In this document: piece after piece, positions 1 through 63,467 of the stretch
How the letters are laid out: every line of letters starts with the position of its first letter
Numbering within the stretch: the first letter of the stretch is position 1
Origin: Caldisericota bacterium
GTDB taxonomy: Bacteria > Caldisericota > Caldisericia > Cryosericales > Cryosericaceae
Assembly (NCBI GenBank): GCA_026390155.1
Contig: JAPLGL010000026.1
Coordinates: forward strand, 1 to 63,467
Reading direction: 5' to 3'
DNA: 63,467 nucleotides
Translations under genes and position numbers: made by a program
Notes under the pieces: generated by a model
Databases searched by the model: none
What the model saw: the letters and a program-made list of their open reading frames with translations, nothing else
What the model was told of the DNA's origin: nothing

Positions 1-237
1 CAGCAGGCTGAGGCTGAGGCGATGTGGGAAGCGATGCGCTCTCAGGAGCGCAACAGGGGTGGTTTGTTCAGCGACGTGTGGGCCAATGTCCCGGATCAGC
101 GCGCGCAGGGAGATCTGAGCGGCTGGGCGGTGGCCGGACGTGTCATCTGGCTCATTGTTCGTGTCGTCTTCGGCATCCTGTTCATCGCGTTGCGTTTCCT
201 GAACACGAATGTGGATGATCGCAATGACTTCTTCTAA
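1..237 (+). CDS. C-terminal part of an unknown membrane-associated protein (5' truncated)
   Basis: The frame is open from the first base, so the gene starts upstream of the window and only its last 78 residues are visible. The visible part has a soluble stretch followed by one strongly hydrophobic segment (around IWLIVRVVFGILFIALRFL) close to the C-terminus, then a short acidic tail ending in NDFF. This suggests a C-terminal membrane anchor. An internal ATG at 22 exists but has no convincing ribosome binding site, so I treat it as internal. A strong hairpin follows the stop. The family is not recognised. Confidence 0.55.
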   Translation, partial: QQAEAEAMWEAMRSQERNRGGLFSDVWANVPDQRAQGDLSGWAVAGRVIWLIVRVVFGILFIALRFLNTNVDDRNDFF

Positions 238-262
238 CCTGTGTCTTGCCAGCAGGACATGA

Positions 263-292
263 CAATGGGCCACCTCGCGAGGCGGCCCATTG
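263..292. terminator. Hairpin between convergent genes, probable bidirectional terminator
   Basis: CAATGGGCC and GGCCCATTG form a perfect 9-bp outer stem around a second palindrome, CCTCGCGAGG. It lies between the end of the truncated plus-strand gene and the end of the minus-strand E1-like gene, where a shared terminator is expected. T-richness follows on the plus side (TGTGGTTGTGTT) but there is no perfect T run. Confidence 0.6.
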
Positions 293-313
293 TGGTTGTG
301 TTCGACAGCGGTG

Positions 314-1576
314 TCAGGGTTTTGCCTCTTCCTCCAGATGGCCACCGCACACCAGGCAGTCTGGATCACGGTCGACGCGGGCGCCGTACCACCGCAGGAT
401 GCTCGGGTGTGTCCACTTGAACCCCATGCGCGGCCAATTCGCGTAGGCTTCCTCGCGCCGGTTCGCCCAGACGTAGAAGTCCGAGACGAGGTCTTCATCG
501 ACCGTGGTCATTCCAGTCTCGATGCCGCGTGACAGTTCCACGAGGGCCATCTTGGCCACCATGTTCGCGATGGGTGCGATATCGGAAGACAGCCCGACCT
601 GGATCATGGCGTTGATCTTGTCTTCCTCGACATAGGCAGGCAATACGGCGAGAGCCTGCCGTTTCTGTGACATCTCTTCTTCGCGGCCGGCGACGGTGCC
701 GGAGGAGAACACACAGTTGTAACAGGGACCCTTCCATGGTCGCACGCGGAGGACCTCGCCGCCGGCGGCGCGTGTGATTGCACGACCATAGAGGGCGACC
801 TTGTTGTTGTTGAGGGACATCTGGTTGAGGTTGAAACGGCTCTGGTCATTGTCAGACGCAACGATGAGCAGGTCACAGGCTGCGACTGTATCCTCGACCT
901 GGCTCAGTGCCTGGTTGACATTGACTTCCATCGTCGACACCTGGGCGTACGGGTTCTTCTGCAACACCTGGTCCCGTACCGCGAGCGTCTTGTACCGCCC
1001 GAGATCATTTACGCCACACACATGGCGACTGATGTTCCCGAGCTCGAGCCGGTCGAAGTCGATGAGCGTGAAGTGGCCGACTCCTGCACGGGCCAGTTCC
1101 AGAGCGATAGGGGAACCACCGCTGCCAAGACCGACGATGACGACTTTTTTCTCGGCAAGCGCTGACGTCTCGAGGATCCCGGTGTTGCGGGAGTACAGCT
1201 CGGAGCGCCGAGGGACGAAGCGTGTGTCCGCGCCGGCGACACCTTTCTCAGTCACGATAAGTGCGCGGCAGGAGGGTGAACTCCCTGCGCCGGTCCCGGC
1301 TATCAGGATGACTATGGGAAGCCCGTCGGGGTCGACACGCCTGCGGATCTGCATCATGAGCTTCTCTTCGTCGAGGAACCCCGCAGAGTCCGCGTGCGTC
1401 GCAAAACAAGGGCAGACATACCCGGAAGGCGTAGAAGAAGGCTTCTCAGTATAGGCGTGGAAGACTGTCCAGTCGTCGAACCCGAAAGCTACGCCATCCA
1501 CCAACTGGACGTCGTCCCCCGTCTGGCTGAGCAGGTCACGTACCTGCTCCTCGAGAACGTAGACCAGGGGTGTCAT
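314..1576 (-). CDS. E1-like adenylyltransferase of the ThiF/UBA fold
   Basis: This 420-residue protein probably adenylates the C-terminus of a ubiquitin-like or sulfur-carrier protein. The Rossmann core starts near residue 144 with VVIVGLGSGGS (glycine loop 149-155), followed by the acidic LIDFD strand, a RH pair (184-185) and an NP..Q segment, all typical of E1/ThiF/MoeB. Cys285/Cys288 (CYNC) and Cys407/Cys410 (CLVC) look like the usual structural zinc site. Residues 1-140 form an extra N-terminal region of unknown fold. Its start overlaps the stop of the 66-residue gene by 4 bp (ATGA), so it is translationally coupled and last in the JAB-E2-66aa-E1 operon. A plain MoeB/ThiF role is less likely given the E2-like and JAB neighbours and the N-terminal extension. 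Confidence 0.9.
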   Translation of the reverse strand: MTPLVYVLEEQVRDLLSQTGDDVQLVDGVAFGFDDWTVFHAYTEKPSSTPSGYVCPCFATHADSAGFLDEEKLMMQIRRRVDPDGLPIVILIAGTGAGSSPSCRALIVTEKGVAGADTRFVPRRSELYSRNTGILETSALAEKKVVIVGLGSGGSPIALELARAGVGHFTLIDFDRLELGNISRHVCGVNDLGRYKTLAVRDQVLQKNPYAQVSTMEVNVNQALSQVEDTVAACDLLIVASDNDQSRFNLNQMSLNNNKVALYGRAITRAAGGEVLRVRPWKGPCYNCVFSSGTVAGREEEMSQKRQALAVLPAYVEEDKINAMIQVGLSSDIAPIANMVAKMALVELSRGIETGMTTVDEDLVSDFYVWANRREEAYANWPRMGFKWTHPSILRWYGARVDRDPDCLVCGGHLEEEAKP

Positions 1577-1773
1577 GGCAGTCGGCGGCTGAAAAAGCCG
1601 TCACGCGTCGGGTCATCCGCCGTCACAGCATCGGGAGAAAGCTGGGGAGCCTTCGCATCGACGAGCACCAGCTCCTGTGTCCGCGGGTCAAAGACCAGCT
1701 TCTTGGTCGTCACTTTGCCCTGTGTTATCTGTGAGAGATGATCCAGGACGCCCTTCGTATCTTTCTCTTCCAT
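1573..1773 (-). CDS. 66-residue protein of the E1/E2/JAB operon, candidate modifier or adaptor
   Basis: A small gene with a strong ribosome binding site (GAGGAGG, about 7 nt before ATG), 17 bp after the E2-like gene and overlapping the E1-like start by 4 bp. The protein is charged, with a possible beta hairpin (KKLVFDPRTQELVLVDAK) in the middle and a basic C-terminus ending SRRLP. It is near the size of a ubiquitin-like protein and sits where such proteins are often encoded. However, it has no visible beta-grasp pattern and no terminal Gly-Gly. It could be the modifier, a processed precursor, a substrate or an adaptor. I do not recognise a family. Confidence 0.75.
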   Translation of the reverse strand: MEEKDTKGVLDHLSQITQGKVTTKKLVFDPRTQELVLVDAKAPQLSPDAVTADDPTRDGFFSRRLP

Positions 1774-1790
1774 TGTGTTCCTCCTCGCGG

Positions 1791-2243
1791 TCAGGCTTGC
1801 ATGTGTGGCAAGTAGTGGTCTATGGCATAGCCGCTGTCCAGATGTCCTTCATAGGCTTCGACCCAGGCACGGATTTTCAGCAGGACCTTGGAGAATGTAA
1901 TATTGGGACTCCAGTGTGAGGCACTGTAGTGACAGATGCGTACTGTGCCGTTCTCTGGTTTCAGCAGGTGCATCGGGTACGACGTCCCCAAGTCGACCAG
2001 GGAGTGTCCAAAGCGGTCTCGGAGGACGGGGCTGATGATCTCGACGATAGGGACGGAGTTTGGCAAGTCGGCAGGCACACGGAGACGGATGAGGTACTCG
2101 TTGCCGGCATTGGAGCGCAAGGTCCCCTCGATGACGGCATGACCAGGAATGATACTGTCCTTCAGGAAGAACGTTGGGAAGTAGCGGGACAGGATGTCCA
2201 TTTCGAGGTGCAATCTGGCTGACTGCTGTGAAGACCAGGCCAT
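1791..2243 (-). CDS. Ubiquitin-conjugating (E2/UBC-fold) enzyme homologue
   Basis: The 150-residue protein has the UBC core layout: a P-rich strand pair (residues 50-75), then YPMHLLKPENGT, then VRICHYSASHWSPNITFSKVL with Cys104 in the place of the catalytic E2 cysteine, Trp111-Ser-Pro and the conserved following helix. In eukaryotic E2s the same block reads roughly G-x-ICL...W-SP...T-x-xVL. The start chosen at MAWSS has a GAGAGGG site lying in the end of the JAB gene; earlier in-frame starts would run through the JAB gene. Only 5 bp separate it from the JAB stop. Predicted role: accept the activated modifier from the E1-like protein as a thioester and transfer it. Confidence 0.85.
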   Translation of the reverse strand: MAWSSQQSARLHLEMDILSRYFPTFFLKDSIIPGHAVIEGTLRSNAGNEYLIRLRVPADLPNSVPIVEIISPVLRDRFGHSLVDLGTSYPMHLLKPENGTVRICHYSASHWSPNITFSKVLLKIRAWVEAYEGHLDSGYAIDHYLPHMQA

Positions 2244-2248
2244 GGGAC

Positions 2249-3316
2249 TCAACCCTCTCTTGCCGGGGGTGTTCCGGACTCCATGTGTTCCCTGTTCACA
2301 AGAAACGTTGTGACCAGTTCCTCGACGCGCGTCACGGCGTCTTCGCCGCGGTCCGTGTCTATGAAGAGCGTGCGCGGTGTTGTCCAGGACTCCTCCTGTC
2401 CTTCTGGAACGTCCACGGGCCTGCATTCGATGATGGGCTTGACGACAGGATAGGAATGCGGAAAAACGACCTCGAATGCGTACCCGTCGCGGTGAAACGA
2501 CAACGACACCCGTCCGTCCTCTCGCTGCAGGATTTCGACGTCGTGTTCGAGCGCCGACAATTCCTGGAAGAGGCGGTAGAGCTCGCTACGCCCTTCCGGC
2601 GTCGCCATGAACGAGAAGCTGGGGAAATTCGGGCTGTCTGTCTGTCGTGTGGTTGCTACGACGGCAAATGTTGTGCTCGGGATGGCTTCATAGGTTGAGG
2701 CGGCAGTCAGCGGTTCGCTCCGCGGGAATTCCTGCACGGCTTCGATAGCGGCGCGCACGGGACTGGCACCAGGCAGGATGAGCCACGTCGACTGCTGGCG
2801 TTCTCCACCTCCGTGCGCATGGTACAGGTACGCGCGCATCTCGACACCGTCGGACTTGTCGGCAAAGTTGCAGATCGTGAGCAGCCAGGCGTTGAACCCA
2901 TTCTTGTCGAGTGCCCGCTGCATTGTGTTTGAGTCACCTCTGGATGGTTCCGTGAGTCCCAGCCTGTGGTGCGAGTGCCACGTGCCAACATGCTGCAGAC
3001 CGTGCAGGTCGCGGAGGATGCCGCCGGCGGACTTGAGGAACGGAGATTCCTGGTAGAAGGCAGTGTCGTTGTGGTCAGCATGATCGCCAGGGCCGAGCAC
3101 GTACTCGATCATCGGTGAGCCCGTGTGGGTCCAAAAGCCAAAGAGGTCTCCGCCGGTCTCGATGCCTGGATAATCTGCTACAAAACGAGCCATGATCTCC
3201 AGTTCACCGTCGTAGATGAGCGCCTTGTCACCATGCAGTTCCGTGGGTGCTTCAGTCCGCCTCTGGACTGAAGCCGCCAGGGTTCGCCTGAATCTATCGC
3301 TGTGCCCTCTTGCCAT
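2249..3316 (-). CDS. JAB/MPN (JAMM) isopeptidase with C-terminal RWD/E2-like domain
   Basis: The 355-residue protein begins with a JAMM metalloprotease domain: Glu53 (ETGG), then GTWHSHHRLGL with His114 and His116, and Ser125/Asp128 in PSRGD, the expected zinc ligands and catalytic residues. One more residue than usual lies between the second His and the Ser. Residues about 240-340 are a second domain; the stretch YAFEVVFPHSYPVVKPIIECRP resembles the strand-loop of UBC/RWD folds but lacks a catalytic Cys block. The start at 3316 has GGAGGAACA just upstream and is preferred over the longer reading. It is the first gene of the operon. JAB enzymes of such cassettes process the modifier or remove it from targets. 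Confidence 0.88.
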   Translation of the reverse strand: MARGHSDRFRRTLAASVQRRTEAPTELHGDKALIYDGELEIMARFVADYPGIETGGDLFGFWTHTGSPMIEYVLGPGDHADHNDTAFYQESPFLKSAGGILRDLHGLQHVGTWHSHHRLGLTEPSRGDSNTMQRALDKNGFNAWLLTICNFADKSDGVEMRAYLYHAHGGGERQQSTWLILPGASPVRAAIEAVQEFPRSEPLTAASTYEAIPSTTFAVVATTRQTDSPNFPSFSFMATPEGRSELYRLFQELSALEHDVEILQREDGRVSLSFHRDGYAFEVVFPHSYPVVKPIIECRPVDVPEGQEESWTTPRTLFIDTDRGEDAVTRVEELVTTFLVNREHMESGTPPAREG

Positions 3317-3361
3317 TGTTCCTCCCCTGAAGTCTCCTCTCAGAGTCCTCTGACTGCGCAA

Positions 3362-3388
3362 AGTATACCACGAGGTGCAGAACGTCAA
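3362..3388 (-). promoter_or_regulatory. Probable promoter of the JAB-E2-66aa-E1 operon
   Basis: Read on the minus strand, TTGACG and TATACT are separated by 15 bp, with the predicted start about 40 nt before the JAB ATG. Both boxes are close to sigma-70 consensus; the spacer is 1-2 bp short. Confidence 0.6.
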
Positions 3389-3439
3389 GCAATCCGGCCC
3401 AGCGGTGGCCTGAATCTGACAATCGCCGCAGAAGGTCCA

Positions 3440-4366
3440 TCATTGACTGCCGGCTGAAGGCACTGTCGACGGCACGTCGTGCCTGGTTGCCGGAAGGTTG
3501 CCGATGACAACACCTGCGACAATGATGAGGCCCCCGGCAAGCGCAACAGGCTTCATATGCTCGCCAAGGAGCAGCAGTGCATACAGTGCAGAGAGGACGG
3601 GTTCCAGTGAGTCGATTATGACGGCTCGCTGAGCGCCGATCATGGAAATGCCCTGTACGAACAGGAACATGCCGCCTGCAGCCGACAGGCCGATGCCGGC
3701 AAAGATGAGCGATGCAGTGTGGGAGCTGAAGACGACTGGGTAGAAGACGGGCTGACCTATGGTAAGAAGGCACAGAACCATGGCCGGTGCCAACTGGTTG
3801 TACAGGCCCAGCGTGCGCGGGTCGACCCCACGAATGACGCGCTGAGACAACACGGCGTACAGCGCGTAGGCCACTGTGCATGCCATCATGGTCAGGACAC
3901 CGACCCCAGAGACACTGCGGAAGCTCGCACCCAGCAGGAGCAGCAGACCGACAGCGATGACACCCACCGATGCCAAGTAGGCGCGCGTCACGCGTTCATG
4001 CAGGAGGAGCCAGGCGAACAAGCCGGCGAAGGCGGGGTAGCAGTGGAACAGGAACATGGCGGTCGATACGGGCAGGAGCCGGACTGCGGTGAAGTAGAGG
4101 AGCGTTGGCCCAGTGACGAAGACTGCCGAGAAGCCCAGGAGAACGCCTGCCTCATGCCAGGTGCGCGGGAATAGCAGGTGCCAGTTGAGGACACCAATGA
4201 CCACGACCAGGATGATGCTGGCGAGGAGATAGCGCTCCTTGAGCAGCTGCAAAGGGCTCAGGTTGTACCGATACGCGAATTTGGCGAGGACCGAGACGCC
4301 ACTGTAGATGACGGCCGACGCGAGAGCGACCAGGATTCCACCTTTTCGAACCTGAAGCTGACTCAT
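3440..4366 (-). CDS. EamA/DMT-family transporter (10 TM)
   Basis: A 308-residue, very hydrophobic protein with about ten membrane spans in two EamA repeats. The second repeat carries the typical block IDSLEPVLSALYALLLLGE near the C-terminus. Members of this superfamily export amino acids, metabolites or drugs; the substrate cannot be read from sequence. The start at MSQLQ has AAAGGAG 8 nt upstream and is preferred to the ATG 45 bases earlier. It is one of three EamA genes in the window. It is separated from the JAB operon promoter by about 70 bp and could receive read-through only from its own upstream region. Confidence 0.88.
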   Translation of the reverse strand: MSQLQVRKGGILVALASAVIYSGVSVLAKFAYRYNLSPLQLLKERYLLASIILVVVIGVLNWHLLFPRTWHEAGVLLGFSAVFVTGPTLLYFTAVRLLPVSTAMFLFHCYPAFAGLFAWLLLHERVTRAYLASVGVIAVGLLLLLGASFRSVSGVGVLTMMACTVAYALYAVLSQRVIRGVDPRTLGLYNQLAPAMVLCLLTIGQPVFYPVVFSSHTASLIFAGIGLSAAGGMFLFVQGISMIGAQRAVIIDSLEPVLSALYALLLLGEHMKPVALAGGLIIVAGVVIGNLPATRHDVPSTVPSAGSQ

Positions 4367-4466
4367 TTGCACTACTCCTTTCGCATCATGTAACGATTCA
4401 TCATAGCGCACCGGGAGCGGAGTGCAAGAATACAGGGCACGACGCAGGCGGCCGGCCGTTGGACGT

Positions 4467-5120
4467 TCAGCCGCTTGGCCGGATTCCCTGAAGGACCCGC
4501 CTCAGTCGGGCGCGCTGCGATGGACTCAACTCGGCGGCACGCCCATCGATTGCTGCAAGATACTGCTGCCTCACGGTGTCATCGATGGCGCAGAGGATGC
4601 TTTCGGCCTGTGTCGGGACGTCACGGGGCAGGCACGTTTCCAGCGTCTGGAGCAGAGCAGGGAACAGAGTCCTGCGCCGTTCAGATGAACTCGCAGCGAC
4701 CTTCGCAAGTACTCTGGTACCCCAGACGACGGTAATGAGGGTCCCACTCTGCACTGCGCGCAAGACATCGGCCACACGTTGCCAGATCTCGTCGGGGCGG
4801 AGGTCGGCCACGTTGGCCAGTGCGATCATGGCTCCCCACACCATGCGGTTGTTCTTATCGCCCAGGAGTCTCAGGAAGAACGCTACGTGGTCGGCAATCA
4901 GATCAGGCGTGGCATAGCCGATCTCATACAGAACCTTGAGACAGTCGCTGCGCACGTTCTGGTCTTTGCTCCAAAGGCTGTCGGCGAGCTCTTGGACAGC
5001 TGCCGTGTCGCGCGTCCGCACCAGGTCTTGCGCAAGTTCCTCGTTGGGCACGTCGTCGCGACGTCCCAGGGAGGAGGCGAGTGAGCTGAGAACCGACAAT
5101 CGCTGCGCTTCAGGGTTCAT
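4467..5120 (-). CDS. HEAT-repeat-like alpha-helical protein
   Basis: A 217-residue soluble protein built of helical pairs resembling HEAT/armadillo repeats: DQNVRSDCLKVLYEIG (about residues 53-70), then KNNRMVWGAMIALANVA, then GTLITVVWGTRVLAKVAA. Such repeats form protein-binding scaffolds; no catalytic motif is seen. The start MNPEAQ has GGAG 5 nt upstream and is preferred to a longer form beginning at 5174. It lies between two EamA transporter genes on the same strand. The specific partner is unknown. Confidence 0.7.
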   Translation of the reverse strand: MNPEAQRLSVLSSLASSLGRRDDVPNEELAQDLVRTRDTAAVQELADSLWSKDQNVRSDCLKVLYEIGYATPDLIADHVAFFLRLLGDKNNRMVWGAMIALANVADLRPDEIWQRVADVLRAVQSGTLITVVWGTRVLAKVAASSSERRRTLFPALLQTLETCLPRDVPTQAESILCAIDDTVRQQYLAAIDGRAAELSPSQRARLRRVLQGIRPSG

Positions 5121-5197
5121 GGGGACTCCGTTATTCGCCGGAACTGGACGGACGGCCGTCAGCGATGGTTCCAAAAAGGTTGTTGGGCGTTTTCAAC

Positions 5198-6235
5198 TCA
5201 TTTCTCCTCTGTGCTTGCCGGCGTGCTATTGATCTGCGGCGTGCTCATTACATGGCTGCTGTTCCGGCTCTCGAAGACTCTCAGGAAGAGGACGCCACCC
5301 AGGATGAGGAGACTGCCGGCGATCTGGATGCCGTTCAGGCGTTCACCTAGCGCGACGTAGGCGATTGCTGCGGTGCATGCCGGCTCGAGGGTGAGAATCA
5401 GGTTGGCGACACTCGACGGGAGGTAGCCGAGGCTGACGTTGTACAGTCCAAAGCCCGCGACGGTCGGACCTGCGGCCAGCAGGAAGAGCGCGAACCAGCC
5501 CCACGCTGCGTTTCCAAGCCACAGCAGGTTGACGGGCCGGATAGCAGCACCTGGCAGGAATCTTCCGAGAGAGAGATTGAGCAGCAGCAGGAAGCAGGAC
5601 GCGAAGGCGAATGTGTAGAGCACGGTCGTCCAGGGATTGAGTCCTCGCTGGGAGGCTGAACGTCCCATCAGACTATAGCCCGCGTACCAGAGACCTGACA
5701 GCGTTCCTGTCAGGATGCCGGTCGTGTTTGCCTGCCACGCGCCCGGCTCCAGGACACCAGAGATCAGGATGCAGCCTCCCACACAGCCCGCAATCGTCAC
5801 AGCCTTCACCCACCCGAGGCGTTCATTCAGGAGCCACTTGCCGAGCAGGGCTGTGAATGCAGCCGAGGAGTAGACCAGGACAGTTGACACAGCTGCTCCA
5901 TTGAGTGAAACGGACAGCGTCCAGAAGGAATTGAACATCGTCAAAATGACGCCATAGGCGACCAGGTAGGCCACGTGGCGCCGTTCTATGTGAAGCAGGT
6001 TAGGACGTACAATGACCAGACTGATCAGCATCGTCAGAGCCACAAAGAAGTCTCTCCAGAATGCCAGAACGAGCGCGGGCATGTTGTAGGTCTGTGTGAG
6101 GTAGCGGATGAAGATTGCGGTGGTCGAAAGGATGACGGCGCTAGCCACTGCGATGGGATACCCACGCGCAATGTCCGAGCGCTCTCGGGCGGAACCAGTC
6201 AGGCGTTGTTGTTCAAGCTTCGACTGCGCCTTCAC
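5198..6235 (-). CDS. EamA/DMT-family transporter (10 TM), GTG start coupled to a 43-residue ORF
   Basis: This 345-residue transporter has about ten membrane spans and two EamA repeats; the second ends in LTLEPACTAAIAYVALGERL. It starts at GTG 6235, because the TGA of the upstream 43-residue ORF overlaps this GTG in a GTGA arrangement, a normal translational-coupling geometry. A longer open frame runs upstream to 6382, but that extension is out of frame with the small ORF that has the good ribosome binding site. The N-terminus (about 25 charged residues) precedes the first span. Substrate unknown; the serine-dehydratase-like motif in the coupled ORF hints at amino acids, but this is speculation. 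Confidence 0.85.
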   Translation of the reverse strand: MKAQSKLEQQRLTGSARERSDIARGYPIAVASAVILSTTAIFIRYLTQTYNMPALVLAFWRDFFVALTMLISLVIVRPNLLHIERRHVAYLVAYGVILTMFNSFWTLSVSLNGAAVSTVLVYSSAAFTALLGKWLLNERLGWVKAVTIAGCVGGCILISGVLEPGAWQANTTGILTGTLSGLWYAGYSLMGRSASQRGLNPWTTVLYTFAFASCFLLLLNLSLGRFLPGAAIRPVNLLWLGNAAWGWFALFLLAAGPTVAGFGLYNVSLGYLPSSVANLILTLEPACTAAIAYVALGERLNGIQIAGSLLILGGVLFLRVFESRNSSHVMSTPQINSTPASTEEK

Positions 6236-6363
6236 GAGCCCGCAACCTCGAGGACCGGTCTGAGGAATCCATGCTGTACGAGGTACCACATCTTGGCAAT
6301 GCCAGCCGTGTGCGAACTGGAGGGTCCAATCATGATCGGTCCCATGGCGTGCAAAGTGGCCAT
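6232..6363 (-). CDS. 43-residue ORF with the L-serine dehydratase beta-domain signature
   Basis: The ORF begins 7 nt after a clear AGGAGG site and encodes MATLHAMGPIMIGPSSSHTA then GIAKMWYL and a short tail. The block GPIMIGPSSSHTAG is the hallmark of the beta domain at the N-terminus of iron-sulfur L-serine dehydratases (SdaAB), which otherwise continues for about 200 residues. Here it stops after 43 residues with a TGA overlapping the GTG of the EamA transporter. It may be a remnant of an sdaAB gene kept for translational coupling, a real mini-protein, or a leader peptide whose serine codons are read by the ribosome. It is the first ORF after a strong promoter. Confidence 0.6.
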   Translation of the reverse strand: MATLHAMGPIMIGPSSSHTAGIAKMWYLVQHGFLRPVLEVAGS

Positions 6364-6386
6364 GTGTGCCTCCTGATGTCACTCCA

Positions 6387-6413
6387 AGTATACGAGAGAG
6401 GGGATAGTGTCAA
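6387..6413 (-). promoter_or_regulatory. Promoter for the 43-residue ORF and EamA transporter
   Basis: Minus-strand TTGACA and TATACT, both near-perfect, are separated by 15 bp; the predicted start is about 15-20 nt before the ATG of the small ORF. Confidence 0.65.
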
Positions 6414-6439
6414 GCTGAGAGACACGGTGGGCAGTACTG

Positions 6440-6468
6440 TTGTCCGCCTGCCGTATCCACAATATACT
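6440..6468 (+). promoter_or_regulatory. Promoter for the patatin-nuclease-xth genes
   Basis: TTGTCC and TATACT are separated by 17 bp; the predicted start is about 38 nt upstream of the patatin ATG. It is divergent from the transporter promoter at 6387-6413. Confidence 0.65.
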
Positions 6469-6512
6469 ATTAAGAAGGGGTTGTCCCCAACTCCGGAACA
6501 GGAGGAGTGACG

Positions 6513-7295
6513 ATGAAGACTTGCAGGAAGCAGAAACTGGGCTTGGCTCTCAGTTCGGGTGGGGTCCTTGGATATGCGCACATAGGTGTTCTCCGGGCGC
6601 TGGAAGAGCTTCGGGTCCAGATCGACCTTCTTTCAGGTGCTTCGATGGGTGCAGTGGTAGCGGTGTTCAGCGCGGCAGGCCTTGACTCGCTGGCTCTGGA
6701 GGCTCTTGGCGTCAAGTACAGCGCACAGGTGGCGACCCTGCTCGCGTCCATGATCTCCGTGAGCGGCCTGACGACGCCCTCGCGTCTGCGAGCCTCCCTC
6801 CGCAAGGAACTCCCGGTGACGGTCTTCGAAGCCCTCCAGAAGCCTGTGTGTATAGCTGCAACCGACATTCAGACCGGCAGGGCACTAGTTTTCGACACTG
6901 GGGACATCTGGGGTCCGTTGTCCGGTAGCTTCTGCTTGCCAGGCGTGTTTCCAGTCGCCAGGGTCGGTGACCAATACCTGGTGGATGGGGGCATGTCTAT
7001 GCCAGTCCCGGTGACCGAGCTGCGAAAGCGGGGTGCCAGGAGGGTGGTCGCGGTGTCGCTGTACGACTTGGTCCAGCACGAGGAGTACAAGCCCGGCATG
7101 AAGATCTCCAAGCTGCTCGACCGTTCGCTCAACCTGACGCTCGACAACGTTGCCCAATCGGAACTCGAGGTGGCGGACCTGGTTATCCGGCCCGATCTCA
7201 AGGGTTGTGAGCCTTCGGACGTCCACGAGTATGTGGCGCGGGGATACGCTGCCGTCATGAGCAGAAGGGCGGAGGTCGAGGCCCTGCTTGCCTGA
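6513..7295 (+). CDS. Patatin-like phospholipase (RssA-type)
   Basis: A 260-residue serine hydrolase of the patatin fold. It has the oxyanion-type glycine turn SSGGVLGYAH near residues 14-23, the nucleophile elbow GASMG with Ser44, and the catalytic Asp in LVDGGMS. The size and single-domain form fit the RssA/NTE-like group of cytoplasmic lipid acyl hydrolases. The ATG at 6513 is preferred over GTG 6507 because GGAGGAG ends 5 nt before it. It is followed with an 8-bp overlap by a membrane-anchored nuclease gene and then xth. Patatins also act as effectors in some defence systems, but nothing here proves that. Confidence 0.88.
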   Translation: MKTCRKQKLGLALSSGGVLGYAHIGVLRALEELRVQIDLLSGASMGAVVAVFSAAGLDSLALEALGVKYSAQVATLLASMISVSGLTTPSRLRASLRKELPVTVFEALQKPVCIAATDIQTGRALVFDTGDIWGPLSGSFCLPGVFPVARVGDQYLVDGGMSMPVPVTELRKRGARRVVAVSLYDLVQHEEYKPGMKISKLLDRSLNLTLDNVAQSELEVADLVIRPDLKGCEPSDVHEYVARGYAAVMSRRAEVEALLA

Positions 7296-7890
7296 GATCC
7301 ACGGGATGTTCCGCGTGCTGCAGCAAAGTGTGACGGCGTGGGCTTCCGGGGTCCTGACCGCAGGCTGGGAGGCCTTTCTGCCGTTCCTTCCCTCGCTGGC
7401 TGCAACGGCCGCGCTTCTTGTTCTTGTCGCTGTGGCCGGCATCGCCATCCGTATACACCGCGATCGAGTGTTCCATGGAGCAACACTCTGTTCTATCGAC
7501 ACCATGGACGGAACGCAGTTCGAGGAGTTCCTGACTGTGCTGTTTACTCATTTGGGCTACCGCGTCCAGCATGTCGGCATGAGTCATGATTTCGGAGCTG
7601 ACCTGGTGCTCACGTCGTCCCATCAACGCATCGTCGTGCAGGCAAAGAGGTATGCCCGCAACGTCGGCATCGGCGCCGTGCAGGAGGCTCTGGGAGCAGT
7701 ACAGTACTACCGTGGTACGCGCGGCATGGTTGTGGCAAGCAGCGGCTTCACGGAACCGGCCCGGGAACTGGCGGCAAGGTCGGGGGTTGAACTGTGGGAC
7801 AGGCAGCGACTTGGAGCCGCAATGACCAGAACGGCTGGAAAGCACAGTGACATCGCGCGAAAACCGGCCTACAATGTTCATGAGGAGTGA
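7288..7890 (+). CDS. Membrane-anchored Mrr-type restriction endonuclease domain protein
   Basis: The 200-residue protein has a membrane span at about residues 32-55 and then an Mrr_cat (PD-(D/E)xK) domain. Glu80 in FEEF, Asp105 in GADL, and Gln118-Ala-Lys120 in VVQAKRY form the catalytic set; the GMVVASSGFT block follows as in the family. The start is TTG 7288 or ATG 7306; neither has a strong site, though GGAGGT lies upstream of the TTG. It overlaps the patatin stop by 8 bp if TTG is used. Mrr-like proteins cleave modified or foreign DNA; a membrane-tethered form places the nuclease at the inner membrane. Confidence 0.82.
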   Translation: MPEIHGMFRVLQQSVTAWASGVLTAGWEAFLPFLPSLAATAALLVLVAVAGIAIRIHRDRVFHGATLCSIDTMDGTQFEEFLTVLFTHLGYRVQHVGMSHDFGADLVLTSSHQRIVVQAKRYARNVGIGAVQEALGAVQYYRGTRGMVVASSGFTEPARELAARSGVELWDRQRLGAAMTRTAGKHSDIARKPAYNVHEE

Positions 7891-7893
7891 TCC

Positions 7894-8649
7894 ATGAAGA
7901 TAGCGACGTGGAACGTGAACTCAGTACGAGCTCGCCTGCCCGTGATCCAGAGGTGGCTGCAGGAGTCACAAGTGGACGTTCTCGCCATGCAGGAGACCAA
8001 GACACTCGACCAGACATTCCCTGTTGCAGAGTTCAAGGCACTGGGGTACCAAGTCGCTGTGTCCGGTCAGAAGACGTACAATGGTGTCGCCATTGCATCC
8101 AGACTACCCCTTTCCAACGTCGTCAAGGGCTGGGCCGGCAATGACCCGAGCCGGATTCTGGCTGCGGATGTCGGGGGAGTGACGTTGATCGACGGGTATC
8201 TGCCACATGGCGGCGAGCGTGGCGACGAGGCATTCCTGCACAAGCTTCAGTTCTTTGAGGAGTTTCGGACGTATCTCGATACAACGTATTCGCGGGACCA
8301 TCATCTGCTGTTCATGGGCGATTTCAACGTGGCCAGGGACCCCGAAGATGTCTGGGCTCCGGACGAGATGCAGGACGCCATCGGCTTCATGCAGGAAGAG
8401 CGTAAGAGGCTCGAGCATCTGCGCGGGTGGGGATTTGTCGACCTTTTCCGCAGATTCCACGGTGAGCAGCAGTTTACCTGGTGGGACTACCGCATGAACA
8501 TGTTCAAGCGCCGCATGGGCATGCGCATCGACTATGCCTGGGGTTCGGAGGCGCTTTCTGCGCGCGTCACCGACTGCATGGTCGACGTCGAGCCGAGGCG
8601 CTGGGAGAAGCCGTCAGACCACACTCCCGTCGTCGTCACGATCTCGTGA
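7894..8649 (+). CDS. xth: Exodeoxyribonuclease III / AP endonuclease
   Basis: A 251-residue enzyme of the exonuclease III family, acting on abasic sites and 3' ends in base excision repair. It shows MKIATWNVNSVRAR at the N-terminus, the metal ligand Glu in MQETK, GDFNVARDPEDVW with catalytic Asp/Asn, a RIDYAW block, and the terminal SDHTPVV with catalytic Asp-His. The length is normal. GAGGAGTGATCC precedes the ATG, and it lies 3 bp after the nuclease gene, so the patatin-nuclease-xth set is probably one transcript. Confidence 0.95.
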   Translation: MKIATWNVNSVRARLPVIQRWLQESQVDVLAMQETKTLDQTFPVAEFKALGYQVAVSGQKTYNGVAIASRLPLSNVVKGWAGNDPSRILAADVGGVTLIDGYLPHGGERGDEAFLHKLQFFEEFRTYLDTTYSRDHHLLFMGDFNVARDPEDVWAPDEMQDAIGFMQEERKRLEHLRGWGFVDLFRRFHGEQQFTWWDYRMNMFKRRMGMRIDYAWGSEALSARVTDCMVDVEPRRWEKPSDHTPVVVTIS

Positions 8650-8692
8650 CCGCAGTGTGGGTCGCACGATTTGCGCCAATCAGGAGGGAAAG

Positions 8693-9616
8693 ATGATTAC
8701 GGGAGTACTTGACGAGAGTTTGCGCGGCATCCTGGATGCTGTTTCGGAGGGCGTATACGTGACGACCGCGGAACGCGAGATCGTCTTCTGGAGCAAGGGA
8801 GCGGAGCGCATTACCGGCTACTCGTCCGATGAAGTGGTGAAGAAGCACTGCTATGACAACATCCTGGTGCACATGGATGTCCTCGGCAACAACCTCTGTT
8901 TCGACGGATGCCCTTTGCAGAAGTGCATCGAGACCGGCGAGCGGCAGGACGCCAAGGAGGTCTTCCTCAAGCGGAAAGACGGAGAGCGGCTGGCCGTGTA
9001 CGTCAAGGCCTCCATCCTGCAGGTCGGAGACGAGCGGTACGGTCTCGAGATCTTCGGCGAGCTTCGATCGGTGACCGGAAGTGCTCTTGCGGATCAGCTG
9101 AAGCAACTGTCTGACGTCTCCGTTGTCGACCATCTGACCGGTCTCTACAATCGACGCTACATCGACACGATCCTGGAACAGCAATACGAGCTGTTCAAGC
9201 GGCATTTTCAGCGGTTTGGGCTTGTGATGATCGATGTCGACAAGTTCAAGAGCATCAATGACACATTTGGACATCTGGCAGGAGACGAAGTGCTGAAGTC
9301 GGTCACATCTGTTCTGCAGCGGTCGCTGCGCTCAATGGATTTCCTTGCTCGCTTTGGTGGCGATGAGTTCATCATAGTGTGTCCGCTTGTTGAACTCGAG
9401 GGAATCGAGAAGCTCAGTCAACGAATTGTCGGGCTTGTCCACCACTCTGTCCTGTCGTCGCCAGATAACCCGAAGGACATCATCGAGGTCTCTGTTTCGG
9501 TTGGAGGGTCGATAGTGGATTACAAGGACAAGTCGAGTTCCGACATCATCGCGCGAGCGGACGAAGCGCTATGCCGCGTCAAGCGCGACGGGGGAAACTG
9601 GTACGCTCTGGGCTAG
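8693..9616 (+). CDS. PAS-GGDEF diguanylate cyclase
   Basis: A 307-residue cytoplasmic protein with an N-terminal PAS domain (about 10-130; VTTAEREIVFWSKGAERITGY) containing a Cys-rich patch (LCFDGCPLQKC), followed by a GGDEF domain (about 145-305). The active-site GGDEF is intact, and RSMD five residues upstream fits the RxxD allosteric I-site for c-di-GMP feedback. Predicted to make c-di-GMP from two GTP in response to a signal sensed by PAS. The start at 8693 follows AGGAGGG by 4-5 nt. An HD-GYP protein, the opposing activity, is encoded at 19322. Confidence 0.92.
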   Translation: MITGVLDESLRGILDAVSEGVYVTTAEREIVFWSKGAERITGYSSDEVVKKHCYDNILVHMDVLGNNLCFDGCPLQKCIETGERQDAKEVFLKRKDGERLAVYVKASILQVGDERYGLEIFGELRSVTGSALADQLKQLSDVSVVDHLTGLYNRRYIDTILEQQYELFKRHFQRFGLVMIDVDKFKSINDTFGHLAGDEVLKSVTSVLQRSLRSMDFLARFGGDEFIIVCPLVELEGIEKLSQRIVGLVHHSVLSSPDNPKDIIEVSVSVGGSIVDYKDKSSSDIIARADEALCRVKRDGGNWYALG

Positions 9617-9638
9617 ACTGCTGCCTGATGGTCTTGTT

Positions 9639-9671
9639 GCGAAGGGCTGGACGTGGTGTCCAGCCCTTCGC
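9639..9671. terminator. Perfect 14-bp hairpin between convergent genes
   Basis: GCGAAGGGCTGGAC, a 5-nt loop and the exact reverse complement lie between the ends of the GGDEF gene and ahcY. There is no T run on either side, so it may protect 3' ends or act as a bidirectional terminator with helper factors. Confidence 0.6.
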
Positions 9672-9701
9672 CCCAGTACGATCTATTCCTGTCTGTGACG
9701 T

Positions 9702-10916
9702 CTAGTACGAGTCGAGATACCTGCTCTGCTCTGCGGTCAGCGTGTCGATGGCCAAGCCACGAGATGCAAGAAATGCCCTCGACGCCATGTCATCGATTGC
9801 CTCCGGTACAGTGATGAGTTCCTTGGGCAGAGACTCCTGGTGTTTGACCAGGTACTCGCCGGACAACGCCTGCAACGCGAATGTCAGGTCCATGATCTCG
9901 ATGGGATGCCCGTCGGCGCATGCCAGGTTCACGAGGCGCCCCTCGCCCAGGATGTAGAAGTGCTTGCCATCGCAAGCGTACTCCTCGATGTTATGCCGGA
10001 CCTCGTGGTGCTGGGGGTCCTTGTTGCGCAAGTAGTGGACGTCGACTTCGATATCGAAGTGCCCGGCGTTGCACAGGATGGCACCGTCTTTCATGACGTC
10101 GAAATGCTGCCTGGTGATGACCTTGTCGTCGCCGGTACATGTGATGAAGATCTCTCCGATCTTTGCGGCCTCGAGCATAGGCATGACCTGATAGCCTTCC
10201 ATGTGTGCATCGACAGCCTTCACGGGATCGACTTCTGTGACGATGACCTGTGCGCCGAGACCTCTGGCACGCATGGCTACGCCCTTGCCGACCCATCCAT
10301 ATCCCACGACGACCACGACCCTGCCGGCGATGTTCATGTTTGTCGTCCGCAGAATGGCGTCCCAGGCGGACTGTCCTGTGCCAAAACGGTTGTCGAAGAG
10401 GTGTTTGCACAGCCCCTCGTTGACTCCGATGACCGGGAATGACAGTTTGCCCGCGCGCGCGAGTGCCCTGTCGCGGATGACGCCGGTCGTGGTCTCTTCG
10501 CATGCGCCCAGAATGGCGGGAAGCAGTTCCGGGTGGTCGAAATGAACCGCGTTCACGAGATCTCCACCGTCATCGATCAGGAGATTGGGCTTGGTGGCGA
10601 GGACGCGGGTGAAGTACTCCTTGTACTCAGCCGGCGTCTCGCCGCGTTTGGCAAAGACGGTGACCCCTCGTTCCGCAAGTGCCTGAGCCACGTCATCCTG
10701 CGTGGTGATGGGGTTGGATGCCGTAACGGCGACGTGAGCACCGCCACGTAGCATCACGTAGGCCAGGTTGGCTGTCTTGGCCTCCAGGTGGAGGGCGATG
10801 ACGACGTTGAGCCCGGCAAAAGGCTGTTCCTTCTCGAAGCGTTCTGCGACTGAGGACAGGATTGGCATGTGACGGATCGCCCACTGCATTTTCTGCTCAC
10901 CCGACTGACTGCTCAT
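9702..10916 (-). CDS. ahcY: Adenosylhomocysteinase (short, prokaryotic type)
   Basis: A 404-residue enzyme splitting S-adenosylhomocysteine into adenosine and homocysteine, the step that removes the product of methyltransferases. Features include SNPITTQDDVAQAL, the DDGGDLV loop, a NMNIAGRVVVVVGYGWVGKG NAD-binding turn and the C-terminal KHQESLPK and YLDSY end. The protein lacks the roughly 40-residue insertion of longer bacterial forms, as in many anaerobes and archaea. GGGGGTGA lies just before the ATG. A hairpin terminator separates it from the ABC transporter genes upstream. That transporter is of nucleoside type, which fits adenosine handling. Confidence 0.95.
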   Translation of the reverse strand: MSSQSGEQKMQWAIRHMPILSSVAERFEKEQPFAGLNVVIALHLEAKTANLAYVMLRGGAHVAVTASNPITTQDDVAQALAERGVTVFAKRGETPAEYKEYFTRVLATKPNLLIDDGGDLVNAVHFDHPELLPAILGACEETTTGVIRDRALARAGKLSFPVIGVNEGLCKHLFDNRFGTGQSAWDAILRTTNMNIAGRVVVVVGYGWVGKGVAMRARGLGAQVIVTEVDPVKAVDAHMEGYQVMPMLEAAKIGEIFITCTGDDKVITRQHFDVMKDGAILCNAGHFDIEVDVHYLRNKDPQHHEVRHNIEEYACDGKHFYILGEGRLVNLACADGHPIEIMDLTFALQALSGEYLVKHQESLPKELITVPEAIDDMASRAFLASRGLAIDTLTAEQSRYLDSY

Positions 10917-10937
10917 GACTCACCCCCATAGAAGTAG

Positions 10938-10973
10938 TGAAAAGGCTGCCAGAGGACGTGGTCCTCCGGCAGC
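10938..10973 (-). terminator. Rho-independent terminator after the ABC transporter operon
   Basis: On the minus strand, GCTGCCGGAGGAC and GTCCTCTGGCAGC form a 13-bp stem with one mismatch and a CAC loop, followed by CTTTTC. It ends the permease transcript before ahcY. Confidence 0.7.
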
Positions 10974-10988
10974 TTGGGAAAGGATCGA

Positions 10989-11936
10989 CTAGCGCTGTTC
11001 CTTGTAGTACGGAAGGCCATCCGCCGCGGGTGCGATAGACCTGCCGACGAAGCCCGCCAGAACAGCCAGCGTAAGGACGTATGGCAGGATAAGCGTAAGG
11101 CCCGGTGCCAGCTTGGGAGCAAGGCCTGTGACGGCGATGATGGACTGCACGATCTGACCCGTTCCAAAGAGAAGTGCGGCTCCGAGGGCGCCGAATGGAG
11201 TCCACTTGCCAAAGATCATGGCGGCCAGGCCAATGAACCCGACACCATTGGGCATGGAGTCGCTGAACCCCGAGAATGAGCTGATGGAAAGGGCAGCACC
11301 ACCAATACCTGCAAGCGCTGCTCCTGCGACGACGGCAAACCAGCGAACACGAAACACATTGATGCCGAGCGTCGTGGCTGCCTTGGGATTCTCGCCGCAG
11401 GTACGGATGCGCAGGCCGAGGACCGTATGATACAGCAGCACGTGCATCAGAGCTGTGCAGATGAAACCGAGCCATATCATGAACGAGAGGTTGGAGAAGG
11501 CCCCGAGAAGGGGTATCTTGGCAAGGAAAGGGAGATGCACACGGTATGCTTGAGCTCCAAAGTAGTTCTGGAGCTGAGGCGAGTACCCGGTCGTGCTGAA
11601 GACGAATTCCAGCAAGTACGTCATGAGGCCGACAGCGATAACGTTGACGGCCGTTCCAGCGACGGTCTGGTCGCCGTTCCACCTGATGGTGATGAAGGCA
11701 TGGAGAGCTCCCACAAGGCAGCCGATGGCGATACCGAGCAACAGGCCGATCCAGGGGGAGTGCGAGAAGAACGCGCCGAGCAATCCGAAGAATGCGCCGA
11801 ACCGCATGATGCCGTCCAGACCAATATTGACGACACCCGCGTTTTCGCTGAGGACGCCGCACAGCGCTGCAAAAAGGATCGGTGTGGTGTAATCCAGCAT
11901 CTGTGCGATCGTGAGGTTGATCTGCGTGATGTTCAT
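10989..11936 (-). CDS. ABC transporter permease, nucleoside/BMP family (second permease)
   Basis: A 315-residue protein with about eight to ten membrane spans and the family motifs GVLSENAGVVNIGLDGIM near the N-terminus, RTCGENPKAATTLGIN in the cytoplasmic coupling loop, and GFIGLAAMIFGKW near the C-terminus. It is the smaller partner of the heterodimeric permease pair of the simple-sugar/nucleoside (YufPQ, NupPQ) uptake family. It overlaps the first permease gene by 4 bp (ATGA), and a terminator follows. With its partner and the double ATPase it would import a nucleoside. Confidence 0.9.
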   Translation of the reverse strand: MNITQINLTIAQMLDYTTPILFAALCGVLSENAGVVNIGLDGIMRFGAFFGLLGAFFSHSPWIGLLLGIAIGCLVGALHAFITIRWNGDQTVAGTAVNVIAVGLMTYLLEFVFSTTGYSPQLQNYFGAQAYRVHLPFLAKIPLLGAFSNLSFMIWLGFICTALMHVLLYHTVLGLRIRTCGENPKAATTLGINVFRVRWFAVVAGAALAGIGGAALSISSFSGFSDSMPNGVGFIGLAAMIFGKWTPFGALGAALLFGTGQIVQSIIAVTGLAPKLAPGLTLILPYVLTLAVLAGFVGRSIAPAADGLPYYKEQR

Positions 11937-13153
11937 GCTGCGGCCTCCTGGTCTGCTGGCGGGGTTGCGCGGCTGCGCCGGTGCCTGATGAGCTTGACCA
12001 GGTAATACCGAACGGCAACCTGCAGGGCGATGAAACCGACGGTCATACCCTCGATGATGTTGGAGAATGTCTTCGGAATATTGGCGACTTGCATGGACGT
12101 GGCCCCAGTACGCAGTGCACCGATGAAAAGGCCTGCCAGTATGACACCGAGAGGTTCGCTTTGACCAATCAACGCGATGCCAATGCCGGTCCAGCCGTAT
12201 CCCATGGTTGCGGTGTTGGGGAACTGGTACGTCAGGCCCAGGATGAAGAAGGAGCCACCGAGCGCTGCCAGGCTTCCGGAGAAGAACATGAGCTGCAGGA
12301 TGCGGTGGCTCACGTTGATACCCTGCGCGCGCGGAGCCTCCATGCCGATATTGGCTGTATACCCAATCGCGCGGATTTCATACCCGATCGTCGTCTTGTA
12401 GAGCAGGAACCACGTTGCGTAGGCGGCGATAAGAACCAGCAAAATACTGGTGTTGAGACGTGTCGGCATCATGATCCTCAACAGCTTGGCGGTGTCGGCC
12501 ACGTAGAAGGTGCCCGAAGTGAACGTCTGCGAGGGAGGCGTCATGGGCCCTGTCACCAACCAGCTGGTGATCAGGAACCAGGCGATCCAGTTGAGCATGA
12601 TGGTGCCAATGACGATGTTGACCCCGCGTTTGACGTAGAGGTACCCGGCGACTGCTGCCCAGGCTCCACCGGCAAGCATCCCCATGATGATGCAGATGGC
12701 TCCGTGCAGCAGCTGTGCTATCCAGCCGAAGCTTCCCAGTGCGGCATACATGGTTCCAAAGGTGTGGGCCACGGGAGCCCAGTATCCGAAGAACGTCGCC
12801 ACGATGGCGCCTACCCAGAACTGACCCTCGGCTCCAATGTTGAACAGTCCACCTTTGAACGCAAGGGCAACGGAGAGACCTGTCGCAATGTAAATGGCAC
12901 TCTTGATAAGCAGTTCGGCGAACTCGCGCCGGTATGCTGGACCACCGGGGATGAGTCCGGAATCGCCAAAAAGGAGAGCGTAAGCCCGAAATGGATTTCG
13001 ACCGGAGGCGGCTATGACGATCATGCCAACGACAAGAGCCAGACCAATGGAGACCAGAGGGACCAGAATGTTGAGAGGATCTCTCCGGTTGTGTCCCTGG
13101 TTGTCAATGCCAAAGGCCTTGAGGAACCTGGTGGTGAAATTGCTTTCGCTCAC
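11933..13153 (-). CDS. ABC transporter permease, nucleoside/BMP family (first permease)
   Basis: A 406-residue integral membrane protein. An N-terminal cytoplasmic stretch precedes the first span (LVSIGLALVVGMIVIAA), then FNIGAEGQFWVGAI and EIRAIGYTANIGMEAPRAQGI, the motifs of the larger permease of nucleoside transporters. The C-terminal tail is basic (RHRRSRA). It overlaps the ATPase stop and the second permease start by 4 bp each, so the three genes form a tightly coupled operon. Confidence 0.9.
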   Translation of the reverse strand: MSESNFTTRFLKAFGIDNQGHNRRDPLNILVPLVSIGLALVVGMIVIAASGRNPFRAYALLFGDSGLIPGGPAYRREFAELLIKSAIYIATGLSVALAFKGGLFNIGAEGQFWVGAIVATFFGYWAPVAHTFGTMYAALGSFGWIAQLLHGAICIIMGMLAGGAWAAVAGYLYVKRGVNIVIGTIMLNWIAWFLITSWLVTGPMTPPSQTFTSGTFYVADTAKLLRIMMPTRLNTSILLVLIAAYATWFLLYKTTIGYEIRAIGYTANIGMEAPRAQGINVSHRILQLMFFSGSLAALGGSFFILGLTYQFPNTATMGYGWTGIGIALIGQSEPLGVILAGLFIGALRTGATSMQVANIPKTFSNIIEGMTVGFIALQVAVRYYLVKLIRHRRSRATPPADQEAAA

Positions 13154-14673
13154 GATTGCACCTTCTTGTCGATACCGACGCCGAGCATCAGAAGCCCCAG
13201 GGCCTCCTCGGTCGCCTTGTCCGGGGTTGTCTCTCCGACGATGCGGCCCTCAAACATGACCAGAATACGGTCGGACAGGCCGAGGATCTCGGAGAGTTCG
13301 AGTGAGATAAGCAGGATAGCCTTGCCGGCCTTCTTCTCCTCAAGCAGCTTGCGATAGACGAATTCGGTGGCGCCAACGTCGAGGCCGCGGGTCGGCTGCG
13401 AGGCGATCAGGAAATTGTGCGGCAGCGACAGCTCACGAGCCAGGATGAGCTTCTGCTGGTTGCCACCCGAAAGCGATCCTGCTGTATCGTAGACGTCACC
13501 CGGACGGATATCGTATTCCTTGACCTTCCCTTCGGCGAACTCTGCGACCTTGTCATAGTCCACTCTGATGCCCTTGCTGAACGGTTTGCCCACGTGCTGG
13601 CCCATGACGGAGTTCTCGCGTACCGTATATGGCATGACGAGGCCTCTGCGCGCGCGGTCTTCGGTGATGTAGCTCATGCCTTCCTTGCGCAGCTGTGCCG
13701 TGGTAACCATGCGCATGTTCTTTCCGTTGAGTTCCATGGAACCTGAGACCAGATGTGAGAAACCAATCATAGCGCTGACGAGTTCATCCTGCCCGTTGCC
13801 CTGGACGCCCGCAATGCCGACGATCTCGCCGCCGCGGACGTCGAAGCTCATACCCTTGACAGTCTCGTATCCGCGATTGTTCCTGACATGGATATCGTGA
13901 CACGCGAATGCGACGGCTCCCACTTCGACCTCGACCTTTGGAATCTCGAGGACGACGTTGCGACCGACCATCATGCGAGCCAGTTCCTCTTCGTTTGTGT
14001 CTTTCTTGTTGACGATGCCCTGCAATTTCCCGCGACGCAGGACGGCGATACGGTCAGCGATCTCCATGACCTCTTTCAGCTTGTGGCTGATGAACAGGAT
14101 CGTCTTCCCCTCTGCCTGCAGCTTGCGCATGGTCACAAACAGATCGACGGTTTCCTCAGGTGTAAGGACGGCTGTCGGCTCATCGAAAATGAGGATCTCG
14201 GCTCCCCTTCGCAGCACTTTGAGGATCTCGACACGCTGCTGGACGCCGACAGGCAGGTCGCCCACGAGAGCCGAGGCGTTCACAGCCAGCGAGACTCTCT
14301 CTGAGAGCTCCCGGACTTCGCGCACTGCCCTGCCGTAGTCGAAGAAGATACCCTTGTGCGGTTCATCGCCGATGACGATATTCTGGGTGACGGTGAACCT
14401 CGGAATCAGCATGAACTCCTGGTGCACCATACCCATCCGCAGTTTGATGGCATCCTCGACCGAACGAATCTTGACTTCTTTCTCATTGACCAGGAGGTCA
14501 CCACCCGAGGCCGTGTAGATGCCGTAGATGATGTTCATGAGAGTACTCTTGCCCGCTCCGTTTTCTCCGACAATGGCGAAGATCTCGCCCTTTTCGACAG
14601 AGAACGAGATGTTGTCGTTTGCAAGATTTCCGGGAAACATCTTTGAGATGTTACGTACTTCGAGTGCTTTCAT
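13150..14673 (-). CDS. ABC transporter ATPase with two nucleotide-binding domains, nucleoside type
   Basis: A 507-residue tandem ATPase. Domain 1 has Walker [10 protein letters not shown] (about 36-44), signature VGVQQRVEI and Walker B ILIFDEPT. Domain 2 has a degenerate Walker A (GVQGNGQDE) and a standard LSGGNQQK signature. This asymmetry is typical of RbsA/YufO-type ATPases. GGGAG precedes the ATG. The genes following it are the two permeases. The usual substrate-binding lipoprotein (BMP family) that precedes such genes is not present in the window; a 61-residue ORF occupies that place. Confidence 0.93.
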
Positions 14674-14677
14674 GGCT

Positions 14678-14863
14678 TCACTCCCTTAGAATGGTGGAGA
14701 GGGCAGGTGCTGCACTCTCAGAGGCATAGAAGCTTCCTGACACCGGTGGACAGTCCAAGATGACAGAAAACTCAGACCTTCCAGGCCAAGCCTCCTCAAA
14801 TCCGTCGGAATGGCGATTGCGGAAGGCACGACCAGGGGACCGGACAACAATGTGCTCATCCAT
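14678..14863 (-). CDS. 61-residue ORF at the head of the ABC transporter operon
   Basis: A small ORF with a very good ribosome binding site (AAAGGAG, 4 nt before ATG), just downstream of a plausible promoter and ending 4 bp before the ATPase start. The product is soluble, with no transmembrane segment, no signal peptide and one Cys, and matches no family I know. It may be a leader ORF tuning translation of the transporter, a genuine small protein, or the decayed remains of another gene. The strong initiation signals are the main reason to list it. Confidence 0.4.
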   Translation of the reverse strand: MDEHIVVRSPGRAFRNRHSDGFEEAWPGRSEFSVILDCPPVSGSFYASESAAPALSTILRE

Positions 14864-14897
14864 TTTTCTCCTTTGCAGGATTGGTCACTTCGCAGTA

Positions 14898-14925
14898 ATT
14901 ATATACTAAACAGTCTCAAAGCAAG
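14898..14925 (-). promoter_or_regulatory. Probable promoter of the ABC transporter operon
   Basis: Minus-strand TATAAT with AT-rich flanks (TAGTATATAAT) is a perfect -10 box. The -35 is less certain: CTTGCT at 16 bp or TTGCTT at 15 bp. The predicted start is about 30 nt before the 61-residue ORF. Confidence 0.5.
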
Positions 14926-15031
14926 AAGGCGCAAAGTCCTTTACGAACCTGCGATTGAAGTACAGCAGGGGGACGTTGCGCCTTTGCGGGAACAGTGGTT
15001 GAACGCGAGTCAGCGAGTCGCTTCGCCCGTA

Positions 15032-15649
15032 TCACTCTCCCGACAGGTCGCGGTGCTCGCGCTGTCCGAGATGCCAGTGGTACAACCAGACAGGAGTCCC
15101 GACAAGAACGGCAACGATATTCCTGATAAGGCTTTGGATCGCATACGTATTTGCCGGTGAGACAAGACCCGTGGTGTCCGGTTTCACGGGCAACATCATC
15201 GGATCCGGCGACATGAAGAACGCCCTGTAGATACCGGGAACGACGTTGATGAGGTTGAACATCACTATGAACAGCCCAATGGCGGATAGCAGATAGATGT
15301 AGAGCCTTCTGATGAGATCCCTGCGCCCCTCAGGCTGTGGCGTCGGAGCGGCTGCCGGAGTTTCGCTCGTCACCTGGGTACCAGCTGTCGCAAGTGCTGG
15401 CGCAAGATGGCGCGTTTCCTGGATGATGTTCCAGTGGTACAGCCAGACGGGAACGCCGACTGCCACTGCGGATGCGAACTCCAGGAGTGTGGACAGTTCG
15501 TTCTGCATGCTGTCCGATGTGATCAGACGGAAGACGTACATATTGAGGACGCTGGTGATTGCCCCGATAAGACCGGTCAGAGCCATGACGATCCCGACCA
15601 CAGTGACGAGATACAAGTAGATGGTGCGAACAACGTTACGTTGCTTCAT
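15032..15649 (-). CDS. Membrane protein with two DUF5671-like repeats
   Basis: A 205-residue protein with two similar halves. Each half has an Arg-rich start (VVRTIYLYLVT and LIRRLYIYLLS), a hydrophobic span, a loop, a second span and the hallmark PVWLYHW followed by an acidic or Gln-rich end. This is the DUF5671 layout, duplicated, giving about four membrane spans with a Pro/Ala-rich linker between the halves. The start MKQRNVV has GGGAGGTACCC upstream. Function unknown. It is monocistronic, with its own promoter and a structured leader. Confidence 0.8.
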   Translation of the reverse strand: MKQRNVVRTIYLYLVTVVGIVMALTGLIGAITSVLNMYVFRLITSDSMQNELSTLLEFASAVAVGVPVWLYHWNIIQETRHLAPALATAGTQVTSETPAAAPTPQPEGRRDLIRRLYIYLLSAIGLFIVMFNLINVVPGIYRAFFMSPDPMMLPVKPDTTGLVSPANTYAIQSLIRNIVAVLVGTPVWLYHWHLGQREHRDLSGE

Positions 15650-15691
15650 GGGTACCTCCCAACACATACCATGAGGTCGATCGCTGAGGGG

Positions 15692-15741
15692 CTGGGCACC
15701 AGGAGATGAGCCAGAAAGCTCCAGCCGGTCCTGGTGCCCAG
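15692..15741 (-). repeat. 13-bp inverted repeat in the leader of the DUF5671 gene
   Basis: CTGGGCACCAGGA and its exact reverse complement flank 24 bp, between the predicted promoter and the start codon. In RNA it would form a long hairpin about 45-90 nt before the ATG. It may be an attenuator, a stability element or a protein site. I do not recognise a known riboswitch. Confidence 0.6.
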
Positions 15742-15770
15742 TTGCATGCCTTACGGCATCCCTCAACGAT

Positions 15771-15799
15771 ATACTAGAGAAAGTCCCGTGATAATGCAA
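15771..15799 (-). promoter_or_regulatory. Promoter of the DUF5671 gene
   Basis: Minus-strand TTGCAT and TAGTAT are spaced 17 bp apart. This gives a leader of about 115 nt that contains the inverted repeat at 15692-15741. Confidence 0.55.
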
Positions 15800-15872
15800 G
15801 GACTGTACGTGCATGAGGTGTCATGGCGAGCGTCGGGCCTGGCGTTGTGGGTCCCGGCATCACGCAAGAGGG

Positions 15873-15900
15873 TTGGTCTCCCCACTGGTTGTGGTATGAT
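15873..15900 (+). promoter_or_regulatory. Promoter of the zincin-hbd-ack genes
   Basis: TTGGTC and TATGAT are spaced 16 bp apart, with the start about 35 nt before the zincin ATG. Confidence 0.5.
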
Positions 15901-15941
15901 GTAACAAGTAGGTATCGGTCGGATCAGGAGCAGGATGCATC

Positions 15942-16325
15942 ATGATTGAACTTGAACAGAAGGACTTTGAAGAACTCGTGCTCGTCGCTCTTGTGACGCT
16001 GCCTGACCAGTTCAGGACGGCGCTCAAGAACATCGATGTCATCGTCGAGGACTTCCCTCCGATGGATGTCCTGAAACGAACAGGAGTCGCCAACGGCTAC
16101 GGGTTGCTGGGACTGTACCAGGGAGTTCCCCTGAGGGACCGGGGGCCGCACTACAGTGGCACCCTTCCGGACAAGATCAGCGTATTCAAGGTCCCCCTCG
16201 AGTCCTCGGTTGATACAGTCGATGAGCTGATGCCGCTGGTCCAGCATGTGGTCTTGCATGAATTGGGGCACTATTTTGGGCTCAGCGACGAGGAAATGCG
16301 CGAGAGCAGGGGAGACCTGCATTGA
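15942..16325 (+). CDS. Zincin-like metallopeptidase family protein (PF06262 type)
   Basis: A 127-residue protein ending in the zinc-binding block HVVLHELGHYFGLSDEEM: His-Glu-x-x-His plus a downstream Asp, the minimal catalytic site of the small 'possible zinc metallopeptidase' family. The first half carries the conserved VIVEDFPP and a GLYQG turn seen in this family. Length is normal. Its physiological substrate is unknown for the family. It is followed after about 60 bp by hbd on the same strand. Confidence 0.88.
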   Translation: MIELEQKDFEELVLVALVTLPDQFRTALKNIDVIVEDFPPMDVLKRTGVANGYGLLGLYQGVPLRDRGPHYSGTLPDKISVFKVPLESSVDTVDELMPLVQHVVLHELGHYFGLSDEEMRESRGDLH

Positions 16326-16388
16326 CGTGAAGAGATCGGCGGGCGCAGTGCGTGCCGCTCTTCCCATTTCGTAACAGGAGGGGTCTAC

Positions 16389-17282
16389 ATGGAAATCCGA
16401 AGGATTGCGGTGTTTGGTGCCGGGGTCATGGGGGCAGGAATTGCTCAGGATGCAGCGGCACATGGTCTCGAGGTCGTTCTCGTTGACCGTACCGAGGAAG
16501 GGCTGGCGCACGCTCGGAAGAGTATCGAGGACAGCCTGAACTATGAACTCCAGCGATGGGGAATCACAGGGTCAGAGAAGAAGATCCTGCTTTCTCACAT
16601 CAAGTTCACCTTGAATCGTGGTGATGTGGGCAGTGTCGACCTCGTCATCGAGGCTATTCCGGATGAACTGACGGCCAAGCAGGAGCTGTTTGCCGAACTC
16701 GAGGCTCAGTTTGAGCACCTGTGTTCCGATGAGGTTGCCTACGTCAGCAACACTGCCATCCTGCCCATCACGGATATCGCGCTGAAGATGGTCAACAAGG
16801 AGCGTCTTGTGGGCATGCACTTCCTTGCGCCCGTTCCGGCTATCAAGCTGGTCGAGATGGTGCGGGGTGTCCATACGTCTCAGGCCACCGTCGACCGTGC
16901 GAAAGAGCTGGCACGTCGCATGGGCAAGACCCCCGTCGACGTACTCGAGAATCCGGGCTACATTACGGCGCGTCTTGTCGTCCCTCTCATCAACGAAGCA
17001 GTCATGCTTTACCTGGAAGGGACGGCCAGCAAAGAGGACATCGATGTCGCCATGCGCCTGGGTTTCGGTTTCAACAAGGGTCCGTTTGCCCTTGCAGACC
17101 AAATTGGGCTGGATGTGGTCCTCGGGTGGTCCGAGCACCTGTTCCATGAGCTTGGCGAGACTCGGTATCGTCCACAGGCACTCGTCCGTAACCTGGCTCG
17201 ACGAGGGTACCTGGGAGTGAAGAGCGGCAGGGGCTTCTACAACTACGAGGCTCGCGTTGACAACGCGGAGGAGAAGATATGA
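16389..17282 (+). CDS. hbd: 3-hydroxyacyl-CoA (3-hydroxybutyryl-CoA) dehydrogenase
   Basis: A 297-residue NAD(P)-dependent enzyme interconverting acetoacetyl-CoA and 3-hydroxybutyryl-CoA. The N-terminal Rossmann motif is GAGVMGAGIAQ, the catalytic His lies in GMHFLAPVPAIKLVEMV, and the C-terminal domain has GFGFNKGPFALADQIGLD. AGGAGGGG precedes the ATG. The gene overlaps the acetate kinase start by 4 bp, so the two are translated together, which suggests a fermentative or acyl-CoA-recycling pathway. The other enzymes (thiolase, crotonase, acyl-CoA dehydrogenase) are not in the window. Confidence 0.93.
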   Translation: MEIRRIAVFGAGVMGAGIAQDAAAHGLEVVLVDRTEEGLAHARKSIEDSLNYELQRWGITGSEKKILLSHIKFTLNRGDVGSVDLVIEAIPDELTAKQELFAELEAQFEHLCSDEVAYVSNTAILPITDIALKMVNKERLVGMHFLAPVPAIKLVEMVRGVHTSQATVDRAKELARRMGKTPVDVLENPGYITARLVVPLINEAVMLYLEGTASKEDIDVAMRLGFGFNKGPFALADQIGLDVVLGWSEHLFHELGETRYRPQALVRNLARRGYLGVKSGRGFYNYEARVDNAEEKI

Positions 17283-18478
17283 AGGTTCTGGTCCTGAACT
17301 GTGGCAGCTCTTCCATCAAGTACAAGCTGTACGACGATGACCAGCAACTGGCCGATGGCCTGTTGGAGAAGATCGGCACCGCGCAGGCGCAGCTCAATCA
17401 TACGATCGCTGGACGAAAGAAGGTCGTCTCTGTCCATGAGGTCCTTGAGCACCAGGCCGGCATCGAGCTCATTCTGAGAGTCCTGGTTGACCCGGAAAAA
17501 GGTGTCCTCGCGAGCATGGAGGACATTCAGGCCGTCGGGCACCGCGTTGTCCATGGAGCCGAGTCATTCTCGGAATCGACGCTGATTACGCCCGAAGTGC
17601 TATCCAAGATCGAGGAATGCATCGACATCGCTCCTCTCCACAATCCACCGAATCTGGCGGGCATCTACGCTATTACCAACCTGCTGCCGAAGGTTCCCCA
17701 GATTGCGGTCTTTGATACTGCTTTCCATCAGACGATGCCGGACAGGGCATTCATGTACGCAATTCCTTACGTTTTCTATGCTCGAAACCACATCCGCAAG
17801 TACGGTTTCCATGGTACGAGTCACTATTTTGTATCGCATCAGGCTGCCGCGGCGTTGGGGAGGCCCATCGATGAGCTCAGACTCATCACGTGTCATCTGG
17901 GCAACGGTTCTTCCATTACTGCCGTCGATCAAGGCAAATCCGTCGACACGTCCATGGGGTTCACTCCTCTCGAAGGATTGCCTATGGGGACGCGCTGCGG
18001 AGACATCGACCCCGCAGTCCCGCTCTACATCATGGGAAAGGAAGATCTCAATCTTCAACAGATCAATGCTCTCCTTAACAAGCACTCGGGCGTTCTGGGC
18101 ATTTCAGGGATCAGCAATGACTTCCGCACTCTTGAGGAAGAGTCCATCAAGGGTGACAAGCGTGCGACGCTGGCACTGGAAGTGTACTGCTACAGACTCA
18201 AGAAGTATATTGGTTCCTACATCGCAGCCATGAACGGTGCTGATGCGATCGTGTTTACGGGGGGCATAGGTGAAAACAGCGATGTCGTTCGTGAGATGGT
18301 CGTCAAGGACATGGAATTCCTGGGAGTAGAACTCGATATTGACAAGAATCGAGCCAAGAAGCGCGGTGAAGCGACAGATATCAGCAAGCCGTCTTCACGT
18401 ATCAAAGTCCTGGTCATCCCGACGAACGAGGAGTTGGTCATCGCGCGGGATACTCGCCGAATCGTGGCTGCAAGCTAG
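17279..18478 (+). CDS. ackA: Acetate kinase
   Basis: A 399-residue ASKHA-fold kinase forming ATP from acetyl phosphate and ADP. Hallmarks are VLVLNCGSSSIKYKLY at the N-terminus, FDTAFHQTMP with the catalytic region, GTRCGDIDPAVP and FTGGIGENS near the C-terminus. The length fits acetate rather than butyrate kinase (about 355). It overlaps hbd by 4 bp and is followed by a good terminator. It implies substrate-level phosphorylation with acetate as a product. Confidence 0.95.
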   Translation: MKVLVLNCGSSSIKYKLYDDDQQLADGLLEKIGTAQAQLNHTIAGRKKVVSVHEVLEHQAGIELILRVLVDPEKGVLASMEDIQAVGHRVVHGAESFSESTLITPEVLSKIEECIDIAPLHNPPNLAGIYAITNLLPKVPQIAVFDTAFHQTMPDRAFMYAIPYVFYARNHIRKYGFHGTSHYFVSHQAAAALGRPIDELRLITCHLGNGSSITAVDQGKSVDTSMGFTPLEGLPMGTRCGDIDPAVPLYIMGKEDLNLQQINALLNKHSGVLGISGISNDFRTLEEESIKGDKRATLALEVYCYRLKKYIGSYIAAMNGADAIVFTGGIGENSDVVREMVVKDMEFLGVELDIDKNRAKKRGEATDISKPSSRIKVLVIPTNEELVIARDTRRIVAAS

Positions 18479-18503
18479 ACAGCATCGCCAACATACACAC
18501 AAG

Positions 18504-18540
18504 AAGCCCATGGTGCGACAGCACCGTGGGCTTTCTCTCT
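18504..18540 (+). terminator. Rho-independent terminator after ackA
   Basis: AAGCCCATGGTGC and GCACCGTGGGCTT form a stem with one mismatch and a short loop, followed by TCTCTCT. Confidence 0.75.
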
Positions 18541-18753
18541 ATCCTGAGACTGCCTCGAAAGAATGGCTATGAGACTGAGCTATCCTGGCGATGTCGTGCA
18601 TAGCGAAGGGTGCGCTGAGCCCTGTCTGGACAGAGGGACTTGACAAGAATGAAATGTGCGCCAAAATGACCGTAAGCATCGAAAAGAAGACCCCGTAGTG
18701 GGTGCTGTTCATCCGGACCGCCGGGTCAACGATTGTAGAAGTACTCCGGCAGG
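18541..18753. other. Gene-poor spacer
   Basis: No ORF here has a convincing ribosome binding site or protein-like composition. Together with the following fragment and microprotein repeats it makes an 0.8-kb gap between ackA and the HD-GYP gene. Confidence 0.4.
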
Positions 18754-19011
18754 TCATCGACATGACAGTGCGCGAACGTTGTCAAGACTGATCGTGGCCG
18801 CCCCCTCACATGCATTTGGGTCCTCCTCGACATCAGTCCAGACTCCCTTGAGATCTGTCAGACAGCTGCCGTAGTAGAGTATTTGGAGCTTGTCGGCGTC
18901 TGCAGCCACCCCTTTCTCTTGCCACCAGAGATAGACGGTCTCCTCGAAAAGCTCCCGGGATGGTGGGTTAGCAGTGACGTAAGGCTGGTTACTGGGAAGT
19001 TCATATGGTAG
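18754..19011 (-). pseudogene. Possible gene fragment on the minus strand
   Basis: The minus-strand frame ending at 18754 reads like a real protein (for example FEETVYLWWQEKGVAADADK and LQILYYGSCLTDLKGVWTDV). However, it has no start codon with a ribosome binding site, and its open frame continues upstream only through the antisense of the microprotein repeat. It could be the 3' remnant of a gene whose 5' part was lost or replaced when the 112-bp repeats arose. The family is not recognised; it may be chance. Confidence 0.25.
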
Positions 19012-19030
19012 TACATAGGAGGTATCTGCT

Positions 19031-19117
19031 ATGAAGTGGGGAAGCAAAGTCACCGCAAGTGCCGTTTCGATCGCCGCCATCGTCCTGTCCATTCTCGCCA
19101 ACTACAAGTGGCACTAG
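19031..19117 (+). CDS. 28-residue hydrophobic microprotein, copy 1
   Basis: The ORF has AGGAGG 8 nt before ATG. It encodes MKWGSKV followed by a hydrophobic span (about TASAVSIAAIVLSIL) and ends ANYKWH, with Lys-Trp at both ends. A single membrane span with charged ends at this size resembles small membrane peptides, including type I toxins, but no known family is recognised. It is repeated almost exactly 112 bp downstream. Confidence 0.6.
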   Translation: MKWGSKVTASAVSIAAIVLSILANYKWH

Positions 19118-19142
19118 GCCACTGACCCAGGAGGTATCTGCT

Positions 19143-19229
19143 ATGAAGTGGGGAAGCAAAGTCACCGCAAGTGCCGTTTCGATCGCCGCCATCGTCCTGT
19201 CCATTCTCTCTAACTACAAGTGGCACTAG
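19143..19229 (+). CDS. 28-residue hydrophobic microprotein, copy 2
   Basis: Same ribosome binding site and sequence as copy 1 except Ser for Ala at residue 23 (LSNYKWH). Preservation of the ORF, the start signals and the length in both copies argues that it is translated. The HD-GYP gene follows after about 90 bp. Confidence 0.6.
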   Translation: MKWGSKVTASAVSIAAIVLSILSNYKWH

Positions 19230-19321
19230 GCGGGAGCCTGCTGGAAAACACGGGCTAGATTGACAAGGGGGCGCAAATAGCGAAAATACGAGAAACAGCC
19301 TGACGACGAGGAGTTGAAAAG

Positions 19322-20659
19322 TTGAACAGGCGGACCGTGCGTTGGGATTGGGCATATGTTGGATTCACGGGATTGTTGGTTGTTGGCACGGCCGTTGTCG
19401 CGGCAAAGGTCGTCGTTGCCGTTCCGCATGTAGACTGGTGGTGGGTAGCAGCTTTCCTTGTGCTGAGCGTTGTCGCGGATTTGAACCCCGTGGTCGACCT
19501 CGGATTTGGTGGAGAACAGGTCGAGGTTACCGTATCGTTGGCGTTGACGTTTTCGGTCGCATGCATATGGAGCCCTCTCGCGGCAATGAGTATTGTGGCT
19601 GCTCAGACCGTATTCTCGGATCTGGTCACACGGAAGGATATCGAGAAGATCGCGTTCAACGCATTCCTCTATGTCATCGTCATAGGGGGAACGAGTCTCG
19701 TCTACCACTTGGTCGGTGATCCAGCGACGCCCTATCTGGGACCGGCAAATCTGAAGGCCCTGATGCTTGCGGCCGGGTACTACGTGGTGTCTGATTATTT
19801 GCTCCTGTCTGGTCTGTTCGCGGTGCTCTCTCACAGACCATTTGGCAGGGTCTTTGTTGGCTTCTTTCGTGACAGCTGGCTGAACATCGCGGCGTTGCTT
19901 CCCCTCGGGATGGCAGTTACTGGACTGTTCCGCTTGAACCCGGTGACCGTACTGTTCCTGCTGCCGACGTTCTTCCTGCTGTATGTCTCTCTGAAGCGAG
20001 AACAGACACTGCGGAGCCAGACGCAGACGATTCTTGAGAAGCTGGTCGATGTTCTTGAGAGCAAGAGCCCTGAGACCGCACAGCACTCGAAGCGCGTGCG
20101 GGCGTGGGTGGAAGACATGTGTGATGAACTTGGCATGGAGAGTTCGGATGCCGATATGGTGCTGCAGGCTGCCGTATTGCACGACCTGGGGAAGGTCGGG
20201 CTGGACGATGGTCTGCTGCGCAAACCTGGTATCAACGCTGAGGAATTTCATCATATCATGGAGCACCCCGGGGTTTCCGCCGCGCTGCTGGAGGGACTGA
20301 CGCTGTTTCAAGGTGGGAGAGACATAGTCCTGCACCACCATGAGCGATATGATGGGAAGGGTTACCCGGACCATCTTGTGGGCGAGAAGATTCCTCTTGG
20401 TGCGCGCATTATTGCTGTTGCGGACTCGTTCGACGCTATGGTGAGCATGCGGCCATACCGGGCCAAGAGCCTCACGGTCATGGAGGCTCTCAAGACTCTG
20501 GACGACGAGCGTGGGGCTCAGTTCGATCCGGATCTCGCAGTCACATTCACGAAGCTGGTCCGTGCACGCCTGGAGGCAGGAGACATGAAGAACTTTCCTT
20601 CCTCCGTGCGGGTTGACTCGACGGAGGAAGTCAGCGTAGCAGAGGGCGTTCAAGCCTAG
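19322..20659 (+). CDS. Membrane HD-GYP domain phosphodiesterase
   Basis: A 445-residue protein with an N-terminal membrane region of about six to eight spans (residues 10-225, MASE-like sensor) and a C-terminal HD-GYP domain. The HD site is in AAVLHDLGKVG; downstream HHHERYDGKGYP carries the GYP motif, and VADSFDAMVSMRPYR completes the metal-binding core. It is predicted to degrade c-di-GMP, opposing the PAS-GGDEF protein encoded at 8693. The start is TTG 19322 with GAGGAG about 9 nt upstream. It is followed 1 bp later by a DUF5317 gene. Confidence 0.9.
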   Translation: MNRRTVRWDWAYVGFTGLLVVGTAVVAAKVVVAVPHVDWWWVAAFLVLSVVADLNPVVDLGFGGEQVEVTVSLALTFSVACIWSPLAAMSIVAAQTVFSDLVTRKDIEKIAFNAFLYVIVIGGTSLVYHLVGDPATPYLGPANLKALMLAAGYYVVSDYLLLSGLFAVLSHRPFGRVFVGFFRDSWLNIAALLPLGMAVTGLFRLNPVTVLFLLPTFFLLYVSLKREQTLRSQTQTILEKLVDVLESKSPETAQHSKRVRAWVEDMCDELGMESSDADMVLQAAVLHDLGKVGLDDGLLRKPGINAEEFHHIMEHPGVSAALLEGLTLFQGGRDIVLHHHERYDGKGYPDHLVGEKIPLGARIIAVADSFDAMVSMRPYRAKSLTVMEALKTLDDERGAQFDPDLAVTFTKLVRARLEAGDMKNFPSSVRVDSTEEVSVAEGVQA

Positions 20660-20660
20660 C

Positions 20661-21248
20661 ATGCTCGTTCTGGCAATCCTGAGTGTTGCACTGGTCTCCA
20701 GTCTTCTCACTGGCGGTCGGCTGAGGTATGTTCGAAACTGGCAGCTCAACGGACTATGGATGGCCCTGGGTGCATTTGCAGTACAGATGGCTCTATTCAC
20801 CCGGTGGGGAACGGGGTTCGTCGGCGAGGCGCTTGTTCCTGTTATCTATGTCGTCACGATGAGCGCTCTGGTAGTATTCCTTGTCGTCAATCGACGCGTT
20901 CTCGGTGTTCCGATTCTTCTGGCAGGGTTGATGCTCAACCTGTTGGTCATCAGTGCCAACACTGGACGGATGCCTGCTTCGGTGACGGCACTTGCTGCAG
21001 CCGGCCGCGTCGAGGAGGCGGATCTGCTGCGACTGCACGGAGCGGCGGCCAACTGTGTCCTGATGAGCGATTCCACAAGGCTGAACATACTGGGGGACAA
21101 CATCGTGATCCGGCTGGGTGGGCCAGTCGGCTCAGCATACAGCGTCGGTGATCTGGTTGCACTTGCCGGCGAAGCCGTGGTCGTGTTTGGCATGTTGAGA
21201 GTAAGACCACCAGGTCTTCAATCGGAAGAGAAGCAGCAGCCGGCTTGA
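20661..21248 (+). CDS. DUF5317 membrane protein
   Basis: A 195-residue protein with about five spans and the family block LNLLVISANTGRMPAS near the middle, matching the NGGRMP-type signature of DUF5317. Function unknown. It starts directly after the HD-GYP stop and is probably translated by coupling. Genes of this family are often found beside HD-GYP or signalling proteins. Confidence 0.8.
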   Translation: MLVLAILSVALVSSLLTGGRLRYVRNWQLNGLWMALGAFAVQMALFTRWGTGFVGEALVPVIYVVTMSALVVFLVVNRRVLGVPILLAGLMLNLLVISANTGRMPASVTALAAAGRVEEADLLRLHGAAANCVLMSDSTRLNILGDNIVIRLGGPVGSAYSVGDLVALAGEAVVVFGMLRVRPPGLQSEEKQQPA

Positions 21249-21323
21249 CCGACTGTCGATCGGTTCCGTCGGACGCGGCCTGTACTCCTATTGAACGCAG
21301 CGTGCTGACACAGGAGGTGCGCG

Positions 21324-22430
21324 ATGCGCATCCGGGAATTGTACGATCTCATCGATACTGTGGCCCCTTTTCGGCTGCAGCAGGAGTATGACAACGCAGG
21401 ACTGATTGTCGGTTCAATGGACGATGACATACGTGGAGTCCTTCTTTGTCTCGACGTGACGCACGAGACAGTGGAGGAAGCGGACCGTGTGGGTGCCAAT
21501 CTCATTCTGTCTCACCATCCCCCCATCTTCAGGGCGATCAAGAAGCTGGACGCGATCCAGCACTCGGCCCTGCTGGCCGCCATTCGCATGGACATGGCTC
21601 TGTTGGCAGCGCACACGAACTTCGACGCTGCGCCGGAAGGTCTCAACATATTCGTGGCGCGTCGAATGGGTCTCACTGACCTGGGCATTCTCGAGCGTCA
21701 CGAGTCGGAGCGGCACTACAAGGTTGTCACGTTTGTCCCTCCCGAGTTCAGAGAACAGGTCCTGGAGGCTATGTTTGCCGCTGGGGCAGGACATACTGGC
21801 TCCTATTCGCGCACGTCATTCCGGACCACCGGGACAGGCTGGTTCATGCCTGACCCTGGGGCTCACCCTTTTGTGGGTGAGGAGGATTCCCTGACCAGCG
21901 TAGAGGAGGACCGCGTCGAGACGATCGTCTCCGGCCGAGACCTGACATCTGTCCTGAAAGCTCTGACTGGTGCTCACCCCTACGAGGAGCCGGCAGTCGA
22001 CGTTTTCGAGGAGCATGTTCCTGGGAGTCCAAGTGCCGGGCTTGGACACGTAGGGAGTCTGCCCCATGCCATGAATCCTGAAGAGTTCGTCGCATTCATC
22101 AAAGCGTTCTTCTCACTCTCGGTCTTGCCGGTGGCGGGGACTTTGCCGCAGGCCATCGAACGTGTGGCGTTCTGTTCGGGATCTGGGTCGTCGCTGCTCC
22201 CGGCCGCGAGCAGGGCGGGAGCCCAGGTACTGATCACGGGAGACGTCACCTATCACGATTCCCTCGACGCGTCTCAGGGCGGAGGCTGTGTGGCCATTGT
22301 CGACCATTACAGTTCTGAGCGCTTCTTCGCGGCTGCGATGGAGGAGTCATTGCGCAGTGCTGCTGGAGATAGTGAGTTGCCACCGCTGCACCAGTCGTCC
22401 GCGGACTATCAGCCCGTCAGATTCTGGTAG
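21324..22430 (+). CDS. Nif3-like dinuclear metal centre protein
   Basis: A 368-residue Nif3/YqfO-type protein. Metal-binding features are the HHPPIF block (residues about 64-69), AAHTNFDAAPEG and the C-terminal GDVTYHDSLDASQGG with VDHYSSE. A CutA/PII-like insert lies in the middle (about residues 135-235; VVTFVPPEFREQVLEAMFAAG and GAHPYEEPAVDV), the longer YqfO form. The family may act as a GTP cyclohydrolase 1 type 2-like metal protein, but the true role is unclear. ACAGGAGGTGCG precedes the ATG, and a terminator follows. Confidence 0.92.
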   Translation: MRIRELYDLIDTVAPFRLQQEYDNAGLIVGSMDDDIRGVLLCLDVTHETVEEADRVGANLILSHHPPIFRAIKKLDAIQHSALLAAIRMDMALLAAHTNFDAAPEGLNIFVARRMGLTDLGILERHESERHYKVVTFVPPEFREQVLEAMFAAGAGHTGSYSRTSFRTTGTGWFMPDPGAHPFVGEEDSLTSVEEDRVETIVSGRDLTSVLKALTGAHPYEEPAVDVFEEHVPGSPSAGLGHVGSLPHAMNPEEFVAFIKAFFSLSVLPVAGTLPQAIERVAFCSGSGSSLLPAASRAGAQVLITGDVTYHDSLDASQGGGCVAIVDHYSSERFFAAAMEESLRSAAGDSELPPLHQSSADYQPVRFW

Positions 22431-22444
22431 AAAGGGCAGGAAAG

Positions 22445-22482
22445 AAAACAACCCGAAGCGCGATCGCGGTCCGGGTTGTTTT
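22445..22482 (+). terminator. Rho-independent terminator after the Nif3-like gene
   Basis: AAAACAACCCG and CGGGTTGTTTT form a perfect 11-bp stem ending in a T run. A second palindrome (GCGCGATCGCG) lies in the loop. Confidence 0.8.
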
Positions 22483-22492
22483 CGAAGGAGGG

Positions 22493-22525
22493 CATGTAAC
22501 CGATAACGAAGTTATCGATTACATG
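22493..22525. promoter_or_regulatory. 33-bp palindrome, candidate operator
   Basis: CATGTAACCGATAAC, a GAA centre and GTTATCGATTACATG form 15-bp arms with one mismatch. It lies just after the terminator and about 105 bp before the alr -35 box. No T run follows, so it fits a protein-binding dyad better than a terminator. Confidence 0.5.
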
Positions 22526-22630
22526 GCCACTATATGGGATATCCGATTCTTGTCAATGGCAACGTTTGCATTTCTTCCGGCGGCCAAGGATGGCATGCCT
22601 GCAGAGTGTGTATTGGCAAGTATTCGTGTG

Positions 22631-22658
22631 TTGAACGCCCTCTGAAACGTGCTATTGT
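22631..22658 (+). promoter_or_regulatory. Promoter of alr, giving a leaderless mRNA
   Basis: TTGAAC and TATTGT are spaced 16 bp apart. The -10 box ends 6 nt before the ATG, so transcription should start at or next to the start codon. No ribosome binding site is present, in agreement. Confidence 0.6.
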
Positions 22659-22664
22659 TTTGTC

Positions 22665-23840
22665 ATGAAGAGAGAGGATATCGTCTCCGTCGAGCAGTTC
22701 GGGCGTTCCACGTGGCTGGAAATCGATCTGGCTCGCGTACGGGACAACTATCACGTCGTGTGTGGTATGGTGCCGGTGAAGACCCATGTGGTGTGTGTCG
22801 TCAAGGATGATGCCTATGGCCATGGTGCCGTACCCGTGGCTCGTGTCCTTCAGGAAGAGGGGGCAGACTGGTTCGCCGTTGCCACGCTGGAAGAAGCTCT
22901 CGAACTCCGACAGGCCGGCATAACAGGTCGCATGCTCGTGTTTGGGTATGTCCCAGCATCGGGAGTCGGGGAAGCAATCGCTGCAGGTATTGCGCTCAGT
23001 ATCCCCAATGACGACGTCGCACGCGAACTCGTCGAAGCCGCCGCCGGAAAGCAGCTGACGGTCCATCTCAAGGTGGATACGGGCATGGGAAGAGGCGGCG
23101 TTCTTGCGGAAGGGGCATTGGAGGTACTGTACAAGCTCAATGACCTGAAGGACCTGAAGGTTGAGGGGATCTACTCGCACTTTTCGTGTGCAGATTCGGA
23201 CGAATCGTATTCCTCCATGCAGCTGCGCAGGTTCGAGAAGGTTCTCCATCGATCGACTGTGGAGGGCATACGCCCCGGGATTGCCCATTTTTCCAACTCA
23301 GCTGGCATCCTCACCATGAAGGCTGCAACCTTTGAAGCGGTCCGTCCGGGGCTGCTGCTCTATGGTTGTTCGCCCATCGAGGGCGTACCCATAGCCGGGT
23401 TGCGGCCGGCGATGGCGATGAAGTCCCGGCTGATCGCGCTCAAACAGGTTCCTGCGGGCTACGGCATCAGCTATGGACGCAGTTACCTGACCTACAAGCC
23501 GACGACGGTAGGGATCCTTCCGGTCGGCTACACGGACGGGTATTCGCGCATGTTGTCCAACAAGGCCTCGGTAATCATTCACGGCAGAAGGGCGCCGGTG
23601 ATAGGAAGAGTGACCATGGATCAGACCATGATTGATCTGTCGGACGTCCAGGGCGTGACGGTAGGCGACGAAGCTGTTCTCATGGGTGAAGTGGGAGACC
23701 AGCGCATCACCGCGGGTGACCTGGGATCACTTGCTCAGACGATCAGCTACGAGGTCCTGTGTACGGTTGGCAGGCTGGTTCGCCGCGTGTACCGTGACCG
23801 TTTCCCCGAGGGTGTTACTGTGTCCAGGGGGGGTACTTGA
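22665..23840 (+). CDS. alr: Alanine racemase
   Basis: A 391-residue PLP enzyme making D-alanine for peptidoglycan. The PLP lysine is in VKDDAYGHGA (residues about 46-55), and the catalytic Tyr region is GISYGRSYL, with GRVTMDQTMIDL and VGYTDGYSR as further family blocks. Length is normal. There is no Shine-Dalgarno site, and the promoter abuts the ATG, suggesting leaderless translation. The next gene, a beta-lactamase-fold hydrolase, starts 13 bp after its stop. Confidence 0.95.
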   Translation: MKREDIVSVEQFGRSTWLEIDLARVRDNYHVVCGMVPVKTHVVCVVKDDAYGHGAVPVARVLQEEGADWFAVATLEEALELRQAGITGRMLVFGYVPASGVGEAIAAGIALSIPNDDVARELVEAAAGKQLTVHLKVDTGMGRGGVLAEGALEVLYKLNDLKDLKVEGIYSHFSCADSDESYSSMQLRRFEKVLHRSTVEGIRPGIAHFSNSAGILTMKAATFEAVRPGLLLYGCSPIEGVPIAGLRPAMAMKSRLIALKQVPAGYGISYGRSYLTYKPTTVGILPVGYTDGYSRMLSNKASVIIHGRRAPVIGRVTMDQTMIDLSDVQGVTVGDEAVLMGEVGDQRITAGDLGSLAQTISYEVLCTVGRLVRRVYRDRFPEGVTVSRGGT

Positions 23841-23853
23841 AGTCCGAGACCGA

Positions 23854-24681
23854 ATGAAGCAGGACGTCCGGTATCTTCCCGTTCAGAAAGCACTTCAGGC
23901 GGTGCTTGCGACCGTTGCATTTCCGTGTGCTGTGAACGCTGAACTTCTGACCGGTGAAGACCGCTGTCTGATCTTTTCTCAGAACAGCAGCCTTCCGTTC
24001 GGAGCCGCATCGATCGTCAAGATTCCCCTCCTGGTCTGCGTTGCGCAACTGGTAGAACTGGGTGAACTGGCGTGGAACCGGCCCGTTTGTCTGACCGTCC
24101 CTGCCCCTCACGGGACGGGACTCCTTGAGCATCTGGATAACGCTCGCCCCTGGTCAGTCCAGGATCTGTGCGTGATGATGATGGGCGTGTCCGACAACAT
24201 GGCCTGCAACCAGCTTATAGAGGAGATTGGCATGGAGCGTCTGAACGCCATTCTGCGAGGGCTCGGGTATCAGGTGGCCACGATCAGGCGTCGGATGATG
24301 GATCGTGAGACACTCGTTCGAGGCGTCGACAATACTGTGACCGCTGAGGAGATCGCCGAGATGCTGGCGCAGATCCACATGCATCGCCTGATCTCGAACG
24401 CGATGAGCGAGCGCATCCTCGGGTATCTGCGCATGAATCAGCTGAGAGACCTGGTTGCCTGGCCTCTTCCTGGCAGCGCCGTCCTGGCGGGGAAGACCGG
24501 CGGCATGCCCGGCTCTCTGCTTGACGCAGAGCTGATTACTGTGTCGGATGGTCTAACCTACTCGCTGTGTGTTTTTGCGTCAGGTTTTGAACGGGCCGCC
24601 CGGGCGAAAGGCGTCATTGCTGAGGTTTCAGAGATAGTCTATGCCGCCGTTTCAGGTGGAAAGAACTCGAACCTTGGTTGA
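23854..24681 (+). CDS. Class A beta-lactamase-fold serine hydrolase
   Basis: A 275-residue protein with the three motifs of the penicillin-recognising fold: Ser53-Ile-Val-Lys56, Ser113-Asp-Asn115 and Lys214-Thr-Gly216. A Glu-containing loop (MDRETL) lies between the second and third motifs, as in class A enzymes. With this start there is no signal peptide, so it would be cytoplasmic, unusual for a beta-lactamase. The ribosome binding site is weak, and coupling to alr is likely. It may act on peptidoglycan fragments, an ester or an amide; resistance to beta-lactams is not implied. Confidence 0.82.
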   Translation: MKQDVRYLPVQKALQAVLATVAFPCAVNAELLTGEDRCLIFSQNSSLPFGAASIVKIPLLVCVAQLVELGELAWNRPVCLTVPAPHGTGLLEHLDNARPWSVQDLCVMMMGVSDNMACNQLIEEIGMERLNAILRGLGYQVATIRRRMMDRETLVRGVDNTVTAEEIAEMLAQIHMHRLISNAMSERILGYLRMNQLRDLVAWPLPGSAVLAGKTGGMPGSLLDAELITVSDGLTYSLCVFASGFERAARAKGVIAEVSEIVYAAVSGGKNSNLG

Positions 24682-24777
24682 CTGTTCAGAAGTGGTCACA
24701 GAAGATGACTGCGGATGGAGGCGAAGGAGAGCAACGCCGGCAGAGGGTTGTGGGTGCTGACCCGAGGCCGGGTCGGA

Positions 24778-25482
24778 CTAGATGCCGCCTCGCGTACTGA
24801 TGTGCAGCGAAGGGTAGTGCAAGCGCGTTCGTTCCGCAATGGTCTCGAGGTCCCATGGTTCAAATCCTCTGGCAGACATGAAGCCGGGGTCGAGCGTCTT
24901 GGTGAGAGCGAAGTTCTGGATGACGTAGGTCGATCCAGCGGGCAGTATGGAGGCGACAGCGTCGATATCTGCTTCGCTGAACAGCAGAGGCAGGACTGTC
25001 GTCCGGTATTCATGGACGATATCGCACTCAGCCAGGAGCCGTATCGAGTTTTCTGCGAGGGCAAGAGCATGAGAGTTGCCTGTTACCTCGGCGTATCGTG
25101 AGGGCGGAGCTTTCACGTCCATGGCAACATAGTCCAGAGACCTTGTCTCCAGGAGGTGCGCAAGCATCTCAGGGTTAGACCCGTTGGTGTCCAGCTTGAC
25201 GGCATAGCCGAGAGAGCGTATGCGTTCGACGAATTCGGCCAGATCTGCGTGAAGCGTCGGTTCTCCGCCGGTGATGCACACGCCGTCGAGCTTGCCCCTG
25301 CGCCGCTCGAGAAAGACGAAGAATGCCTCTTCGGTCAGTCGCGGCGTACCCTCGGTAGCGCTGACGAGCTCAGGGTTGTGGCAGTATGGGCATGCGAAGT
25401 TGCAGCCGACCGTAAACACAGAGGTGGCAAGTCTTCCCGGGAAGTCGCCGAGCGATAATGGTTCGTAGTGCGCCAGTCTCAT
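24778..25482 (-). CDS. nrdG: Anaerobic ribonucleotide reductase activating protein (radical SAM)
   Basis: A 234-residue radical-SAM protein. The cluster motif is CNFACPYC (Cys-x3-Cys-x2-Cys) in VFTVGCNFACPYCHNPEL, followed by GGEPTLHADL. It would use SAM and a 4Fe-4S cluster to place the glycyl radical on the reductase. GAGGAAGCGGAGAC precedes the ATG. It lies downstream of the separate glycyl-radical peptide gene but past a terminator, so its level may depend on read-through. The size and motifs fit the longer pyruvate-formate-lyase-activase-like type of NrdG. Confidence 0.9.
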   Translation of the reverse strand: MRLAHYEPLSLGDFPGRLATSVFTVGCNFACPYCHNPELVSATEGTPRLTEEAFFVFLERRRGKLDGVCITGGEPTLHADLAEFVERIRSLGYAVKLDTNGSNPEMLAHLLETRSLDYVAMDVKAPPSRYAEVTGNSHALALAENSIRLLAECDIVHEYRTTVLPLLFSEADIDAVASILPAGSTYVIQNFALTKTLDPGFMSARGFEPWDLETIAERTRLHYPSLHISTRGGI

Positions 25483-25525
25483 GTCTCCGCTTCCTCACGA
25501 GACGCCACTTCCAGCAGGGGGACAT

Positions 25526-25570
25526 GAAAAGGCCGCTGACGGACCATCGAGATTTCCGCAGTCAGCGGCG
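25526..25570 (-). terminator. Terminator between the glycyl-radical peptide gene and nrdG
   Basis: On the minus strand, GCCGCTGAC and GTCAGCGGC form a perfect 9-bp outer stem, with further partial pairing inside, followed by CCTTTTC. Confidence 0.7.
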
Positions 25571-25585
25571 TTTCATGCATCGTGA

Positions 25586-25783
25586 TCATTGTGCTGTGTT
25601 ATGCTGGGTTTTGGCCTCGAAGCACGTTCTGTCAGCCCACTCAGCCTTTTTTCCTTTGTTCCATTGGGAAACGGGCCTGAGATAGCCGACCACGCGGCTG
25701 TAGACTTCAGTTTTTGTACGCTTGAACACAGGCACGGTTGTCCCATTGTCCAGCAACAGGTCCCCATTGTCTAGTTCTTTCAC
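25586..25783 (-). CDS. Free-standing glycyl-radical tail of anaerobic ribonucleotide reductase
   Basis: A 65-residue protein with GTG start and an excellent ribosome binding site (GAGGAGGTGACAA). Residues 25-50 (TEVYSRVVGYLRPVSQWNKG and following) match the C-terminal glycyl-radical loop normally found at the end of NrdD; Gly33 is the predicted radical site. The nrdD chain encoded upstream at 27277-29328 lacks this segment. The peptide therefore likely supplies the glycyl radical in trans, in the way YfiD/GrcA can supply one to pyruvate formate-lyase, though here as the only copy visible. An unrelated 479-residue gene separates the two pieces. Confidence 0.85.
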   Translation of the reverse strand: MKELDNGDLLLDNGTTVPVFKRTKTEVYSRVVGYLRPVSQWNKGKKAEWADRTCFEAKTQHNTAQ

Positions 25784-25822
25784 TTGTCACCTCCTCTTAC
25801 TCAGTCAAGTATAGTCAAGACT

Positions 25823-27262
25823 TCAATTGGAAACAGTGACACTACCTGTCGCGACAAACGCATTCGTTCCTGACGGCAGCAAGACCCTGATTGCTCGCTT
25901 GTCAGCCGTCATACCCATCGCAACGACGTTGTCGCCCTTTGCGAGTACTGTTGTGGGGGTTCCACTGAGACTCTCGTCCAGGTAGACCTTGACAGACGTG
26001 GAGGCGGTCACTCTGGCGAATGGGACATATGTTGTCGATCCACGCGCTATTCTGGCATACCCCCCGTAGACCCAGCCCGTCTTCCCTTTTGCCTGACCGA
26101 GCCCCTTTCCCTGAATCCAGCCCTGACCGAGGGCCAGAGCTGTCCTTGTCTCCGTGGGCGCAGCCACTTCCAGGACCTTGCTGCCGATGGTAATGGGCTG
26201 GTCCCGGAACATGAGTCCCGTTTCGGTCGTGAGCGTCGCGCCGGGCTGGCTGCCAGCTGCAACGGGTGCACTGCCGCCCGTGAATTGATAAGCGAACAGC
26301 GATGGGGCAGTGCTCTTGACGACGAGCTTGGGGCTGCGGGAGCCCTCGATGTACTGCCATGTCTCATAGGTCAAGGGGGCGGTCTTGCCGTCCGAGCTCG
26401 TGCCCGAACCATAGATGCCGAGTTCGTAGACAAGAGTCTTTCCATCGGTTGTCCGTGAAGCGCCACGCACGAAGGGCTGGAGGATGCCCGTTGACGTGGG
26501 GGGCGGAGCTATGCTCGTGATCTTGCCGTCCTTGGTCCTGATGCCAAGGTACGTCCCCTTGGTATCCTGCATGGGGCCGAAGAACGTACCGTCGGCAAAC
26601 GTGACTCCCGTCGGGCCGAGGAAGGTGTGGGTGGTGTCGAAGCCAAGGCTCGAGGCGGCGATCGTCCAGATGCCGCCGGGAGAGACGATGAGGGCAGTCG
26701 ATCCGTCCAGAATTAGTCGCGTTGTCCGGTCGAACTGTTCCTTCGTCAGTGGAACCTGAGTCCAGAATGAGCCGTTTGTCGTCCCATCGTAGCCTATTGA
26801 GCTTACGGTGAGTTGCAGGAGTCGTGGAGTTGTCGTGGACGACCCCTCGACCAGCAGGATACCGCTCGAGGAACACAACAGCTTCGGTCCCATCTCTGCC
26901 TTGCCCTGACCGATGATCAGTTCCTGCTTGGACGCGAGTTTGCGCTCGACAACCTTGTACGAACCATCTGTCTCGCTGGTCACGTAGACCAGCTCACTTC
27001 CTGCAGGGTGCCAGTCGAAGGTGACAACTGTTCCCAACTTGGTCAGCTGTGTCTTGCGCCCCCCCACCCACTGCCAGAGGTCGCCCTTGTCCAGATAGAG
27101 GCCGACATCGCTCTTTGAGGGTTTTGTCGTACCTCCTGGAGTCGTTGACGGGGTACCGTTTGAATTCAGGTTGCGGGCGACGAGGAACACGGAAACGGCG
27201 AGAACCAGAACGGCGACGGCAAGGAGAATGGTTTTCTTCTTGGGACGACGGAATCCTCTCAT
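25823..27262 (-). CDS. Membrane-anchored extracytoplasmic protein, beta-rich
   Basis: A 479-residue protein with a basic N-terminus, one signal-anchor span (about residues 11-28) and a Ser/Thr/Pro/Gly-rich linker, then a large beta-rich domain with repeated short strands (for example DLWQWVGGRKTQL and TFDWHPAGSELVYVTSET), resembling a propeller-like fold. The C-terminal part (GKTGWVYGGYARI) resembles an SH3b-like bacterial domain. Function unknown. It lies 14 bp after nrdD and 39 bp before the glycyl-radical peptide gene, and is probably co-transcribed with both. Confidence 0.75.
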   Translation of the reverse strand: MRGFRRPKKKTILLAVAVLVLAVSVFLVARNLNSNGTPSTTPGGTTKPSKSDVGLYLDKGDLWQWVGGRKTQLTKLGTVVTFDWHPAGSELVYVTSETDGSYKVVERKLASKQELIIGQGKAEMGPKLLCSSSGILLVEGSSTTTPRLLQLTVSSIGYDGTTNGSFWTQVPLTKEQFDRTTRLILDGSTALIVSPGGIWTIAASSLGFDTTHTFLGPTGVTFADGTFFGPMQDTKGTYLGIRTKDGKITSIAPPPTSTGILQPFVRGASRTTDGKTLVYELGIYGSGTSSDGKTAPLTYETWQYIEGSRSPKLVVKSTAPSLFAYQFTGGSAPVAAGSQPGATLTTETGLMFRDQPITIGSKVLEVAAPTETRTALALGQGWIQGKGLGQAKGKTGWVYGGYARIARGSTTYVPFARVTASTSVKVYLDESLSGTPTTVLAKGDNVVAMGMTADKRAIRVLLPSGTNAFVATGSVTVSN

Positions 27263-27276
27263 TTGACAAACACCTC

Positions 27277-29328
27277 CTAGCCTTCAGGACGGGTTGCGAA
27301 CGTTATGTCTCCAGAGACAGAGCCCACGGCCATCTTCTGAGCATCGAAGGCGAGCTCTTCGTCGCACTTTGGGCAGAATGGATGGTTGCCTGCGATGTAC
27401 CCATGTTTGGGACAGATAGAAAACGTGGGCGTCAGTGTGAAGTACGGCAGTCGGTAGCTGTTTGTGACTGCGCGCACCAGCTGCTTGGCCTGATCTGCGC
27501 TTTCCAGCCGTTCGCCGAGGAAGAGGTGGACGACCGTGCCCCCCGTATACTTGACCTGAAGAGGGTCCTGGATGTCAAGTGCCTCGAACGGGTCGGTCGT
27601 GAATGCGACGGGCAACTGCGTGGAGTTTGTATAGTAGGGATCAGCGCCGTTTCTCACAGCCTCTTCGTTTGCCACGAGGATATTCGGGTACAGAGCCTTG
27701 TCCTGCTTGGCCAGCACATAGGTTGCCGATTCGGCTGGAGTTGCTTCAAGGTTGTAGAGCTGGCCGCTTTCATGCTGGAACTCCTCGAGCTTACTCAGCA
27801 TGAAATCCATGACCTCGAGCGCAAGACGCCGTCCATCGGACTCGGCAATCGTGACGCCAGCGAAATTGAGAAGAAGTTCGTTCATGCCGTTGATGCCGAT
27901 CGTGTTGAAGTGGTTGGCCCAGTAGGACCCGTTGCACTGTTTGACTGCATCAAGGTAGTGACGGGAATATGGATAGAGTCCTGCCGCTGTCAGGTTTTCG
28001 ATGATCTTGCGCTTGATCTCGAGCGACGTGCGAGCAATGTCCATGATGTGGGACAGGCGATCGAACAGCTCGTCCTTGCTGTGAGACAGGTATCCGATAC
28101 GCGGAAGGTCAATGGTGACGACGCCGATGGAGCCTGTAAGAGGGTTGGACGCAAACAAGCCTCCGCCCCTCTTCTTCAGCTCGCGCGTGTCGAGTCTCAG
28201 ACGGCAGCACATCGAGCGGGCATCGTCCGGGTTCATGTCGCTGTTGACGAAGTTGCTCCAGTACGGGATGCCGAACTTGGCAGTCATCTCGAAGATGGGG
28301 TCATAGACAGGGTTCTGCCAGTCGAAATCCCTGGTAATGTTGTACGTGGGGATGGGGAACGAGAAGACGCGACCCTTGGCATCGCCCGCGAGCATGACTT
28401 CAGCGAATGCACGGTTAAACATGTCCATCTCCGGCTGAAAGTCTGCATAAGTCTCAGTAATGGGCTTTCCACCGATGATGGCTTCTTCGCCGGCTGTGGC
28501 GCCATGCGGGTGCAGGTCGAGGGTGATGTTGCTGAACGGGGATTGAAAGCCCGAGCGTGTGGGGACATTCATGTTGAACACGAATTCCTGAACGGCCTGC
28601 TTGACCTCGTCATAGCGAAGGTGATCGTAGCGGATGAAGGGCGCAAGGTATGTGTCGACCGAGCTGAATGCCTGCGCGCCAGCGGCCTCGCCCTGCATGG
28701 TGAAGATGAAGTTGACCATCTGTCCCAACGCCGACCGGAAATGCTTGGCCGGCTTGCTTTCGACCTTGCCGTACACTCCTCCGAGTCCCCTCATGAGAAG
28801 ATCCTTGAGGTCCCAGCCAACACAGTAGGCAGCCAGGTACCCCAGATCGTGTACGTACATGTCACCGTTCACGTGAGCGTCCCGCACTTCCGGCGGATAG
28901 ACCTCATTCAGCCAGTAGCGACTTACAACGCTTGTTGCAAGGTGCATATTGAGCCCCTGAAGGGAGTAGCTCGTGTTGGAGTTTTCGTTGACACGCCAGT
29001 CCAGTTTCTCCAGGTACTTCTGAATGGTCGCGCGCGGGTCTAGAAGCGTCTTGAGGTCACGCAGCTTTCGGTGCTGCTCGCGGTACAGGATGTACGCCTT
29101 GGCTGTCTTATGATGGCGTGACTCCATGAGCGTCTGCTCGACGAGGTCCTGAATCTGCTCGACTGTAGCGATGTCGTCAGGGATCTGGGCGACGATAATG
29201 CGCGTCAGGCGATCCGGTTCGGTCTCATCAAGCTCATTTGTAGCCTTGCCTGCCTTTGCGATGGCGATGCGGATCTTAGCCTGGTCGAAGGATACTTTCT
29301 CACCCGTGCGCTTGATGACGTATCGCAT
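27277..29328 (-). CDS. nrdD: Anaerobic ribonucleoside-triphosphate reductase, catalytic chain without glycyl-radical tail
   Basis: A 683-residue class III reductase reducing ribonucleotides to deoxyribonucleotides without oxygen. An ATP-cone (residues about 1-90) is followed by the NRDD barrel with CCRLRLDTRELKKRGGG and NPLTGSIGVVTIDLPRIGYLS. The zinc module CPKHGYIAGNHPFCPKC is present near the end. The chain then stops with TFATRPEG instead of continuing to the glycyl-radical loop; that loop is the separate gene at 25586. The antisense frame is open for 664 codons, but this is an artefact of codon use. The start has only a weak GGGGG site. Confidence 0.93.
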   Translation of the reverse strand: MRYVIKRTGEKVSFDQAKIRIAIAKAGKATNELDETEPDRLTRIIVAQIPDDIATVEQIQDLVEQTLMESRHHKTAKAYILYREQHRKLRDLKTLLDPRATIQKYLEKLDWRVNENSNTSYSLQGLNMHLATSVVSRYWLNEVYPPEVRDAHVNGDMYVHDLGYLAAYCVGWDLKDLLMRGLGGVYGKVESKPAKHFRSALGQMVNFIFTMQGEAAGAQAFSSVDTYLAPFIRYDHLRYDEVKQAVQEFVFNMNVPTRSGFQSPFSNITLDLHPHGATAGEEAIIGGKPITETYADFQPEMDMFNRAFAEVMLAGDAKGRVFSFPIPTYNITRDFDWQNPVYDPIFEMTAKFGIPYWSNFVNSDMNPDDARSMCCRLRLDTRELKKRGGGLFASNPLTGSIGVVTIDLPRIGYLSHSKDELFDRLSHIMDIARTSLEIKRKIIENLTAAGLYPYSRHYLDAVKQCNGSYWANHFNTIGINGMNELLLNFAGVTIAESDGRRLALEVMDFMLSKLEEFQHESGQLYNLEATPAESATYVLAKQDKALYPNILVANEEAVRNGADPYYTNSTQLPVAFTTDPFEALDIQDPLQVKYTGGTVVHLFLGERLESADQAKQLVRAVTNSYRLPYFTLTPTFSICPKHGYIAGNHPFCPKCDEELAFDAQKMAVGSVSGDITFATRPEG

Positions 29329-29415
29329 ACGTATTGCCCCCAGTTACTGCTAATGGTCTTGACCCATTGTACGCCGGATACTTCGAACTGCTGCGCCCTC
29401 ATCAGGCACGCGATT

Positions 29416-29443
29416 ATTCTACGATGGTGTGAGAGTGCGTCAA
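29416..29443 (-). promoter_or_regulatory. Promoter of the nrdD operon
   Basis: Minus-strand TTGACG and TAGAAT are spaced 16 bp apart, giving a leader of about 80 nt. No convincing NrdR boxes were seen. Confidence 0.6.
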
Positions 29444-29520
29444 GTATTGTGAAGATGCGGCCTGGGGGCTTGACAAAACCAGAATAGCTGTCAGGGGGAG
29501 GATATTCCGTTCTGGATTGC

Positions 29521-31068
29521 CTACTTGAGTGTGATGATGTGCAAATGGGAGAGCCGCTTGTTCTCGATCTCGGTCTTGACGGCGGCGATGAGGCTCTTGT
29601 ATGTGTCCCGGGATGCGAGTGCCTGCTGGGGCTGAACGTCCTGATTGGAGTAGCGGGCCAGATAGAACGCTGTCACGAGGAGGTCCAGACAGGATGCGAC
29701 GGGTTCGGACCGTTGACGAGCCCGTATCACCAGCTCTTCAGGGGTCTCGCCACGGGCGAGAGAGAGATCAAGGTCCTGAAGGGAGGCAATTCCCATGTAG
29801 AAGAGAGCGATGACAGCTTCGCGGGGGTTTGCGACCAGCAGCGATTCGTCCAATGATGCCATCCGACGAATGGAGGCGGCAACGCGCTTTCGCTCCTGGG
29901 AGTCGGTGATGCTGCGCAGAAAACCGAAGCGAGTCTCGAATGCGGCCGTCGAAAGGATGAGGACGACGGTCACAACCATGGCGACGGCAGCCACGGTAGT
30001 AATGACGGCGATGACAGCCTGGAGCCAGGCAGGCACAGCGCGTGTCACCTCGAGGAGTGCCTGGGCAGTTGCGGCAGGCTGTTTTGCGCGGGCAAGATCA
30101 CCGATCTTGCCCAGCTGCTCGTACAGCTTGGCCAGCGCTCCTCCTCGCGGCAGCTGCCAGCTGGAAGCCAGGATGACCACTGCGATGGCGCCACCGAGAA
30201 TGAGCAGCGCGGGGGTCAGCATGCGCAGAACATGAGAGACCGGGCTGTGGGTCAGCAGCATGAGAAGGATGAGACCAAGAACCAGTGTCAGCAATCCGAG
30301 GACAAGGGGCGCGGCCCACGGCAGTATCGTGCGTTCAAGGACGCGCAGCCACAGCTGGAGCATCGGGGCGACGTAGCGGACGGGGGTCTTCGACGGCAGC
30401 TGTCCATCGGTCACCTGGCCCGGTTGTTGAGGTGGTTGAGGCTGTACGAGCGCCGGTGCCTGTGGAAAGAGAGCATGCTGTACGAACGTCGTCAGCGGGC
30501 CCTGGGCGGGAGAGCGGGCGACAGGAGAGGCCCCGGCGATGACGACCAGCAGGAGAAGACTGATCATTATGGGGAGAAGAGGACGGAGGCCTTCGGCACG
30601 AGGGGCCTCGCGGCGGTTGGCCAGCAGGCCGGCCGCGGCCAGGACCGCCAGTCCGGCAGGTGCGATCCATGCAGAGCCCTGACCGGTAAGTGCCGCGCCG
30701 ACGGCCAGCCACACGGCCAGTGATGCGGTCTGCCGTGGAAAGCCGCGTGACGTGACCAGCACACACGCGGCAGCCGTGAGTCCAGCGAAGATGGCCGCCA
30801 GTGCGACGGAGGCAAACACTAGATCGAAACGGAGCGAGCGCAGTGTGAGAGCCAGAAGGGTGGCCAGTTCACCGGTTGCCGCGCCCCAGGCAAGCCAGGT
30901 TGGCCAGACGCGCCGTGAGAGCACTGCGCAGGCGAGAGCCGCACATGGCAGGGCCGCCCACCAGACGGGGACGGTAGTGCGAGTGAACCACCACACGAGC
31001 ACACCGGCCACAGCCGCGACGGCGAATCGTTCCGGAAGGTGTTGAAGATACGAGCGTGACTCGTTCAC
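29521..31068 (-). CDS. DUF4129-type membrane protein, copy A
   Basis: A 515-residue protein with about ten spans in two blocks, an extracytoplasmic stretch (about residues 225-290), and a C-terminal cytoplasmic DUF4129-like domain: SIRRMASLDESLLVANPREA, then LARGETPEELVIRARQ and AFYLARYSNQDV. GTG 31068 is chosen because it follows the DUF58-A stop by 1 bp with GGGGG upstream; the open frame beyond is the antisense of DUF58-A. It is the last gene of the cluster. In related operons such proteins accompany a MoxR ATPase and a DUF58 protein and often a transglutaminase, which is absent here. Confidence 0.8.
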   Translation of the reverse strand: MNESRSYLQHLPERFAVAAVAGVLVWWFTRTTVPVWWAALPCAALACAVLSRRVWPTWLAWGAATGELATLLALTLRSLRFDLVFASVALAAIFAGLTAAACVLVTSRGFPRQTASLAVWLAVGAALTGQGSAWIAPAGLAVLAAAGLLANRREAPRAEGLRPLLPIMISLLLLVVIAGASPVARSPAQGPLTTFVQHALFPQAPALVQPQPPQQPGQVTDGQLPSKTPVRYVAPMLQLWLRVLERTILPWAAPLVLGLLTLVLGLILLMLLTHSPVSHVLRMLTPALLILGGAIAVVILASSWQLPRGGALAKLYEQLGKIGDLARAKQPAATAQALLEVTRAVPAWLQAVIAVITTVAAVAMVVTVVLILSTAAFETRFGFLRSITDSQERKRVAASIRRMASLDESLLVANPREAVIALFYMGIASLQDLDLSLARGETPEELVIRARQRSEPVASCLDLLVTAFYLARYSNQDVQPQQALASRDTYKSLIAAVKTEIENKRLSHLHIITLK

Positions 31069-31069
31069 G

Positions 31070-32308
31070 TCAAACCCCCGACAGGACGCCGAGTGTGTCG
31101 TTGAGGCCGATGATGGAAAGGTCGACACCTGCGTCGCGGAGGATCTTCTGGGCTGACCGCAGGCGCTCGATCTGCACATAGTCCTGCATGAAATAGGGAG
31201 TCTTGTGCTCGCCGTAGTGTCGGAAACTCCCCTGTGGAAACAGAGCGATGGACAACCTGGAGAACTGCGCACGCATCCGGAGCAGCTTCCCAATCTCGTT
31301 CTCGGTCATTTCCTGCTGGACGAGAAACAGCTGCGAACGTGGTGGAATGGCGAACCTTCGGGTCTGCAGGTAGTCCAGGAAGACGGCTCTTGCTGCATCG
31401 GGCTCGATGACCGACTGGGCACGTGCGAGGAGAGACAGGCACTTAACCAGATGAGCACCCCCGTTTCCAAAGCCGCTGCTCAGCTGCTTCTTCCCCAGAA
31501 CGATGAGTCCAAATGGCAGATGGGCATCGTTGGCGTAGTTGGCAATAGAGCCAGCGACCATTGACAAAAAGTCTTCGAACGCGTCAGTATCAAAGATCGG
31601 CGTGTGGCGGAGCGTCAGATTGAGAAGAATGACGACGGTCTTGGATGCGCTTGGGCTGAAGTCCTTCGCACAAAGTGCCCCTGAATGTGCGGTCGCTTTC
31701 CAGTGGATGCGGTTCATGGGGTCGTTTGCATACGGGTGGATCCCCGTGAGCTGGCTCGTGTCATAGTTCGGGGCAAAACGCACACGCTGGCCGTCGAGTG
31801 GAGACGTAAGAGCGATGCGCAGCCGGGGAAAGGAGAGTAGCCGGGGAAAGACGGTGACACGCTGTGGACTGGAAAATGCGCGGGACAGCGAGAACACCCC
31901 GAGAGGGTCCTGTATGGTTACGATTGCATCGCCTATCTGATACTCTCCCCGCCGATTGGCTTCGAAGAAAACCATCAACCCCAGGTGAGCGCGTCGCTCA
32001 TGCTTCTTGACCAGGTATGGTGGCAGACATAGTGAGACATCACATTGCAGTGGGTTCCGGTTCCCAATGCCAGTCAGGCTGACACTGACCATGTCCGGTT
32101 TGCCCATCATCACGAGGTGGCGCTTGACGACGACCGAGACGCCGGTCGCATCGAGGCAGCGCATCATGGCAACAGGCAGCACGATGCTGTAAAGGATCGC
32201 AGCACATGCGGCGAAGAACAGTGCGTGACTACCCAGCACAAGCCACAGCACAGCCAAGCCGGCCCCGAGAGTCAGGCCGCGCGAAGCGGTGCCGAGGTAC
32301 CGCTTCAT
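31070..32308 (-). CDS. DUF58 protein, copy A
   Basis: A 412-residue protein with two N-terminal spans (about 10-50), a beta-rich extracytoplasmic-like stretch, and the DUF58 core SPLDGQRVRFAPNYDTSQLT followed by NRIHWKATAH and the strand KTVVILLNLTL of a VWA-like fold. DUF58 proteins work with MoxR ATPases, probably as VWA-type partners in assembling or activating membrane complexes. Its start overlaps the MoxR stop by 4 bp. Confidence 0.88.
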   Translation of the reverse strand: MKRYLGTASRGLTLGAGLAVLWLVLGSHALFFAACAAILYSIVLPVAMMRCLDATGVSVVVKRHLVMMGKPDMVSVSLTGIGNRNPLQCDVSLCLPPYLVKKHERRAHLGLMVFFEANRRGEYQIGDAIVTIQDPLGVFSLSRAFSSPQRVTVFPRLLSFPRLRIALTSPLDGQRVRFAPNYDTSQLTGIHPYANDPMNRIHWKATAHSGALCAKDFSPSASKTVVILLNLTLRHTPIFDTDAFEDFLSMVAGSIANYANDAHLPFGLIVLGKKQLSSGFGNGGAHLVKCLSLLARAQSVIEPDAARAVFLDYLQTRRFAIPPRSQLFLVQQEMTENEIGKLLRMRAQFSRLSIALFPQGSFRHYGEHKTPYFMQDYVQIERLRSAQKILRDAGVDLSIIGLNDTLGVLSGV

Positions 32309-33255
32309 TGCTTGCTGTAGTCGGCTAGCTTTGGAATCGGGACGTTCTTGAGGGTGCTGGTCACGACTTCGTTGGTTGTCACGCCACGGAGACGTGCCTC
32401 AGCCTGGAGGATGAGCCGGTGCCCCGAGATGAATGGGAACACCAGCTTGATGTCATCCGGGATGACGAAGTCACGATTCTGGAGATACGCATATGCCTTG
32501 CTGAGGCGCATGAGGTCGATGCTGCCACGGGGAGACAGTCCAAGGTACACCGTATCATCATGCCGTGTGGCGTCGACCAGGGAGACGATGTAGGTGATGA
32601 GTTCTGGTGCGATGAAGACACCCTCAACCTCTTTCTGCATCGTCGTCAGGTCGTCTCGAGAGATGATGCGGACGTCGTCGCTGATGACTCTGGCCCGGGC
32701 ATAGAAACCGGTTACGATCTCCTCTTCCTTCTCCTTGCTCGGGTATCCAATTGTCAGCCGGGTCATGAAGCGGTCCAGCTGGGCCTCGGGCAACGGGAAG
32801 GTACCCTCGTACTCGATCGGGTTCATGGTCGCCATAACCACAAACGGGCGGTCCAGCTTGACGATGGTCCCATCGATGGTGACCTGGTATTCGGCCATGG
32901 CCTCGAGAAGTGCCGATTGTGTCTTGGGCGTGCCGCGGTTGATTTCATCTGCCAGCAGAAGGTTGGTGAAGATTGGCCCTCGCTTCAGTCGGAATTCCTG
33001 TGTTTTCTGGTCATAGACCGAGACGCCGGAGATATCCGAGGGCAAGAGGTCCGGGGTGAACTGGATGCGCTTGAATTGCAGTCCCAGCGATCGGGAGACA
33101 AGATTGGCGAGTGTCGTCTTGCCCAGCCCCGGGACATCCTCAAGGAAGATGTGTCCTCCGGCAAGCAGCGTCGCAAAGGCCACGTCGACGACTGTGTTCT
33201 TGCCAACGAAGTACTGTTCGACATAAGATATGGCTTTGTTCAGGTTTTCGTTCAT
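32305..33255 (-). CDS. MoxR-family AAA ATPase
   Basis: A 316-residue AAA+ chaperone-like ATPase of the MoxR group. Walker A is VPGLGKTT, Walker B LLADEINR, with sensor region ATMNPIEYEGTFPLPEAQLDRF and arginine-finger context typical of MoxR/RavA. The start MNENLN has GGAG 6 nt upstream. It is the only ATPase of the seven-gene cluster and sits between DUF4129-B and DUF58-A. It would remodel or load client proteins together with the DUF58 partners. Confidence 0.94.
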   Translation of the reverse strand: MNENLNKAISYVEQYFVGKNTVVDVAFATLLAGGHIFLEDVPGLGKTTLANLVSRSLGLQFKRIQFTPDLLPSDISGVSVYDQKTQEFRLKRGPIFTNLLLADEINRGTPKTQSALLEAMAEYQVTIDGTIVKLDRPFVVMATMNPIEYEGTFPLPEAQLDRFMTRLTIGYPSKEKEEEIVTGFYARARVISDDVRIISRDDLTTMQKEVEGVFIAPELITYIVSLVDATRHDDTVYLGLSPRGSIDLMRLSKAYAYLQNRDFVIPDDIKLVFPFISGHRLILQAEARLRGVTTNEVVTSTLKNVPIPKLADYSKQ

Positions 33256-33311
33256 CGTCTGCTCCTTCTGTAGCATTCTGTCTTCTTCATTGTAGGCTAT
33301 TCAGTCTGAAA

Positions 33312-34787
33312 TCAACGGCCACGCGTCGCTCGCAGCGACGTCCGCGCTTCGTTGCGCATGCTGCGGACACTTGCTCGCAGGTCCTGCAGTGCAGCTTTGG
33401 CTTCAATGACATCTTCCCCAGTCACACTGGGGCGACTGTACCGGGCTTTGCCAAAGAGCGCTGCCAGTTGGCTCATTGCGCTCGCGAATGCAGGGGCTTC
33501 GACCATCACGCGCTGGGCGAACTCACTGGCGGTTTCTCCCCGTCGCAGGCGTGGCCCGACAGCCCCGACAGCTTCGACACCCATCGCGAACAGCGCAGTG
33601 ATGCTGGTCACGGGGTCTTCCATCAGGGCACCCTCATCCAGCGAAACCAGCCGGCGTACAGCCCGGATGACCTTCTTGCGCTCCGACCGGTCGAGCATTG
33701 ACAGCAGGACCTCGTGACGGAACTCAAAGATCATATCCCTGATGCTGGCGACAATCGATACCAGAAGGAGACTGGCTCCCAGCCAGTACACGCTGGCGAC
33801 AATAGTCTCGAGGGTAGCCCTGATCTCATTCTCCCTGGGAGGAATGATGTTGCGCTCCCGCAGCGCTTCGACGACGTCATCGTAATCCTCTCCGGGGAGG
33901 CGCCCCGCCTGGGCGATACCGTTTGCAATCTGTCCGGTCTTGGCCCCGGTATAAACAATCGTGAAGATCAAAGCACTCACGACGATCGCGACGGGGAATA
34001 TCAGGACACGCATCGTCTTGCCCCAGGAGTTGTGAAGAACCGAAACCGAGACAATGACTGCGGCGATGAGGACCGCTGTCATGATGGCTAGCGGGAGATA
34101 CATGAAACCAAACAGCTCCCAGAAGTGCTCCTCCATGACGCGCCGCAGCGTGAGGGCAGGCAGGTTGACAGGCAGTCCACCTGTCCCCGCGGGCTTCGGT
34201 GTGGACGCAGGTGTCCCTGGAAGCAGCCATACGGCGGCTCGAGGTAAGGTGGGAGCCTGAACGATGGGGTAGGCGACTGCGGCGACAAAGACGACTAGAA
34301 GGATGATGAATCCAGGCAGAAGCCTTCTGGCTGCTCGCGGGTCGGAAGCGGTGACTGCTGAGAGCATCGATGCCGCCAGCATGACGGCCAGCACGCTCGT
34401 GGCCACGAGTGGGTCCGTGTTGCCCAGCACGGCATAACAGCAGGCAACGATGCTGATGCGCAGGAAATGGGCGGGCGACTCTGCAGCTAGCGTAAGGTTG
34501 CCGACAAGCCAGAAGTAGAGCTCAAACAACGCGGTCAGCAGGAGAATTGCGAGCAGTTCCTGAAGGGTATGCCGGTCGGCGGTCAACGCCAGGTAGATGA
34601 TGATAAGGCACGTCTCGAGACCATGATAGAGTCGGAAGAGTCTCTGGTTGCGATGTGGCAGCGCGATGTTCAGCATGATGATCGCTGCGACACCAAACCA
34701 CCACGGGACCGCAAGACGGGCGATCCAGAATGCGAGAAAACAGGCAGTGTTGGCGATAATCAGCCGGGCGATGCGTGTCGTGTCCAT
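33312..34787 (-). CDS. DUF4129-type membrane protein, copy B
   Basis: A 491-residue protein with an N-terminal block of about seven spans, an extracytoplasmic loop with a Pro-rich stretch, two further spans, and the C-terminal DUF4129-like domain: AVRRLVSLDEGALMEDPVTS, RLRRGETASEFAQRV and LFGKARYSRPSV. It has the same layout as copies A and C but low overall identity. The start MDTTRI has GGAG upstream. It lies 10 bp after DUF58-B and about 55 bp before MoxR. Confidence 0.8.
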   Translation of the reverse strand: MDTTRIARLIIANTACFLAFWIARLAVPWWFGVAAIIMLNIALPHRNQRLFRLYHGLETCLIIIYLALTADRHTLQELLAILLLTALFELYFWLVGNLTLAAESPAHFLRISIVACCYAVLGNTDPLVATSVLAVMLAASMLSAVTASDPRAARRLLPGFIILLVVFVAAVAYPIVQAPTLPRAAVWLLPGTPASTPKPAGTGGLPVNLPALTLRRVMEEHFWELFGFMYLPLAIMTAVLIAAVIVSVSVLHNSWGKTMRVLIFPVAIVVSALIFTIVYTGAKTGQIANGIAQAGRLPGEDYDDVVEALRERNIIPPRENEIRATLETIVASVYWLGASLLLVSIVASIRDMIFEFRHEVLLSMLDRSERKKVIRAVRRLVSLDEGALMEDPVTSITALFAMGVEAVGAVGPRLRRGETASEFAQRVMVEAPAFASAMSQLAALFGKARYSRPSVTGEDVIEAKAALQDLRASVRSMRNEARTSLRATRGR

Positions 34788-34797
34788 GATCGTCTCC

Positions 34798-36105
34798 TCA
34801 GCAAGTGGCGAGTGTGGTGAGCGGGTCGTTGAGCCCCACAATCGTCAGTTCGATACCGTTCTCCCTGAGCACGCGCTGCAAAGACCTCAGGCGAAGCAAT
34901 CTCGACGTATCCTTCAGGTAATAGGGTGCCCTGTGCTCGCCGGGCAGGAGGAACGTGCCTTCGGGGAACAGGATGATGGTGATCCGCGCGAAATGCTCTC
35001 GCTGCTTGAGCAGGTGTACAATCTCCGTCTCCTCCATCTCGTGTGCCAGGAGAACCAGCTGTGATCGCGCGGGAAACACGCGTGCATTCTGGCTAAGCCA
35101 GTCCAGCACGATGCCTGCGTCTTCTGTCTGCGCGGCCTGGGCTCTGGCTATCGCTGTGAGGCAGTACAGCAGATGCGTGCGGTCACGGCCAGTGCCCGTC
35201 CAATGCGTCTGGGGCCCGATCGTCACGAGACCAAAGGGCAATCTGCGGTCATGAACGTACTGCAGGATGCTTGCCGCCGCGGTCGACAGCGTGTCATCGA
35301 GCGTTTCAAGAGTGAAGCCGGTATCTCCGCGTACGGTGAAGTTCACCAGCAGGACGACAGTCTGGGATGCCGAGGGTGTGAAGTCCTTGACGACGAGCGT
35401 ACCCGTGTGGGCGCTCATCTTCCAGTGGATGCGGTTGATCGGTTCTCCGTCATAAGGATGAGTTCCTGCAAGCTGACTGGTGTCGACGTTGGGAGCGTAG
35501 CGGACGCGCTGTCCGTCCAGAGGCGACGTGAGCGCGATACGCATCGCTGCAAGCGAGATTGGACGCGGGACAACTGTCAGGGTCAGGCGCGAGGGAAACG
35601 TGCGCTGGATGTGGAAGATGCGCAGTGGGTCGTGCAGTGCCACACGGGCAGAGCCCAAAGCGTACTGCCCCTTGCGGGTAGCGTCGAAGAACACGGTCGC
35701 GGTGTTGTCACCCTGGGTGCTGTGGCGCCAGATCACGTATGGTGGAAGCAGTGGTTCGACGGACAGGAGCAAAGGTCCTGTGACCATGTACCCGGTTACA
35801 GTGCAAGTCAGCATGTTTGGCTGTCGTACCGTCGCAACACTGTGGCGAAGGATGCTGGTGACCGAGAGCCGCTGGTTCTCGGCGGTGAGCAGGCCGCACA
35901 ATACAACCGTATACGATAGCGCCGCAAGCCCGACGACGAGGAAGGAAGGGCTGCGGAGGAGCAGGGCGACGACAAGCATGAGCAGTGACACCAGCAGGCC
36001 GGCCCCCGCAGTCCTGAAGAACACATGGAAACGGTTGGAGCGTACGGCCGTGTCAGGACGCCCCGCCGGTGGTGCCTTCATCTGACGAATCTCCGCTGTC
36101 TCCAT
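34798..36105 (-). CDS. DUF58 protein, copy B
   Basis: A 435-residue DUF58 protein with two N-terminal spans (around residues 33-67) and the core SPLDGQRVRYAPNVDTSQLA, NRIHWKMSAH and the VWA-like strand TVVLLVNFTV. The start at 36105 has GAGG close by; a second ATG at 36081 with GGAG nine bases upstream is equally possible and would remove eight residues. It pairs with DUF4129-B. Confidence 0.86.
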   Translation of the reverse strand: METAEIRQMKAPPAGRPDTAVRSNRFHVFFRTAGAGLLVSLLMLVVALLLRSPSFLVVGLAALSYTVVLCGLLTAENQRLSVTSILRHSVATVRQPNMLTCTVTGYMVTGPLLLSVEPLLPPYVIWRHSTQGDNTATVFFDATRKGQYALGSARVALHDPLRIFHIQRTFPSRLTLTVVPRPISLAAMRIALTSPLDGQRVRYAPNVDTSQLAGTHPYDGEPINRIHWKMSAHTGTLVVKDFTPSASQTVVLLVNFTVRGDTGFTLETLDDTLSTAAASILQYVHDRRLPFGLVTIGPQTHWTGTGRDRTHLLYCLTAIARAQAAQTEDAGIVLDWLSQNARVFPARSQLVLLAHEMEETEIVHLLKQREHFARITIILFPEGTFLLPGEHRAPYYLKDTSRLLRLRSLQRVLRENGIELTIVGLNDPLTTLATC

Positions 36106-36160
36106 CTCACCTCACGTACTACATCGGGCGACGTCCTTGACCCGTTACAGACAGGTCAGA

Positions 36161-37678
36161 CTATTGGGAGACAGGCAGCACTCCATCGGTTCGGATCCGT
36201 GGGTGCCGGGCCTCGACCTTCAGCGCCTCCAGCAGCTTCTGGTAGGTGGTCTTGGCCAGCCTCACCTGGTCAGGAGTCACGTCGACCTTTGAGTAGCGTG
36301 CGATGTAGAACAGGTGTCCAAGAACGTCTACCTGTTGTGCCAGGTCAGGATACCACCGCGCGACACGAGAGGTCAGTTCTGTCGGCGTTTCTCCGCGCAC
36401 CATCGCGAGGTCAAGTGGATAGAGTGCGTTGGCGGCCATGTAGAAGACTGCGATAACGGTCCCGCGTGGGTCGCGGAGAAGCTCTTCGTCATCCAGATCG
36501 CGGATCCTCTTGATGGTCCGTTCGATAACGATGCGGTCACGTCTGCGTCCAATACCCTCAAGACGGTCCCACTGAGTTGCGAATGCTTGTCGCACGCAAG
36601 TGGCAACGCAGTAGAGCACCGTCAGGATCGACAGGTTGCGCAGCACGAGCTGCAGCACGATGACGGCCGGAGATGGGAAGAGGCTGACCTTCAGCCTGAG
36701 CGCAAGGAACATCTGCCATGTACGTGGCACTAGAAGCTTGCCATCGATGATCCAGGGTGAAGAAAGACCGAACATCAGCGTATTCAGAGCCTTGCTGTGC
36801 ACACTTACAAGAGCCACGAAGACGCATCCCATGCCGAACAGCAGGAAGAGCGCAGGCAGAAGTCTCCGCAAGGACTTGCCCGGCCCCTGCTGGAGGATGG
36901 CTCCAATGAATATCCACGCAAGCAGGATCATGGCCGGAGCCGTCAGCAGGGAGAGCGCCAGGACATGCAGTTCTTCGGCAAGTGCAGTCCGCATCAGCCA
37001 GGAGCCGAGGAGACTCGTCGCAGCGGCCGGCCAGGGCTTCCACCAGTTCGTGGTATGGCGTCGCGTGATGAAGTCGACAGCAGTAGAACTGCCAAACAGG
37101 AAGTTCTGCAGGGTCTGTGCAGTTGACGCGCTGAACGGACCGGTCTCGACAGGAAGAGACGTTGCCAGGAGGGTGACCGCGATCAGGATGACGGCAACCG
37201 GCACCAGCCGCCGGAGGAACCGAGGCCGATCCTCGTCTGTTCCCGCGAGCAGCAATGCCAGGAGGACGAGGAGGGACAGCACCGCAATCGAAACGGCGGC
37301 GCCCGCGACGTCCAGCGTTACCAGCAGCGCCAGCCAGACGATGTTGTAAAGATAGACCGGTTCGCCGGGAGTCTTCAGCCTGGTTCGAACGACGCCTGCG
37401 TAGAAGAGCATTGGCACCAGAAGGAAGAAGAACTCCCGATAGCGTGCCGCGTAGTCGATGGCCAGACGCTGGCTGTTTGTGGCCAGGATGGCTACCACTG
37501 CGACGGCAATGATCGCTTCCCACGTCAGTCTGCGCCGCTGCAGCCATGGTCCTGCCACGAGAACGGCCAACGCGGGCACGACGATCCAGAGCGGGATGGT
37601 GGAGCGTGCTGTCCAGAAGACCAGGAGCGTCGCCACGATCATGAAGGAAACATGCAGTAGTGACTTCTCTTGGTTCAT
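36161..37678 (-). CDS. DUF4129-type membrane protein, copy C
   Basis: A 505-residue protein with the same plan: about seven N-terminal spans, an extracytoplasmic segment (residues about 165-210), central spans and a C-terminal DUF4129-like domain (IKRIRDLDDEELLRDPRGTV, MVRGETPTELTSRVAR and LFYIARYSKVDV). It starts 2 bp after the DUF58-C stop; the ribosome binding site is a weak GGGGG. It pairs with DUF58-C. Confidence 0.8.
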   Translation of the reverse strand: MNQEKSLLHVSFMIVATLLVFWTARSTIPLWIVVPALAVLVAGPWLQRRRLTWEAIIAVAVVAILATNSQRLAIDYAARYREFFFLLVPMLFYAGVVRTRLKTPGEPVYLYNIVWLALLVTLDVAGAAVSIAVLSLLVLLALLLAGTDEDRPRFLRRLVPVAVILIAVTLLATSLPVETGPFSASTAQTLQNFLFGSSTAVDFITRRHTTNWWKPWPAAATSLLGSWLMRTALAEELHVLALSLLTAPAMILLAWIFIGAILQQGPGKSLRRLLPALFLLFGMGCVFVALVSVHSKALNTLMFGLSSPWIIDGKLLVPRTWQMFLALRLKVSLFPSPAVIVLQLVLRNLSILTVLYCVATCVRQAFATQWDRLEGIGRRRDRIVIERTIKRIRDLDDEELLRDPRGTVIAVFYMAANALYPLDLAMVRGETPTELTSRVARWYPDLAQQVDVLGHLFYIARYSKVDVTPDQVRLAKTTYQKLLEALKVEARHPRIRTDGVLPVSQ

Positions 37679-37680
37679 GA

Positions 37681-38943
37681 TCAGGTTTCCCCCAGGGCAG
37701 CAAGGGTATCGTTCAGACCGATGATGGACAGGTCGACGCTGGCATCTCTCAGGATCTTCTGCGTCTTCTTGAGACGTGCAATCTGTTCGACGTCGGGCAT
37801 GAAGTACGGGACCGCTCTCTCGCCATACAGCAGGAAGCTTCCATATGGAAACAGCAAGATCGAAATGCGTGAGAACTGTGCCTCCATGCGAAGTAGAGCC
37901 CCAATCTCCTCTTCCTTCAGTTCATGCTGGATGAGGAACAGCTGTGAGCGGGCGGGGATACGGAGGCGCTCCTGTCTGAGATAGTCGAGAAACACAGTAC
38001 TGGATGGTTCCTTGTCCATGCGCGCGCGTGCCTGTGCCAGAAGGCGATAACAGGAGAACAGATGAGTCGCATCCTTTGAGAAGCCATTGGAAGAGAGCCT
38101 CTCCTCGCCCAGAACGGTAAGTCCGAAAGGCAGTCTGTGTTCATAGGCATACTGAAGGACACTTGCGCCCACCATCGTCATATAGTCTTCGAAGGTTTCC
38201 AAGGTGAAGCTGGGTTCCCGCCGGAGTGTCAGGTTGAGCAGGACGACGACTGTCTTTGAGGCGGACGGGGCAAATTCCTTCACCATGAGCTCTCCCCTGT
38301 GAGCGCTCATCTTCCAGTGAATGCGGTTCATGGGGTCGCTTTCGTAGGGTCGCACTCCCGCCAGCTGTGAGACATCGTAGTTGGGCGCGAACTTGACGCG
38401 CTGGCCATCAAGTGGAGAGGTCAGGGAGATACGCAGCCTTTCAAGGGGAAGGACGGTGGGGAACACCGTGAGTTTCTCGTCAGCCGTCAGCCGTCTGCTG
38501 ATACGGAACAGGCGCAGGGGGTCGGTCACGGTCAGGATCCCCTCTCCAAGGTCGTACACTCCTCGACGGTTGACGTGAAACTGCAGGATGTATGTCCGAT
38601 CGTGCCAGGAGGAGCTTTCGCGTATGATGTACTCGGGGACCAGGGGCTGTAGCCGGACTGAGAGAGGCGAACGTGACGGGATTCCCTCAAGTGAGATCGT
38701 CAGCGTGTCCTGTGACTTCATCTGTACGACTGCCTGTCGCAGATGCCTGACGACTCTGGTGTGGTCGCTTGTCCTCAGCACGAGCGGGACCATGACTGCT
38801 GTGTACGTCGTGATGAGAGCTGCGAGATAGAACAGCGGCCGGGTACCAAGAATCAGCCATGACACGATTGCAAGCGAGGATATGAGCATTGCGCGCCCGG
38901 CGACGCGGAAGACTCGCCTCACGTCGCCCTCACGGCGCCACAC
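37681..38943 (-). CDS. DUF58 protein, copy C (first gene of the cluster)
   Basis: A DUF58 protein of 420 residues (or 413 if GTG 38922 is used; that start has GAGGG 4 nt upstream and may be the real one). Two spans lie near residues 15-55, and the core reads SPLDGQRVKFAPNYDVSQLA, NRIHWKMSAH and KTVVVLLNLTL. It is the promoter-proximal gene of the cluster. Confidence 0.86.
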   Translation of the reverse strand: MWRREGDVRRVFRVAGRAMLISSLAIVSWLILGTRPLFYLAALITTYTAVMVPLVLRTSDHTRVVRHLRQAVVQMKSQDTLTISLEGIPSRSPLSVRLQPLVPEYIIRESSSWHDRTYILQFHVNRRGVYDLGEGILTVTDPLRLFRISRRLTADEKLTVFPTVLPLERLRISLTSPLDGQRVKFAPNYDVSQLAGVRPYESDPMNRIHWKMSAHRGELMVKEFAPSASKTVVVLLNLTLRREPSFTLETFEDYMTMVGASVLQYAYEHRLPFGLTVLGEERLSSNGFSKDATHLFSCYRLLAQARARMDKEPSSTVFLDYLRQERLRIPARSQLFLIQHELKEEEIGALLRMEAQFSRISILLFPYGSFLLYGERAVPYFMPDVEQIARLKKTQKILRDASVDLSIIGLNDTLAALGET

Positions 38944-39022
38944 CCTGTCTCACAAAGCCTTCGGATCGTGTCATGCCAAGGACACCTCTTTGCCAGTCTG
39001 CTGTTTGCTGCAAATCATCGAC

Positions 39023-39050
39023 ATTGTATGGCAAAAGGGTTGAATTGCAA
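39023..39050 (-). promoter_or_regulatory. Promoter of the MoxR/DUF58/DUF4129 cluster
   Basis: Minus-strand TTGCAA and TACAAT are spaced 16 bp apart, with the start about 75 nt before the first GTG. Confidence 0.55.
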
Positions 39051-39111
39051 TCCTGGAGCGGGGTAAGAGGATGCCACAGAATTGCCGGGGCGAGGTTGCG
39101 GCCGCGTGTGG

Positions 39112-39140
39112 TTGTCGCCGACTGCTTTTTCTGATAGACT
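39112..39140 (+). promoter_or_regulatory. Promoter of the first DegV pair
   Basis: TTGTCG and TAGACT are spaced 17 bp apart, about 25 nt before the ribosome binding site of the DegV gene at 39172. Confidence 0.5.
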
Positions 39141-39171
39141 CTATTAGCGAATCTGCGGAGGTGAATGACAC

Positions 39172-40011
39172 ATGGTACAAGTTGTCATGGACACGACGAC
39201 AGGAATGACCAGGCAGGAGTTTGAGCAGTCCGGCATTGCAATGATTCCTCTCTACGTCAGGGACGGCGACAAGCTCTACCGGGAACAGGTGGACATCTTC
39301 CCCGATGAATTCTACCGCAGGGAAAGGGCAGGCCTTATCTACGAGACTGCTCAGACGAACCCTGCAGACCTGGTCTCCGTGTTCAAGCCCATGATAGAGG
39401 CGGGTGATGAAGTCGTCTGTGTTCTCATCTCAAGTGCCATCTCGGGTTCGGTGAATGCAGCGCACGTGGCCGCCCAGATGCTGGGGGCTGAAGACAGGAT
39501 CACGATCGTCGATTCTCTGGAATCTGGCTACGGTGAGGCGTATCTTGGTCACACCGCAAAGAAGATGGCTGATGCCGGCGAGAGTCGCGCGGAGATTGTC
39601 CGGGCTCTTGCTGACATTCGCAGCAGGACACGGACATATTTCATCATGGAGTCACTCAAGTGGCTGTTCCATGGCGGCCGCCTGACGGGGGCGCAGTACT
39701 TCGTCGGATCGGTCATCAAGTTGAACCCGATTGTCTGGTTTGACGAAGCGGGACGCATGACGTCCTATGACAAGACAAGGACCATCAAGGTTGCCAAGGA
39801 CCATATGCGGCAGCTTGTCGGTGATTGTGGCAAAAACGGAGTTGAGGCGGCGACCCTGCATTGGCCGGACAATCTGGACGAGGCCCAGAGGTTTCACGCC
39901 GAGATGGAGGAGATCCTCCAGGCTCCTGTGTCCTATACCAAGCTGTCGTGCGTGCTGGGCGTGCACACAGGCCCCGACCTTCTTGGGCCGTGTGTCATCA
40001 TGAGGGCATGA
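39172..40011 (+). CDS. DegV family (FakB-like) fatty-acid-binding protein, subgroup I, copy 1
   Basis: A 279-residue protein of the DegV fold, which binds a fatty acid and, with a FakA kinase, presents it for phosphorylation. Seen here: MDTTTGMT at the N-terminus in place of the usual TDSTS loop, then VCVLISSAISGSVNAAHVA, which fits the carboxylate-binding SS-x-x-SG motif, and FIMESLKWLFHGGRLTGAQ. GCGGAGGTGA precedes the ATG. It is paired with a close paralog 129 bp downstream. No FakA gene is in the window. Confidence 0.88.
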   Translation: MVQVVMDTTTGMTRQEFEQSGIAMIPLYVRDGDKLYREQVDIFPDEFYRRERAGLIYETAQTNPADLVSVFKPMIEAGDEVVCVLISSAISGSVNAAHVAAQMLGAEDRITIVDSLESGYGEAYLGHTAKKMADAGESRAEIVRALADIRSRTRTYFIMESLKWLFHGGRLTGAQYFVGSVIKLNPIVWFDEAGRMTSYDKTRTIKVAKDHMRQLVGDCGKNGVEAATLHWPDNLDEAQRFHAEMEEILQAPVSYTKLSCVLGVHTGPDLLGPCVIMRA

Positions 40012-40140
40012 CCAGAGAGCCTCTGAGCCACCCGGCGATGGCTGTCTGCATGCTGTAGTGAAACACGACGAAGTGTCCGGAAGGGACACACGCGAGACTG
40101 GTGACCGGCGACCCTCACAGGGGCTGCGGAAAGGAGTCGA

Positions 40141-41007
40141 ATGATCAAAGTCGTTATTGACTCGACATGTGGCATGACGATCGAGGAGTTTGAGAAAGTG
40201 GGCATCGTTATGGCACCCCTCTACGTCCGTGAAGGAGAGACGCTTTATCGTGACGGCGTCGACATCAAGCCGGCCGAGTTCTACAAGAAAGAGCGCGAGG
40301 GCGTCATCTTTGAGAGCGCGCAGACCAATCCCGACGACCTGGTGCGCATCTTCAGGCCGATCCTGGAGGCGGGGGACGAAGTTGTGTGTGTCATGATCTC
40401 AGGCGCCATTTCAGGGTCCGTCAACGCGGCTCACGTTGCCGCGCAGACCCTGGCCGCCGAGGATCGGATTTCGATCGTCGATTCTCGCCAGAGTGGCTAT
40501 TGCCAGCTGACGATGGGCCGGTTGGCCAAGAGCATGGCGGATGAGAACAAGAGTCGCGCCGAAATCGTCGAAGCGCTCACCGAACTGCGGGACCGCACCT
40601 GGGTCTACTTCATCATGGAGTCGCTGCACTGGCTGTACAAGGGTGGCCGCCTTACGGGTGCTCAGGCCCTGGTTGGGACGATCATCCAGCTCAAGCCGAT
40701 CGTCTGGTTTGACGACATCGGCCGCATGGTGACGCACGACAAGATCCGGACGCTCAAGGCGGCCAAGGAACGGCTTAAGGAGCTGGTCCTGGAAATGGCC
40801 TCCTGTGGCGTGGTGTCTGCTGGGCTGCATTGGGCCGACAACTGGGATGAGGCTAAGGAGTTCGGAGACTGGATGGAATCGGTGCTCCACGTACCGGTCG
40901 AGTACAACAGGGTCTCCTGCGTCGTGGGCTGTCACGTAGGCCCGACGGTTCTGGGACCCGTCGTCGTCATGAAGGAGAAGCCACCAGCGAAGAATCGCGC
41001 AGACTGA
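40141..41007 (+). CDS. DegV family (FakB-like) protein, subgroup I, copy 2
   Basis: A 288-residue paralog of the preceding gene, sharing MIPLYVR/MAPLYVR, DEVVCVMISGAISGSVNAAH, ESLHWLYKGGRLTGAQ and IVWFDDIGRM. The first Ser of the SS pair is followed by Gly here (ISGAISG). AAAGGAG precedes the ATG. The 3' end overlaps the convergent EamA gene by about 40 bp. Confidence 0.88.
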   Translation: MIKVVIDSTCGMTIEEFEKVGIVMAPLYVREGETLYRDGVDIKPAEFYKKEREGVIFESAQTNPDDLVRIFRPILEAGDEVVCVMISGAISGSVNAAHVAAQTLAAEDRISIVDSRQSGYCQLTMGRLAKSMADENKSRAEIVEALTELRDRTWVYFIMESLHWLYKGGRLTGAQALVGTIIQLKPIVWFDDIGRMVTHDKIRTLKAAKERLKELVLEMASCGVVSAGLHWADNWDEAKEFGDWMESVLHVPVEYNRVSCVVGCHVGPTVLGPVVVMKEKPPAKNRAD

Positions 41008-41866
41008 GCAGGACACCTAGAAGGACGACGGCTCCGCCAGCCAGCTGTATTGCTGTCACTGTCTCATGCAGGACGACCCAGGAGGTCAGTACACCGAAGA
41101 CCGGGACAAGGTTGAGGATGTTGACCGCTTGGGTCGATGCCATTCTGGCGACCCCGTAGTTGTACAGGGAGTACCCTCCGACCGAACAGAAGACTGCCAG
41201 ATAGATGACAGCCCAGACACCTTCGGCAGGGACCGGGAAGACCGGCCGCTCGAACGCTCCCACCAGGGGAAGCAGGAAGATACTGCCAAACAGCATTTGG
41301 AACATCGCAGTCCTGCTGGCCGAGCTGTTCCTGGACAGGTTCTTGACCAGGATGCTGTAGAATGCCCAGCAGATGCCGGAAAGGATTATGAGCCCGTCGC
41401 CGAGCAGGCGCTTCCCCGCCAGCGCCCCTCCCAGCGTGCGCGGATCGATGATCAGGACGACCCCGACGACAGACAGTGCAATGCCCCCGACGGCAACGCG
41501 GGAGAACCTCCTGTGGTAGACAAGACGCTCCACCAGGAGCGACAGGACGGGAAAGACGCCCATCATGAGTGAAATCTCGGAGGCTGTCGACAGAGCAAGA
41601 CCTACGTTCTCGAAGATGTGGTTCAGGGCATAGCCCAGGATTCCTCCCAGCATCATGGCGCCAAATGCGCGGCGATCCAGACGAAGGTCTTCGTGACGAA
41701 CAACCAGCCAGGTGAGAAGGATGGCACTTGCGAGCACAAAGCGTATCCATGCGAGCGAAAGCGGAGGGATAGAGCGAAGAGCCAGTTTCGAGACCGTGAA
41801 GGACGTTCCCCAGAGAAACGCCGCTACCACGACAGATGCTATGCTGCTGGTCCGGCTTGTTGGCAT
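40967..41866 (-). CDS. EamA/DMT-family transporter, leaderless
   Basis: A 299-residue ten-span transporter with two EamA repeats; the second ends LNLVPVFGVLTSWVVLHE. It has no Shine-Dalgarno site. A strong promoter ends 8 nt before the ATG, so the mRNA should start at or near the start codon. Its end overlaps the convergent DegV gene. Substrate unknown. Confidence 0.86.
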   Translation of the reverse strand: MPTSRTSSIASVVVAAFLWGTSFTVSKLALRSIPPLSLAWIRFVLASAILLTWLVVRHEDLRLDRRAFGAMMLGGILGYALNHIFENVGLALSTASEISLMMGVFPVLSLLVERLVYHRRFSRVAVGGIALSVVGVVLIIDPRTLGGALAGKRLLGDGLIILSGICWAFYSILVKNLSRNSSASRTAMFQMLFGSIFLLPLVGAFERPVFPVPAEGVWAVIYLAVFCSVGGYSLYNYGVARMASTQAVNILNLVPVFGVLTSWVVLHETVTAIQLAGGAVVLLGVLLSLRDSSLVASPS

Positions 41867-41874
41867 GATGCACG

Positions 41875-41903
41875 ATGGTAGCTCTTCCCGCAGCTCTTGT
41901 CAA
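41875..41903 (-). promoter_or_regulatory. Promoter of the leaderless EamA gene
   Basis: Minus-strand TTGACA and TACCAT are spaced 17 bp apart, with 8 nt between the -10 box and ATG. Confidence 0.6.
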
Positions 41904-41909
41904 ATCTGC

Positions 41910-41972
41910 GGCTTCCCTGGCAGGGGGAAGCCCTGCCCTGCGGCAAATGAAAACCCCTCGGCGGGTCTTACC
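41910..41972 (-). terminator. Hairpins after the sensor/regulator operon
   Basis: On the minus strand, a small ACCC/GGGT stem followed by TTTTC is succeeded by a perfect 8-bp GGCTTCCC stem just before the -35 of the EamA promoter. One or both probably end the regulator transcript. Confidence 0.35.
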
Positions 41973-42015
41973 CAGGGCTTCACAAACTCAGGAAGTCAGG
42001 TGCAGGATGTTGTCG

Positions 42016-43458
42016 CTATTGTTCCCGGTCCTGCAGCTTGTAGTCCCGAATCTTGTTGAACAGTGATTTGCGGGAGATGCCGAGGATCTGGGCGGCCTTG
42101 GTCTTGTTTCCACCGGACTCGCGCAGCGCCTTGCGGATCATGTCGATCTCCATTTGCTGAATGGCGTCTGACAGACGAAGTCCACTGTTGCCGTCTGTTG
42201 CGACAGCCTGCGGCTGCGTGGGTTGTGCCACCAGCGGCTGACCCTCAGGAACTGAAGATTCCTCACGTCTGTGCAGAATGGGCTGAGCACAGAGTTCCAC
42301 CGTCTCGGGAAGGAGTACGTGTGCCTGAGAGATGATAACTGCCCGTGCGATGACGTTTTCCAACTCCCGGACATTTCCTGGCCACTCGTACGCAATGAGG
42401 CGCTCCAGGGTCTGGTCTGCAATCTCGGTGACATCCCGCCCGTACTTGGCCGCGTACTTCCTGAGGAAGTGGCGTGCGAGCAGTACAGTATCACCGCGGC
42501 GGTCGCGCAGCGGGGGAAGCCGCAGCGTGATGACGTTGAGCCGGTAGAACAGGTCCTCGCGGAACTTGCGTTCTGACACCAGTCGGGTCAAGTCCTGGTT
42601 CGTAGCTGCAATAACCCGTGCCGACGACGTCAGGTGCTCTCGGCCGCCGACACGCTCGAAACCTCCGTCCTGCAGGACACGCAGGAGTTTGGCCTGAAGC
42701 GGCAGTGACATGTCGCCGACCTCGTCGAGGAAGACCGTTCCACTCGATGCCTGCTCAAACTTGCCGATATGCGTGTCAAAGGCATCTGTGAAGGCTCCTT
42801 TTTCGTGGCCGAACAGCTCGCTCTCGAGAAGGTTCTCCGGGATAGCCGCGCAATTGACGACGATGAATGCCCTGTCCTTCCGATGGCTGTTATTGTGAAC
42901 TGCCTTGGCCACCAGTTCCTTGCCCGTGCCCGATTCGCCGAGAACAAGAACCGTCGCATCTGAACTGGCAACCTTGCCAATCTGCTTGTAGACCTCCTGC
43001 ATCAGGGGGCTCTGGCCGACCAGCTCATCGCTGTTGATGACAGGAAGGTCGTCGGGACGGGTCCTTCCCGAGAGGCATGACAGTTCGCGCAATTCGAGAG
43101 CCCTCTTCACCTTGATCTTGACCTCGTCGATATCAAACGGCTTGGTTAGATAGTCATAGGCGCCGGACTTCATGGCGGAAATGGCGATATCCGCCGAACC
43201 GAAGGCTGTCAGGAAAATGACCGGGAGATCAGGCTGGGACTCCTTGATCCTGAGAAAAGCATCCATGCCGCTCATGACGGGCATCTTGACGTCCATCAGG
43301 ACAGTGTCCGGGCTCAGGGCCCTGACCTTCTCGACTGCTTCCTGGCCGTTCTTGGCGACGTTGACACGATAACCCTCGTCCTCAAGTGACTCGCGGAGCA
43401 GTTCGCGTATGTTCTCCTCGTCATCCACAACCAGAATGAGCTTGCTTTGTGTTTTCAT
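42016..43458 (-). CDS. Sigma-54-dependent response regulator (NtrC family)
   Basis: A 480-residue protein. The receiver domain has the acidic pair in VVDDEEN and phospho-acceptor Asp56 in VLMDVKMP. The AAA+ domain has Walker A GESGTGKE (174-181), and a C-terminal Fis-type helix-turn-helix (NKTKAAQILGISRKSLFNKI). The sigma-54 contact loop reads GAFTDA (221-226) instead of the usual GAFTGA. It is encoded 36 bp after the sensor kinase, its likely partner. It implies a sigma-54 regulon; no clear -24/-12 promoter was found here. Confidence 0.93.
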   Translation of the reverse strand: MKTQSKLILVVDDEENIRELLRESLEDEGYRVNVAKNGQEAVEKVRALSPDTVLMDVKMPVMSGMDAFLRIKESQPDLPVIFLTAFGSADIAISAMKSGAYDYLTKPFDIDEVKIKVKRALELRELSCLSGRTRPDDLPVINSDELVGQSPLMQEVYKQIGKVASSDATVLVLGESGTGKELVAKAVHNNSHRKDRAFIVVNCAAIPENLLESELFGHEKGAFTDAFDTHIGKFEQASSGTVFLDEVGDMSLPLQAKLLRVLQDGGFERVGGREHLTSSARVIAATNQDLTRLVSERKFREDLFYRLNVITLRLPPLRDRRGDTVLLARHFLRKYAAKYGRDVTEIADQTLERLIAYEWPGNVRELENVIARAVIISQAHVLLPETVELCAQPILHRREESSVPEGQPLVAQPTQPQAVATDGNSGLRLSDAIQQMEIDMIRKALRESGGNKTKAAQILGISRKSLFNKIRDYKLQDREQ

Positions 43459-43494
43459 AGGCGATAGAAAAGTCTACCGATTTCGAAGTCCGAG

Positions 43495-44892
43495 TCAAAC
43501 GCTGGGATTGATGATTCGCTGCATGTTGACAGTGAACGTGGCACCTGCTCCCTCTGTGCTCAGATAGGTGATGACCCCATTGTGAAAGGACGCGATCTTC
43601 TGAGAAATGGGAAGGCCAAGTCCTGTGCCGTGTTCCTTGGTCGTGAAGAACGGGGTGAACATCTTGGGCTTGTCCTCATCCCTGATCCCGGCACCGGCAT
43701 CGCGTACCTCGACGATGACGCGATCCGCCTCAGTCCTTGCAGCAACAGTGACGGTGCCGCCACCCTTTTCCTGCATCGACTGTATGGCATTCTGCAGAAG
43801 GTTCATGAACATCTGTTCTGTCTGACGCGCGTCCCAGGTGACCATGATCTGTGGTACCTGGAGGTCGAGCGTCGCGTGACCGTCTTCGAACTGCTGAGCC
43901 ATGAGCTCTCCCATCGATTCGAAGAACCCGCGCAGATCGAACTCGACCGGCTGGGGTGGCGCTGGGCGCCCAAAGGTGAGAAGGTCCTTGACCAGCGTCT
44001 CGAGACGGTCGGCCTCGCTGCGTATCGGGACGACGTACTTGGCTTCGGGACGACCCTGCAGCTTCTTCTCGAGAAGGCTTGCATATCCCTTGATACTTGT
44101 GAGCGGATTGCGCACCTCATGGGCGATGCCGGTCGTGAAGATACCGAGTGTCTTGAGAGCCTCGGTCTGTTTTGCTTCTTCAATGCTTCGCTTGAGCGAA
44201 TGTGCCAGGTCGGCGACGGCGCGCGAGATCTCTCCCAGCTCCCCTCCACCACGTGGCACGTGGGTGTCCAGGTTGGTCTTGAGTCGGACGACGCTGCGGC
44301 GCAGGGACAGCAGCCGTATCAGGAAGAACGTCAGCAGGAAGATGGTCGCCAAACCGCTCAGTGCGATGGAGATGGTCGAAGTCTTGAAGGCCTCGAAACG
44401 GACACGCTGCACGGGAGCCAGGACCTGAGGCATGTCTCTGTCGACGACCAGATACCCGATCGTTTCAGTGCCTGTCTTCAAGGGAAGAGCGACGGTCAGC
44501 TTGGGCAGCGGATTGCGCGATGCGTCAGCCAGGTAGACGAGGCTGGGCGTGAACAGATCGATCTGGTACCCGATGCTGACATTGGGGAAGTTGTCCTTGA
44601 ACACCGTGATGTAGTCATTGTAGGACTTGGAGAGGAAGACGCTCATCAACTCGTTCTGCTTGCTCTGGCTCAGCTTGTCGAACTTGTAGCTGGTGGACAA
44701 TTCCCGGTACATGCGGTTCCAGCGCTCGACAGCCTGTGACCCTATGGCCTGGAGCGTCTCGCCTTCCTTGGTGACGAGTTCGTCCTGAAACTCGACAATG
44801 AGACGGTTGCTCAGAATCGCCATCGAGACGCCCACGATGAGCAGGGCAGTCACGATAATCTGAAAGGTTAGCGACTTGAAGATTCGACCCAA
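43495..44892 (-). CDS. Membrane sensor histidine kinase (NtrB/PAS-less type)
   Basis: A 465-residue kinase with TM1 at about 10-29, an extracytoplasmic sensor domain (about 30-172), TM2 at about 174-193, a HAMP-like linker, the H-box GIAHEVRNPLTS with His258, and an ATPase domain with MNLLQNAIQSM, DAGAGI and GTGLGLPIS. The start is TTG with GGAGG 5 nt upstream. It lies 25 bp after the ATP-type PFK gene and before its response regulator. Confidence 0.93.
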   Translation of the reverse strand: MGRIFKSLTFQIIVTALLIVGVSMAILSNRLIVEFQDELVTKEGETLQAIGSQAVERWNRMYRELSTSYKFDKLSQSKQNELMSVFLSKSYNDYITVFKDNFPNVSIGYQIDLFTPSLVYLADASRNPLPKLTVALPLKTGTETIGYLVVDRDMPQVLAPVQRVRFEAFKTSTISIALSGLATIFLLTFFLIRLLSLRRSVVRLKTNLDTHVPRGGGELGEISRAVADLAHSLKRSIEEAKQTEALKTLGIFTTGIAHEVRNPLTSIKGYASLLEKKLQGRPEAKYVVPIRSEADRLETLVKDLLTFGRPAPPQPVEFDLRGFFESMGELMAQQFEDGHATLDLQVPQIMVTWDARQTEQMFMNLLQNAIQSMQEKGGGTVTVAARTEADRVIVEVRDAGAGIRDEDKPKMFTPFFTTKEHGTGLGLPISQKIASFHNGVITYLSTEGAGATFTVNMQRIINPSV

Positions 44893-44917
44893 GTGGTCCT
44901 CCCGGGATCAGGCAAGA

Positions 44918-45877
44918 CTAGATCGACACTCGCTTCAGCAGTTCCACAAGCTCTGGCTTGAGAAGGTTGCGCCGGGTGACCGCTTCAAGCGTTTCCTGCA
45001 GAACGATGTGTCCATCGCGTGTTCCCGCGACAACGCCTGAGCGGCCTTCAGTCAGAGCAAGAACTGCCGCTTCACCCGATGTGCTGGCCAGGATCCGGTC
45101 GAAGCGCGTTGGACTCCCTCCTCGCTGGACGTAGCCGAGGACGGTGGCCCTGCACTCCACCGGCAGGTTGGCATTGATATAATGTGATAGCTCCTCGGCA
45201 TGCCCTGCACCTTCCGCCATAACGATAATGTGATGTTTCTTCTGTGCCATGACGTCGTCGTGCAGGCGTGTGATGAGTTTGGGGATGCTGAAGGGCAATT
45301 CCGGCGTCAGGACGATATCGGCGCCCGTGGCAAGAGCCGCTTCGAGTGCAATGGATCCATTGTCTCTGCCCATCACCTCGACGACGAACACGCGGTCATG
45401 AGACTCCGCCACGTCGCGAATACGGTCGATGGCGTCGATAGCAATGTTGACGGCAGTATCGAACCCGATGGTGTAGTCAAATCCATACAGGTCGTTGTCG
45501 ATCGTCGACGCGACTCCAACGACGGAAACACCCAGTTTGGCGAGGAGGTAGCCACCAGTCTGAGATCCATTGCCCCCGATGATGACCAGGCCATCCAGCT
45601 GGTTCTGCTGGACGACGAGAGCTGCCTGCCTGCGGCCCTCCTCGGTGCGGAACAGTTCACTGCGGGCACTCTTGAGCATTGTGCCGCCGAGTTCCAGGAT
45701 GCCTGAGACGCTGCGCGAGTTGAGTTCTATCCACGTGTTGGAAACCAGTCCGTCGTAGCCCCGCTCGAACCCCAGCGTCTCGACTCCCATCGACGCAGCC
45801 GTGCGTGCAACTGCGCGGATGGCCGCGTTCATGCCGCTGGCGTCGCCGCCGCTCGTCAGAAGTCCAATGCGTTTCAT
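44918..45877 (-). CDS. 6-phosphofructokinase, ATP-type signature
   Basis: A 319-residue PFK. GGDASGMN (10-17), GGNGS (101-105) and STIDNDL (124-130) align with the active site. Gly104 and the absence of Lys at 124 point to ATP as donor. Asn replaces the usual Asp at 103, a metal-binding position. Later blocks MGRDNGSIALEAAL and YVQRGGSPTRFD are normal. The start MKRIGLL follows the other PFK stop by 2 bp. It is not clear which of the two is the main glycolytic enzyme. Confidence 0.9.
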   Translation of the reverse strand: MKRIGLLTSGGDASGMNAAIRAVARTAASMGVETLGFERGYDGLVSNTWIELNSRSVSGILELGGTMLKSARSELFRTEEGRRQAALVVQQNQLDGLVIIGGNGSQTGGYLLAKLGVSVVGVASTIDNDLYGFDYTIGFDTAVNIAIDAIDRIRDVAESHDRVFVVEVMGRDNGSIALEAALATGADIVLTPELPFSIPKLITRLHDDVMAQKKHHIIVMAEGAGHAEELSHYINANLPVECRATVLGYVQRGGSPTRFDRILASTSGEAAVLALTEGRSGVVAGTRDGHIVLQETLEAVTRRNLLKPELVELLKRVSI

Positions 45878-45879
45878 GG

Positions 45880-46896
45880 CTACTTGGAGAAGACTCTCAG
45901 GAGGTCTACCCACTCCTGAGGGACTGTCTTGAGGGTACCGACAGCTTCGGTGAGGGGAATCGCGATCACTTCGGTACCACGGAGAGCAGCCATCTTGCCG
46001 AATTCGCCGCTGTGGATCATCTCGATGGCTTTCACGCCGACGCGCGATCCCAGGATGCGGTCGAACAGGGTGGGACTGCCTCCCCGCTGGATGTGCCCTA
46101 TCGTTGCCGAACGAGTCGAGATCCCCGTCTTTTCTTCAAGGATCCTGGCTACCTCCGGCCCTACGCCCCTGTCCTGCAGCAGCATGTGGCCGAAGTCATC
46201 CAGTTCCTCGCTCGTGGCTCGTGTGACTTCCACCCCCTCGCTCACGACGACGAAGGCATACTTCTTGCGCTTGTAGGCGGTCATGACCTGGCGCACCATC
46301 GTGTCCCAGTCAATGGGAACCTCGGGGATCAATGTGTAGTCGGCTCCCGAGCCGATGCCGGTATAGAGGGCAACCCATCCGGCGTGCCTGCCCATGACTT
46401 CAAGGATGAGGATGCGCCGATGGGACTGTGCAGTATCCTTCAGCCTTCGCGAAGCGTCGAGAGCAACACTCACTGCAGAGTCGAATCCGAAGGTGAAGTC
46501 CGTTCCTGACAGGTCATTGTCCATGGTCTTCGGAACACCGACAACCTTGACTCCCAGGGCCGCGAGTTTGGCTGCTACGCCCAACGTGTCGTCCCCGCCG
46601 ATGGCGATGAGGGCGTCGAGACCCATCGCAGCAACGTTGGCAATGGTCTGCTGGACAAGCGCAGGGTCTTTGAAGGGGTTGGTCCGGGAGGTCCCCAGAA
46701 TCGTCCCGCCCCGGTCGATGATCTCGTCGACGCCTGCCAGGTCCAGAGGTTCGGTCTCACATGAGAGCAGTCCCTGCCAGCCTCCCACAATACCCACGCA
46801 CTGGTCTCCGTAGTCGATCGCTCTGAACACCGCACCCCGTATGGCTGGGTTGAGTCCGGGGCAATCCCCGCCGCCTGTCAGGATTCCGATTCTCAT
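45880..46896 (-). CDS. Phosphofructokinase, PPi-type signature
   Basis: A 338-residue PFK with GGGDCPGLN at the N-terminus, GGDDTLG (100-106) and PKTMDNDLS (122-130). The Asp after GGD and the Lys of PKT are the markers of pyrophosphate-dependent enzymes, which act reversibly on fructose 6-phosphate. MGRHAGWVALYTGIG and HIQRGGSPTLFDR complete the active site. The start MRIGIL is chosen as the family start; the ATG 18 nt earlier is possible. First gene of a four-gene unit with the ATP-type paralog, a sensor kinase and its regulator. Confidence 0.92.
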   Translation of the reverse strand: MRIGILTGGGDCPGLNPAIRGAVFRAIDYGDQCVGIVGGWQGLLSCETEPLDLAGVDEIIDRGGTILGTSRTNPFKDPALVQQTIANVAAMGLDALIAIGGDDTLGVAAKLAALGVKVVGVPKTMDNDLSGTDFTFGFDSAVSVALDASRRLKDTAQSHRRILILEVMGRHAGWVALYTGIGSGADYTLIPEVPIDWDTMVRQVMTAYKRKKYAFVVVSEGVEVTRATSEELDDFGHMLLQDRGVGPEVARILEEKTGISTRSATIGHIQRGGSPTLFDRILGSRVGVKAIEMIHSGEFGKMAALRGTEVIAIPLTEAVGTLKTVPQEWVDLLRVFSK

Positions 46897-46947
46897 CTGT
46901 AAGTCGACCCCCATTCGTACATACTACTATAGATATAGTGCGCCTTC

Positions 46948-46975
46948 ATTGTAGGGTGGCGTCAGGATGAGTCAA
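46948..46975 (-). promoter_or_regulatory. Promoter of the PFK-PFK-sensor-regulator operon
   Basis: Minus-strand TTGACT and TACAAT are spaced 16 bp apart, giving a leader of about 45 nt to MRIGIL. Confidence 0.6.
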
Positions 46976-47050
46976 GGCGACGTTATGCGGTGTGAACCTC
47001 TTGGTCGAGGATCGATTGAAGGGGCGCACGTGCCCGTTTGGGAGGTGGCC

Positions 47051-48478
47051 GTGAATCGTAGATGGGTCGCTCTGGTACTGGTCTTTTTCATCGGTGCGGG
47101 CTGCAGATCCCGGACCATATGGCCGGGCGTGGAGAAGGTCATGTCTGCAGTGGATGCAGAGCGTTCCTACGATGCTGTCGTCGAGCTTGCTTCACCGTCC
47201 TATGCCGGTCGCCGCACCGGGACGCCCGGCGAGTCACAAGCCGCTGTATGGATCGCTTCACAGTTCAAGGATATGGGCCTGCGAGAACCTCCCGCGTTCA
47301 AGGAATATCTCTCCACATACAAGACGCCCCTGTATGTGGTGAACTCCTTCACGGGCATCAAGGCCAGCGGGACGCGGGGCGAATCGTTCCTCGGTGATCG
47401 TGGCATGGCGATGCCGTACGCAGGCAGTGGGAGCGTTGAGGCCGATGCTGTGCTTGCAGGGTTTGGGGTCCAGATGACTGGGTATGACGAGTACGCGGGC
47501 CTGGACGTTGTGGGCAAGGTCGTGGTCCTGTTGCGCTACAGCGCCCCGACGCGCTCCGTACCGGAATCGCAGACGTATCTGGCTGCCAAGGTCGGAAGCG
47601 CCGCCGCACATGGCGCCGCCGGCGTTCTCGTCCTCGACATGCCTTCGGCGCCCAATCCGTTCGACATGCATGGTCAGTTCGTGTCAGCTCTTCCCGACGC
47701 ACCGGTGTCAGCTCTCGTATCCCTGACTGGAGCGCGCTCTCTGTTCTGGGCGGCGGGGCTGTCATTCGACGATCTGGCGGCACAGGCGTGGGCCGGTCAG
47801 GTTGTCTCGCGCGACCTCAACCTGAAGGTGAGTCTTGGTATCACGGCATCGTGGACACCGGATGCGCCTGCGTTCAACGTGGCCGGCGTGCTTCCTGGGA
47901 CGGACGACACGCGGCCAATCATGGTTTGTGCGCACTTCGACCACCTGGGTACCGACCGCTCCGGCGTGATGTACCCGGGAGCCGACGACGATGCTTCGGG
48001 TATCGCTGTCATGCTGGAGATGGCGCGCTCGATAGTCTCACTGGGCGCAATCCCTCCAGTATCTATCTGGTTTGTTGCCTTTAGCGGGGAAGAAGAAGGA
48101 CTTCTTGGTTCCACCGCGTTCGTGAAGGCGGCTCCCGAGTTGGCTCAATCGCTGTCGGCGGTGCTGGATCTCGACATGATGAGGTCGACGTCGGGACTTG
48201 GCGTAGCCGTTGATCAATCTGAGCAGACGATCATGGCTGCTGTCTCGGGCGCAATCCAGGATGGCGCGTCACTCGCGATCATCCCTTGGACCGGAGGTTC
48301 TGACCACGAGACGTTCAGCCGGTTGGGTATCCCCAATTGCATGTTTGCAGGGCACGGCAGAGAAGCCTCATGGTACCACTCTGCGACGGACACGGCAGAG
48401 GACCTCCCCGCTGCAGCCCTTGGCACAGCTGCGCGCGACGTGCTTCGGGTCCTGTGGGGACTCATCGGAAGCCCGTGA
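47051..48478 (+). CDS. M28-family metallopeptidase lipoprotein with PA domain
   Basis: A 475-residue secreted peptidase. The N-terminus VNRRWVALVLVFFIGAGC looks like a lipoprotein signal with Cys18. A PA-type domain (about 110-250; GKVVVLLRY and GAAGVLVLD) is followed by the M28 core. Its zinc ligands are in CAHFDHLG, GADDDASG, GEEEG (catalytic Glu) and the Asp of DLDMMRS, with a final His in WYHSATDTAED. GTG 47051 follows GGGAGGTGG; the longer frame from 46967 overlaps the divergent promoter. It likely trims peptides outside the membrane. Confidence 0.9.
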   Translation: MNRRWVALVLVFFIGAGCRSRTIWPGVEKVMSAVDAERSYDAVVELASPSYAGRRTGTPGESQAAVWIASQFKDMGLREPPAFKEYLSTYKTPLYVVNSFTGIKASGTRGESFLGDRGMAMPYAGSGSVEADAVLAGFGVQMTGYDEYAGLDVVGKVVVLLRYSAPTRSVPESQTYLAAKVGSAAAHGAAGVLVLDMPSAPNPFDMHGQFVSALPDAPVSALVSLTGARSLFWAAGLSFDDLAAQAWAGQVVSRDLNLKVSLGITASWTPDAPAFNVAGVLPGTDDTRPIMVCAHFDHLGTDRSGVMYPGADDDASGIAVMLEMARSIVSLGAIPPVSIWFVAFSGEEEGLLGSTAFVKAAPELAQSLSAVLDLDMMRSTSGLGVAVDQSEQTIMAAVSGAIQDGASLAIIPWTGGSDHETFSRLGIPNCMFAGHGREASWYHSATDTAEDLPAAALGTAARDVLRVLWGLIGSP

Positions 48479-48592
48479 CACGCAGACGCATCCAGCGGAA
48501 GGCCTGGTTGCGTTCACAGTATCTTCACTCTTCTCGCTCCAGGGACTTGACAAGATTGAGGTCAGTACTACGATGATATCGTCCGAATAGTG
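48479..48592. other. Spacer after the M28 gene
   Basis: No gene is seen. Together with the 18-bp repeats and the region up to 48809 it forms a 330-bp gap containing no ORF with a good start. Confidence 0.4.
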
Positions 48593-48664
48593 TAAGACGT
48601 CAGAGAGTACTAAGACATGAGGCAACAGTAAGACGTCGAGCAAGACTGAGACGTCATGAAAGGT
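48593..48664. repeat. Four degenerate tandem copies of an 18-bp unit
   Basis: Units start at 48593, 48611, 48629 and 48647. Each begins TAAGACGTC or a close variant (TAAGACATG, TGAGACGTC), with variable second halves. The spacing is exactly 18 bp. No coding role is apparent. Confidence 0.65.
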
Positions 48665-48809
48665 TCGGACGGTAATGCGCAGTGGAGGTGCCCAATGGAA
48701 CCAAAAGCGATGCTACGATGGGACGAGTTGGACCGCCGTATGGTTTTGAATAGTGTTCTTCGCCTGCCCCGCTAGGGCGGCGGCGTGATGGAGCGCTGAG
48801 GAGGCCCTT

Positions 48810-48899
48810 ATGAATATCAGGAGACCTGCAGTTGCTGCTAGCAAGATGACTCCTGTCAAGATGTGGGCTTTTGAACGGTTGACCAGGTTCCCGCGGTAA
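48810..48899 (+). CDS. 29-residue basic ORF before the ArsR-like regulator
   Basis: GAGGAGG lies 5 nt before the ATG, one of the best sites in the window. The product is Arg/Lys-rich (MNIRRPAVAASK and FERLTRFPR) and stops 11 bp before the regulator's ATG. It may be a leader peptide coupling translation of the regulator or a small protein. An opposite-strand frame here encodes a hydrophobic segment but lacks a ribosome binding site. Confidence 0.4.
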   Translation: MNIRRPAVAASKMTPVKMWAFERLTRFPR

Positions 48900-48910
48900 G
48901 GGTGGGGCAC

Positions 48911-49564
48911 ATGCCCGCAACGAGGAAAGACCTCAAGTCGAAGAAGAGCGTCGAGCGCGCGGTGATCGAAGACCTCGGGTCCACGGTCACCGCGTCCACG
49001 TCTGAGGAGCAGAACCTCGAGGCTCTTCGCATCAAGACGTTTGCCAGCGCTGTCAGGACCAGAGTGCTGGTTGCGTTCAGCACCTGCAGTGGCAACTCAG
49101 GAGTCTCGGTGAAGCAGTTGTCAGAGAGGCTTGGCATGTCCCACGGCACTGTCTTCTACCACGTGAAGCAGCTTCAGAAGGCCGCCTTCATCGAGGAAGC
49201 TGGTACGCGGGAGGTCAATGGCATCCTGGAGCGGTTCTACCGACCCATCAGACAACTCGTGCGGATCTCTCCGGAGACCGCCGCCCGAATGGACATCCCC
49301 ATCAACATCTACTTCGAGGAAGTCTACCAGCAGACACGCAAGCCCGTAGGGCGACGAAGCCTCCTGAGCGAGGAGATCTACGTGAACGAACAGGAGCGTT
49401 CCGAGTTCCTGCAGCGCTACGTCAAGCTTTGCGCCGAGTACAGCACGCCGGGCGAGGGCAGGATGCATCTCGCTGCGGCATCTGTCACGTATGAGGTCCG
49501 GGAGGATCCAGACCACGTTCCCTGCACCGACAGCGAGGAGTCCCTCTCCGACAAAGCAACATAG
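48911..49564 (+). CDS. ArsR-like winged-helix transcriptional regulator
   Basis: A 217-residue protein with a lysine-rich N-terminus, then a winged helix at about residues 45-110: VRTRVLVAFSTCSGNSGVSV, KQLSERLGMSHGTVFYHVKQ and LQKAAFIEE. The remaining C-terminal region (110-217) is of unknown fold and may hold the signal-binding part. It is longer than classical ArsR proteins. The following genes encode an SdpI-like membrane protein and a PH-like protein, recalling the sdpR-sdpI pairing of regulator and immunity protein. Confidence 0.78.
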   Translation: MPATRKDLKSKKSVERAVIEDLGSTVTASTSEEQNLEALRIKTFASAVRTRVLVAFSTCSGNSGVSVKQLSERLGMSHGTVFYHVKQLQKAAFIEEAGTREVNGILERFYRPIRQLVRISPETAARMDIPINIYFEEVYQQTRKPVGRRSLLSEEIYVNEQERSEFLQRYVKLCAEYSTPGEGRMHLAAASVTYEVREDPDHVPCTDSEESLSDKAT

Positions 49565-49819
49565 GACCAGGAGACAATCAGGCGCTGAGAAAACGACAGC
49601 TTGAGGAGGCACAGGCCGGCGATCTGGTGTCGGCTGACAAGGCCGCCACTCGCGCCATCTCTCTCGGCGCAACTCCTTCCCTCCGGGACTTGGCGAAGAG
49701 CCCCGGAGGTCTTCATGTTCAGGAGTTATCGTGGCTTTCACCCCGAGGATGCGTATAGTATCTTGCAGACGTGACAACCATGTGCCACATCAGGGCGCGC
49801 GGCTCCGTCGAGGAGATGA

Positions 49820-50512
49820 ATGCTGATGGAGAATGTTCTGACGAGCCTCGGGCTGGCGGTGCTGTTCGTCGTTCTCGGGGCTCCTCTGATGCTCGGCAAG
49901 GTGAGGCGCAACGGCTTCTACGGCGCCCGCTTCCCTGCCACGATGGCAGACGACCGCGTCTGGGACGTCGTGAATCGGAAGTCGGGGTTCCTGTTTGTCG
50001 CGGGGGGAGCGGCAGCCGGCATTGTCGACTTGCTTGCTGTCGCCGGGGTCGTCGCGCGGGATGTGGGGCTGTACGTTGCAGGAGCGCTGTTGATCTACGT
50101 CCTCATCGCGACTGTCTGGTTGTGGCGCTACTCTGAACAGGTCGCGCGGGATGTCGGCGTCACTGCACGAGATATGGAGGTCGGGAGCACCACACCGCTT
50201 CTGGTCGCCTTCAGCTGTTTCGCCATCGCCATCGTCGGGGTCCTGTCGGCCTTCTCCACGCCCAATCCTTGGCTCGGGTTTCGTGTTCCTGCGACCTTCG
50301 CTGACCCGGCCGTCTGGCATCAGGTCAACCTCAAGTCAGGCCTGACCCTTGCAGGTTTGTCGGGCGTCTTCGGGTTCATGTTCCTTGGCCTGCGCGGCAT
50401 GAGCGAAATCGAGCGAAAGAGGCTGTTCTCGGGACTGCTCATCGGCTGGCTTGCCGCAATCATCCTCGTGGCGGTCGCCGGCGCCTTGTTTGCAGACAGC
50501 CTCACGCGCTGA
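49820..50512 (+). CDS. SdpI-like (SdpI/YhfL) membrane protein
   Basis: A 230-residue protein with about six spans and two copies of the SdpI signature: GFYGARFPATMADDRVWDVV with NRKSG, and GFRVPATFADPAVWHQVN with LKSG. SdpI proteins give immunity to the SdpC killing peptide and act in signalling with SdpR in Bacillus. The role here is inferred only from family and from the ArsR-like gene upstream. AGGAG precedes the ATG at a short distance. A PH-like gene follows 13 bp later. Confidence 0.83.
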   Translation: MLMENVLTSLGLAVLFVVLGAPLMLGKVRRNGFYGARFPATMADDRVWDVVNRKSGFLFVAGGAAAGIVDLLAVAGVVARDVGLYVAGALLIYVLIATVWLWRYSEQVARDVGVTARDMEVGSTTPLLVAFSCFAIAIVGVLSAFSTPNPWLGFRVPATFADPAVWHQVNLKSGLTLAGLSGVFGFMFLGLRGMSEIERKRLFSGLLIGWLAAIILVAVAGALFADSLTR

Positions 50513-50525
50513 GAAGGAGACCAGC

Positions 50526-50996
50526 ATGCGCTTTGGGCTATCACTTTCTGACGGTGCGATGATTATGGCCGCATTCTCCATTGGCTTGCCAGTGCTCATC
50601 TGTCTCATGACGCTGTTCAGCCTGAGGAGGATCCCACGATCTCAGCGCATCGCCGTGTCGACGAATACCGTCCGGTTCGTCCGCACGATGCGCTACGTCC
50701 TGACTGCGGACGCAGTCGAGATACGCGCCGGGGGCAGCTCACGCCGGATCTTTTTCAAGGACATCGTTCGTGTCGAGGTGGTCAATCTTGCCTTCAATCC
50801 CATTTCGAGCTATCGTCTCCCCGGTCTGGCACTGTATGATGTCCTTTACAGTGATGAGGGCATCGTGACCATGTTCTCCACGCACGCGCTCAGGGACGTC
50901 GTTCTCATCGAGACTGCCGACCGCCACAAATACGGCATCTCACCCGAGGACGAAGTCGAATTCGTCAGCGACCTGCGTTCCCGTCTTCAATTGTGA
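50526..50996 (+). CDS. Membrane-anchored bacterial PH-like domain protein
   Basis: A 156-residue protein with one or two N-terminal spans (about residues 10-36), then a beta-rich domain (YVLTADAVEIRAGGSSRRIF, FKDIVRVEVVN and TADRHKYGISPED) resembling bacterial PH domains found with SdpI-like proteins. AAGGAGACCAGC precedes the ATG. It is likely co-transcribed with the SdpI-like gene. Function unknown. Confidence 0.7.
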   Translation: MRFGLSLSDGAMIMAAFSIGLPVLICLMTLFSLRRIPRSQRIAVSTNTVRFVRTMRYVLTADAVEIRAGGSSRRIFFKDIVRVEVVNLAFNPISSYRLPGLALYDVLYSDEGIVTMFSTHALRDVVLIETADRHKYGISPEDEVEFVSDLRSRLQL

Positions 50997-51033
50997 ATCC
51001 CTTTGGTGTCAGGCACCATGACTTTCACAATTG
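50988..51033. repeat. Nested palindromes, REP-like element or terminator
   Basis: CAATTGTGAA and TTCACAATTG form an outer stem, and GGTGTCAGGCACC an inner one (51005-51017). It starts in the last codons of the PH-like gene. The inner palindrome resembles small dispersed palindromes known from many bacterial genomes; only this copy is seen here. Confidence 0.5.
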
Positions 51034-51102
51034 CGCTGTGGCGCTGACGGCGTATCCTCAACGCAGCGGGGCCATGGATGGCCTGCGGATGGAGGAACGC
51101 TG

Positions 51103-51831
51103 ATGTGCAGGATGTTTGGAATAGTTGCGACGACGCCACAATCCATAGCTCCCTGGTTGACCGACGTAGAGCCCTCGCTTCGCTCACTGGCGGTTGCGGA
51201 CAAATCCGGTGAGGCGAACTCTGACGGCTGGGGTATCGGATGGTATGACCGCACACATGGTGTTGCCCGCCTGATCAAGGAACCGGGACCCGCAAATGAA
51301 TCACCTCTGTATGACAGAACGGCTCGCAGCGTCAGTGCTCGCGTTGCCCTCGCTCATGTCCGTCGTAGCAGTGGCACGCCTCGTCTGATTGCAAACACGC
51401 ATCCGTTCGTTTCGGGACCATGGCTGTTTTGCCACAACGGGCACTGCTCAGGTGAGCGGCTGAGAGAGCGCCTCCAGCCCAAGTTCAGGAACAGCCTTGA
51501 GGGCGACAACGACAGTGAAATCTACTTTGCGCTGCTGTTGCAGTACCTCGAACTGGTGAGCGACCCCATCGAGGCTCTGAGAGGGGCCGTCCACGAAGTC
51601 GTATCCGTCGGAGAGTTCAGCGGGCTCAACTTTCTCCTGAGTCGTGGGCGATCCATGTATGCCTTCCACTACAGCACTGATCCTCAGCGGCACAGCATGT
51701 ATCTCCAGCACCAGCAGGGCAGGGAACTCGTCGCCAGTGAACCCCTTGGCCCGGGTTCCTGGGAATGGTTGCCCAACAGGTCGCTGGCTGTCCTGACACC
51801 TGCAGGGCACGCCATCAGCTCTCTAGTTTGA
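51103..51831 (+). CDS. Class II glutamine amidotransferase domain protein
   Basis: A 242-residue N-terminal-nucleophile hydrolase. After Met, Cys2 is the predicted nucleophile (MCRMFGIVA), followed by NSDGWGIGWY, VALAHVRRSSGTP and THPFVSGPWLFCHNGHC with the conserved Asn-Gly. This is the GATase_4/EgtC-like type that stands alone without a synthetase domain. The partner and product are unknown. GGAGGAACGCTG precedes the ATG. Confidence 0.88.
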   Translation: MCRMFGIVATTPQSIAPWLTDVEPSLRSLAVADKSGEANSDGWGIGWYDRTHGVARLIKEPGPANESPLYDRTARSVSARVALAHVRRSSGTPRLIANTHPFVSGPWLFCHNGHCSGERLRERLQPKFRNSLEGDNDSEIYFALLLQYLELVSDPIEALRGAVHEVVSVGEFSGLNFLLSRGRSMYAFHYSTDPQRHSMYLQHQQGRELVASEPLGPGSWEWLPNRSLAVLTPAGHAISSLV

Positions 51832-51955
51832 AACCGGGCCGCGCGGAGACCCCCCCTAGGGATTGGGCCGTTCTCCGGAAGCACTTTCGTTGCTTTTTGG
51901 GACTGTATGTCTACCATGTTGCATGTAGTCGAGGTCATACCCGGAGGTACCACTC

Positions 51956-52771
51956 ATGGTACTGTGGAAAAGCATTGTGCTCGGCATTGTACAGGGATTG
52001 ACCGAGTTCCTGCCGGTCAGCAGCTCAGGGCATCTGGTCGTGGTGTCGGGACTGCTCAAGGCCGACGCAACGCTTGCCTTCGATGTGGCACTGCACTTCG
52101 GCAGCCTCATCGCGCTGGTCATCTTCTTCTGGGGCGACATCGCGGGCCTGTTCCGGGGATTCCTCTACACGTTCCGCAGCAGCCTGTCTCATGACGAAGC
52201 ACGCAAGCGCAACATGTTCTGGCTCATTGTCATGTCCATCATCCCGTCCGGAATCCTTGGGGTTCTTCTTAGCGCGACTATTGAGAAGGTTTTTGCCAGC
52301 CCCTATATCGTGGGGACTATGTTCCTCGTCACAGCCGCCCTGCTGTTTCTGCAGCACTTTTCGTCGACGACCAGGACGATTCGAGAGGTTGGCTGGAAGG
52401 ACGCACTGGCTATCGGCATCGGCCAGGTTTTTGCACTTCTGCCCGGTCTTTCGCGCAGCGGCACGACCATGTCCGTCGGCGTTTACAGGGGCTTCAAACA
52501 GGAGGATGCCGCCCATTTCAGCTTCCTCATGGCCATCCCGACCATCGCGGGCGCGGCGATCTTCAAGCTCAAGGACTTTCTACAGTCGGGAATGTTCTCA
52601 AGTTCTCTTACGGAGGTCGGCATCGGTGTCCTCGTCAGCGTGCTGACCAGCCTCGTCGCGATCGGGTTGCTGCTCAGGGTTGCGCGGAGAGGCAAGATGC
52701 AGTGGTTCGCGCTCTATTGTGTCGTAGCGGCGCTCTTCACGTTTGCAGCTCACTATTTTAGACTTATCTGA
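51956..52771 (+). CDS. uppP: Undecaprenyl-diphosphatase
   Basis: A 271-residue membrane enzyme recycling undecaprenyl diphosphate for peptidoglycan and other envelope polymers. The catalytic motifs are GIVQGLTEFLPVSSSGHLVV (Glu-rich motif 1) and LPGLSRSGTTMSVG (motif 2). It has about seven to eight spans. CGGAGGTACC precedes the ATG. Called BacA in older work because extra copies give bacitracin resistance. Confidence 0.95.
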   Translation: MVLWKSIVLGIVQGLTEFLPVSSSGHLVVVSGLLKADATLAFDVALHFGSLIALVIFFWGDIAGLFRGFLYTFRSSLSHDEARKRNMFWLIVMSIIPSGILGVLLSATIEKVFASPYIVGTMFLVTAALLFLQHFSSTTRTIREVGWKDALAIGIGQVFALLPGLSRSGTTMSVGVYRGFKQEDAAHFSFLMAIPTIAGAAIFKLKDFLQSGMFSSSLTEVGIGVLVSVLTSLVAIGLLLRVARRGKMQWFALYCVVAALFTFAAHYFRLI

Positions 52772-52845
52772 GTCTTGCGGCGTGCGCAGGAATCGGATTG
52801 AGATTACAACAACAAACCGTGCCAATTGAAAGAGGAGTGTGACCC

Positions 52846-54549
52846 ATGTTTGAAAAAGCAACTGACAAGAAAGACATTGGCGATCTTGCAACGTCACTGG
52901 GGATCCATGACGAGGAGATCGATTACTTCGGCAGGTACATGGGTAAGATCGACTACCATATCCTTGAGCGCCTGCAAGACAAGCCGGATGGCAAGTACAT
53001 CGACGTGACGGCTGTCACGCCGACGCCGTTTGGCGAAGGCAAGACCGTCACAACCATTGGGCTGGGTATGGCGCTGAACAGGCTGGGATTCAACACGGTC
53101 AACACACTGCGCGAACCATCCATGGGCCCTGTCTTTGGGATCAAGGGCGGAGGGACAGGCGGTGGCAAGTCGTCGCTCTTTCCGATGGAACAGATCAACC
53201 TGCACTTCACGGGCGACATTCATGCAGTGGAGACGGCAACCAACCTGCTGGCTGCGGTTGTGGACAACCATATCTCCCAGGGAAACGAACTGGACATCGA
53301 TCCCCAGAGCATCAGCTGGCGCCGAACCATGGACGTGGAAGACCGGTCGATGCGCAAACTCACGATTCAGTTGACAGAGAAGAAGGATGGCGTCAAGACG
53401 GAGACGTCGTACGAGACCGGTTTCGACATCGCAGCCGCTTCGCCCATCATGGCTATCATGGGCTTGACGACGGGGTTCGAGGATCTGCACCAGCGTCTTT
53501 CGGAGATTGTCGTTGCGCACAGCCGCCGTGGAGCGGTGGTGACGGTCGAGGACCTGCGTGCGACCGGGGGCTTGACAGCCATCCTCAAGGACGCCATCTA
53601 TCCCAACCTGGTTCAAACGGAAGAGGGCACGCCTGCCTTCGTTCATATTGGACCGTTCGCCAACATCGCATTTGGCAACAACTCAGTACTGTCCGACCGC
53701 GCGGCGCTGAAGCTTGGTGACTACGTCGTGACAGAGAGCGGGTTTGGTGCCGACATGGGGTTCGAGAAACTCATGGACATCAAGCTGAGACAGGCCGGCA
53801 TGAAGGGGCCTGACTGTGTGGTCATCGTTGCGACCGTCCGTGCGCTCAAGATGCACGGGGGTGCGTTCACTGTCAGGCCCGGCAAGAAGCTTGATCCTGC
53901 TCTTGTATCGGCTGTGAATATGCCTGCGCTCGAGCTGGGCTGTGAGAATCTCCGGGTACACATCGAGAACATTCGTTCCTATGGTCTGCCAGTCGTTGTT
54001 GCCATCAACCGATTCCCGGACGATTCCGCCGAAGAGGTCGCGATGGTCCAATCCAGGGCTTTGCAGTTTGGTGCGGTGGCTGCAGTGCCGCACACGTTCT
54101 TTGTGGATGGCAGCGAGGGTGGACTGGAACTCGCACGCGCCGTCCAGGAAGTAGCATCGACCTCTCACGTGGGCGCCATCCACTATCCATATGAATTGAC
54201 TGATACCATCGAGGAGAAGATGCGCAAACTGGTCCGGACGATTTATCGAGCCAGTGACATCGACCTGACGCCTCTGGCGGTCGAGCGCATCAAGGAATTC
54301 ACGGTGGCCGGCTATGACAAGTGGCCCATCTGCATGGCGAAGACGCATCTGTCCATAAGTCATGATCCTGACGTCAAAGGTGCACCGTCTGGATACCTGT
54401 TCCCCATTCGCGACATTCGCGCCGCGACCGGTGCGCGCTTCCTGTATCCATTGGGTGGAACGATGCAGACCATGCCGGCACTCTCCAAAGTCCCGGCGAT
54501 GGTCAACATTGATGTGACGACAGAGGGTGTCATCACGGGACTTCGCTGA
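52846..54549 (+). CDS. fhs: Formate-tetrahydrofolate ligase
   Basis: A 567-residue enzyme making 10-formyl-tetrahydrofolate from formate, ATP and tetrahydrofolate. Key blocks are TPTPFGEGKTVTTIGL (P-loop), REPSMGPVFGIKGG, GFDIAAASPIMAIMGL and FVHIGPFANIAFGNNS. Length is normal. AGAGGAGTGTGACCC precedes the ATG. It suggests one-carbon assimilation from formate, or formate release in the reverse direction; no other folate-pathway gene is in the window. Confidence 0.96.
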   Translation: MFEKATDKKDIGDLATSLGIHDEEIDYFGRYMGKIDYHILERLQDKPDGKYIDVTAVTPTPFGEGKTVTTIGLGMALNRLGFNTVNTLREPSMGPVFGIKGGGTGGGKSSLFPMEQINLHFTGDIHAVETATNLLAAVVDNHISQGNELDIDPQSISWRRTMDVEDRSMRKLTIQLTEKKDGVKTETSYETGFDIAAASPIMAIMGLTTGFEDLHQRLSEIVVAHSRRGAVVTVEDLRATGGLTAILKDAIYPNLVQTEEGTPAFVHIGPFANIAFGNNSVLSDRAALKLGDYVVTESGFGADMGFEKLMDIKLRQAGMKGPDCVVIVATVRALKMHGGAFTVRPGKKLDPALVSAVNMPALELGCENLRVHIENIRSYGLPVVVAINRFPDDSAEEVAMVQSRALQFGAVAAVPHTFFVDGSEGGLELARAVQEVASTSHVGAIHYPYELTDTIEEKMRKLVRTIYRASDIDLTPLAVERIKEFTVAGYDKWPICMAKTHLSISHDPDVKGAPSGYLFPIRDIRAATGARFLYPLGGTMQTMPALSKVPAMVNIDVTTEGVITGLR

Positions 54550-54650
54550 TTTGTCAAACCCGACTGGCACTGTGAATATTTCGCTCTGTGCCGTCTGTCG
54601 TCATTGGATACAATGGAGATAGGAATACGAGTCATACGTGGAGGTGAGTG

Positions 54651-55229
54651 TTGAAACAGACATTTCTGAATCTGGGTGCAGCTTTTGTCGGTGAATCCAT
54701 GGCCCGCAACCGGTACGCCATGTACAACAAGGTGGCCCGGACTGAAGGGTTTGAGCAGATAGCAGGGATCTTCGCCGAGACTGCCGAACAGGAGCGAGAG
54801 CACGCCACCATCCTGTTTCATTTTCTCCAGGACATCAAGCAGGAGAACGGTGGCGAACTGAAGCTTACCAACGCCGAAGTTCCACTGGTGCTTGGGACGA
54901 CGGCCGAGAACCTGCAGGCAGCTATCGATGGTGAACACTACGAGACGACGACGATGTATCCTGGCTTTGCAGACGTAGCCGACCAGGAAGGGTACCAGGC
55001 AATCGCACAGCGTCTGCGCGCCATCGCGGTAGCTGAAGCCCATCATGAAGAACGGTATGGCAAGCTCCTCAAGGAAGTCAAGGCACACTCAGTCTTCAAG
55101 AAGGACCACAAGATCATCTGGGTCTGCCGCGAATGCGGATATGTTCATGAGGGGAGCGAGGCGCCGAGCAAGTGCCCCGCATGCCAGCACGCGCAGAGTT
55201 TCTACCAGGTCGAGTCGGAGAACTACTAG
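54651..55229 (+). CDS. rbr: Rubrerythrin
   Basis: A 192-residue non-heme iron protein that reduces hydrogen peroxide in anaerobes. The N-terminal ferritin-like diiron domain has [11 protein letters not shown] and [13 protein letters not shown], with a third ligand block [11 protein letters not shown]. The C-terminal rubredoxin domain has [12 protein letters not shown] and SKCPACQH. The start is TTG 54651, three bases after GGAGGTGA; GTG 54648 is directly adjacent to that site and less likely. A terminator follows. Confidence 0.94.
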
Positions 55230-55246
55230 CGTCAGAGAATCAGTCA

Positions 55247-55277
55247 TGGGGCCTGCCTTAGCAGGTCCCTTTGTGTT
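55247..55277 (+). terminator. Terminator after rubrerythrin
   Basis: GGGCCTGC and GCAGGTCCC pair with one bulge around a CTTA loop, followed by TTTGTGTTT. Confidence 0.65.
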
Positions 55278-55360
55278 TGAAGGCAAGTCACAGAGCATAT
55301 CGACAACAGCCTCGTCTGTTTGCCGGGCAACCTTCGAGACAGTCAGGAGCAGAACCGCAG

Positions 55361-56032
55361 ATGAGTACGAACAAGAAGAAAGCTGGACAGAGACTGAGCA
55401 GGACGCAGGAGCTGCAGAAGAAATACCCGGGCCACCGACCCATTCCGCCCAGCACGCGGACGGTAATCATCACGCTGGCAGCAACAGTCATTCTGTCGCT
55501 GTTGCTTGTGTTGGTCTTTCTCAAGAAGGCTCCCACTCCGCAGGCGCTCGGCAACAAGTACGTTGTGCTGGAAACGAACATGGGCACGATAAAGCTTGAG
55601 CTGTACGGGGATAAGGCTCCCAGGACCGTCACACAGTTCCTGGCCAACGTCACGGCGGGCAAGTACGATGGTCTGACGTTTCATCGGGTCGTGAAGGGAT
55701 TCATGATCCAGGGCGGCGACCCCAATGGGAACGGAACGGGAGGCAGCAGTATCCCCTTTGAGAAGACGGGCGTCAGCCACCTCCGGGGAATCATTTCCAT
55801 GGCATCGTCGCAGGCGGGAGTCACGCAGTCGGATATGCAGTTCTTCATCATGCACGGCGACTACACGGGCTTGGACGGCACCTTCGCAGCCTTTGGCCAT
55901 GTTATCGAGGGAATGGACGTCGTGGACCAGATCGCTAGTGTTCCTGTCGGGCCGAATCCCGGCATGCCCGACGAAATGTCTGCCCCACTGACTGGAATCA
56001 TGATCATTCAGGCGACCGAGGTCGCCAACTAG
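55361..56032 (+). CDS. Membrane-anchored cyclophilin-type peptidyl-prolyl isomerase
   Basis: A 223-residue protein with a basic cytoplasmic N-terminus, one span (about 41-63) and an extracytoplasmic cyclophilin domain. FHRVVKGFMIQGGDP carries the catalytic Arg and Gln, with SDMQFFIM and FGHVIEGMDVVDQI following. It would assist folding of exported proteins. AGGAGC lies upstream of ATG 55361. A second cyclophilin gene follows 9 bp later. Confidence 0.9.
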   Translation: MSTNKKKAGQRLSRTQELQKKYPGHRPIPPSTRTVIITLAATVILSLLLVLVFLKKAPTPQALGNKYVVLETNMGTIKLELYGDKAPRTVTQFLANVTAGKYDGLTFHRVVKGFMIQGGDPNGNGTGGSSIPFEKTGVSHLRGIISMASSQAGVTQSDMQFFIMHGDYTGLDGTFAAFGHVIEGMDVVDQIASVPVGPNPGMPDEMSAPLTGIMIIQATEVAN

Positions 56033-56041
56033 GAGCGTCAC

Positions 56042-56527
56042 ATGGAAGAAAAGAACAGGTTCATCCATATGGAAACGTCCAAGGGAACGATGACACTTGA
56101 GTTGTACGCCGCACGGGCGCCCAGGACTGTCGAGCGATTTATGGCCGTCGTCAACGCCGGCAATTATGATGGTCTGAAGTTTCATCGCATCATCAAGGAC
56201 TTCATGGTTCAGGGTGGCGATCCAGACGGGAACGGCACCGGCGGCGGCAGTGTCAAGTTCGAGGGCTCCGACGTCAAACACGTTCCCGGGGTCATCAGCA
56301 TGGCTGCCCAGAAGGCCCGTGTCGATCAGTCTGACATGCAGTTCTTCATCATGACCAGCACATCTGACCAGCTGGATGGCAATTACACCGCATTCGGGCA
56401 CGTCACGGAAGGCATGGAAATTCTGACTGCCATTGCAGCGACACCTGTCGCGCAGGCGCCGTGGGGCGAACGTTCACGTCCACTTGAGGACGTCCGTATC
56501 GTTAAGGCGTCCGAGATTCTTGATTAG
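56042..56527 (+). CDS. Cytoplasmic cyclophilin-type peptidyl-prolyl isomerase
   Basis: A 161-residue single-domain cyclophilin with FHRIIKDFMVQGGDP, SDMQFFIMTS and FGHVTEGMEILTAI. It probably arose by duplication from the anchored copy upstream. AGGAGCGTCAC precedes the ATG. The DegV series starts 9 bp after its stop. A decayed copy of its last 30 or so codons appears again at 58328-58410. Confidence 0.92.
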   Translation: MEEKNRFIHMETSKGTMTLELYAARAPRTVERFMAVVNAGNYDGLKFHRIIKDFMVQGGDPDGNGTGGGSVKFEGSDVKHVPGVISMAAQKARVDQSDMQFFIMTSTSDQLDGNYTAFGHVTEGMEILTAIAATPVAQAPWGERSRPLEDVRIVKASEILD

Positions 56528-56536
56528 GACGGTCCA

Positions 56537-57379
56537 ATGGCTATTCGCATCGTAACGGACTCTACAAGCTACCTTCCGGCTGGGTTTGCCGCACAGCATG
56601 ACCTTCCCGTCGTGCCGCTCAAGATCTCGGTCAACGGAGTATTCTCCCGGGAGTTTGTGGAGATGACTGCTGATGTCTTCTACGCGAAGCAGAAAGCAGG
56701 AGCCAAGGCCGGGACCACGCAGCCCGGTCCTGAGGACTTCATTGCGGTCTATGCCAAGTTGCTCGCGAACCAAGGCGACGAAGTGCTGAGCATTCACCTT
56801 TCATCAGGCATGAGTGGAACGCTCAACAGCGCGTACATTGCGGCGGAACAGACCGATCCCAGGCGTATCCGTCTCTATGATGTGCGGACTTCAGGACTTG
56901 GTCTTGGCTTCATGGTCATGCAGGCCGTCAAGCTTGTTGCGCGCGGAGCCGTCATCACCGACATCATCACCATGCTGGACGGGATGCAGCCACGCACGCA
57001 CATCTACTTCCTCGTCGGCACCATGAAGTACCTCATCGAGGGCGGGCGCATTGGCAAGGCAGCCGGCGTCGCAGCCAGCATCCTGCAGATCAAGCCAATC
57101 CTCACGGTCAAGGACGGCATCGTCGACGTGTTCGAACGGCCACGGACCATGCGGACAGCCCGAGACCGCATGTGGGCGCTCATCGACCAGGCGGTCGTGA
57201 AGGGTATTGAGTCTATTGGGTTCCACTATACGGGCAACAGAGCCGAAGTCGAGGCAATACAGACTGAGTTCACGAAGCGCACAGGAATTCCATCCGTTCT
57301 CAGCCAGCTGGGTCCTGTCGTCGGGTGTCATACGGGTCCCGACACCATGGCGGTCGTCATTGTCGACCAGGCACTCTGA
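56537..57379 (+). CDS. DegV family (FakB-like) protein, tandem copy 1
   Basis: A 280-residue DegV protein with TDSTSYLPAGF at the N-terminus (fatty-acid-contacting Thr-Asp-Ser loop), IHLSSGMSGTLNSAYIA and GRIGKAAGVAASILQIKPIL. In the FakAB system such proteins bind free fatty acids for phosphorylation. Copies 1, 2 and 3 are close to one another (all share VFYAKQ and ERPRTMR or DRPRTMR). It follows the cyclophilin gene closely; the ribosome binding site is AGGA. Confidence 0.9.
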   Translation: MAIRIVTDSTSYLPAGFAAQHDLPVVPLKISVNGVFSREFVEMTADVFYAKQKAGAKAGTTQPGPEDFIAVYAKLLANQGDEVLSIHLSSGMSGTLNSAYIAAEQTDPRRIRLYDVRTSGLGLGFMVMQAVKLVARGAVITDIITMLDGMQPRTHIYFLVGTMKYLIEGGRIGKAAGVAASILQIKPILTVKDGIVDVFERPRTMRTARDRMWALIDQAVVKGIESIGFHYTGNRAEVEAIQTEFTKRTGIPSVLSQLGPVVGCHTGPDTMAVVIVDQAL

Positions 57380-57391
57380 TCAGGGAACCCA

Positions 57392-57443
57392 AGATGAACG
57401 CAGCGGTGAAGCTGGACCACATTGGTCGGCAGAGGAGCCAGGC
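57392..57443 (+). repeat. 52-bp leader repeat, copy 1
   Basis: The 52 bases before the GTG of DegV copy 2 are identical to those before DegV copy 4 (59268-59319) and include the ribosome binding site. The coding regions that follow are much more diverged. Confidence 0.85.
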
Positions 57444-58286
57444 GTGGGCATCCATATTGTAACAGACTCCACAAGCTACCTTCCCAGCGGTTTTGCCGAA
57501 GGCCACGATCTTTCGGTCGTGCCGGTCAAGGTCTCGGTCGACGAAGTGTTCTTCCGAGAGTTTGTGGAGATATCTCCTGATGTCTTCTACGCGAAGCAGA
57601 AAGCTGGAGCAAAGTACAGCACGACACAGCCGGGCCCGGAGGATTTCATTGCGGTCTATAGCAGATTGCTCGCAAGTCCGGACGACCAGGTGCTGAGTAT
57701 TCATCTGTCATCCCGTGTGAGTGGGACGCTCAACAGCGCGTACATTGCGGCCGGGCAGACCGATCCAAGGCGTGTCCATCTCTATGATTCGCGGACTTCA
57801 GGACTTGGTCTTGGCTTCATGGTCATGCAGGCCGTCAAGATGGTTTCGGATGGAGCCGGCATCGACGACATCATCACCATGTTGGACGGAATGCAGCCAC
57901 GCACGCATATCTACTTCCTCGTGGGCACCATGAAGTACCTCATCAAGAGCGGGCGCATTGGCAAGGCGGCGGGCGTCGCTGCCAGTATTCTGCAGATCAA
58001 GCCCATCCTCACGGTCAAGGACGGCATGATCGATGTGTATGACAGGCCGCGCACAATGCGGGCGGCGCTGGACCGCATCTGGGCGCTCATCGACCAGGCA
58101 GTCGTACGGGGCATCGAGCACATCGGGTTCCACTATGTGAGCAACAGAGCCGAGGTCGAGGCAATGCAGATGGAATTCACGAGGCGCACGGGGATTCCGT
58201 CTCTCCTCAGCCAGCTGGGTCCAGGCGTCGGGTGCCACATGGGACCCGAGACCGTCGCAGTTGTCATCGTCGACAAGGCAGTCTGA
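57444..58286 (+). CDS. DegV family (FakB-like) protein, tandem copy 2
   Basis: A 280-residue paralog starting at GTG 57444 with AGAGGAGCC upstream; the longer frame from 57207 runs through DegV copy 1. Motifs are TDSTSYLPSGF, IHLSSRVSGTLNSAYIA, and GRIGKAAGVAASILQIKPIL. A change near position 50 (VSVDEVFFREF) and Lys for Glu in IKSGRIG distinguish it from copy 1. Confidence 0.9.
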   Translation: MGIHIVTDSTSYLPSGFAEGHDLSVVPVKVSVDEVFFREFVEISPDVFYAKQKAGAKYSTTQPGPEDFIAVYSRLLASPDDQVLSIHLSSRVSGTLNSAYIAAGQTDPRRVHLYDSRTSGLGLGFMVMQAVKMVSDGAGIDDIITMLDGMQPRTHIYFLVGTMKYLIKSGRIGKAAGVAASILQIKPILTVKDGMIDVYDRPRTMRAALDRIWALIDQAVVRGIEHIGFHYVSNRAEVEAMQMEFTRRTGIPSLLSQLGPGVGCHMGPETVAVVIVDKAV

Positions 58287-58327
58287 TGGAGAAGGTCAGC
58301 GTAGTCGTGGCGTCGAACTCGGACAAG

Positions 58328-58410
58328 ACCTGTCCCCTGGGCGCCGCAGGACTGACATTCACGGCCTGTCGAGGACGTACACATCTTCAAGGCGTCTGAG
58401 ATTCACGACC
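58328..58410 (+). pseudogene. Remnant of a cyclophilin gene 3' end
   Basis: The last part encodes VEDVHIFKASEIHD, matching LEDVRIVKASEILD at the end of the cyclophilin gene at 56042, and the preceding bases also align with that gene. It lies just before DegV copy 3, exactly as the intact cyclophilin end lies before DegV copy 1, so it is a scar of a tandem duplication. Confidence 0.75.
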
Positions 58411-58421
58411 AGGAGGAACCT

Positions 58422-59264
58422 ATGGCTATTCACATTGTAACGGACTCCACGAGCTGCCTTCCCGCTGGCTTTGCCGAACAGCATGACCTTCTCGTCGTGC
58501 CCCTCAAGGTTTCGGTCGATGGAGTATTCTTCCGCGAGTTTGTGGAGATATCTCCTGATGTCTTCTACGCGAAGCAGAGGGCTGGAGCCAAGTCTGGTAC
58601 GACGCAGCCTGGTCCCGAGGATTTCATTGAGGTCTATACCAGGTTGCTCGCAAACCAAGGCGACGAAGTGCTGAGCATTCACCTCTCGTCTGCCACGAGT
58701 GGAACACTCAACAGCGCGTACATTGCAGCCGAGCAGACCGATCCCAGGCGCGTCCATCTCTATGACGTGCGGACGACAGGTCTCGGACTCGGGTTCATGG
58801 TCATGCGGGCTGCGGAGCTTGTTGCGGGCGGAGCCGGCATCGCCGACATCATCAAGGTGCTGGACGGGATGCAGCTACGCACGCACATCTACTTTCTTGT
58901 TGGCACAATGAAGTACATCGTGGAGGGCGGGCGCGTCGGCAAGGCAGCCGGCGTTGCCGGCAGCATCCTGCAGATCAAGCCCATCCTTACGTTCAAGGAC
59001 GGTATCGTCGACGTGTTCGAACGACCGCGAACCATGCGTGTCGCGAAGGAGCGCATCCGGACACTCATCGATCAGGCGGTCGTTCGGGGTATCGAGTACA
59101 TTGGGTTCCACTTTGCGGGCAACAGAGCCGAGGTCGAGGCAATGCAGACTGATTTCACGAGGCGCACAGGCATACCGTCCGTCCTCAGCCAGCTGGGCCC
59201 TGTCCTCGGGTGTCTTACGGGCCCGGACACCATGGCAGTTGTCATCGTCGACAAGGCAGTCTGA
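58422..59264 (+). CDS. DegV family (FakB-like) protein, tandem copy 3
   Basis: A 280-residue paralog with TDSTSCLPAGF, IHLSSATSGTLNSAYIA and GRVGKAAGVAGSILQIKPIL. AGGAGGAACCT precedes the ATG. Its upstream spacer holds the cyclophilin remnant, showing it was copied together with the end of that gene. Confidence 0.9.
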   Translation: MAIHIVTDSTSCLPAGFAEQHDLLVVPLKVSVDGVFFREFVEISPDVFYAKQRAGAKSGTTQPGPEDFIEVYTRLLANQGDEVLSIHLSSATSGTLNSAYIAAEQTDPRRVHLYDVRTTGLGLGFMVMRAAELVAGGAGIADIIKVLDGMQLRTHIYFLVGTMKYIVEGGRVGKAAGVAGSILQIKPILTFKDGIVDVFERPRTMRVAKERIRTLIDQAVVRGIEYIGFHFAGNRAEVEAMQTDFTRRTGIPSVLSQLGPVLGCLTGPDTMAVVIVDKAV

Positions 59265-59267
59265 TTG

Positions 59268-59319
59268 AGATGAACGCAGCGGTGAAGCTGGACCACATTG
59301 GTCGGCAGAGGAGCCAGGC
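59268..59319 (+). repeat. 52-bp leader repeat, copy 2
   Basis: Identical to 57392-57443, and placed immediately before the GTG of DegV copy 4 with its ribosome binding site. Confidence 0.85.
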
Positions 59320-60162
59320 GTGAGCATCCATATTGTAACGGATTCAACTAGCTACTTGCCGGAGGGCTACACAGGCGAGCACGGGGTCGATATCGTTCCC
59401 CTGCGGATCACGATTGATGGAGTGTTGTACCGGGAATTTGCGGACATTGCTTCAGATGAGTTCTATGTGAAGCAAGGGTCCGGCGCGAAGGCAGTAACGT
59501 CACAGCCAGGACCGGAAGATTTCGTCGGGCTGTACAGGAGGCTGCTGGAGAACCCGGAGGATGAGGTTCTCAGTGTCCACCTCTCCAGCCTCATGAGCGG
59601 AACGCTGAACAGTGCACATGCGGCAGCCGCGATGCTGGAGTCGGAGCGGGTAACCCTGTATGACACAAGAACAACGGGCCTGGGCCTTGGATTCATGGTC
59701 ATGGAAGCCGTACGTCTCGCGGAGACGGGAGCGACCATCCCTGATATCGTGACTGCGCTTGATGCGATGCAGGGTCGCATCCATATCTACTTCCTGGTGG
59801 GTACGCTGGAGTACCTGGTGGCGGGGGCCCGTATCGGCAAGGCAGCTGGACTTGCGGGCAGCATCCTGCAGATCAAGCCGATCCTGACCATCAAGGACGG
59901 CATGATCGATGTGTATGACCGGCCGCGCACCATGCGGGTTGCGAAGGAACGCATCTGGGCACTTATCGATGGTGCGGTCGAGCACGGAGTCGAACATGTG
60001 GGGTTCCACTACGCGGGCAATCGAGCAGAAGTCGAAGCTCTTCAACGGGAGTTTGAAAGCCGGACGGGAATCCCATCGATCCTGAGCCAGCTGGGCCCTG
60101 TCGTCGGCGGCAATACGGGACCGGAGACGCTGGGCGTTGTGATCGTCAACAAAGCAGTGTAG
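59320..60162 (+). CDS. DegV family (FakB-like) protein, tandem copy 4
   Basis: A 280-residue paralog beginning at GTG with the same leader as copy 2. Motifs are TDSTSYLPEGYTGEH, VHLSSLMSGTLNSAHAA and GARIGKAAGLAGSILQIKPIL. The first 170 residues differ clearly from copies 1-3, while the last third (YDRPRTMRVAKERIWALID) remains very similar, which looks like partial gene conversion. Confidence 0.9.
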   Translation: MSIHIVTDSTSYLPEGYTGEHGVDIVPLRITIDGVLYREFADIASDEFYVKQGSGAKAVTSQPGPEDFVGLYRRLLENPEDEVLSVHLSSLMSGTLNSAHAAAAMLESERVTLYDTRTTGLGLGFMVMEAVRLAETGATIPDIVTALDAMQGRIHIYFLVGTLEYLVAGARIGKAAGLAGSILQIKPILTIKDGMIDVYDRPRTMRVAKERIWALIDGAVEHGVEHVGFHYAGNRAEVEALQREFESRTGIPSILSQLGPVVGGNTGPETLGVVIVNKAV

Positions 60163-60267
60163 TCTGAGACGAGAAGGGGACACGCTTCTTTCCTCTCCCC
60201 AACCATGTGAGCGGTCCCGCTGTCTCCGCCGGCGGTACGAATGCACAAGCGGAGAAAGGAGCCGACA

Positions 60268-61116
60268 ATGGCGATCCACATCGTAACAGACAGCACGGCA
60301 TGCCTGCCACAAGGGTATGCCGAAGAGCACGGCGTCACCGTCATTCCACTTAAAGTCTCAGTTGACGGCGAGTACTTCCGCGACGGCATCGACATTGCGA
60401 ACGACGAGTTTTACCGCCGCCTCGTGGCAGGGGCAAAGGCTGGCAGTACACAGCCATCGCCCGAGGAATTCGCTTCCGCATATAGAGCGATTCTTGACAA
60501 GGATCCCGAGGGAGACATCATCTCGATCCACATCAGTTCGCGGATGTCGGGTACACTCAACTCGGCCCTCACCGGACGCAATCAGCTGGACACGGTTCAC
60601 GTCCAGTTTGTGGACACCTTGAATGCTGCTCTCGGTGTCGGGTTTCCAGCGATGCGGGCAGTGGAGCTCGCCGAAGCAGGGACGCCGCTGGCACAAATTG
60701 TCGCTGAGGTGGAAGCGCTGTGTCTGCGCACCCACACCTACTTCGTGCTCGACTCCCTCAAGTACCTCGAGAGAGGCGGACGCATCGGAAAGGCGGCTGC
60801 CATCGCCGCCAGCATCCTGAAGATCAAGCCCGTCCTCACCTACATCGATGGTATCACGGATGTCATGGACCGTCCCCGCACCAAGAAGGTTGCGCTGGAA
60901 CGCTTGTGGGCAATCATAGACAAACACATGCAGAAGGGGACCGAATACGTCGGGTTCCAATACGGCGCCAACCGGGTCGAGGTGGAGGAATTCCAGCGCG
61001 AGTTCACCTCCAGGTACAGCGTGCCAAGCATGCTTACCCAGCTTGGGCCTGTCGTCGGGACCTACTCGGGTCCGGACATGATTGGCATCGTTATCACGGA
61101 GAAGAAGTCGCAATAG
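60268..61116 (+). CDS. DegV family (FakB-like) protein, tandem copy 5
   Basis: A 282-residue DegV protein, the most diverged of the tandem set: TDSTACLPQGYAEEH, IHISSRMSGTLNSALTG and GRIGKAAAIAASILKIKPVL. The start at MAIHI has AAAGGAG 6 nt upstream and is preferred over the ATG at 60241. Its upstream spacer is unrelated to the others. It is followed by a TPR-CofE-like gene 22 bp downstream. Confidence 0.9.
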   Translation: MAIHIVTDSTACLPQGYAEEHGVTVIPLKVSVDGEYFRDGIDIANDEFYRRLVAGAKAGSTQPSPEEFASAYRAILDKDPEGDIISIHISSRMSGTLNSALTGRNQLDTVHVQFVDTLNAALGVGFPAMRAVELAEAGTPLAQIVAEVEALCLRTHTYFVLDSLKYLERGGRIGKAAAIAASILKIKPVLTYIDGITDVMDRPRTKKVALERLWAIIDKHMQKGTEYVGFQYGANRVEVEEFQREFTSRYSVPSMLTQLGPVVGTYSGPDMIGIVITEKKSQ

Positions 61117-61138
61117 CCGACCACAGACCCGAGAAACC

Positions 61139-62443
61139 ATGATCTACGCCATCGCCTCGATGTGCGACTGGTTTGGCGCCAAGAGGGTTGCCATGCGACT
61201 GTTTGCTGCTGCTCCACGTTCAGACTATGCCGCATGGTGGGGGGCGGTCGGTCTCATGCAGACCGGCAGGAACGAGGAGGCACTCGGCCTCCTGACACGC
61301 GTGCGTGCCATTCACCCCGAATGGAAGCGGACAAAGCGCCTTCTGGCAACATTGTATCTTCGTAGCGACCCTGAGAGAGCCGTTCAGCTCTACAGTCCTC
61401 CAACCGACATCTGGGAAGAAGTCGTCCTGGGTGACCTGCTGTGCTTCTTTCTGCATCGCGAGGACGAGGGCATACAGTGGTGGCGTCAGGCGTATGCGAG
61501 GGTGGACTGGAGTACTGCGCGTGAATTGGACAATCCGGCGCGCCTCCTGCTGAAGAGGCTGTGTCGTGTCACGGGTGACCCGGTGCTGCTCGAACGGTTC
61601 GTGGAGCTGGATACCGACAATGTTCGTCAGAAGGATATTGCAGGCTACGCGGATATCCTGGCATCGCGGGGCGAGCTGGACAAGGCGAAGGAGATGCTTG
61701 ACCGCGGCTTCTACATCTATCGCGGGGACCCGGAGTTGAAAGCGTGCTGGGAAAGGCTCGGATTTGGTCAGCTTCCTCCGTACAGGGTGAAGATCTCCGG
61801 GACGGCGGCCGTACGACACAACGTGCATACGGGCCTGCTTACCGAGGTGAGCGACCTTGTTTCGATCGTGGACAAGGTCCACCAGGAGCACCCGACGGGC
61901 GTCGTGACGATTGCCAGCAGCGTGATGACCATGTGCGAGGGGACAGTGATGTGGATAGGCACGTTCAAGCCATCCCGCCTGGCTCGTTTCCTTGGCCCGT
62001 ACACAGGACATGGCGGTGGGAAGTTCGTTCACTGGTACAGCTACCCAATGGAAGCAGCCTGGAAGGTGCAGGTATACATCGAGCTGGCAGGCACCTTCCG
62101 CGTCGTTCTCGGGGCGGTCGCTACGGTACTGGGAAAGCTGCTGCATCGCAAGGGATGGTTCTATGCCGTTGTCGGTCCCGTGGCCAAGGCTGTTGATAGC
62201 GACAAGGTGATGCCTTATGATGCCTGCCTTGTCCCCGGGCCGCTCGACGTTGAGAGGAGTATTGCTGCGTTGGCACGCAAGGGGGCTCGCATCAGCGTGG
62301 TCGACGTCAACGACGTCTTCGGCGCGGAGATCGTCGCGTCGACCAGGGGCATGGACGAGGACTGGCTCAGGCGGTCGCTGGAGGACAACCCTGCGGGCAA
62401 CGACGACTCGATGACACCGATCGTCGTCGTGATGCCGGAGTAG
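61139..62443 (+). CDS. TPR-like N-terminus fused to an F420-0:gamma-glutamyl ligase-like domain
   Basis: A 434-residue protein. Residues about 15-200 read as helical TPR-like repeats (DYAAWWGAVGLMQTGRNEEA, ELDKAKEMLDRGF). Residues about 215-434 resemble the CofE/F420 ligase fold: VRHNVHTGLLTEVSDLVSIV, HRKGWFYAVVGPVAKAVDSD, VPGPLDVERSIAALARKGA, VVDVNDVFG and a final DNPAGNDDSMTPIVVVM. CofE adds glutamate to coenzyme F420-0; CofE-like domains also occur in proteins with other roles. No other F420 gene is in the window. The ribosome binding site is weak. Confidence 0.75.
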   Translation: MIYAIASMCDWFGAKRVAMRLFAAAPRSDYAAWWGAVGLMQTGRNEEALGLLTRVRAIHPEWKRTKRLLATLYLRSDPERAVQLYSPPTDIWEEVVLGDLLCFFLHREDEGIQWWRQAYARVDWSTARELDNPARLLLKRLCRVTGDPVLLERFVELDTDNVRQKDIAGYADILASRGELDKAKEMLDRGFYIYRGDPELKACWERLGFGQLPPYRVKISGTAAVRHNVHTGLLTEVSDLVSIVDKVHQEHPTGVVTIASSVMTMCEGTVMWIGTFKPSRLARFLGPYTGHGGGKFVHWYSYPMEAAWKVQVYIELAGTFRVVLGAVATVLGKLLHRKGWFYAVVGPVAKAVDSDKVMPYDACLVPGPLDVERSIAALARKGARISVVDVNDVFGAEIVASTRGMDEDWLRRSLEDNPAGNDDSMTPIVVVMPE

Positions 62444-62468
62444 CGGGCAGCAAACATATGCAAGCGAA

Positions 62469-62503
62469 GAGGCGGGAGCAGTGATGCTCCCGCCTTGTGC
62501 ATT
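62469..62503. terminator. Bidirectional terminator between convergent genes
   Basis: GGCGGGAGC, a 6-nt loop and GCTCCCGCC form a perfect 9-bp stem, followed by TTGTGCATTT on the plus side, where the TPR-CofE gene ends. Confidence 0.75.
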
Positions 62504-62518
62504 TCCTGTATGTTGAGT

Positions 62519-63025
62519 TCAATTGCCGGCTGGCGTGCCAGGCAGGACGCCTGCGTAGACGACGAGCTGGGTTGCTTCTGTCGTCGTGCCGCTGGACGTG
62601 ATCGGCGTCACAAGCAGGACGACGAGCGAGTCCCTGGCATACCCCTCACTGACCGTCGTGTCGCCGAAGCTGTTGTTCTCGACGTCGCCTGCGAAGCCTT
62701 GCTGGCGCAGCCACACATCGATGCTCACAGCTTCGTCCGAAGTCGCCGACTTGGCGATCATGACGACGCCCGAAAGGGTCAGCCTCGTTGGATTGCCCTC
62801 GCTCGATGCTACATACCAGTCGAAGCTGCGAGGCACTGCCATGGAGAACTTGAGCTTGCTGTTTGCTTTCAAGTCGCCCAGGAGTTGCCGCGCCGGGGTG
62901 ATGTCAGTTGTCGGAACCGGCGTTCCCTGAGGCTGGCCTCCGTGGCCGAGCATGTACCATGCAACACCGGCCGCGACGATCAGCACAGCCAGCAGAACGA
63001 CCAGCACCTTGATTGCGATTTTCAT
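62519..63025 (-). CDS. Signal-anchored extracytoplasmic protein of unknown function
   Basis: A 168-residue protein with an N-terminal span (about residues 5-23, VLVVLLAVLIVAAGVAWYML) and a soluble domain with beta-strand pattern (SKLKFSMAVPRSFDWYVA, LVVLLVTPI). The start at MKIAIK has GGGGG upstream and is preferred to the ATG 27 bases earlier. The family is not recognised. Confidence 0.65.
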   Translation of the reverse strand: MKIAIKVLVVLLAVLIVAAGVAWYMLGHGGQPQGTPVPTTDITPARQLLGDLKANSKLKFSMAVPRSFDWYVASSEGNPTRLTLSGVVMIAKSATSDEAVSIDVWLRQQGFAGDVENNSFGDTTVSEGYARDSLVVLLVTPITSSGTTTEATQLVVYAGVLPGTPAGN

Positions 63026-63159
63026 ACAGCAAAACCCCCAGACTCTTGTCAAATGGATAGTTCATTGTACCACACCCGCTGCCGCTTCAACCCTGGAAAA
63101 GCGATGACGCTCCGATGGTATTGACGTTGGTCAAGTTGCTGGAGTTCCAAAGAGACATG

Positions 63160-63187
63160 TTGACGTTTTGTCCAGCTGGCCTAGCAT
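63160..63187 (+). promoter_or_regulatory. Promoter of the gene at the right edge
   Basis: TTGACG and TAGCAT are spaced 16 bp apart, with the start about 30 nt before the ATG at 63225. Confidence 0.5.
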
Positions 63188-63224
63188 GATTGGTACAGGT
63201 CTGTCGAACGTGGAGGTGCGGAGC

Positions 63225-63467
63225 ATGCAGGTCGAGATGGCGTGGCGCGATGAACGGGTCAACGTGTTTGCTCTGAGCGGCGTTGGCATGAGCATACGTC
63301 TCGAGCCGCAACTGTTCGTCTGCAAAAAGCGACCCATCGGGCACCGTGGCCCGTTCGTCCTCGACCCGCGCAAGGGTCGTTCCCGGTTTCAGTTGTCGCA
63401 GCTGGGCGCCATGGCTCAGGACAACGCCAATCAGGCCGAGTACCCCCTGTCGTACGTGGCAGAAGTC
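63225..63467 (+). CDS. Start of an unknown gene cut by the window end
   Basis: GGAGGTG lies about 6 nt before the ATG, and the frame stays open for all 81 codons to the end of the window. The visible part (MQVEMAWRDERVNVFALSGV and RLEPQLFVCKKRPIGHRGPF) has no recognised motif and no signal peptide. It has its own promoter. Confidence 0.6.
   Translation, partial: MQVEMAWRDERVNVFALSGVGMSIRLEPQLFVCKKRPIGHRGPFVLDPRKGRSRFQLSQLGAMAQDNANQAEYPLSYVAEV

What the first reader, a model, noticed from the sequence alone, without database searches (positions are those of the whole stretch)
314..3388. Compact ubiquitin-like conjugation cassette: JAB, E2, 66-residue protein, E1
Four coupled genes encode a JAMM isopeptidase, an E2-fold protein with Cys104 in the catalytic block, a small protein and an E1-like enzyme, with a strong promoter ahead. 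Such sets are known in bacteria (Bil- and Cap2/Cap3-like systems), and some protect against phage. This one has no CD-NTase, no obvious ubiquitin-like protein with a Gly-Gly end, and a gene order that differs from BilABCD (Ubl, E2, JAB, E1). It may be a variant with an unrecognised modifier.
Basis: partly seen in the sequence, partly recalled or inferred. Interest (0 to 1): 0.85.

Follow-up and report, generated by a model that had tools for sequence, protein, structure and literature searches.

The report
Orphan bacterial ubiquitin-style conjugation operon
A little-known soil and sediment bacterium (Cryosericum group) carries a compact, carefully maintained set of enzymes resembling the machinery that tags proteins with ubiquitin in our own cells, but the protein it would attach is not in the set, and the small extra protein looks like a detached piece of the activating enzyme, not the tag.

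Summary
The four genes are real and lie where stated (minus strand): JAB 3316-2249, E2 2243-1791, 66-residue protein 1773-1573, E1 1576-314. They are conserved in order across Candidatus Cryosericum under purifying selection. JAMM ligands, E2 Cys104 and E1 adenylation residues are invariant even in relatives at 24-37% identity. The E2 model has a UBC-like fold. The closest profiles are E1, E2 and JAB models of CBASS defence systems, and one distant relative, on a Bradyrhizobium plasmid, lies directly beside a (frameshifted) CD-NTase, Cap4 nuclease-SAVED and a TIR protein. In Cryosericum no CD-NTase lies near the operon, nor anywhere in three relatives at least 91% complete that carry it. The 66-residue protein is probably not the modifier: in three of four distant relatives the same module is fused to the E1 N-terminus, and it models as helix plus hairpin, not beta-grasp. 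E1 has no crossover-loop cysteine in any lineage. One Cryosericum lost the operon by a deletion that left a scar; another carries a decayed copy, so it is dispensable. Best reading: an orphan, CBASS-like conjugation module whose substrate is unlinked. Function, including phage defence, is untested.

The parts
2249..3316 (-). JAB/JAMM metallopeptidase, 355 aa; JAMM residues E53, H114, H116, S125, D128; C-terminal ~100 aa weakly RWD/UBC-like
   Evidence: C-terminal RWD match only E=0.2, hhalign with E2 not significant
1791..2243 (-). stand-alone E2-like (UBC fold) protein, 150 aa, putative catalytic Cys104 followed by invariant His105; H92 roughly in the place of the HPN histidine
1573..1773 (-). 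66-residue protein (SM66): helix + beta-hairpin + tail; homologous to the N-terminal module of fused E1s elsewhere; 4-bp overlap with the E1 start
314..1576 (-). E1-like adenylating enzyme, 420 aa; GxGxxG, R184, K196, D242, zinc-type cysteines C285/C288/C407/C410; no crossover-loop cysteine
3362..3388 (-). candidate promoter TTGACG-15-TATACT; -10 conserved in orthologs
   Evidence: not returned by the consensus scan
262..293 (.). 16-bp inverted repeat between the convergent E1 and DnaJ-like genes, possible bidirectional terminator

Best explanation
The operon encodes an orphan, CBASS-type ubiquitin-like conjugation module. The E1, with SM66 as its detached N-terminal module, adenylates the C-terminus of a partner protein; because no lineage keeps a crossover-loop cysteine in E1, the adenylate is probably handed directly to Cys104 of the separate E2, which transfers it to a target. 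The JAB metallopeptidase removes the adduct. In the Bradyrhizobium relative the partner is probably the neighbouring CD-NTase, as in type II CBASS; in Cryosericum the partner is encoded elsewhere and is not a SMODS-type CD-NTase. Shown: gene content, conservation, catalytic residues, UBC-like E2 model, fusion of the SM module to E1, CBASS context of one relative, loss in some lineages. Inferred: catalysis, direct E1-to-E2 transfer, identity of the partner, and an accessory (probably defence or stress) role.
For: The best profile of the E1 in PADLOC is a CBASS E1 model (PDLC00829, 5e-36, residues 101-411); E2 and JAB also hit CBASS models, and E1 and JAB of the relatives do likewise. Relatives of the whole trio were found on a Bradyrhizobium barranii plasmid (32% E2 identity, E=1e-14), in genomes G329 and G426 and in contig L052. 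The Bradyrhizobium trio is directly followed by SMODS CD-NTase, Cap4 nuclease+SAVED and TIR genes. The SM module is fused to E1 in L048, L052 and L053 and separated from E1 by one in-frame TGA in L049. JAMM, Cys104-His105 and adenylation residues invariant. E2 model pTM 0.74, most top matches E2/UEV/UFC1. Dispensable: deletion scar in G004, decayed copy in SMC5.
Against: No SMODS CD-NTase in any genome with an intact copy, so the CBASS parallel rests on profile matches and on one distant relative whose CD-NTase is itself frameshifted. Foldseek E-values for the E2 are modest (best 0.015). The genus keeps the operon at one syntenic locus among ordinary chromosomal genes, unusual for a defence system. 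Fusion of SM to E1 is seen in three relatives only, and the SM66-to-fused-E1 match is short (BLASTP E=0.003).
Confidence: 0.6

Rival explanations
1. SM66 is the modifier: JAB trims its C-terminal tail after the invariant DDPTRDG, E1 activates the new glycine, E2 conjugates it, in the manner of UFM1 but without a beta-grasp (a Pup-like tag).
For: Invariant TADDPTRDGFF followed by a tail that varies in length and sequence (FFAC, FFAR, FFSR, FFSRRLP); strong purifying selection; sits in the operon where a Ubl would be expected.
Against: The same module is part of the E1 polypeptide in three distant relatives and continues straight into E1; the DLGW segment is conserved both in a free (L049) and in a fused (L053) form, so it is not kept as a free C-terminus; L052 has no glycine at the site; the model is helix plus hairpin.
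Confidence: 0.12
2. A housekeeping or stress pathway that tags host proteins with a MoaD/ThiS-type beta-grasp protein encoded elsewhere.
For: Genus genomes encode two or more ThiS-family proteins; the locus is chromosomal and syntenic.
Against: ThiS-family proteins are equally present in G004, which lost the operon; loss and decay of the operon show it is not essential.
Confidence: 0.15
3. The module acts in trans with a CD-NTase acquired on mobile elements.
For: Bradyrhizobium context; two Cryosericum genomes (G006, G007) carry CD-NTases elsewhere.
Against: In those two genomes the operon was not found or is decayed (G006 is only 61% complete); neither CD-NTase has E1/E2 neighbours in the stretches read.
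Confidence: 0.07
4. The E1 is a MccB-like peptide-modifying adenylase and SM66 its precursor peptide; E2 and JAB finish a ribosomally made small molecule.
For: No crossover cysteine, as in MccB-type enzymes; MccB among the better PDB profile matches; short conserved peptide next to E1.
Against: An E2 with invariant Cys104-His105 and a complete JAMM site are not part of MccB pathways (own knowledge); no evident export or self-immunity gene in the operon; SM is fused to E1 in relatives.
Confidence: 0.06

Closest known systems
Type II CBASS conjugation arm (Cap2 E2-E1, Cap3 JAB)
   Same: E1, E2 and JAB all match PADLOC CBASS models; one relative is inside a CBASS operon; no Ubl gene needed
   Different: E2 and E1 are separate proteins; extra SM module; no crossover-loop cysteine; no CD-NTase or effector in Cryosericum
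Bil (BilABCD; I take it to correspond to operon type 6d of Iyer et al. 2006, PMC1779556)
   Same: stand-alone E2, JAB and E1
   Different: no beta-grasp Ubl; order JAB-E2-SM-E1; 6d JABs have an N-terminal domain, here the extension is C-terminal
Bub / polyUbl operons (type 6e, PMC1779556; Bub operons discussed in PMC13373217)
   Same: E1 and JAB in one operon; RWD/E2-like domains
   Different: no tandem Ubl protein; JAB not fused to E1; E2 keeps its cysteine
6A-MBL system (NCBIfam NF058523)
   Same: E1, E2 and JAB domains; weak match of E1 (5e-16) and JAB (5e-5)
   Different: triple-fusion protein plus metallo-beta-lactamase (type 6a, PMC1779556); far below the curated cut-off of 320 bits

Membership tests
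Type II CBASS | CD-NTase in the operon | tested here: not met
   None among the flanking genes; no SMODS hit in G000 nor in G009, G011, G013 (91-97% complete, operon intact). G000 itself is only 80% complete.
Type II CBASS | E1/E2/JAB proteins of the CBASS type | tested here: met
   PADLOC E1-E2 PDLC00829 5e-36, E2 PDLC00877 3e-7, JAB PDLC00890 2e-7
Type II CBASS | cyclic-nucleotide effector | tested here: not met
   No effector gene adjacent
Bil | beta-grasp Ubl (BilA) | tested here: not met
   No Ubl family hit for SM66; module models as helix + hairpin
Bil | E1, E2 and JAB present | tested here: met
Bub (polyUbl operons) | tandem Ubl protein and JAB-E1 fusion | tested here: not met
JAMM metalloprotease | E ... 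HxH ... SxxD | tested here: met
   E53, H114, H116, S125, D128 invariant in five sequences of three lineages; spacing HxHx(8)S is one residue longer than usual
E2 (UBC) | UBC fold with catalytic cysteine | tested here: met
   pTM 0.74 model, most top Foldseek hits E2/UEV/UFC1 with probability up to 0.98 but best E only 0.015; C104-H105 invariant
Canonical E1 | catalytic cysteine in crossover loop | tested here: not met
   No Cys between C288 and C407 in any lineage
Anti-phage defence system | protects against phage | not testable with these tools
   needs an experiment

The most novel reading that the evidence does not exclude
SM66 is a non-beta-grasp protein modifier attached by an E1/E2 cascade, exposed by JAB cleavage after DDPTRDG; to my knowledge this would be the first bacterial E1/E2 system with a Pup-like, non-ubiquitin-fold tag.
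Probability: 0.1. Interest if true: 0.9.

Novelty: new variant of a known kind. Interest (0 to 1): 0.5.

Why it matters
It shows the E1/E2/JAB arm of a CBASS-like system living alone, kept under selection in a candidate phylum without its CD-NTase. That raises a testable question: what does a bacterial conjugation cascade modify when neither a Ubl nor a CD-NTase is present? The split E1 module and the missing E1 cysteine would also bear on how such cascades work with fewer thioester steps.

Tried and rejected
UFM1-like processing of SM66 (my first favourite after seeing DGFF plus a variable tail) was dropped when the module turned up fused to E1 in L048, L052 and L053. RWD identity of the JAB C-terminus: Pfam RWD E=0.2 and hhalign probability 1%, so left as a suggestion. 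Viral-contig scans with E1 and E2 found nothing; the JAB profile found one contig. Two broad, overlapping genome samples showed the family is rare outside Cryosericum. The SM-E1 of L052 (truncated contig) modelled poorly beyond residue 50 (mean pLDDT 43). The key papers on Bil and Bub (Chambers 2024, Gong 2025, Ye 2026) are not in the library, so comparisons with them rest on Iyer et al. 2006 (PMC1779556), on PMC13373217 and on my own knowledge; whether Ye 2026 already describes a similar E1 without cysteine could not be checked.

Full report
OBSERVATION. JAB and E2 are 5 bp apart, E2 and SM66 17 bp, and SM66 overlaps E1 by 4 bp (ATGA). A conserved -10 hexamer (TATACT) lies about 45 bp upstream of the JAB start in all seven orthologous regions. 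A 16-bp inverted repeat closes the operon against the convergent DnaJ-like gene.

ORGANISM. The window is G000:C23 of a 1.6-Mb, 160-contig draft (80.6% complete). Its closest named relatives are Candidatus Cryosericum (hinesii, septentrionale, terrychapinii, odellii) and unnamed Caldiserica genomes.

CONSERVATION. The four genes occur in the same order in at least eight Cryosericum genomes. Identity to the window is roughly 54-82% for JAB, 78-95% for E2, 79-90% for SM66 and 74-90% for E1. dN/dS is 0.04-0.21 wherever dS is not saturated. So the genes are real and selected, the JAB evolving fastest. The locus is syntenic across the genus, between DMT-family transporter genes and a DnaJ/TPR/PP2C-phosphatase-like group (names by eye), with no mobile or defence genes next to it.

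LOSS. G004 (94% complete) lacks the operon but keeps both flanks: the sequence runs from the transporter through the JAB start (ATGGCAAGA) straight into about 14 codons of the E1 C-terminal region and then the terminator region. This is a deletion scar, so the operon was once there. In Ca. C. odellii SMC5 the E2 has lost 57 bp in frame and the E1 carries an 80-bp deletion and a 1-bp insertion. The operon is therefore dispensable.

ENZYMES. JAB: Prok-JAB E=1.3e-4, PADLOC JAB 2e-7; the JAMM residues E53, H114, H116, S125 and D128 are invariant across the Cryosericum, Bradyrhizobium and G329 proteins. E2: UQ_con matches all eight orthologs (best 4e-4), and PDB sequence matches centre on UBE2D around the catalytic cysteine, though none is significant alone. 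The AlphaFold2 model (pTM 0.74, pLDDT 76) matches mainly E2, UEV and UFC1 structures (probability up to 0.98, best E 0.015). C104-H105 is invariant down to 30% identity. E1: ThiF E=8e-34 and PADLOC CBASS E1 5e-36; adenylation residues and the zinc-type cysteines C285, C288, C407 and C410 are invariant, and no lineage has a cysteine between C288 and C407, where canonical E1s carry the catalytic one. That E1 therefore skips a thioester step is inference.

DISTANT RELATIVES. A tblastn search of plasmids found the E2 at 32% identity on Bradyrhizobium barranii plasmids. There the order is JAB-E2-E1, and the next genes are a SMODS CD-NTase (E=8e-9, split by a frameshift), Cap4 nuclease with SAVED (SAVED 9e-24) and a TIR protein: a CBASS operon. 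Genome searches found two more (G329, G426), which share a HerA/VirB4-like ATPase beside the trio, and the viral collection gave L052, next to a serine recombinase and terminase-like genes. Outside Cryosericum the family is rare: one clear hit in the 386 genomes and two in the 386, which overlap.

SM66. In L048, L052 and L053 the E1 begins with a module aligning to SM66 (core K/R-L-V-[YF]-[DN], and in the rhizobial pair T-A-D-D), BLASTP E=0.003 between SM66 and the Bradyrhizobium E1. In L049 the module is a separate ORF in the same frame as E1, divided from it by one TGA and one codon. In Cryosericum it is out of frame with E1. It models as one helix and one hairpin (pLDDT about 73), too little for a beta-grasp. 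The simplest reading is that SM66 is a detached E1 module. The alternative, a modifier trimmed at DDPTRDG, cannot be excluded from sequence but is disfavoured.

WHAT IS MISSING. No CD-NTase lies near the operon, and none was found by the SMODS model in G000 or in the near-complete G009, G011 and G013. The two Cryosericum genomes with CD-NTases have a decayed operon (G007) or none found (G006, 61% complete). ThiS-family proteins exist in the genus but are equally present in G004, which lost the operon.

VERDICT. The operon works like, and is related to, the conjugation arm of type II CBASS, but is not a CBASS system: the defining CD-NTase was tested and not met. It is not Bil or Bub: no Ubl. 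It is best called an orphan CBASS-like E1/E2/JAB module with a split E1. Confidence 0.6; function untested.

Noticed in passing
L048:9920-10791: The Bradyrhizobium CD-NTase beside the trio is split by a frameshift into overlapping ORFs 9920-10423 and 10171-10791; its C-terminus reads KLFGSTFGA.
   Followed up: partly
L052:5448-6722: The JAB of this contig carries an N-terminal helix-turn-helix-like region, so the peptidase may also be a regulator.
   Followed up: no
L049:2551-5304 and L053:1403-4381: A HerA/VirB4-like ATPase (PADLOC mad8/HerA hits for L053) lies next to the trio in both G329 and G426, together with a weakly related upstream protein: a possible larger defence cluster.
   Followed up: partly
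L076:5390-6839: A CD-NTase followed by a 212-aa protein that looks like a SLATT-type membrane effector in Cryosericum G006, a minimal CBASS candidate.
   Followed up: no
G000:C160:29144-29290 (L002): A second JAB-domain gene in the same genome.
   Followed up: no
L049:6477-6490: A single in-frame TGA separates the SM module from E1 in G329; true stop, recent mutation or readthrough is open.
   Followed up: partly
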